Shown: piece after piece, positions 1 to 21,646 of the stretch
How the letters are laid out: every line of letters starts with the position of its first letter
How positions within the stretch are numbered: position 1 is the stretch's first letter
IMG/VR virus record: IMGVR_UViG_3300044766_000029
Coordinates: 1-21,646 of that record
Source: a virus
Direction: 5' to 3' (one strand)
Length of the DNA: 21,646 nt
Translations under genes and position numbers: made by a program
Notes under the pieces: model-generated
What the model saw: only the letters and a program-made list of their open reading frames with translations
What the model was told of the DNA's origin: nothing
The model's database searches: none

Positions 1-1641
1 GAACTGCCGGTAGACAAACCGGTTCGTGTCGTCCGCACACAGCAGCGCCTCGTCCCCGCTACTGAATGACTTGTAGAACATCGGCGTCTGCAAGTCGCTA
101 AACAGCAGCGCCTGGTGGACGAAGTCGTACTTCAGCACGCGCGCGTTGCCTGCTGCTCCCGTGAACCGCAGCGTCCACCAGAGTTGGTTCGTCTTCCAGT
201 GACGGTCGCCGACGATGAACTGCAGGTTATTCAAGTCCAGGTCGCGGAGCGTGTTCTCGACGCCGTAGCTCACTTTGTTGACCGCCGTGCCGCTGTACTC
301 CATCAGGTTACTGAGGTAGAAGAAGTACAGCTTGTTGTTTGCCTTGACGACGCTCCGGTGGCTACTGATCCCGCTCTCGTCTGTCACCTCGTTAATGTCG
401 AAGAGGTAGGCGGGGTAGGTCTGGCCGACGACGCTGCCGCTCAGAGTCAGAATATGGTGCTCGGTCCCGATCGTGAGTTGATGAAAGAAGCTGTGGAGCG
501 CCGTGATTGCGTCGCCACCACCCTTGATTGGGGTCGTCGCGAAGAGGCTCATTTGGTCGGGCGCCCGCACCGGCGACCAGTAGATGGAGTCCGTCGCGCC
601 TGGGGTCGCTGCCCCGAACAGGATGTTCCGCCACTCGGCCAGGTACTGCACCGCAGGCATAGTTGTCAAGTAGATGCTGTACACGTCGTCGATCAACATG
701 AACGTCTGGTTGGCGGCCGTCGTCACCTTCCACTCTAGCTTGTCCACAATCAGCGGGCTGAACGTCGCCGCCTCCGTTGCCTCGCTCGGGAAGCAGTACA
801 CGTCATGCCAGTTGTTGTCGTTCAGCGCGATGGCGGCTGACGTGACCAGCTTCGTCGAGCGCCACTTTGTTGCATCCCAGGTTAGTGTCTTCGCGCTCGT
901 GTCCGTAATCACAAGCGTCGTCGTCGCGGCAGTGATCGTGCTCCCCGTCCCGTTACTGAACTTCACCTTGAAGTGGTAGCAATCTGTCCCGGCCGCCTTT
1001 GTCAGCGCGTAGGCCGCCCCACTCAGTATCCCAGTCGCGGTGTCAATCGCCGCGGTCGGGTTGTACGTCAGCGCGGCGCTCGCCCCCGGGTTCGCCGACT
1101 GCACCTTGTTACTCGCCAGCCCCTCCACGAAGTCTGCTGCATCCTGTGTGGCGTTCGTCCAGTCGGTCGTGGAGTCGCACGCCGTAATCAGCTTCGCCCC
1201 GATCGGGAGGAGCGTCGTCCCGTCGTATTTGTACACCCCGTCCGTGGGGTTGGTGATGAACACCAGACTACCATACGCCTGTTTGGCCCACCAGAGCGTC
1301 GCGGTCGTCGAGAGCCCGTTGCGGAGTGACTTCCACGCCACCGCCCCGCTGTCCCACCACCACACCGTGCCGGTCGTCGTCCCGACGAGTATCTTCGGAG
1401 GCGTCGCAGGCACCCGCCAGTCCGTCAGCAGCGTGATCGCCCCACTCGGCCAGGCGGTCGTGATGAACTTCGCGTTTCCGAGCGCCGAGCGCAGCACATC
1501 CCCGAACAACTCGCAGTTTTCGAGTGTAGCAGCCGTGCCGGGTGGATTCCCGACCGGGCTCTCGTGCGTCCACGCTCCGTGGGCGGGAAGCTCGATGTTG
1601 TAGTGAACCTCGCCCTCAGCCCCAGCTTGCGGTTCCGCCAT
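1..1641 (-). CDS. Tail nozzle/hub-like beta-propeller virion protein (partial, runs off left edge)
   Basis: The minus frame is open from the ATG at 1641 to the window edge (547 codons, no stop), so the C-terminus is missing. It starts 2 nt past the TAG of the adaptor gene, with a GGAGC Shine-Dalgarno inside that gene's end. The protein is Trp/Tyr/Gly-rich and beta-rich. Recurrent blade-like segments include VFITNPTDGVYKYDG at about residue 125, IYWSPVRAPDQM at about 350 and LYFFYLSNLMEYSG at about 435. This pattern is typical of podovirus beta-propeller proteins that form the tail nozzle below the adaptor ring (P22 gp10 or T7 gp12 type), and its place directly after the adaptor gene agrees. 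Residues of roughly 190-320 look like an inserted beta-sandwich. The product name is inference from composition and gene order; a tail fibre or other propeller protein is possible. Confidence 0.62.
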   Translation of the reverse strand, partial: MAEPQAGAEGEVHYNIELPAHGAWTHESPVGNPPGTAATLENCELFGDVLRSALGNAKFITTAWPSGAITLLTDWRVPATPPKILVGTTTGTVWWWDSGAVAWKSLRNGLSTTATLWWAKQAYGSLVFITNPTDGVYKYDGTTLLPIGAKLITACDSTTDWTNATQDAADFVEGLASNKVQSANPGASAALTYNPTAAIDTATGILSGAAYALTKAAGTDCYHFKVKFSNGTGSTITAATTTLVITDTSAKTLTWDATKWRSTKLVTSAAIALNDNNWHDVYCFPSEATEAATFSPLIVDKLEWKVTTAANQTFMLIDDVYSIYLTTMPAVQYLAEWRNILFGAATPGATDSIYWSPVRAPDQMSLFATTPIKGGGDAITALHSFFHQLTIGTEHHILTLSGSVVGQTYPAYLFDINEVTDESGISSHRSVVKANNKLYFFYLSNLMEYSGTAVNKVSYGVENTLRDLDLNNLQFIVGDRHWKTNQLWWTLRFTGAAGNARVLKYDFVHQALLFSDLQTPMFYKSFSSGDEALLCADDTNRFVYRQF

Positions 1642-1642
1642 G

Positions 1643-2632
1643 CTAGCTCCAGGTCGTGTAGTCTTCGACGTAGGTCGTGTCAGGCTGCCGGTCGTTGATC
1701 GTGTTCAGGATCGTGGCCTTCCGCGCCTCGAACTTGCTGCGGTACCGGTCACACTGGGCCTGGTTCCCGGCCTTCCCGAACATCTGCGCGGTCACGTAGT
1801 CGGCGAGCGCCGCGTGATGCTCCGGTGGAATGCTCGGGATGCTGCTCAGGATGTAGCTGTTCCCGGCCACGGCCCCCACCTTCGCCGACGCGAGGGTGAG
1901 CGACGTGTCCGAATTGATTGACGCGACGCGCATGAGGTTCACGCCATCGTAGTCCCACGCCGGGCTCACGCTCGAAAACGTCGCCGTCCCCACCATCAGG
2001 TCGAGGAAGGCGTCGTCGAGCGGCGACCCAGCATGCCAGGCAGTCCCCACCCCCGTCACCGCCACCTGCTGGTCGAGGACGCTGATCGTCCCCGTGTTGT
2101 AGTTCACCAGCATCTTCGGCCGCGCGACGTACACCATCTCCAGGTCCACGTCGGCGTTCAGCATCGGCGTGATGTACAGTGTCCGGTCAGCGATGATGTG
2201 GTAGTAAATCCGCCCGCCAGGCGGCGTCGTGTACGCATTCGGGACGCGGATGTACTCCTGAAAGATGTTGCTCCCCACGTCCTGCGCTTGAAACTCCATG
2301 AACTCAAACCCCTGCGTCACCACCCGCAGCGAGCGTAGCTGCGAGAAGTCCGGTGGCAGGGTGATACGCGGTGTGCTTGCTGGGAGCTTCAGCGACACGC
2401 TCGGGTTGTAGTCGATCCCGTTGAGCTTCTGGGCAGTCGTGTCGGTCTGCGAGTTCATGACCTTCACGAACCAGTCGTTGTAGATACTCCGCAGCGACTT
2501 CTCTAGCTCCCAGTTTCCGTCATTCAGCCACGCCATCAACTCGGGCAGCGTGAAGAACGGAGCGAGCGTGCCGTCCTGCTTCACGGCGTTCGCCTGAAAA
2601 GCGCCGAGCTTGACTAGCTGATAGGCGTTCAT
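1643..2632 (-). CDS. Head-tail adaptor/connector protein (podovirus type)
   Basis: This 329-aa protein probably forms the ring docking under the portal, as P22 gp4 and T7 gp11 do. The N-terminal half is helical, with LPELMAWLNDGNWELEKSLR at about residues 28-47, then beta segments. A Gly/Val/Thr-rich Ig-like insert lies near residues 178-262 (GTISVLDQQVAVTGVGTAW). A long C-terminal helix at about 268-310 begins IPPEHHAALADYVTAQMFGK. This helix-rich frame with an inserted beta domain is characteristic of phage adaptor proteins. The ATG at 2632 overlaps the upstream stop by one base (TAATG) with no good Shine-Dalgarno, so translation is probably coupled. The propeller-like gene downstream supports the call. 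Confidence 0.65.
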   Translation of the reverse strand: MNAYQLVKLGAFQANAVKQDGTLAPFFTLPELMAWLNDGNWELEKSLRSIYNDWFVKVMNSQTDTTAQKLNGIDYNPSVSLKLPASTPRITLPPDFSQLRSLRVVTQGFEFMEFQAQDVGSNIFQEYIRVPNAYTTPPGGRIYYHIIADRTLYITPMLNADVDLEMVYVARPKMLVNYNTGTISVLDQQVAVTGVGTAWHAGSPLDDAFLDLMVGTATFSSVSPAWDYDGVNLMRVASINSDTSLTLASAKVGAVAGNSYILSSIPSIPPEHHAALADYVTAQMFGKAGNQAQCDRYRSKFEARKATILNTINDRQPDTTYVEDYTTWS

Positions 2633-3000
2633 TACGCATACACCACGCGCACCGGAACCGGAGCCGTCGGGGCCACAGCGCCTGCGGTGCCGCCAGCCGT
2701 CACGGTCGCGATCTGCAAGCCCGTTCCGAGCGTCAACCCTTCAGGAATCACGAACGATCGCTTGGTGTTCTGCGGGAGGTAGAAGATCACGTCCGGCACG
2801 GTCACCCCCACCGTCACCGCAGCGTTCGAGTTATAGAACTTCACGTACTCGGCCTGGGCAGCGTTCACCGTGTTGTCGATCTCCACCTCATACACCACGC
2901 ACGAACTCGCAATGACGACCACCGCTACGTTCGAGTTCGCGGTATCCACGAACAGCTTTGCCCCACTCGGAAACCCTAGACTAACTTGCGTGACAGCCAT
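2632..3000 (-). CDS. Small beta-rich virion protein, unassigned
   Basis: A 122-aa protein almost entirely of alternating Val/Ala/Thr strands, with no signal peptide or membrane segment. The composition suggests one beta-sandwich, such as a head decoration, neck or fibre-base protein. A strong Shine-Dalgarno (GGGGAGGG, 6 nt from the ATG) indicates high expression, as expected for a multicopy structural protein. The stop shares one base with the adaptor ATG (TAATG). The family is not recognised; a virion role is inferred from neighbours and composition. Confidence 0.7.
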   Translation of the reverse strand: MAVTQVSLGFPSGAKLFVDTANSNVAVVVIASSCVVYEVEIDNTVNAAQAEYVKFYNSNAAVTVGVTVPDVIFYLPQNTKRSFVIPEGLTLGTGLQIATVTAGGTAGAVAPTAPVPVRVVYA

Positions 3001-3013
3001 TGGCTACCCTCCC

Positions 3014-3691
3014 CTACATCCCACTCGTACCGGTGTAACTGCCTCCGAACTGTGCCAGGAGCTTCTTCAGCAGTGCGTCAGGGTCTGTCGCCTCGTCGAG
3101 AACCTGCTCCGTCGGACTCTTGTAAGACTGCGGGGTGTACTTCCCACCACCCGTCTCGGTGTTCTTATATATCTCCGTCCACGGCCGCTGCGCCTCACCG
3201 ATCCCACTCAGCGAGCCCGGCCCGCTCGGCGTCTTCGGGCCGCTCGTCATCAACTTCTGGAACCCACCTTGTTCGGTCACAGCAGGCCGCCCCTTGAACC
3301 GGTCGATCACCTGTTGGAGCGCGTCGTCTGGAATCGCCTGCGGCGTGCCCGGCAGAATCGTCGTCTGCTGCTCATACGGCACGCCGTACTTCTGCAGTGT
3401 ATCCTCGCCGACCGTCGAGCCGCGTGGGTGCAGCACCTTCCCCGTCTCGTCCGCGATATCCTCCCCGAGATTGTACATGTTGAAGCCCGTGCCGGGTGGC
3501 GGGACTTCCTGGCGGCCGATGAACTTCGCTGAGGAGCGTCGAAGTGCTCCCAGCCCCCGCTGCGGCGCGCTCGTCAGCCCCATCGCGTAGTCGCTCGCGC
3601 TCCACTTCGGCGCCTGCTTCCCGCGGAGGTACGCGACCAGCTTGTAGAGCAGTGGCGCGTCGAACTGGGGTTCCTCTTCGTAGTCGGCCAT
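3014..3691 (-). CDS. Hypothetical virion-associated protein, Gly/Pro/Thr-rich C-terminal half
   Basis: A 225-aa soluble protein. The N-terminus is acidic then helical (DAPLLYKLVAYLRGKQAPKW). A low-complexity, probably flexible segment at about 145-200 is rich in Gly, Ser, Pro, Thr and Lys, and a short helix near the end reads DPDALLKKLLAQFGG. The ATG follows the upstream gene's TAG directly, with GGGGGG as Shine-Dalgarno 6 nt away. The position between a small helical protein and the neck genes suggests a minor head, internal or ejected protein. No family is recognised and no catalytic motif is visible. Confidence 0.7.
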   Translation of the reverse strand: MADYEEEPQFDAPLLYKLVAYLRGKQAPKWSASDYAMGLTSAPQRGLGALRRSSAKFIGRQEVPPPGTGFNMYNLGEDIADETGKVLHPRGSTVGEDTLQKYGVPYEQQTTILPGTPQAIPDDALQQVIDRFKGRPAVTEQGGFQKLMTSGPKTPSGPGSLSGIGEAQRPWTEIYKNTETGGGKYTPQSYKSPTEQVLDEATDPDALLKKLLAQFGGSYTGTSGM

Positions 3692-4165
3692 CTACATCCC
3701 CCCGTTGATACTCATGCCGCCAGCGGGTGCCGACAGCGCCTGCCGCTCCGGCACCGTCCGCACGGTGTTCATGTATCGCCACCGCTCGCGGGCCTTTGCC
3801 TCAGCGTAGTCGAGCACGATCTTCCGCATGAGCCGCTTCTCTTCAATATCCATACGGTCCATCTCGTCGGCGACCGCAGCAGCACCACCGTTCGCCCAAA
3901 TATCCGCCCGACGTAGGATAGGGAAGAGTCTTTCATTCAGGTGCTCCTTGTCGAGGAAGTCCACAAGGATGTAACCATCGTGCGCGGACACTCGATCCTC
4001 TGCTGCGTCGGCTGTCTCAAGTTGGGACGGCGGCCACACCGTCCCACGACTCACCTTCCGCTCCAACCGCCACTTCGCCTGAGTGTCACTCCACCGCACC
4101 CGCAGCGCACTGTCGAAGTTGTGGAGCATCTGCATGAACCTGCGCGGGGGACTGTACAGCGCCAT
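3692..4165 (-). CDS. Hypothetical helical, charged protein overlapping the lysozyme gene
   Basis: The start is set at 4165 (157 aa) because GGGAGGAAA lies 7 nt upstream of this ATG; a start at 4207 would only add 14 unlikely residues. The protein is charged and mostly helical, with a long stretch from about residue 75 to 130 (EMDRMDIEEKRLMRKIVLDY, then EAKARERWRYMNTV). The tail is Gly/Ser/Met-rich. Its first 80 bases overlap the end of the lysozyme ORF in another frame, and third-position GC there favours this gene. It directly precedes the 225-aa hypothetical gene. No family is recognised; a minor virion protein is likely. Confidence 0.7.
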   Translation of the reverse strand: MALYSPPRRFMQMLHNFDSALRVRWSDTQAKWRLERKVSRGTVWPPSQLETADAAEDRVSAHDGYILVDFLDKEHLNERLFPILRRADIWANGGAAAVADEMDRMDIEEKRLMRKIVLDYAEAKARERWRYMNTVRTVPERQALSAPAGGMSINGGM

Positions 4166-4571
4166 TGTCCACTTTCCTCCCGATGATTGCTGAGAGTTCC
4201 CGGGCACGCCCCCCGACTTGCCCAGCCCACACGGAGTTCAGCATGTACTTCGCGGCTTCTGGGTATGCGCCGACGCGCAGCGCATCGAGGAAGTTTCTGA
4301 ACTCCAGCAGCTTCCCAATCCCCATGTTGAAGCACATGTTAATCAGCACGTCCCGACAGTCCTGGTCTAGCTGCACCGACCACGGGAGCTTCGTCGCCAC
4401 GTCAATCGACGCCTTGATGATATCGTTCGTCAGCAGCCGGTCGATCTCGTCGTCGCGCAGCCCCACGTCCGTCAGGTTCCGGCCGACGCCGATAGACACG
4501 TGGCCGCTCGGGTCGATGTAGGGCTTCGACCGGCGGCCCTCGTGTCGTTCGAGCGTCTCACGGAGCTTCAT
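4086..4571 (-). CDS. Endolysin, T4-type lysozyme (glycoside hydrolase family 24)
   Basis: This protein should hydrolyse the MurNAc-GlcNAc bond of peptidoglycan at lysis. The N-terminus matches T4 lysozyme position by position: Glu11 in RHEG and Asp20 in YIDPSG fit the E-8aa-D-5aa-T catalytic pattern. Residue 26 is Ser (HVSIGVGR) where the family usually has Thr. Other family marks are INMCFNMG near residue 98 and GRARELSAIIG near 140. There is no signal peptide, so export should need the nearby holin. The ORF is 161 aa. About the last 27 residues overlap the next gene, have poor third-position GC and do not look like lysozyme, so the ancestral end was probably near residue 135-140. Identity is confident; the C-terminal tail is uncertain. 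Confidence 0.9.
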   Translation of the reverse strand: MKLRETLERHEGRRSKPYIDPSGHVSIGVGRNLTDVGLRDDEIDRLLTNDIIKASIDVATKLPWSVQLDQDCRDVLINMCFNMGIGKLLEFRNFLDALRVGAYPEAAKYMLNSVWAGQVGGRARELSAIIGRKVDNGAVQSPAQVHADAPQLRQCAAGAVE

Positions 4572-4575
4572 CGAG

Positions 4576-4854
4576 TTACTTCACCTGCGGCGCGCCGATC
4601 GTCACCTGGGGTGTCACCGTCACCGGCACATTCACCGTCCCTGCGTTCGGGTTCCCGTAACTCACCTGCATCCCGTCACACGACGCATTCCCGAACGTCG
4701 GGTTACTCTGCAGGTAGGTCGCGCCGCCCCACGGGGTCACGATCTTCGCGCAAAACGTCGCGGTGTTGTCTTTCATCGCGGACACCATCGCCGCGTTCCC
4801 GAAGCATCCCGTCGCAAACAGCCACACCACCATCGCGAGCAGAAACAGCTTCAT
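4576..4854 (-). CDS. Small lipoprotein, candidate outer-membrane spanin or lysis-associated protein
   Basis: Three tandem ATGs open this frame. The third (4854) is chosen because AGGAGG then has a 7-nt spacer, giving 92 aa. The N-terminus is a lipoprotein signal: Lys2, a hydrophobic core LFLLAMVVWLFATG, then Cys at about residue 17 in a lipobox-like ATGC, suggesting lipidation by signal peptidase II. The mature part has two further Cys and a Pro/Val/Thr tail. Its place between a secreted protein and the endolysin fits a spanin (Rz1-like) role in disrupting a Gram-negative outer membrane. No partner inner-membrane spanin is obvious, so that role is only inferred. Confidence 0.7.
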   Translation of the reverse strand: MKLFLLAMVVWLFATGCFGNAAMVSAMKDNTATFCAKIVTPWGGATYLQSNPTFGNASCDGMQVSYGNPNAGTVNVPVTVTPQVTIGAPQVK

Positions 4855-4856
4855 CA

Positions 4857-5231
4857 TCATCCCTCCTGTGGGGCGAGGTAGTCACACGGAGACGGGTACT
4901 TCGCGCGGGCCTGTGCGACCGTCAACGAGTCCCCACTTCCGAACTCCATCGCCTTCCCAGTGTTCCGTGCCAAGGCACCAAACCAGAATCGCTCCGGTGC
5001 GCCCGCACCGTCATATGAAATCACGATCATCCGGCCCGTCTCAACATTCAAGTACGTCGCGTACAGCCCACTCTCAACCACCCCGAGCACTACCAGCACT
5101 TCATGCTGCGACGGGCACATGAGCCGCTGCACACGAAGCACCGGCACCCCGTCGTCCTCTGCAGGCACGGCCCCGGCGCACAGCGCCACGATCAGGACCG
5201 CCCCGAGTAGCAACGTGAGGGCTTTCATCAC
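4857..5231 (-). CDS. Secreted (Sec-type signal peptide) protein of the lysis region
   Basis: A 124-aa protein with a clear signal peptide: Met-Met-Lys, then LTLLLGAVLIVALCAGA, with a probable signal peptidase I site after AVPA at about residue 24. The mature part of about 100 aa is beta-rich and contains two Cys (LMCPSQHE and PSPCDYL) that could form a disulphide. It may start at GTG 5231 or ATG 5228; GGGGGG lies 6 or 9 nt upstream. Its stop overlaps the ATG run of the lipoprotein gene, indicating coupled translation. The family is not recognised. A periplasmic lysis accessory or superinfection-exclusion protein would fit the context, without direct proof. Confidence 0.72.
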   Translation of the reverse strand: MMKALTLLLGAVLIVALCAGAVPAEDDGVPVLRVQRLMCPSQHEVLVVLGVVESGLYATYLNVETGRMIVISYDGAGAPERFWFGALARNTGKAMEFGSGDSLTVAQARAKYPSPCDYLAPQEG

Positions 5232-5234
5232 TAT

Positions 5235-5498
5235 TTACCCCCCAAACAGGTGTTTAACGACGAGCACGACGAGTCCCCCTACCGTGCTCGCCGCGAAGGC
5301 CACGATCCCAAGGATAGTTTTCCGCTGACTGTCCATCGCCGTGACGGTTGTTTCGAGGGAGCCGATCCGGCGCTCGTGCTCCCCCAGCCGAGGGGAGATA
5401 TTATCCATCCTCAGACCGAGCCGACGCTCCATCTCGCGGAGGTCGTTCCGAATATCTGCAAGCGTTTGAATCAGCAACTGATCGTCCATATTTCTCAC
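5235..5498 (-). CDS. Holin-like protein: coiled coil plus C-terminal membrane helix (XhlA-like architecture)
   Basis: 87 aa from a GTG at 5498 that overlaps the previous stop (GTGA), or 84 aa from the ATG at 5489. Residues of about 8-58 form a charged heptad-like helix (RNDLREMERRLGLR, then LGEHERRIGSLETTV). A single membrane segment follows at about 62-82 (ILGIVAFAASTVGGLVVLVV), with a short KHLFGG end. Coiled coil plus C-terminal transmembrane helix is the architecture of XhlA-type holin-associated proteins. The location three genes before the cytoplasmic-type lysozyme supports a role in releasing it. A membrane anchor of other function is possible. Confidence 0.7.
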   Translation of the reverse strand: MRNMDDQLLIQTLADIRNDLREMERRLGLRMDNISPRLGEHERRIGSLETTVTAMDSQRKTILGIVAFAASTVGGLVVLVVKHLFGG

Positions 5499-5839
5499 CC
5501 GAGGGTGATAACATCAGCCGAGACAGTGATGGTCAGCACGTTGTTCGTGCCAGCCGAGACGGTCAAGATATCACCCGCCACCATCGGCATGTACATGAAG
5601 TGGTCGCGGACGCTATCTATCACACCGGCCGCAGCAGCCGGGATACTGTAGGTAGACCACAAGCGCGTGCCTACGGCATCGGCGGTGATCGAGATTGTAT
5701 ACGTCACCGGGGAGCCGCTGGGGTTAGAAATGTGAATCTGTCGGATCACCGTCAAGGTCGAAGCCGGGACGGTGTAGACAGTCGTGGGGCCGGTCGCAAT
5801 CTGGGCCGGGCCAACGATACGAGTCGGTGTGCGGGCCAT
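5495..5839 (-). CDS. Small beta-rich virion protein
   Basis: A 114-aa protein of alternating hydrophobic strands with no signal peptide. The opening TTVYTVPASTLTVIRQIHIS and the following NPSGSPVTYTISI give the layout often seen in small phage structural proteins (P-x-G-T/S-T-x-x-V-x-x-I then N-x-S/T-G). GAGAGG lies 7 nt before the ATG. It sits after a larger beta-rich protein and before the holin-like gene. I infer a minor tail, fibre-associated or decoration protein of beta-sandwich type; no exact family is claimed. Confidence 0.75.
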   Translation of the reverse strand: MARTPTRIVGPAQIATGPTTVYTVPASTLTVIRQIHISNPSGSPVTYTISITADAVGTRLWSTYSIPAAAAGVIDSVRDHFMYMPMVAGDILTVSAGTNNVLTITVSADVITLG

Positions 5840-5844
5840 TGTTG

Positions 5845-6459
5845 TTACCTCTCAACCCAATAGAAGTTGTAGGAGTAGGTCCATGTGGCGGTCGCAGGAC
5901 CGGCCACGCTCGTCCGCAGCGAGAGCCCGTCCCCAGCCGAGAGTTCAATCGGAGCCGGGAAATCCACCTGCCACTCAAACGGGGCGACGTTCGTCGAGCC
6001 GACCGGAATGATCGTGGACGCGACGATGGCTGTGAACACGACGCTCGTGACGGTCAGTGCTGCGTTACTGTCACGCACGTCGGTCATGTCCGTTGCACTG
6101 CCCTTGGTGAGTGAAGCGGGGGCGGGCGTTCGCGCCGTTCCACCAGTTGGCGTGGCGGTCGTGAAGCGTTGAAGTGCAAGCCCACCCGCAATCCCACCGG
6201 CGGCCCCAGCCGTCGCAGCAATCATGGCAATGCGTGCCCGCAAGATATACGCCTTGCGTGCGGAGCCTGCGCTGAACCGCATCGTCATCAGCGGGGTGTT
6301 CGCGGCGAGAGACGCAGCGACCACTGCAGACGCCTGCCCGGTGACGGAGTAGAACCCCCCAGCGGCAGGATACCCTGGAATAGCCTGGAACACCTGGACG
6401 TTCCGACCCTCATCAACGTCCGCGATTACTCCGCCATTCCCGGCCAGTTGAATTGACAT
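5845..6459 (-). CDS. Beta-rich minor virion protein
   Basis: The start is set at the ATG at 6459 (204 aa), where the upstream TAA shares one base (TAATG) and GGAG motifs lie just upstream; an ATG at 6474 would add five residues. The protein is Ala/Thr/Val-rich, with a low-complexity AATAGAAGGIAGGLAL stretch in the middle and a C-terminal half of strands ending WTYSYNFYWVER. No catalytic motif, signal or membrane anchor is evident. It lies in a run of appendage-like genes after the collagen-like protein and resembles the small protein that follows it in overall style. A virion structural role is inferred. Confidence 0.75.
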   Translation of the reverse strand: MSIQLAGNGGVIADVDEGRNVQVFQAIPGYPAAGGFYSVTGQASAVVAASLAANTPLMTMRFSAGSARKAYILRARIAMIAATAGAAGGIAGGLALQRFTTATPTGGTARTPAPASLTKGSATDMTDVRDSNAALTVTSVVFTAIVASTIIPVGSTNVAPFEWQVDFPAPIELSAGDGLSLRTSVAGPATATWTYSYNFYWVER

Positions 6460-7898
6460 TAGCTCCAACTCCATCCAACAGTATACTGATCATAGAGTCG
6501 AAACGACTGCACCTGATTAAACACCGGGCGTGTCTGCGGTGCAGCATCATCATACCCATGTATGGTCAGTGTCCCGTCAACCTTCCAGTTCGCTCGAATG
6601 CAGACACGTTCAGCCAAGTGCTCGTCAATCGAGTGGCCTGCTGTCGCGATCGGCAGGAGCCACGCATTGATCTTCGACGTGGTGACAAGACCAGCCTGCC
6701 CGGCCACGTCAACCGAAGTCTCAGCCGTCCCCGGGAATCCGCCGAAATTCAGCGCCACACTACCCGATGCTCCAGACCCGCCCACACCGGCTGGACCCTG
6801 TGGCCCCATTGGACCAGGCAGGACATCAATACCGTCGAGACCATCCTGACCGTCTAGTCCGGGAAAGCCCATCAGCCCGGCCGGGCCTGCCACCCCGGGC
6901 GACCCCGGACTTCCCGGGCTCCCCTGCGGCCCCGGTGTCCCCTGTGGCCCGGGCCATACATCAATCCCATCAGCCCCATCGACCCCATCCAGCCCCGCAG
7001 GCCCCATCGCACCGGACACGCCTGCATTCCCAGGTATCCCCGGCGCACCTTGGACGCCTTGGACTCCCTGCACACCCGGTACACCCCATTCACCCTGCTC
7101 GCCGTCCGTGCCGTCGCTGCCGATCGTGCCAGACTTCCCGTCTACTCCGGCCGCTCCGGGACTTCCCGGGGCTCCCGGATTCCCCTGCACGCCCTGCGGC
7201 CCCTGCGGTCCAGCAGCCCCGGGAAAGCCGTCCACTCCATCTTCACCCGGCCGACCCTCTAGTCCCTCGGGACCAGTTAGTCCCACCTCGCCCGGAATCC
7301 CCTGACCGATCTTCATAATCGACAGGCTGACGTGAACAATCACGAAGTCCGTCGTATCGGTGTGATTCTCAACGCCAAGGCTGACTAAATCGTTCGCGTG
7401 AAGCGAGAGAATCGTACTACCGCTTACTGTCTCCGGGCGGCCAGCCCCACCCGGCGATACTTCTGCGTGAGAACTTCCCTGTCCCTGTGCGACGTTGTTG
7501 ATAAATAACTTACTCTCCATCTCCTTGTTGGCGACCGCATCGACCTGACCGGAGATAGAGTACGTTATGAGGTAGTCACCATCGACGGGCACCCGAATCT
7601 CATGCCCGTTTTGGAACACACACAGATGTTGCGCGCCCGCTGCGAGCCCCGACGTAATCTCAACCGGCGTGTCGATAACCGTAATTACCACGGCAATCGA
7701 CGCATTATCGACGAACATCGACCCATAGGGAAGGTCTTCGCCCGACGGACCGGCTGGTCCAGATGGACCTGCAGGCCCCGGGGGGCCGATCATCCCGTCT
7801 TGGCCCTCCTCACCAGGAAGTCCATCGAGGCCCGGTGGACCTGGAGGCCCATCTGCTCCCAAGCCAGTCGTCGGAAAATCGGGACTCTTGTACCCCAT
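6459..7898 (-). CDS. Collagen-like phage fibre/appendage protein with TNF/C1q-like domain
   Basis: A 479-aa mosaic. Residues of about 16-53 form a Gly-X-Y collagen repeat. Residues of about 55-197 form a jelly-roll-like beta domain resembling the C1q/TNF group (FQNGHEIRVPVDGDYLITYS, then SGSTILSLHANDLVSLGV). Residues of about 200-385 are a second, longer Gly-X-Y tract with few interruptions. The last 95 residues are a beta domain beginning FGGFPGTAETSV and ending YDQYTVGWSWS, of a kind common at the end of phage collagen-like proteins. Gly-X-Y repeats and C1q-like heads both trimerise, so a trimeric fibre is expected. The gene shares one base with each neighbour (TAATG at both ends). Host binding is a reasonable inference. 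Confidence 0.88.
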   Translation of the reverse strand: MGYKSPDFPTTGLGADGPPGPPGLDGLPGEEGQDGMIGPPGPAGPSGPAGPSGEDLPYGSMFVDNASIAVVITVIDTPVEITSGLAAGAQHLCVFQNGHEIRVPVDGDYLITYSISGQVDAVANKEMESKLFINNVAQGQGSSHAEVSPGGAGRPETVSGSTILSLHANDLVSLGVENHTDTTDFVIVHVSLSIMKIGQGIPGEVGLTGPEGLEGRPGEDGVDGFPGAAGPQGPQGVQGNPGAPGSPGAAGVDGKSGTIGSDGTDGEQGEWGVPGVQGVQGVQGAPGIPGNAGVSGAMGPAGLDGVDGADGIDVWPGPQGTPGPQGSPGSPGSPGVAGPAGLMGFPGLDGQDGLDGIDVLPGPMGPQGPAGVGGSGASGSVALNFGGFPGTAETSVDVAGQAGLVTTSKINAWLLPIATAGHSIDEHLAERVCIRANWKVDGTLTIHGYDDAAPQTRPVFNQVQSFRLYDQYTVGWSWS

Positions 7899-8224
7899 TA
7901 CAACCCCGCGAGCACTTTCTTCACGACGGCACGGACTTCGTCCTCAGTCCATCGGGAGGCATCCAGCCCTGCCAGCCCAATCGGCCCGCGCGGTCCGGCA
8001 GGCCCAATCTTCCCCGGCGCACCGGGCACCCCTTGGTCTCCCTTCTCGCCACACTCTCCCCGAGGCCCCGGGGCGGTACTCGCGGCCCCGACCGGGCCAG
8101 CCGGACCAGTTGGCCCGGGCACACCCTGTGGCCCCTTCAACAGGTCCACCACGTCCTTGTCCGCGACCGGGTCTACCGCAACCCGGATCACGACCGCTTT
8201 GCTCTCTGCGTTCGACACAGGCAT
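7898..8224 (-). CDS. Short collagen-like protein with helical C-terminal cap
   Basis: 108 aa. A 30-residue N-terminal segment is followed by a Gly-X-Y tract at about residues 31-86 ([35 protein letters not shown]). The C-terminal helix reads [18 protein letters not shown] break in the tract ([16 protein letters not shown]) includes a Cys that might cross-link chains. GAGG lies 5 nt before the ATG. The stop is fused to the ATG of the larger collagen-like gene (TAATG), so the two are probably made together and may assemble into one appendage. No exact family is recognised. Confidence 0.8.
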
Positions 8225-8226
8225 AG

Positions 8227-9060
8227 TTACCTCGTCAATACTTCAGCATACACACGATTCGCGATCGTGATAACACTGAAGTACGCCACGATGCCGTCTC
8301 CAGCAGGCATCCAGTAGTCGATCTCTTCCGTCTCCCAGATACCACTTACTGCCAGCGACTTCAGCAGGAATGCCTCTCCGATCTCCACCCCACTCGCGAT
8401 CGCAACCGTGTTACCACCCGCGCTCCCTGCCGTCACAAACCGCATGGCATACTTCCCCGCCTGCAAGCCTGTGTGCGTGTCAGTCTTCGCCCACTCCGGC
8501 TGCTTCTCCCACACCACATCATGCACCGCGAGCGCCAGCGGCGTGTCCGTCGCGGTGTACCCGTCCGTCAGCACCATGCTCGCCGCGATAGTCGTCCAGC
8601 TACCGCCCGCCACACTGTACTGCAGCGAGTGATCGGCCGCCGCACTCACCCCGGCCGTGGTGATATCCATGCTCACCCAATCAAACGGGCGGTCACTCAG
8701 AATCACCCAACCAGTGTTATCCGCGCCGTCCACCCCGAGCTTCGTCGGCGTCCGGCTCTGCAGCAGCGCCGTCTTATCGGTGTAGGTCGCCCCGTCATAC
8801 AACCCGGCCGTCCAGTGTGCATTCGCTGTTCGCGAACCCACCCCACAGTTCACCACGCTCGCGTTCAAGTTCTGCAACTCAAACCGTCGAATCACCAGCC
8901 CCTCGCGATACAGCACCTCCGTCACCGCGCCGAGGCTACTCGGCGGGCTCGGAATCCGCATCGTCGGCGGTGTGTACAGCAAGCCCGTGTCCGTCTGATG
9001 CCACCCAGCCGCACGAAGCACGGGCGCGTACCCTTTATTGATAACGTTCGCAGCGCCCAT
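8227..9060 (-). CDS. Hypothetical virion/appendage protein, beta-rich, 277 aa
   Basis: A 277-aa soluble protein with many Trp, Tyr, Thr and Gly. A short N-terminal stretch ([20 protein letters not shown]) is followed by repeated strands such as [15 protein letters not shown], then [16 protein letters not shown], and an end rich in I/V/Y. This resembles carbohydrate-binding or fibre-type beta-sandwich modules, but no family motif is certain. GGAGGG lies 5 nt before the ATG. The gene immediately precedes the two collagen-like genes, suggesting a shared appendage. No catalytic residues can be assigned. Confidence 0.75.
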
Positions 9061-9061
9061 G

Positions 9062-9598
9062 CTATCCCTCCATAAGGAACGTGAGGATTAGGTCGATGAA
9101 GGTCGCGGTGTCAATCGCACCCCCGGTCTTACTCAACCTAATCGGCGTATTCGTGTCACAGGTGACGTAGCTCGCGCCGTCCGCGAGCACCACCCCACCC
9201 GTAACACCATCACGAAGCACCGTCGAGCGCGTGAGGTTCGCCTGCCCAAACGCCACAAGCTTCACCTCGCTCCCGCCCTGCGTCCCGAGCACGTCGATCG
9301 TCGTGACGGTCCCGACGTTTCCGCCGACCGCGATCATCTTCGCGTCGCACAGCTTGTACCCAAAGTTCCTGAAACTCGTCAGGATCGTCGTCGCGCCCGC
9401 GTTGATCGTCGCGATCGCTGTCCGTGTCCGGGTGCTGAACGGCCCGGACGCGCGTGTCGTCGAGCCATCAATCGCTGGAATGAGGAGCGGAGCCGGACTG
9501 AGAATCGCTCCGCTCGGGTCCTGCTTCAGGACCGTCCCGCCCGCATACTTCCCAATAACGATCCCGTCTGGGAAAATCCCGAAATTCTGGTCAGCCAT
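9062..9598 (-). CDS. Hypothetical beta-rich virion protein, 178 aa
   Basis: A 178-aa protein rich in Thr, Ile, Val and Gly, without signal or membrane segments. Strand-like segments run through the whole length (TAIATINAGATTILTSF; MIAVGGNVGTVTTIDVLG). AGGAGG lies 6 nt before the ATG and the gap to the next gene is 1 nt. It belongs to the block of small structural-type genes that follows the capsid gene. A decoration or tail-associated role is plausible, but no family is recognised. Confidence 0.75.
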   Translation of the reverse strand: MADQNFGIFPDGIVIGKYAGGTVLKQDPSGAILSPAPLLIPAIDGSTTRASGPFSTRTRTAIATINAGATTILTSFRNFGYKLCDAKMIAVGGNVGTVTTIDVLGTQGGSEVKLVAFGQANLTRSTVLRDGVTGGVVLADGASYVTCDTNTPIRLSKTGGAIDTATFIDLILTFLMEG

Positions 9599-9609
9599 GC
9601 CGCTCCTCC

Positions 9610-10020
9610 TTACACATGGTCAGGCGCGAAAAACACCCGCACCATCGGAGGCAGCGAGGTAGTGGTCGCTGCGGTGAACGCCGCGAGGGTGGTACTCACG
9701 AACGCCAGAATCCCGGTCCCGACCTGAATCCCACGCCCGGGAAACACCGCCTTCGTCCGCTTCACCCCACCCTGCACCGATCCGTCGTTCGGATTTGTAC
9801 CTGCCCCAGACGTGCCAACGGCCACCACGGGCACCACCAGAATCGCGGCCTGCCCACCCAACGCCGCCGTCACCGAATCATAGATATGGACGTACACGGT
9901 CGTCGCCTGCAACGAGTGTGGTTGCACCTCGATCGCCGTGACGTGTGCGGGACCGGAGAAGACAAGCTGCCCGGTCGTATCAACCCAAGTTGTATTCTGG
10001 AAGTCTACAACAGCAGACAT
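9610..10020 (-). CDS. Hypothetical beta-rich virion protein behind a structured RNA leader
   Basis: A 136-aa protein of alternating strands (HVTAIEVQPHSLQATTVYVH, then AAILVVPVVAVGTSG) with a Thr/Ala/Pro-rich end. The ATG has a strong Shine-Dalgarno (GGGAGGC, 5 nt spacer). That site can be masked by GCCTCC located 31 nt upstream in the same transcript, so its translation may be controlled by leader folding. A one-domain beta-sandwich capsid accessory or tail protein is likely; the family is unknown. Confidence 0.75.
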   Translation of the reverse strand: MSAVVDFQNTTWVDTTGQLVFSGPAHVTAIEVQPHSLQATTVYVHIYDSVTAALGGQAAILVVPVVAVGTSGAGTNPNDGSVQGGVKRTKAVFPGRGIQVGTGILAFVSTTLAAFTAATTTSLPPMVRVFFAPDHV

Positions 10021-10109
10021 GTGAAGCCTCCCTAGGACTGAGCCTGCCGAGACTCAGGAAGAGGAGGCAAGGGGAGCCTCTCGGCAGAAGCTCCCCTAAC
10101 CTCGGTCAA
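10021..10109 (-). promoter_or_regulatory. Structured leader: possible H-type pseudoknot plus Shine-Dalgarno-masking arm
   Basis: In the leftward transcript a 7-bp stem GGGGAGC/GCTCCCC (10090-10096 with 10071-10077) has a 12-nt loop. Nine loop bases, CTGCCGAGA (10079-10087), are perfectly complementary to TCTCGGCAG downstream (10044-10052). This gives a 7-bp stem 1, 2-nt loop 1, 9-bp stem 2, 1-nt loop 2 and 18-nt loop 3, the geometry of an H-type pseudoknot. Loop 3 contains GCCTCC (10063-10068), complementary to the GGAGGC ribosome site (10026-10031). A competing small hairpin pairs CTGAG with CTCAG (10053-10057 with 10038-10042). Complementarity is seen directly; folding and function are inference. 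Confidence 0.55.
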
Positions 10110-10652
10110 CTACGCAGTCCGGTACACCGCCAGTACGCTCACGTCGTTCGCCGCCGGAGCCGTACCCCCCGTCCCGTCCGCAGAGCACGAAATCGCGGTC
10201 GCGAACGGAATCCCCATCGGGAACGCCTGCGCCACGTACTCGCGGTTGCCAACACCCGCGACCACCCCGCGCCAGATCATCGTCCGCATCAGGATGTCAG
10301 GAGCCGCACCCGGCCAGTCGATCGTCTTGGCCGCGTGGTCGTACGTCACCATGACAGTCCCTTCAGCCGCGTCAATGCTGCCCCAGAGCAGCCCGTACAA
10401 CGTGCTCGCACCCGTGTACAGCAACCCGCTCGCGCTCGCATTCACGACGCTCTGATCCGCAGCAATCGCCCAGTCGGTCAAGTCCCGGTTCCCAGGCTGC
10501 CGCATGATCCGCTTCATCTCCAGAATCCACTCGTACACTGGCTCGAACATCAAGGTGTTGATCCCGGCCGCAGTCGCCGGAGTCACCCCGGTGTTCACGA
10601 GTGTGCTCACATACCCCTCAAGCTGCGGAATCACTACCATCGGACTCGGCAT
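10110..10652 (-). CDS. Hypothetical virion protein, 180 aa
   Basis: A 180-aa soluble protein. The N-terminal half is helical (YVSTLVNTGVTPATAAGINT; VYEWILEMKRIMRQPGNRDL). The second half is more strand-like (EGTVMVTYDHAAKTIDWPG) and ends ANDVSVLAVYRTA. It lies two genes after the major capsid protein, between two structured gaps, which suggests an abundant and separately tuned structural product. The ATG is preceded by the purine run GGGAGAGAGGG. No family is recognised; a capsid accessory or decoration protein is the working guess. Confidence 0.72.
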   Translation of the reverse strand: MPSPMVVIPQLEGYVSTLVNTGVTPATAAGINTLMFEPVYEWILEMKRIMRQPGNRDLTDWAIAADQSVVNASASGLLYTGASTLYGLLWGSIDAAEGTVMVTYDHAAKTIDWPGAAPDILMRTMIWRGVVAGVGNREYVAQAFPMGIPFATAISCSADGTGGTAPAANDVSVLAVYRTA

Positions 10653-10731
10653 TGTACCCTCTCTCCCTGCCTTCTATCAGCGGCCCGAGGCTCGCTTCAG
10701 GCTGTAGCCGGGGTACGGCTTCGGGGGAGAA
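10653..10731 (-). promoter_or_regulatory. Structured leader with anti-Shine-Dalgarno and loop-to-start complementarity
   Basis: The leftward transcript contains hairpin AGCCG-TACCC-CGGCT (10716-10720 with 10706-10710). Its loop TACCC (10711-10715) is complementary to GGGTA directly before the ATG (10655-10659). TCTCCC (10725-10730) is complementary to the GGGAGA ribosome site (10662-10667), and CCCGA/TCGGG arms can pair in between. No gene fits the gap. The pairings are seen in sequence; in GC-rich DNA some may be chance. Confidence 0.4.
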
Positions 10732-11250
10732 TTAAATGCGGGACTCCGTGCTCACCTGTCGCCCGCTATCATACCCGCCTCCCCGAACGGGTACGATTTT
10801 CGCCTTCGTCGGTATCCCGCCTGTCCCGCGTTGGATGTAGTTATCCTCCACCGCGCGCGACATGAGTTCCGGCCCCAGCGCCGCCACATACGGCACGCCG
10901 AAGTCAGTGTCTTCTGGCACCACCAGAGCACGCACCGCCAGTCCACTCGCGGGCTCGTAGCTCACCACGCTCGTCCGCCACATGAACTCAGCCACCGCGT
11001 CCGGCAGCACCATCTTCGCGTGTGCTTGGAACTTGTACGGAATCCCGTCGAAAAACTTCTCGAACGGTTGGTTCAGCCGATTGTAGACCCACTTACTCCC
11101 GGGTGGGGTCTGCATGGTCGCGACAGCTTGCTCCGCTGCCCCTTGTGTCTTCGCGTCGGTCAATTCCTCGAACGTGGCTTGCACCGCTGCTGACTCCTCG
11201 GCTGACGCGAGTTCCTCCACCTTCCCCGCAGTCCCCTTCACAATCGGCAT
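10732..11250 (-). CDS. Hypothetical protein directly downstream of the capsid gene, helix plus beta
   Basis: The start is placed at the second of two adjacent ATGs (11250, 172 aa) because AGGAG then has a 5-nt spacer; upstream codons in the same frame read through a hairpin and are unlikely to be coding. Residues of about 5-50 are helical and Glu/Ala-rich (ELASAEESAAVQATFEELTD). The rest is mixed, with FMWRTSVVSYEPASGLAVRA and a Gly/Arg-rich, possibly disordered C-terminus. No family motif is evident. Its place after the major capsid gene is one where phages often encode decoration or head-completion proteins. Confidence 0.72.
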   Translation of the reverse strand: MPIVKGTAGKVEELASAEESAAVQATFEELTDAKTQGAAEQAVATMQTPPGSKWVYNRLNQPFEKFFDGIPYKFQAHAKMVLPDAVAEFMWRTSVVSYEPASGLAVRALVVPEDTDFGVPYVAALGPELMSRAVEDNYIQRGTGGIPTKAKIVPVRGGGYDSGRQVSTESRI

Positions 11251-11255
11251 CATCA

Positions 11256-11269
11256 CTCCTGAGTAGGAG
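11256..11269 (-). promoter_or_regulatory. Shine-Dalgarno-sequestering hairpin before the post-capsid gene
   Basis: In the transcript CTCCT-ACTC-AGGAG forms a 5-bp, 4-nt-loop hairpin whose 3' arm is the ribosome binding site of the gene starting at 11250. It follows the capsid-gene hairpin almost directly. The complementarity is exact; a regulatory effect is inferred. Confidence 0.45.
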
Positions 11270-11296
11270 GTGGGGCCAGCCCGCGCCAGCCCCACC
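11269..11296 (-). terminator. GC-rich hairpin after the major capsid gene (attenuator or mRNA-end stabiliser)
   Basis: A perfect 8-bp inverted repeat GGTGGGGC/GCCCCACC with a 12-nt loop begins 15 nt beyond the capsid stop codon. No T-run follows in the leftward direction, so it is not a standard intrinsic terminator. It more likely slows transcription partially or protects the 3' end of capsid mRNA. Confidence 0.55.
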
Positions 11297-11310
11297 CATC
11301 GCCTACGTGG

Positions 11311-12606
11311 TTAGATCACGTGCGCCACGACGATGCTCGTGGTGATCCCGTCGAGCCGGAAGCTCTGGTTAGGCCGCATCGCCGCGAAGTTCTCGAAGAT
11401 GCGGTACTGTCCGAGGAAGGTGTCCACGGCCGTGGTGTCACGCCGCAGGACCGCACCATCCTCGTCAACCCAGGAGCCCGAATCAGCGGTGAACCGGGTG
11501 AAGCTCCGGTTGTCCACCCCGAACCACGTCCCGTATGGCGCGTCGATTCCGCGCTTCAGCGGCACCCCGCCGAAGTTGAGGCCCGTGTTCCACGAGTTCT
11601 TCGCGGCTACGGTTCCCACATCCGGCGACTTCAGGTCGGCACCCATGTACCGACGATCGGCCTCAGCGAGGGCCAGGTACGCGCGAACCACGCTCGGGTG
11701 CATCAGATGATACGCAATCTGGCTGTTCCCGATCTGCATGGACACGTCGATACCACGCTGAATCACGTCGGCACTGAGAGCACCCACGGCCGCGATCACA
11801 GTGCTCCGCAGCACTGGGAAGCTCGCCCGGCTCAGGCCGTAATACAGGTTCACGTACGTCCCATCGTCGATCAGGCCCGTCAGCCCGAGCGGCGCGTGCA
11901 TGTAGTCGGTGTTCCCGATCGTCAGCGCCGCATCGGCGCCATACGCCTTGACCACGAAGTCATTATCGGCCACCGCCGCATCGCAGGCCGCACTGATCGT
12001 GAAGGTCGTGCCAGCCGCCGCCACCGCTGTCACCAGCCGTGTCCCGCCAGCCCGCAGCGCCGAACCCACCGGGTCCACAAACGCTACGTTGTCGCCGACG
12101 TTCACGAACCGCGCGCCGTTGGTCGCGCCCGCGATCCCCCCAGGGCTATCCACCGTGATCGTGACGCCAGTCCCCGGGTCGCCGTTCGTCAGGCACCGCA
12201 CCGCCCGGCCATCCCCCCAGATCGCGTAGCGCCGCTGCACCCGGAGGTCGTCCAGCAACCGATCCATCTCCAGGCGCATGCCGCGCGCGAAGGCCCCGGC
12301 ATCCGACCGCGAAGCCACCATGAGTTGCTTCGTGATCTGGATGGCTCCGTGATGGTACCGCATCGGAATCCGCATGTTCTCGATCTGCTGCCGCCCAGCA
12401 GTCGGGATGTTCCCGCCCTCAGCGGTGAAGTAGCTCCCCCGGTTGCGGTTCACGTGGATCGCTTCCAGCCGCTCCCGCCCCTGCCAGGGAGTGCTGTCAC
12501 TCTCAAACAGGTCAAGCTCCGGCGTCTCGTCGTTCAACTGAGACTTAATCGCCGGGCCGTAGTCTTCCTTGAGCAGGGCATCCAAAGTTGCAGTATTCGC
12601 AGGCAC
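11311..12606 (-). CDS. Major capsid protein, HK97 fold
   Basis: A 431-aa protein forming the phage head shell. Support comes from its place after the scaffold gene, its length, and its layout. An N-terminal arm (LLKEDYGPAIKSQLNDETPE) is followed by an extended loop-like segment (GSYFTAEGGNIPTAGRQQIE, residues about 57-76) and a helix typical of the P domain (MRLEMDRLLDDLRVQRRYAI, 110-129). A Gly/Val/Thr-rich beta insert at about 148-222 precedes an A-domain-like end. Similar inserted domains occur in capsid proteins of many podoviruses. The start is GTG at 12606, sharing one base with the scaffold stop (TAGTG); GGGAGAA lies 5 nt upstream. The GC-rich hairpin after the stop is common behind capsid genes. 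Confidence 0.88.
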   Translation of the reverse strand: MPANTATLDALLKEDYGPAIKSQLNDETPELDLFESDSTPWQGRERLEAIHVNRNRGSYFTAEGGNIPTAGRQQIENMRIPMRYHHGAIQITKQLMVASRSDAGAFARGMRLEMDRLLDDLRVQRRYAIWGDGRAVRCLTNGDPGTGVTITVDSPGGIAGATNGARFVNVGDNVAFVDPVGSALRAGGTRLVTAVAAAGTTFTISAACDAAVADNDFVVKAYGADAALTIGNTDYMHAPLGLTGLIDDGTYVNLYYGLSRASFPVLRSTVIAAVGALSADVIQRGIDVSMQIGNSQIAYHLMHPSVVRAYLALAEADRRYMGADLKSPDVGTVAAKNSWNTGLNFGGVPLKRGIDAPYGTWFGVDNRSFTRFTADSGSWVDEDGAVLRRDTTAVDTFLGQYRIFENFAAMRPNQSFRLDGITTSIVVAHVI

Positions 12607-13364
12607 TAGAGTTCTCCCAGGTCCATTCCCTTCAGGCGTGCAGCAACTCGGGCCGAAGCCTCTGCGAGGTTCTTGGCAGGAGCCGCGGCCTTCTCGCCGC
12701 CTCCCGTCTCCACCCCACCGCTACCGTGCGCCCGAGGTAAGGACCGCGTGGCTTCCCGTTCTCGTTGTGAGGCAGCTTTGGAAGCACGCTCTCCCACCTT
12801 GGCGAACTTCGCCTGGAACTTCTCGAAGGCCCCGTTCACGGCCGCACGCGGGTCAATGTCGTACTCGGCATGCAGGTCCGCGTCGTTCTTGATGATATCG
12901 GCGAGCACATCCGTCATGCTCTTGATCTCGCCAGGGCTCGTGTCCAGCCCGGCCGCCGCCATCACCTTCTGGGTCTGCCCGATCGCCGCCCGCTCCAGTC
13001 GCGTCCACCGCTCCTGTTGCGCCTGCTGCAACCCGGCCAACTGGTCGATCTCGGGGAAAATCTTCTTCAGTTCCTGGCGGGCCAGCTTGTACGATTCATC
13101 CGCCTTCCGCTGGCCTTCGGTCTTCGCCTGCTCCGCGTGGGCAAGAGCAACCGCCTCCTCAAACGCTACCTTGATTTCGTTCGCCTCTTGCAGCCGAGCA
13201 TTCAGTGTCCCGGGGTCTGCGGCCAGCTTCTTGAACTCCTGAAGCTCACCGTAGACCTCCTTCCACCGCGGATGCTCATTGAAGGGGACTTCCTTCTTCT
13301 CGCCCTGTGCGCCGGGCGCTGCGCCTTCCGCCCCTTCCTTCTCCTTCTCTACCTGATCTGCCAT
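12606..13364 (-). CDS. Scaffolding protein
   Basis: The start is the ATG at 13364 (252 aa), with AAGGTGA 4 nt upstream; a longer GTG start would add 19 uncharacteristic residues. The protein is highly charged and nearly all helix. It has an acidic, Gly/Ala/Glu-rich N-terminus, a long Glu/Lys/Gln/Ala coiled-coil region at about 30-120 (LQEANEIKVAFEEAVALAHA; AGLQQAQQERWTRLERAAIG), and a basic C-terminal region with Ala/Lys/Arg. This fits capsid scaffolds, which bind coat protein through a basic C-terminus and leave the finished head. It directly precedes the capsid gene and follows a dedicated promoter-like site. Confidence 0.82.
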   Translation of the reverse strand: MADQVEKEKEGAEGAAPGAQGEKKEVPFNEHPRWKEVYGELQEFKKLAADPGTLNARLQEANEIKVAFEEAVALAHAEQAKTEGQRKADESYKLARQELKKIFPEIDQLAGLQQAQQERWTRLERAAIGQTQKVMAAAGLDTSPGEIKSMTDVLADIIKNDADLHAEYDIDPRAAVNGAFEKFQAKFAKVGERASKAASQREREATRSLPRAHGSGGVETGGGEKAAAPAKNLAEASARVAARLKGMDLGEL

Positions 13365-13463
13365 TCTGTCACCTTGCCACTGCTCACCGTGGCCGCGAGG
13401 GTTTCCGACGCCGCAGGACACGAGGAGCTAAGCTACGGCGAGGGCTTATCTCCAACTGGCACG
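13365..13463 (-). promoter_or_regulatory. 5' untranslated leader of the scaffold/capsid unit
   Basis: About 95 nt separate the predicted start of transcription from the scaffold ATG. No convincing ORF lies here. A small hairpin GCCAC/GTGGC with 8-nt loop (13389-13393 with 13376-13380) stands right before the Shine-Dalgarno. Confidence 0.4.
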
Positions 13464-13492
13464 AGTATTGCATGTGAGTCACGCCTTGTCAA
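13464..13492 (-). promoter_or_regulatory. Leftward promoter before scaffold and capsid genes
   Basis: TTGACA (13487-13492) and AATACT (13464-13469) are separated by exactly 17 nt. The spacer and -10 start contain GACTCACATGCAA, identical to the block in the leftward promoter at 19910-19938. It overlaps nothing coding except the last bases before the upstream stop. It would give the head genes extra transcription; strength and dependence on a phage activator are unknown. Confidence 0.68.
13468..13480. repeat. Copy 1 of the 13-bp late-promoter element
   Basis: GACTCACATGCAA on the minus strand, at the same distance from TTGACA as copy 2 at 19914-19926. It may be a regulator site. Confidence 0.65.
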
Positions 13493-13498
13493 GTTAAA

Positions 13499-13750
13499 TC
13501 AGTCGCTGTCGATCATTCCTTTCACAGGTTTGGTGATGTCGAGCGAGTCCCCGGGCGCCAGCAGCCCACGGAACTTACTGATTCTATGGAGGTCTTTGGC
13601 CTTGTCGCCTGCCATCTTCCGCGCAGCCCGGTGCCGCTTCTTATCCCCGTGAATCTCGATCGCCCGCTGCAAGGTCCGCACGTCGTCCTCAGCTTGGTAG
13701 TCGTCTGGCGCGGCGGGCGCGCTAATCGCGACGGAGTTTTTCGTAGCCAC
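13499..13750 (-). CDS. Small basic hypothetical protein between portal and scaffold
   Basis: 83 aa from a GTG at 13750, preferred because AAAGGAGA stands 6 nt upstream; the ATG at 13783 lacks such a site and its extra residues overlap the preceding small gene. The N-terminus is Ala/Pro-rich and probably disordered. Residues of about 27-60 form a charged helix (VRTLQRAIEIHGDKKRHRAA, then RKMAGDKAKDLHRISKF), and a short tail follows. It overlaps the 51-aa gene upstream by 29 nt. A nucleic-acid or scaffold-binding role is possible from its charge, but the family is not recognised. Confidence 0.65.
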   Translation of the reverse strand: MATKNSVAISAPAAPDDYQAEDDVRTLQRAIEIHGDKKRHRAARKMAGDKAKDLHRISKFRGLLAPGDSLDITKPVKGMIDSD

Positions 13751-13877
13751 TGGGCTTCTCCTTTCGCTTGTTCGCGGTCGCATAGAAGACTGACTTCCCC
13801 TTCTTCGCCCCGTACTCTTTCAGCATCCGGTTCATCACTTCCGCCCCGTGGCCCCCGAAATACTTCCCGACAGGCAT
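13722..13877 (-). CDS. Small basic phage protein, 51 aa
   Basis: A short gene starting one base after the portal TAA, with GGAGGGGG 4 nt before the ATG. It reads MPVGKYFGGHGAEVMNRMLK, then a Lys/Gly-rich middle, then VFYATANKRK and a charged end. The pattern K-Y-F-G-G-x-G-x-E-V-M...V-F-Y-A-T-A-N-K is one I associate with small conserved proteins near phage portal genes, of unknown function. Third codon positions are strongly G/C, supporting coding. It overlaps the next gene by 29 nt. Confidence 0.78.
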   Translation of the reverse strand: MPVGKYFGGHGAEVMNRMLKEYGAKKGKSVFYATANKRKEKPSGYEKLRRD

Positions 13878-13878
13878 C

Positions 13879-16074
13879 TTACCCCCTCCCCGCCATCTCT
13901 GGGTGGCTTGGCTGCTGCTGGTCGCGAGTCAACTGCCCCTGCTCCGTCCCCAGGTTCTGGTCGCTCGCGACCCCCTTCTGCTTCGGACCCTCCGGCCCAG
14001 GGGTCACGCTCCCCGGCTGGCGCTTCTGCTCTGCCCCTGGCGGAGGCTGCAGGAACTTGAAATGCAGCGCCGCGTACATCACAATCCGCTGCTGAATCGG
14101 CGGGGGCAGCGCCTCGAACTGCTCCGTCTTCTGGAACCGCGCGAACAGCGTGATCGCAAGCTGATGATTCTCCCACGGATTCGGCGGCGGGGGTGTCTGT
14201 CCGGCCTTCAGCGCATCAATCCGCCGCGCCACGAACTCCATATCCACCTTAAAGTCCGGCAGCATATCACTCGCGCCCATCACCGTCGCCAGGTCATACC
14301 GCTGCATCGGGTCTTGCGGGTTTATGACCCCGAGCCGCAGCAACTGTTCAAACAGCGCCCGCTTCGCCAGCATCGTCTGCGGCCGGAAGCTCCCGATTTC
14401 ACAGGTGATGTTCACGCCACCCGTGAGCGCCGACTTATTGAACTTCGCGATGCTCCACTGCCCGGCCCCCGTGGTCAAATACCGGTCGTCGGTCGCAGCC
14501 ACCTTCCACAACGCCAGGTTCTGGCGGCTCCACTCCAGCCACCCCTGCGCCCAGTTCCGCATGATCGCCGACTGGCCTTGCTGTGCACGCTCGTCCAGTA
14601 GCTGCAGCGCCGAGTACGCGCTCACCCCGCGCGGTGCCTCGCCGCGCCCCACCTCACTCAACCCGAAGATATCCTGCATCTCCTGGTCGAGTATCCCCAT
14701 CCACTGGATCAAGTAGGGACTGACTTGGTCGCCGGGCACGCGCGACGGCGGGTTGACACCCTGCAGGGCGTTATACTTAATCACCTGCCCCTGCTCGCCC
14801 GTCACCTTGCTCAGCCCGACACCTTCAGGAACCAGCCACACGCTGTTCGCCATGCGGATGCTGTGCAACTCGATGATGCTCTCCACTCGGTTCCGCTGAT
14901 CCTGCTTCGGGATGATATCATCCACACGACTCTTGTAGATCGTGCGTCCGGGCACCTCGTCGAACCCGATATGCACCACGTTCAGCATCGGCCGCCCTGT
15001 CTCGTCCTTGTACGGCCACGGCCCGCTCTCCACCACCTTGTCGTCGAGGATCACCGCGTAAATCCCCTCGGGGGCCACCTTCGGCCGCGGCCGAATCCAA
15101 ATCCGCTTCACCCGTGCGCGCGGCTCACTCAGTGAACTCGGCGCCCCATACCCATAACTCCACAGCGTCGTCGCGTACGCCAGGCTCTCGAACATCCCGC
15201 TGTACGGGTCGCTCGGCTGGTTGTAGTTGATGTTCTTCGCGACTTCCTCCCCGTACATCCGCGTGATCCAGTCCTTCCCCCGGTGCCGTACCGTCATGAA
15301 GTACGGGCTGTCGTGGAAGTCCTGCCCGGTCGAGTTATCGAAGTGACACGTGAAAACAGGCTCCACCTCCGTCTTGAACCGCCCCTTCGGGTACGCCGTC
15401 CCTACCTTCCCACCCTGCGCTTCCATCCCGTCCGGCACCGGCTGTCCCGGCTGCTCCGTCGCTGGTTGTAGGTTATGCCCCCCGCACTGTGGGCACACAC
15501 CCATCCCCTGCTGCAGTCCCTGCGCCAAGCCTGCCTGCTCTGTTTCTTTCGGCATGGTGACGGCACCACAGTCGTTACACTGCTCCGCCCCGATGAACTC
15601 AAACCCGGACTCGGGGCTCAGATCGTAGTTGTTAATCAGGAACACGTTCCCCGTCAGAATCAGCCACCGCGCGATCACCGCCTTCAACCGCTCGATATCA
15701 CTCTCTCGCTCGATAATCGCGTTGATCCGGTCGGCCACGGTCGCCGCCGCAATATCCTCCGGCCGGTCGGTCGCGGGGCTGTACGTCAGCGGAGGCCGGA
15801 AGTTCAGCAGGTTCGCGACAGCCTGGTTCACGAACGTCGCGACTTTGTTTGTACACGGCCTCGGCGTCCGCTTCCCCACCGCGATCGGGCGCCACAACCG
15901 TATCGACTGGTCGTACTTGATCCACTGCACCCCGAGATAGTACAGCACATTCCGCTGCGCGGCCCGCTCGATCTCCAGCCGGTAGCTCCGCGCCTGTCGG
16001 TGCGCCTCGTTCGAGTACGCCACAATCTTCTCGTGGTCCTGCGGTCCATCAGGATACGGCAGTTCACCCGGCAT
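13879..16074 (-). CDS. Portal protein (P22/T7-like) with internal zinc-ribbon signature
   Basis: The 731-aa size fits large podovirus portals (P22 gp1 is 725 aa). The dodecameric portal is the DNA channel at one head vertex and docks terminase, then the adaptor. The N-terminal part has the typical order: a helix rich in Arg/Glu (ARSYRLEIERAAQRNVLYYL), NKVATFVNQAVANLLNFRPP near 76-95, and a helical segment leading to LILTGNVFLINNY at about 138. Residues 166-197 contain Cys166-x2-Cys169 and Cys194-x2-Cys197, a zinc-ribbon pattern that is unusual for a portal. The middle has the stem-like segment IIPKQDQRNRVESIIELHSI. The C-terminus is Pro/Gln-rich, as in P22-like barrels. AAGGGGGA lies 5 nt before the ATG, which overlaps the upstream gene by 11 nt. 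Confidence 0.9.
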   Translation of the reverse strand: MPGELPYPDGPQDHEKIVAYSNEAHRQARSYRLEIERAAQRNVLYYLGVQWIKYDQSIRLWRPIAVGKRTPRPCTNKVATFVNQAVANLLNFRPPLTYSPATDRPEDIAAATVADRINAIIERESDIERLKAVIARWLILTGNVFLINNYDLSPESGFEFIGAEQCNDCGAVTMPKETEQAGLAQGLQQGMGVCPQCGGHNLQPATEQPGQPVPDGMEAQGGKVGTAYPKGRFKTEVEPVFTCHFDNSTGQDFHDSPYFMTVRHRGKDWITRMYGEEVAKNINYNQPSDPYSGMFESLAYATTLWSYGYGAPSSLSEPRARVKRIWIRPRPKVAPEGIYAVILDDKVVESGPWPYKDETGRPMLNVVHIGFDEVPGRTIYKSRVDDIIPKQDQRNRVESIIELHSIRMANSVWLVPEGVGLSKVTGEQGQVIKYNALQGVNPPSRVPGDQVSPYLIQWMGILDQEMQDIFGLSEVGRGEAPRGVSAYSALQLLDERAQQGQSAIMRNWAQGWLEWSRQNLALWKVAATDDRYLTTGAGQWSIAKFNKSALTGGVNITCEIGSFRPQTMLAKRALFEQLLRLGVINPQDPMQRYDLATVMGASDMLPDFKVDMEFVARRIDALKAGQTPPPPNPWENHQLAITLFARFQKTEQFEALPPPIQQRIVMYAALHFKFLQPPPGAEQKRQPGSVTPGPEGPKQKGVASDQNLGTEQGQLTRDQQQPSHPEMAGRG

Positions 16075-16369
16075 CGTGGTCCCCCTTGCCCTCGGTCAAC
16101 AGTGTGCCGAGTGGGTCGCGCTTGATCTGCTTCATCAGTTCCCGAAGCTCCTCTGGCTGGTCGTCGAACATCGGGAGTTCGGGAAGCTGCGGCTTCTGGG
16201 GCGTGATCGGGGCCACCGCCCGGCTCACGAGTGCGGCGTCCACCGCAGCATCGGCCCGCTCCTCAGCCCGATCCAGGGCCTTCAGCGTCCGCTGAAGCTC
16301 CGCGCGCAACGCGCGCGACTCCGCCTCCGCTAGTACAAGCTGCTCGTACCTGCTTCGCGTGATCCACAT
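16064..16369 (-). CDS. Small coiled-coil protein between terminase and portal
   Basis: 101 aa. A predicted coiled coil spans about residues 8-48 (YEQLVLAEAESRALRAELQR, then TLKALDRAEERADAAVD). A Pro-rich linker (PITPQKPQLPELPMF) and an acidic-to-basic helix (EELRELMKQIKRDPLG) follow. Its ATG shares one base with the terminase stop (TAATG) and its end overlaps the portal ATG by 11 nt, so the three are co-translated. Small coiled-coil proteins are frequent here in phages; the function is unknown, with assembly or terminase-portal contact as possibilities. Confidence 0.75.
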   Translation of the reverse strand: MWITRSRYEQLVLAEAESRALRAELQRTLKALDRAEERADAAVDAALVSRAVAPITPQKPQLPELPMFDDQPEELRELMKQIKRDPLGTLLTEGKGDHDAG

Positions 16370-17901
16370 TACGTCAGCCCCTCCGTCACGAACTCATACT
16401 CCTGCGGGTGGAGACTCTCCTCGTCAAACGGACTGCTCTCCAGCGTGTCCAGCAAGCTCTCCGTCTCCCGCTGCTCGCTCTCCTCCCGCATCTTCCGTCG
16501 CCACCCCTTCCACACCCACTCTTGCAGCGCGCTCTCCCCGGGCACCGTGTCCTGGTCCGCGTCCTCATGCAGCTTCGGCAGCGGCACCGGCACCAACAGC
16601 GCATACCCCATCGCGTCGAGCGCGTGACACCGCTGCTTCGTCCGTGGTTTCCCCGGGTTCTTGTCGTCCCACTCCCACGACCGAATCTCCTGCAGCAGAT
16701 TCGGGCACCGGCCGCGCAGCACCTTCCACTTCCCCTCGCGCATCAGCGCCGTCACCCGTGTGATCCGTGCCTCAATCTGCTTATCAAACGGGGTCGTGGT
16801 CGTCATTCCGTGCCGTAGGAGTTCAATCCGCATCTGCTTCGCACTCGGGTCAATCACGATCGCGCTCGGCGCCTTCCCCATCAGCTTGTCGCGGACTTTC
16901 CCGGCGTACTCACGGGCGGAGAGCCCTGCCACGTATATTTCATCCCACCAATACACAATTCCGTCGGGAGAATAACTCCCGAACAAGATCGCGGTGGGAT
17001 TATCAGCCCCGTGGTCCCAACCGACAACGTGGGTCCACTCTTCTGGGACCGGGAACGCTTCGACTTCATGTTCAACCGGATCATATTTGTAGATAAGTCC
17101 GCTGTAGCTCGCAAAGTCGCCTCCAAACTGCTCTGCGAACGCTGGACGAGGCAGCAGCCGCCGCGCGCGCTCAATAGATTCTTCCGAGTGGACTCCGGGC
17201 TCCAAAATCTCGCCAAAATCAGGCACCGCGGAGATAATCGTAGACCAGTACAGCCTGTCCCAGCGCGGATTTGGCTGCCCGCCGACGCGCGCCCGCGCCA
17301 CACCCTGCCACGGGCCATACTCAAAATTGAGATTTTTCAGGCTGGGCACCCGAAAGGCATCGTACACCCAGTTGAACCCGGCCGGTGTCGTCGGGACCAG
17401 CACCTTCCCGCGCCGAAGCTCCACGCGCGAGTACAGAAACCGCTCGTACACATTACTCGGGAGCGCGCTCGCCTCACACAAGATGATACTATCAAGCTGC
17501 TCCATCCTCAACGAGTCCGGGTTATCGGCGCTCACCACCCGCACGAAGCTCCCCCACGGGAACTCAATACTCATGTTCCCGCCGTGGGAGTCAAAGTGCT
17601 TCGCCGACGCGAGCTTCATCACCCCGGTGTTCACAAAGTCGTTATAAATGTACCCAAATTCCTTCGAGCCCAGCGTGTATGTTGGAGCCACCAGCCAGCA
17701 ATGGTAATCAGGACGCAGAAGCTCAGGCTCAACATGTTTTGCCGCATGGAAGGACTTCCCCGCTTGCGGAAATGCGAACATACTCAGGAACCGATACCCT
17801 GCCTCGGCCGCCGCGTCGAGCGCGCGCGCTCCATTCCGAGGCACGTACCCGATCCGAGCGTACCACTTCGCTCGTGAGACAGCCGGGGCCGATCGGCGCA
17901 T
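16369..17901 (-). CDS. terL: Terminase large subunit (packaging ATPase and nuclease)
   Basis: TerL pumps DNA into the prohead through the portal and cuts the concatemer. The start is the ATG at 17901 (510 aa), whose A overlaps the stop of a small upstream ORF (TGATG); a TTG at 17952 would be weaker. Numbering from this ATG, the Walker A loop is AFPQAGKS (43-50, Lys49, without the first Gly). The Walker B region is SIILCEA (Glu143; Cys142 where Asp is usual). The coupling motif TTP is at 171-173. The RNase H-like nuclease has Asp296 (GWDHGADNP), Asp351 (IVIDPSA) and Asp429 (HALDAMGYAL). The C-terminus is charged and Glu-rich, a probable portal contact. The set is complete, so an active enzyme is expected. 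Confidence 0.93.
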   Translation of the reverse strand: MRRSAPAVSRAKWYARIGYVPRNGARALDAAAEAGYRFLSMFAFPQAGKSFHAAKHVEPELLRPDYHCWLVAPTYTLGSKEFGYIYNDFVNTGVMKLASAKHFDSHGGNMSIEFPWGSFVRVVSADNPDSLRMEQLDSIILCEASALPSNVYERFLYSRVELRRGKVLVPTTPAGFNWVYDAFRVPSLKNLNFEYGPWQGVARARVGGQPNPRWDRLYWSTIISAVPDFGEILEPGVHSEESIERARRLLPRPAFAEQFGGDFASYSGLIYKYDPVEHEVEAFPVPEEWTHVVGWDHGADNPTAILFGSYSPDGIVYWWDEIYVAGLSAREYAGKVRDKLMGKAPSAIVIDPSAKQMRIELLRHGMTTTTPFDKQIEARITRVTALMREGKWKVLRGRCPNLLQEIRSWEWDDKNPGKPRTKQRCHALDAMGYALLVPVPLPKLHEDADQDTVPGESALQEWVWKGWRRKMREESEQRETESLLDTLESSPFDEESLHPQEYEFVTEGLT

Positions 17902-18071
17902 CAGCACCACACCTGCGGCCACCGCAGACAATACGTCGGGACTTCTCCCCAAGTCCCTGTACCCGGATCGACCGTCCCAACGCCCACGACCGTCACGTCC
18001 TCACGAACCATGTGTGCTCCCGGGCTCCCCGCCGAGGCACCAGCCGCCCCGACGAGGAGCCTCTCGCTCAC
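17901..18071 (-). CDS. Putative small protein, 56 aa, upstream of terL
   Basis: The frame opens at a GTG (18071) 3 nt after the preceding stop, or at an internal ATG (18011) with GGGAG 5 nt upstream, giving 36 aa. It ends exactly at the terL start (TGATG), the junction type seen throughout this operon. Third codon positions are mostly G/C. The N-terminal part is Gly/Ala/Ser-rich; the rest reads MVREDVTVVGVGTVDPGTG and ends in a Trp/Cys-rich stretch. The family is not recognised. Without it, 170 nt before terL would be empty in an otherwise packed region. Confidence 0.5.
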   Translation of the reverse strand: MSERLLVGAAGASAGSPGAHMVREDVTVVGVGTVDPGTGTWGEVPTYCLRWPQVWC

Positions 18072-18074
18072 CTG

Positions 18075-18386
18075 CTACAGCGCAGGCACCGCCGCAACGG
18101 CAGCCGCCAGGCTGTCCGCCGAAGTCTTCAGGTCGGTCGCGAGCTTCGTGAAGTCCGCAGGACTCCCGCCCGCCGCCACCAGGGCCGCAATCTTGTCCAC
18201 GATCCCGAGCAACAGCGTCACCGCCGACTGCTCGACCCCCAAAGTCTCCGCCACCTGTGCCTTCAAGGCATCCAATTCCGTCGCCATCTTCACCCCCTGT
18301 TTTCGCACGACTTCCACCGCGGCTAGCAAAGCGTCTAGCCTCGCCAGAACCTCCCGGTCCTGTGTCCACGGCCACGACCAGCCCAC
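18075..18386 (-). CDS. Small helical phage protein, possible dual translation start
   Basis: GTG at 18386 has a very good GGAGG site 5 nt away and gives 103 aa. An in-frame ATG at 18287, behind AGGGGGTGA, gives a 70-aa form beginning MATELDALKAQVAETLGVEQ. The shorter form alone resembles small phage proteins with alternating Ala/Leu helices: a first helix, a hydrophobic helix (AVTLLLGIVDKIAALVAAGG) and a final Ala-rich helix. The longer form adds Trp-rich residues and a helix (REVLARLDALLAAVEVVRKQ). Function is unknown. Both starts may be used. Confidence 0.65.
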   Translation of the reverse strand: MGWSWPWTQDREVLARLDALLAAVEVVRKQGVKMATELDALKAQVAETLGVEQSAVTLLLGIVDKIAALVAAGGSPADFTKLATDLKTSADSLAAAVAAVPAL

Positions 18387-18399
18387 TGTCACCTCCCGC

Positions 18400-18807
18400 T
18401 CACGGAGCCACCTGCACCGGATGCTCCGCCGACGGACGAATCGCACTCCCCGCGAACGACCGCACCATACGGTACCACACGCCCGCACGAATACGACTCA
18501 TCCCATCCTGCACACAAATCCCGTACAGTAGCTCGTCCGCCCACTTCCGCCACGGCTCTGAGGTAAGTTGCTCCGCCCGAATCATCTGGTACAGCACGTC
18601 ATGCACGAGGCTCGCCCGCATACTGTCGCGCGTGTCCAGCGTCGGCCCACTCGCCCCGTCCCAGGCATACCCACGCTCGATCGTGAGTCTGCCGTCGGCC
18701 ATCAGCTTCGCCACTCCAATATCCACCGCCTGCACCGGCGCGTGTGGAAGCTGCAGCGAGTACGTCTCGTCCAGTTGATACTTATACCCGGTCCGATACC
18801 GGATCAT
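18400..18807 (-). CDS. DUF1353-like phage protein
   Basis: 135 aa. The core YAWDGASGPTLDTRDSMRAS, followed by LVHDVLYQMIRAEQL and AGVWYRMVRSFAG, matches the hallmark of DUF1353 proteins: a W-D-G-A/P-S segment, then an S-x-x-H-D-x-L-Y motif and a W-Y/A-R helix. These occur in phages and prophages, and their biochemical role is not established; the conserved Asp and His (about residues 50 and 69) could be catalytic or metal-binding. The ATG overlaps the upstream stop by 4 nt (ATGA). Assignment is from motif recognition, with no search done. Confidence 0.75.
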   Translation of the reverse strand: MIRYRTGYKYQLDETYSLQLPHAPVQAVDIGVAKLMADGRLTIERGYAWDGASGPTLDTRDSMRASLVHDVLYQMIRAEQLTSEPWRKWADELLYGICVQDGMSRIRAGVWYRMVRSFAGSAIRPSAEHPVQVAP

Positions 18808-18971
18808 CTCGGCGCCATCCCCTTCATGCTTGCCCCGCGTGCCGCCGCCGCCTGAAACTTCACCTTCCCGTACTTGTGCCTGCCGATCGCGGCCGCCAGC
18901 GCCCCCGGGTCTTTGATCCCGGGCTTCTTCGCCAACTGCCCGCGGAGCTTCGCAAACCCTGTGTACGCCAT
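18804..18971 (-). CDS. Small basic phage protein, 55 aa
   Basis: Starts at the ATG at 18971 with GAGGGG 3 nt upstream. The sequence FAKLRGQLAKKPGIKDPGAL, then AAAIGRHKYGKVKFQAAAA, is strongly basic. It contains the K-L-x-x-x-L-A-x-x-x-G-[IV]-K-[DN]-P-x-A-L-A-A-x-I-G-R-x-K-Y-G-K pattern that I recognise from very small phage proteins of unknown function. The charge suggests nucleic-acid or scaffold contact. The stop overlaps the next ATG (ATGA). Confidence 0.75.
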   Translation of the reverse strand: MAYTGFAKLRGQLAKKPGIKDPGALAAAIGRHKYGKVKFQAAAARGASMKGMAPR

Positions 18972-19064
18972 CGTCCCCTCACAAAACACGGCGGCGGGGC
19001 GGTAGTTAACCTCGGTGGTGGGCCGCAGCCCACCCGCGCGAGTCCCCGCCCCTACGCCGCGACG
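18972..19064 (-). promoter_or_regulatory. Strong two-stem RNA structure in an intergenic gap
   Basis: In the leftward transcript an outer 7-bp stem GGGGCGG/CCGCCCC (19046-19052 with 18996-19002) encloses a tight hairpin GGTGGGC-TGCG-GCCCACC (19028-19034 with 19017-19023). No T-run follows. No ORF fits the gap. It may attenuate or separate the mRNA of the genes on its two sides. Confidence 0.5.
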
Positions 19065-19259
19065 CTACAGATTCTTCGCCTCTTTCTCGCTCAGCAGGTT
19101 CCCGGCGGCTCCTCGCACCGGGTCCGGCTGCACCGCGTAGTTCCCGCAGCCGCGCACATCATCCGTGTCCGGCAGCCCCTCATACTCCCCTGGCTTGTCC
19201 TTCGCCTCCCCCTCCAGCGGTTCCTTGTGGCTGTAGCTGTACTTCATCTTTCCGGCCAT
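19065..19259 (-). CDS. Small acidic hypothetical protein, 64 aa
   Basis: The start is the ATG at 19259, with AAGGAGG 6 nt upstream. The protein is hydrophilic: KYSYSHKEPLEGEAKDKPGE, then EYEGLPDTDDVRGCGNYAVQ, then a helix LLSEKEAKNL. Codons have strong third-position G/C, clearly better than the small-terminase frame that overlaps its first 80 bases. It is probably mostly disordered. The family is unknown. Confidence 0.7.
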   Translation of the reverse strand: MAGKMKYSYSHKEPLEGEAKDKPGEYEGLPDTDDVRGCGNYAVQPDPVRGAAGNLLSEKEAKNL

Positions 19260-19683
19260 CACTCTCCTCCTTCGTCACTGGGTCTGGCTGCAACTCCTGC
19301 AGCAGCGCCTTGTACGCATCCAGCGCGCTCCCCGCCAGCTTGTGCGTCGCGCTCGCACCCATCCGATCCAAGGCATCCTTCGTCGCCTGAAACGCCACCC
19401 GCGGGTCCGAGTTCTGGCTCAAGTCGTGCATCCGCTGCGCGTACGCCAACCCCCGGCTCTTGAACCACTTCACCACCCGATCTTCGACGGCGTCTCGGGC
19501 TTTCTCCGCCTCCCTTAGAAACTCTGGCGAGGCGAGCAAGCTCCGCACGCTTTGCTCGGCGTCGGGTGCGCTCAGCCCTAAATGCTTCGTAATCGCACTT
19601 GTCGTCGAATGCCCGTTCAGGTAGGCGTCGATGACCAACGATCGAAGGAAGGAGGGCGAGGATTCTGGGTGTAAGTCTGACAT
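19180..19683 (-). CDS. Probable terminase small subunit
   Basis: TerS recognises the packaging site on phage DNA and regulates TerL. The 167-aa ORF begins with a helix-turn-helix-like region at about 12-50 (FLRSLVIDAYLNGHSTTSAI, then TKHLGLSAPDAEQ). A helical oligomerisation-type region at about 55-130 contains RVAFQATKDALDRMGASATH, as seen in many small terminases. Codon bias supports residues 1 to about 140 only; the last 27 residues overlap the next gene and look non-coding. The ATG at 19683 has GGGGG 5 nt upstream. The frame continues open upstream to about 19760, so fusion with the preceding HTH gene by a frameshift is possible. The position three to six genes before terL fits. Confidence 0.62.
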   Translation of the reverse strand: MSDLHPESSPSFLRSLVIDAYLNGHSTTSAITKHLGLSAPDAEQSVRSLLASPEFLREAEKARDAVEDRVVKWFKSRGLAYAQRMHDLSQNSDPRVAFQATKDALDRMGASATHKLAGSALDAYKALLQELQPDPVTKEESDGRKDEVQLQPQGTAGGGGEGQARGV

Positions 19684-19903
19684 TGCATCCCCCGTGAGCC
19701 CATTGGGCAGCTTTTGCTTTATCGCGCAAATACTGAGACAGTAGGCGCTGATTCACCCGAAGGCCGCAACCCTCGATCCTGACCACCGCCCCGTACCGGA
19801 CCAGATCACCCTGACAGAGCCGCCGAATCGACACCTTACTGAGTTGGACCTGGGCCATCACCTGCTGCACGGTCAACCACGTATCTGGCCGTCGTACGCT
19901 CAT
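19259..19903 (-). CDS. HTH DNA-binding protein (excisionase/MerR-like); C-terminal two thirds probably not coding
   Basis: The ORF is 214 aa, but only about the first 65 residues look real. TWLTVQQVMAQVQLSKVSIR, then RLCQGDLVRYGAVVRIEG and LRVNQRLLSQYLRD, is the winged-helix layout of excisionase-like DNA binding proteins: recognition helix, wing, then an end helix. From about residue 66 (AAA GCA) the codons lose G/C at position 3. The rest is an Arg/Gly-rich translation opposite the well-biased TerS frame. The true protein may end near residue 70 by an undetected stop, or continue into TerS through a +1 frameshift. The predicted -10 box lies so close that the message may start at the ATG itself. 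As first gene of the late operon it may regulate it. Confidence 0.55.
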   Translation of the reverse strand: MSVRRPDTWLTVQQVMAQVQLSKVSIRRLCQGDLVRYGAVVRIEGCGLRVNQRLLSQYLRDKAKAAQWAHGGCNVRLTPRILALLPSIVGHRRLPERAFDDKCDYEAFRAERTRRRAKRAELARLARVSKGGGESPRRRRRSGGEVVQEPGVGVRAADARLEPELGPAGGVSGDEGCLGSDGCERDAQAGGERAGCVQGAAAGVAARPSDEGGE

Positions 19904-19909
19904 GGCATC

Positions 19910-19938
19910 ATTCTTGCATGTGAGTCGCCCACTGTCAA
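19910..19938 (-). promoter_or_regulatory. Leftward late-operon promoter
   Basis: TTGACA (19933-19938) and AAGAAT (19910-19915) with a 17-nt spacer containing the 13-base block shared with the promoter at 13464-13492. Transcription would begin near 19903, at or beside the HTH start codon, with almost no leader. The -35 box lies 30 bp from the -35 box of the divergent promoter. Confidence 0.65.
19914..19926. repeat. Copy 2 of the 13-bp late-promoter element
   Basis: GACTCACATGCAA on the minus strand, identical to 13468-13480 and in the same position relative to its -35 box. Confidence 0.65.
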
Positions 19939-19968
19939 GAGAATTGTGTGGCCGCTCCGGCTTTTCGC

Positions 19969-19997
19969 TTGACAGATAGGTGAACCTCGCCTATAGT
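19969..19997 (+). promoter_or_regulatory. Rightward early promoter (sigma70 type)
   Basis: TTGACA (19969-19974), a 17-nt spacer, then TATAGT (19992-19997): near-consensus and the best promoter seen in the window. It stands 33 nt before the ribosome-binding-site/ATG region of the ribbon-helix-helix gene, giving a leader of roughly 25 nt. It should be recognised by host RNA polymerase without help. Confidence 0.82.
19976..19994. promoter_or_regulatory. Operator-like inverted repeats within the rightward promoter
   Basis: ATAGG (19976-19980) and CCTAT (19990-19994) are inverted around 9 nt, and AGGT-GA-ACCT (19978-19987) is a palindrome nested within them. Both lie in the promoter spacer, where a bound repressor would block RNA polymerase. 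The ribbon-helix-helix product just downstream is the obvious candidate ligand, by inference. Confidence 0.5.
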
Positions 19998-20030
19998 CAG
20001 GCATCAACCTTTCACCCAAGGAGCCCGCCC

Positions 20031-20210
20031 ATGCCGAAGCTAACCCCCCGCTCGAACGCCTACTACATCCGGGTGATGGTCCCCCGCGCGCTCTGGGACC
20101 GCTTCATCGCTGAGGTGTGCGAGCAGTCCGCCAAGCGCGGGCAAATTATCTCGTCTGCAGCCGTCGTCCGCGCGGCACTCGAAGAGTACCTCACCACCCG
20201 GGGGCGCTAA
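20031..20210 (+). CDS. Ribbon-helix-helix (Arc/MetJ/CopG-type) DNA-binding protein
   Basis: 59 aa from the ATG at 20031, with AAGGAG 7 nt upstream; a GTG at 19980 would lie inside the promoter. A basic N-terminus leads to a strand (YYIRVMVP, about 11-18) that would insert in the DNA major groove as part of a dimeric two-stranded sheet. Helix A (ALWDRFIAEVCEQSAKRG) and helix B (SSAAVVRAALEEYLTT) follow. The size and order fit the RHH fold. As first gene after its own promoter with embedded inverted repeats, it is probably an autorepressor of the rightward operon and perhaps of the divergent promoter. Targets are inferred. Confidence 0.75.
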   Translation: MPKLTPRSNAYYIRVMVPRALWDRFIAEVCEQSAKRGQIISSAAVVRAALEEYLTTRGR

Positions 20211-20212
20211 CT

Positions 20213-20479
20213 ATGCGACCACGCCCGGTCTTCCATCTCTCCAAGCTCGTCGAAGTCATCTGGTATGACTCCTCCACCACCGGAGGCTGGAAGTCGGTCG
20301 AGGAGATTACCGACACGCGCCCGCTCCTCTGCTGCACCGTCGGCTACCTCCTCAAGCGTGACCGTCACGTCGTCCAGGTCATCCAGTCCCAAACCGAGTA
20401 CCACAAACTCTCGGACTCCATGACTATTCCCCGAGCTTGTGTACTCAGCTACCGCGTGCTCCGACGCGGACGGAGGTAG
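20213..20479 (+). CDS. Conserved-type small phage protein, 88 aa
   Basis: The ATG at 20213 begins 2 nt after the previous stop; upstream in-frame codons overlap the RHH gene and are not used. Visible features are VEVIWYDSSTTGGWKSVEEI, then CCTVGYLLKRDRHVVQVIQS, and DSMTIPRACVLSYRVLRRGR near the end. V-x-W-x-D-S-x-x-x-x-G-W, a G-Y/W-L segment and an I-P-R-x-x-V end recur in a class of small phage proteins that I recognise but cannot assign a function; a small beta-barrel is likely. Codons are strongly C/G-ending. Confidence 0.75.
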   Translation: MRPRPVFHLSKLVEVIWYDSSTTGGWKSVEEITDTRPLLCCTVGYLLKRDRHVVQVIQSQTEYHKLSDSMTIPRACVLSYRVLRRGRR

Positions 20480-20481
20480 CG

Positions 20482-20658
20482 ATGCCGACGATGTTCAACG
20501 AGGCAATCCTTGCGGAAATCTGGTACACTCTCTACCTCCCTGCGATCGAGTGTCGCGTCCGCGACTTCGACGAAGACCGCGAGCTTGTGACCCTCACCGC
20601 CCTCGTCCAGTTCTTGCAGACCGTCGAGACGATCAAGCAGGCGGCCCAGCGCCCATGA
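20482..20658 (+). CDS. Small hypothetical protein, 58 aa
   Basis: The ATG at 20482 has a strong GGAGG 5 nt upstream. The protein is mostly helical with acidic character: FNEAILAEIWYTLYLPAIEC, then RVRDFDEDRELVTLTALVQF and LQTVETIKQAAQRP. No membrane segment or motif is evident. The stop overlaps the next ATG (ATGA). Early phage operons often hold such small host-acting proteins; the role is unknown. Confidence 0.68.
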   Translation: MPTMFNEAILAEIWYTLYLPAIECRVRDFDEDRELVTLTALVQFLQTVETIKQAAQRP

Positions 20659-20876
20659 ACATCTCCATCACCCCGGCCGCCAATGGCTACATCCTCCGCT
20701 CCACCGATCCCGACGACCCGGCCGTCGTCTACCAGGACACCTCCCCAGACGAAGTCGAAGCCTTTGCTGACTTCCTCCGCCTGCTCCTCGACACCTACGG
20801 CCCGAGCACCTCACGCTACTCCCCGAAGCGTGTCGTCATCCGCGTCGAGCCAGGAGACAAGTATGAGCGCGCTTGA
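20655..20876 (+). CDS. Small acidic hypothetical protein, 73 aa
   Basis: The ATG at 20655 overlaps the previous stop. The N-terminal strands (MNISITPAANGYILRST) lead to DPDDPAVVYQDTSP, a helix (DEVEAFADFLRLLLDTYG) and a C-terminal strand (SPKRVVIRVEPGDK). The acidic alpha/beta layout recalls small phage proteins of unknown function, possibly DNA-mimic-like in charge, but this is only composition. The last bases overlap the start of the next gene by 14 nt. Confidence 0.68.
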   Translation: MNISITPAANGYILRSTDPDDPAVVYQDTSPDEVEAFADFLRLLLDTYGPSTSRYSPKRVVIRVEPGDKYERA

Positions 20877-21141
20877 GTTCCAGCCGGACGACTTCATCGA
20901 GACGACACGCTTCTACGAGTCCCCGGTCCCGTGTCGGGTGTGCCACACCTGGCTTACCAGCCCGCACTACCGGCTCACCCGAGACGCAATCCGTCGCCTC
21001 TTCGCCCCGCACCAACGCTTCGTCATGCCTCCCGACTCTCCCCTCCCCTCCGATATCCTCATCTGCGGCCACCCGCTCCACCTCTGCTCGCGCGAGTGCA
21101 TCGCCCTCCTCTGCCTCAACCCGGACTTGGTGATGGCATGA
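20863..21141 (+). CDS. Cys-rich zinc-finger-like microprotein A, 92 aa
   Basis: The ATG at 20863 has AGGAGA 5 nt upstream. Cys24-x2-Cys27 (PCRVCHTW) and Cys75-x3-Cys79 (HLCSRECIALLC) form a four-Cys zinc-binding set; Cys68, His70 and His73 are further possible ligands. The spacing between pairs is long, with a helix (RDAIRRLFAPHQRFV) inside. The C-S-R-E-C end recalls treble-clef or FCS/MYM-type fingers. The following two genes share the same signature, and overlaps of 14 and 4 nt link it to both neighbours. Function is unknown; protein or nucleic-acid binding is likely. Confidence 0.72.
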   Translation: MSALEFQPDDFIETTRFYESPVPCRVCHTWLTSPHYRLTRDAIRRLFAPHQRFVMPPDSPLPSDILICGHPLHLCSRECIALLCLNPDLVMA

Positions 21142-21320
21142 ACAACACCTACCAACTCGACAACTGGCGGTGCCTCGGCTGCGGTCGCGAAGCCATGCCG
21201 GGGCAGATACTCCTCCTCCTCCCAGACGAGCGTGGTCCCGCCCGGTGGACTTGCTCCAAAACCTGCGCCACCCTCGTCACCATCGTCGAGGCCGCCGCGG
21301 CACTCCCAGAGGCACCATGA
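21138..21320 (+). CDS. Cys-rich zinc-finger-like microprotein B, 60 aa
   Basis: Starts within the previous stop (ATGA). Cys12-x2-Cys15 (WRCLGCGREAMPGQ) and Cys39-x3-Cys43 (WTCSKTCATLV) make a compact zinc site with a 23-residue spacer. A hydrophobic strand (ILLLLPDE) lies in between, and an Ala/Glu helix closes the protein. Compared with microprotein A, the second Cys pair and the following helix align, suggesting common descent. The role is unknown. Confidence 0.72.
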   Translation: MNNTYQLDNWRCLGCGREAMPGQILLLLPDERGPARWTCSKTCATLVTIVEAAAALPEAP

Positions 21321-21484
21321 CCCTTCACGAGCGCGAGAGTGCCAGCCCCCGCTTCCACTGGTGTTGTAGCTGCGACAAGCACTGGCGAGGACGCCGCTGG
21401 TGGCAACTCGGCCACGATCGCTCTGGCTTCCACTTCTGCAGCCGGGAGTGTGCTGCTCTCTTCCTCCTACGCGGAGGTGTCTGA
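21317..21484 (+). CDS. Cys-rich zinc-finger-like microprotein C, 55 aa
   Basis: Starts within the previous stop (ATGA). Cys16 and Cys17 with Cys19 (FHWCCSCDKHW), then Cys41-x3-Cys45 (FHFCSRECAALF), give a CxxC...CxxxC site. The segment between is basic and Trp-rich (WRGRRWWQLGHDRSG), which would suit nucleic-acid or RNA polymerase contact. The FCSRECAALF end is close to HLCSRECIALL of microprotein A, the clearest sign that these are paralogues. The stop overlaps the next ATG (TGATG). Confidence 0.72.
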   Translation: MTLHERESASPRFHWCCSCDKHWRGRRWWQLGHDRSGFHFCSRECAALFLLRGGV

Positions 21485-21646
21485 TGCTCACCTACTCGCA
21501 CCAAGTCATCCTCACCCGCAACCGCTACGTCGGCCGCGAGCCACGCTGCGCTGGCTGCTCCCACATCCTCCCGTGGGGCTCCCGCTGCTCCCTCTACCGC
21601 TGGGCCACCATCGAAGACGGCGGCACCTACCTCTACGTCCACCCGA
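21484..21646 (+). CDS. Cys-rich microprotein D (partial, runs off right edge)
   Basis: The ATG at 21484 shares a base with the previous stop (TGATG). The visible 54 residues contain Cys22-x2-Cys25 (PRCAGCSHILPWGSRC) and Cys35, then aromatic strands (LYRWATIEDGGTYLYV). A fourth ligand would lie beyond the window. The C-x2-C near residue 22 agrees with the series of zinc-type small proteins upstream, though the lack of a visible C-S-x-x-C leaves this open. Confidence 0.62.
   Translation, partial: MLTYSHQVILTRNRYVGREPRCAGCSHILPWGSRCSLYRWATIEDGGTYLYVHP

Follow-up and report, generated by a model that had tools for sequence, protein, structure and literature searches.

Near the right-hand end of a genome record from an unclassified tailed phage, three consecutive genes encode zinc-finger-like microproteins, here called A, B and C, and their clustering is real and not random. 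Taken together, sequence searches and structure models indicate that the best reading of B and C is as free-standing treble clefs from the L24e/TRASH (FCS/MYM) superfamily, in which A would be placed by its motif only. By analogy with proteins of this fold, we give about an even chance to the reading in which all three are early, single-zinc proteins that bind a host protein as adaptors or inhibitors and that have been duplicated and have diverged.

The phage and its rightward operon

The window analysed here, 21,646 bases long, is the whole of an IMG/VR record. Its leftward genes include those for the terminase large subunit (TerL; 16369-17952), a P22-like portal (13879-16074), the major capsid protein (MCP; 11311-12606) and tail and adaptor proteins. 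The capsid protein shares 42-45% identity with those of the podovirus ctLwi270 (MW202554, Manatee Spring) and four IMG/VR contigs, the capsid proteins of Arthrobacter and Cellulosimicrobium phages are more distant relatives, and the nearest named relatives of the phage infect Actinobacteria. No near relatives were found in viral contigs with TerL or MCP alone as the query, and an alignment of two MCP sequences returned 12 relatives, mostly distant. Between 19180 and 19903, two leftward ORFs of 214 and 167 aa overlap in different frames, and the shorter one weakly matches phrog_2538, a family of terminase small subunits (E 5e-4).

Divergent from these leftward genes runs an operon of eight small, tightly packed genes, in which A, B and C are genes 5 to 7 and a gene that we call D is the eighth. 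It is headed by a sigma-70-like promoter on the + strand (TTGACA-17-TATAGT, 19969-19997) which agrees with the consensus at 11 of 12 positions. Promoter-like sites in 2 kb numbered 2, against 0.2 expected. The second such site is divergent, lying on the - strand (19938-19910; 10/12 consensus matches), and the -35 boxes of both sit in a 12-nt inverted repeat (19932-19943 and 19964-19975). A possible operator, the imperfect palindrome ATAGGTGA...TCGCCTAT, was read by eye; it overlaps the -10 box of the rightward promoter and the spacer before it.

Genes 1 to 4 all lie on the + strand. Gene 1 (20031-20210, 59 aa), with GGAG upstream of its ATG, may encode a ribbon-helix-helix (RHH) protein, its match to Pfam RHH_1 being weak (E 0.043; 14.2 bits, below the 20.5 cut-off). 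The initial annotation had described an early-type operon led by an RHH repressor; the early placement is supported because the promoter is near-consensus, and for the RHH leader there is only this match below the cut-off. Gene 2 (20213-20479, 88 aa) falls in phrog_25889, a family of unknown function (PHROGs E 6e-9), and many Pelagibacter phages encode distant homologues of it; its Pfam match to GFP (E 0.095) was set aside as noise. Gene 3 (20482-20658, 58 aa) and gene 4 (20655-20876, 73 aa, without Cys) are ORFs that have no family match in Pfam or PHROGs, the latter overlapping gene A by 14 nt.

Genes A to D and their relatedness

Gene A (20863-21141, on the + strand like the three that follow) encodes 92 aa with a CxxC knuckle (Cys 24 and 27), a 47-residue spacer and a CSREC knuckle (75 and 79), as well as further Cys at 68 and 84. 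In gene B (21138-21320, 60 aa) CxxC (12 and 15) is followed by CSKTC (39 and 43), and in gene C (21317-21484, 55 aa) CxxC (16 and 19) is followed by FCSREC (41 and 45), with a further Cys at 17. The A/B and B/C overlaps are 4 nt each, at a shared ATGA, and that of C and D is 1 nt (TGATG). Gene D (21484-21646) is incomplete, reaching 54 aa and ending ...YLYVHP at the contig end; its only Cys are one CxxC pair (22 and 25) and Cys 35, with no second knuckle within the record. The initial annotation had reported this arrangement, with CxxC then CxxxC in three consecutive genes of 92, 60 and 55 aa that overlap by 1-4 nt and a fourth opening with CxxC and a further Cys before leaving the window, and every part of it was recovered.

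Read in all six frames, the 21.6 kb record contains the pattern CxxC-(12-60)-CSxxC exactly three times (20932, 21171 and 21362), all inside A-C, against a mean of 0.06 and a maximum of 1 in 50 shuffles. Cys makes up 0.72% of residues in 13 other genes of the phage; at this frequency the chance of CxxC...CxxxC per gene is at most about 1.5e-5, and it is 0.3-1.5% when each protein's own Cys content is shuffled. On these shuffle counts and frequency estimates, chance clustering of Cys in A-C was rejected. Antisense ORFs across A-D were considered as well, but the + strand is favoured by the promoter, the Cys signature, the start/stop overlaps and the PHROGs match of gene 2. By codon statistics the two strands cannot be told apart across A-D, and the + strand reading of C is neither favoured nor excluded; gene C is accepted as real because of its Cys signature, its overlaps and its model.

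Beyond the Cys themselves, A and C are alike along a 13-residue stretch of the second knuckle (HLCSRECIALLCL in A and HFCSRECAALFLL in C), a similarity reached in 0/1000 Cys-fixed shuffles. The initial annotation had called the series probably paralogous, and for A and C a duplication is indeed supported at this knuckle. For B and C the similarity is marginal (0.131 in Cys-fixed shuffles, 0.053 in a full shuffle), for A and B it is not significant beyond Cys (0.12-0.19), and D, cut at 54 aa, resembles none of the three significantly (0.09-0.9). For B, an origin by duplication is plausible. In principle, a match confined to one knuckle and 13 residues long might instead have come about by convergence on the FCS consensus. 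We consider it somewhat unlikely that A, B and C are unrelated by descent, as independent small zinc proteins collected in one operon, an account of origin that is compatible with any functional reading. The weak B-C and A-B likeness beyond Cys, and the lack of any for D, would fit such an account; the A-C similarity in the shuffles speaks against it, as do the ligand spacing type and fold that B and C have in common and the adjoining position of their genes.

No orthologue turned up when viral contigs were scanned with A-C and gene 2, phage records with A-D and cellular genomes with B, but with proteins under 100 aa such scans reach only close relatives and absence is weak evidence. The initial annotation had proposed to look for the same block in related phages; longer MCP-related records (several of them fragments), MW202554 and two Actinobacteria phages held no tandem array, only isolated small Cys-rich ORFs. 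A scan for the pattern FCSRECAA picked up no array, only two multi-knuckle proteins of a generic kind. The A-C array may be lineage-specific, or else too diverged to find. In MW202554, two small CxxC-type ORFs (35402-35599 and 36895-37266), not adjacent to one another, lie among rightward small genes, and the first has no detectable similarity to A-D.

Fold of B and C

For A-D, no model in Pfam, NCBIfam or PHROGs passes its cut-off, and neither the TRASH clan members nor L24e in Pfam are reported up to E 10. Because no curated model reaches its cut-off, B and C are treated as fold-level members of the superfamily and not as members of a named family; true L24e or YacG orthology of A-D, with no Pfam match, was rejected. 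L24e, zf-FCS and DUF329 are all members of the Pfam clan TRASH, and zf-FCS has the motif CX2CX14-30FCSX2C (PMC4047054). C, which reads CX2CX20FCSX2C, fits this motif, and both B (WTCSKTC, without Phe before Cys3) and A (HLCSREC, spacer above 30) deviate from it.

In a phmmer search, B alone found an archaeal L24e aligned across the whole domain (E 0.06). A profile of B and C gave ten weak matches, among which were the TRASH domain of ZMYM5 (2das) and the L24e chains of several archaea; three Cys-preserving shuffles of B found no L24e, no ZMYM5 TRASH domain and no zinc protein. A shuffle test of B against L24e is circular, that L24e having been chosen because B matched it.

The AlphaFold2 model of C, with the order strand, knuckle, hairpin and helix, has a mean pLDDT of 91.8 (69 to 92 over five models) and was built from a three-row alignment that includes the A and B rows. 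The model of B has a pLDDT of 72, and the alignments behind both hold only two or three rows, all from the same operon. In Foldseek searches of the PDB, eL24 was the best compact match of the C model (TM 0.58-0.60 over about 42 residues), and the B model returned nearly all eL24 together with the ZMYM5 TRASH domain, most top rows having a prob of 0.7-0.95. With TM of about 0.5-0.6 to eL24, and for B also to ZMYM5 TRASH, both models have the treble-clef fold. Neither B nor C had a match at E <= 0.001 in the PDB, the best E being 0.19; non-significant single E-values are expected for 55-60 residues. Structure prediction had been suggested by the initial annotation, and the models of B and C share an eL24-like fold and are not of unrelated folds. 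Its zinc-finger reading is supported and can be sharpened, because the sequence and structure searches converge on one superfamily: B would be an L24e/TRASH-like and C an FCS-type treble clef. These searches are not fully independent, B being inside the B+C profile and the A and B rows being in the alignment of C.

The C-type fold is also shared loosely by unnamed small viral proteins in the structure search. Among the matches to C is a 79-aa protein of Arthrobacter phage GurgleFerb (A0A249XN72, TM 0.55), which is perhaps the 79-aa CxxC protein encoded at GurgleFerb 29516-29755; the capsid protein of this phage is distantly related to that of the window.

Proposed function and known systems

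We propose that A, B and C are separate small proteins, each of which would hold one zinc ion between its N-terminal CxxC and its C-terminal CSxxC, the latter knuckle starting a helix. A strong promoter of host type would drive their expression, at a time that we infer to be early and with translation coupled across the set, and A and C, possibly with B, would have diverged after duplication. As stoichiometric adaptors or inhibitors, they may dock the face of the treble clef on a host protein, much as YacG docks on gyrase subunit B, and their divergence would lead to different partners. Docking on a host protein is the leading reading because YacG inhibits gyrase in this way and phages make small gyrase inhibitors: the stand-alone bacterial YacG, a zinc-finger protein of 65 aa, blocks gyrase through binding of its zinc domain to GyrB, and the phage proteins Igy and Gip, unrelated to YacG, also inhibit gyrase (PMC10886550). 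On this analogy we prefer protein binding over RNA binding; the superfamily does both.

Ranking next after host-protein docking, and unlikely in our estimation, is RNA binding by A-C of the kind known from L24e in the large ribosomal subunit, with host translation or phage mRNA as the target. L24e is archaeal and eukaryotic, yet the nearest named relatives of this phage infect Actinobacteria; moreover, the TRASH fold serves many ligands, and Pfam gives no L24e match up to E 10. In favour of RNA, both B and C match L24e best in fold, early ribosome-binding phage factors exist, as with PhiKZ014 (PMC10914614), and zf-FCS domains able to bind RNA are known (PMC4047054). Less likely in our view is that the phage uses A-C as DNA-binding transcription factors or as nuclease accessory proteins. 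Small C4 proteins are a common feature of phages, with Ogr/Delta and Com as examples of small phage zinc proteins, and the early position and the loosely shared fold of unnamed small viral proteins would suit such a role; however, no such family is matched in Pfam, PHROGs or NCBIfam, and signature and fold point to L24e/TRASH.

Less probable still is that duplication has built up an array of stand-alone zinc microproteins with the L24e fold that assemble with one another, or work side by side, on a single host machine, either the ribosome or gyrase. Such an array would amount to a MYM-type protein of several fingers that has been divided into individual, coupled polypeptides. The lowest probability goes to anti-defence proteins, each directed against a different host system. 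Anti-defence genes often cluster, and A-C are clustered, small, apparently early and without detectable orthologues; no known anti-defence gene lies nearby, and the PADLOC search was empty, although PADLOC lists defence and not anti-defence proteins. The host takeover or anti-defence role named in the initial annotation found no direct support, as A-D have no match in PADLOC or PHROGs and no informative one in NCBIfam, and no orthologues were found.

Host inhibitors abound among the small early proteins of phages, most of which lack a recognisable fold. Placing B and C in L24e/TRASH offers a small, testable protein set and concrete candidate partners, namely gyrase, the ribosome and other treble-clef docking sites. 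A-C would add members to a known superfamily, in a set that has possibly been expanded, and their tandem divergence is a possible case of a phage diversifying one zinc scaffold.

In comparison with known systems, the N-terminal knuckle of gene A resembles DUF6011, a small CxxC family of unknown function (E 0.0025), over only 20 residues and at 17.7 bits, below the 26.6 cut-off. YacG, which we take to be the DUF329 family, is like B in its length of about 60 aa, its single zinc knuckle pair and its place in the TRASH clan. The local similarity of B to YacG, whose query sequence was confirmed against solved YacG entries, has P 0.003 against Cys-fixed shuffles, as one of 16 comparisons. In contrast to YacG, B and C have no Pfam DUF329 match and no recognisable counterpart of its gyrase-contacting C-terminal tail, and YacG is not among the best 50 Foldseek rows for their models. 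L24e (eL24) chains of archaeal ribosomes, 54-67 aa long, share with B and C the CxxC ... CSxxC spacing and the treble clef, whereas A-C are phage-borne, divergent tandem copies with no Pfam L24e match and no sign of a ribosomal role. The known TRASH, zf-FCS and MYM fingers, among them the ZMYM5 TRASH domain matched by B and by the B+C profile, are usually domains within larger proteins, whereas B and C stand alone.
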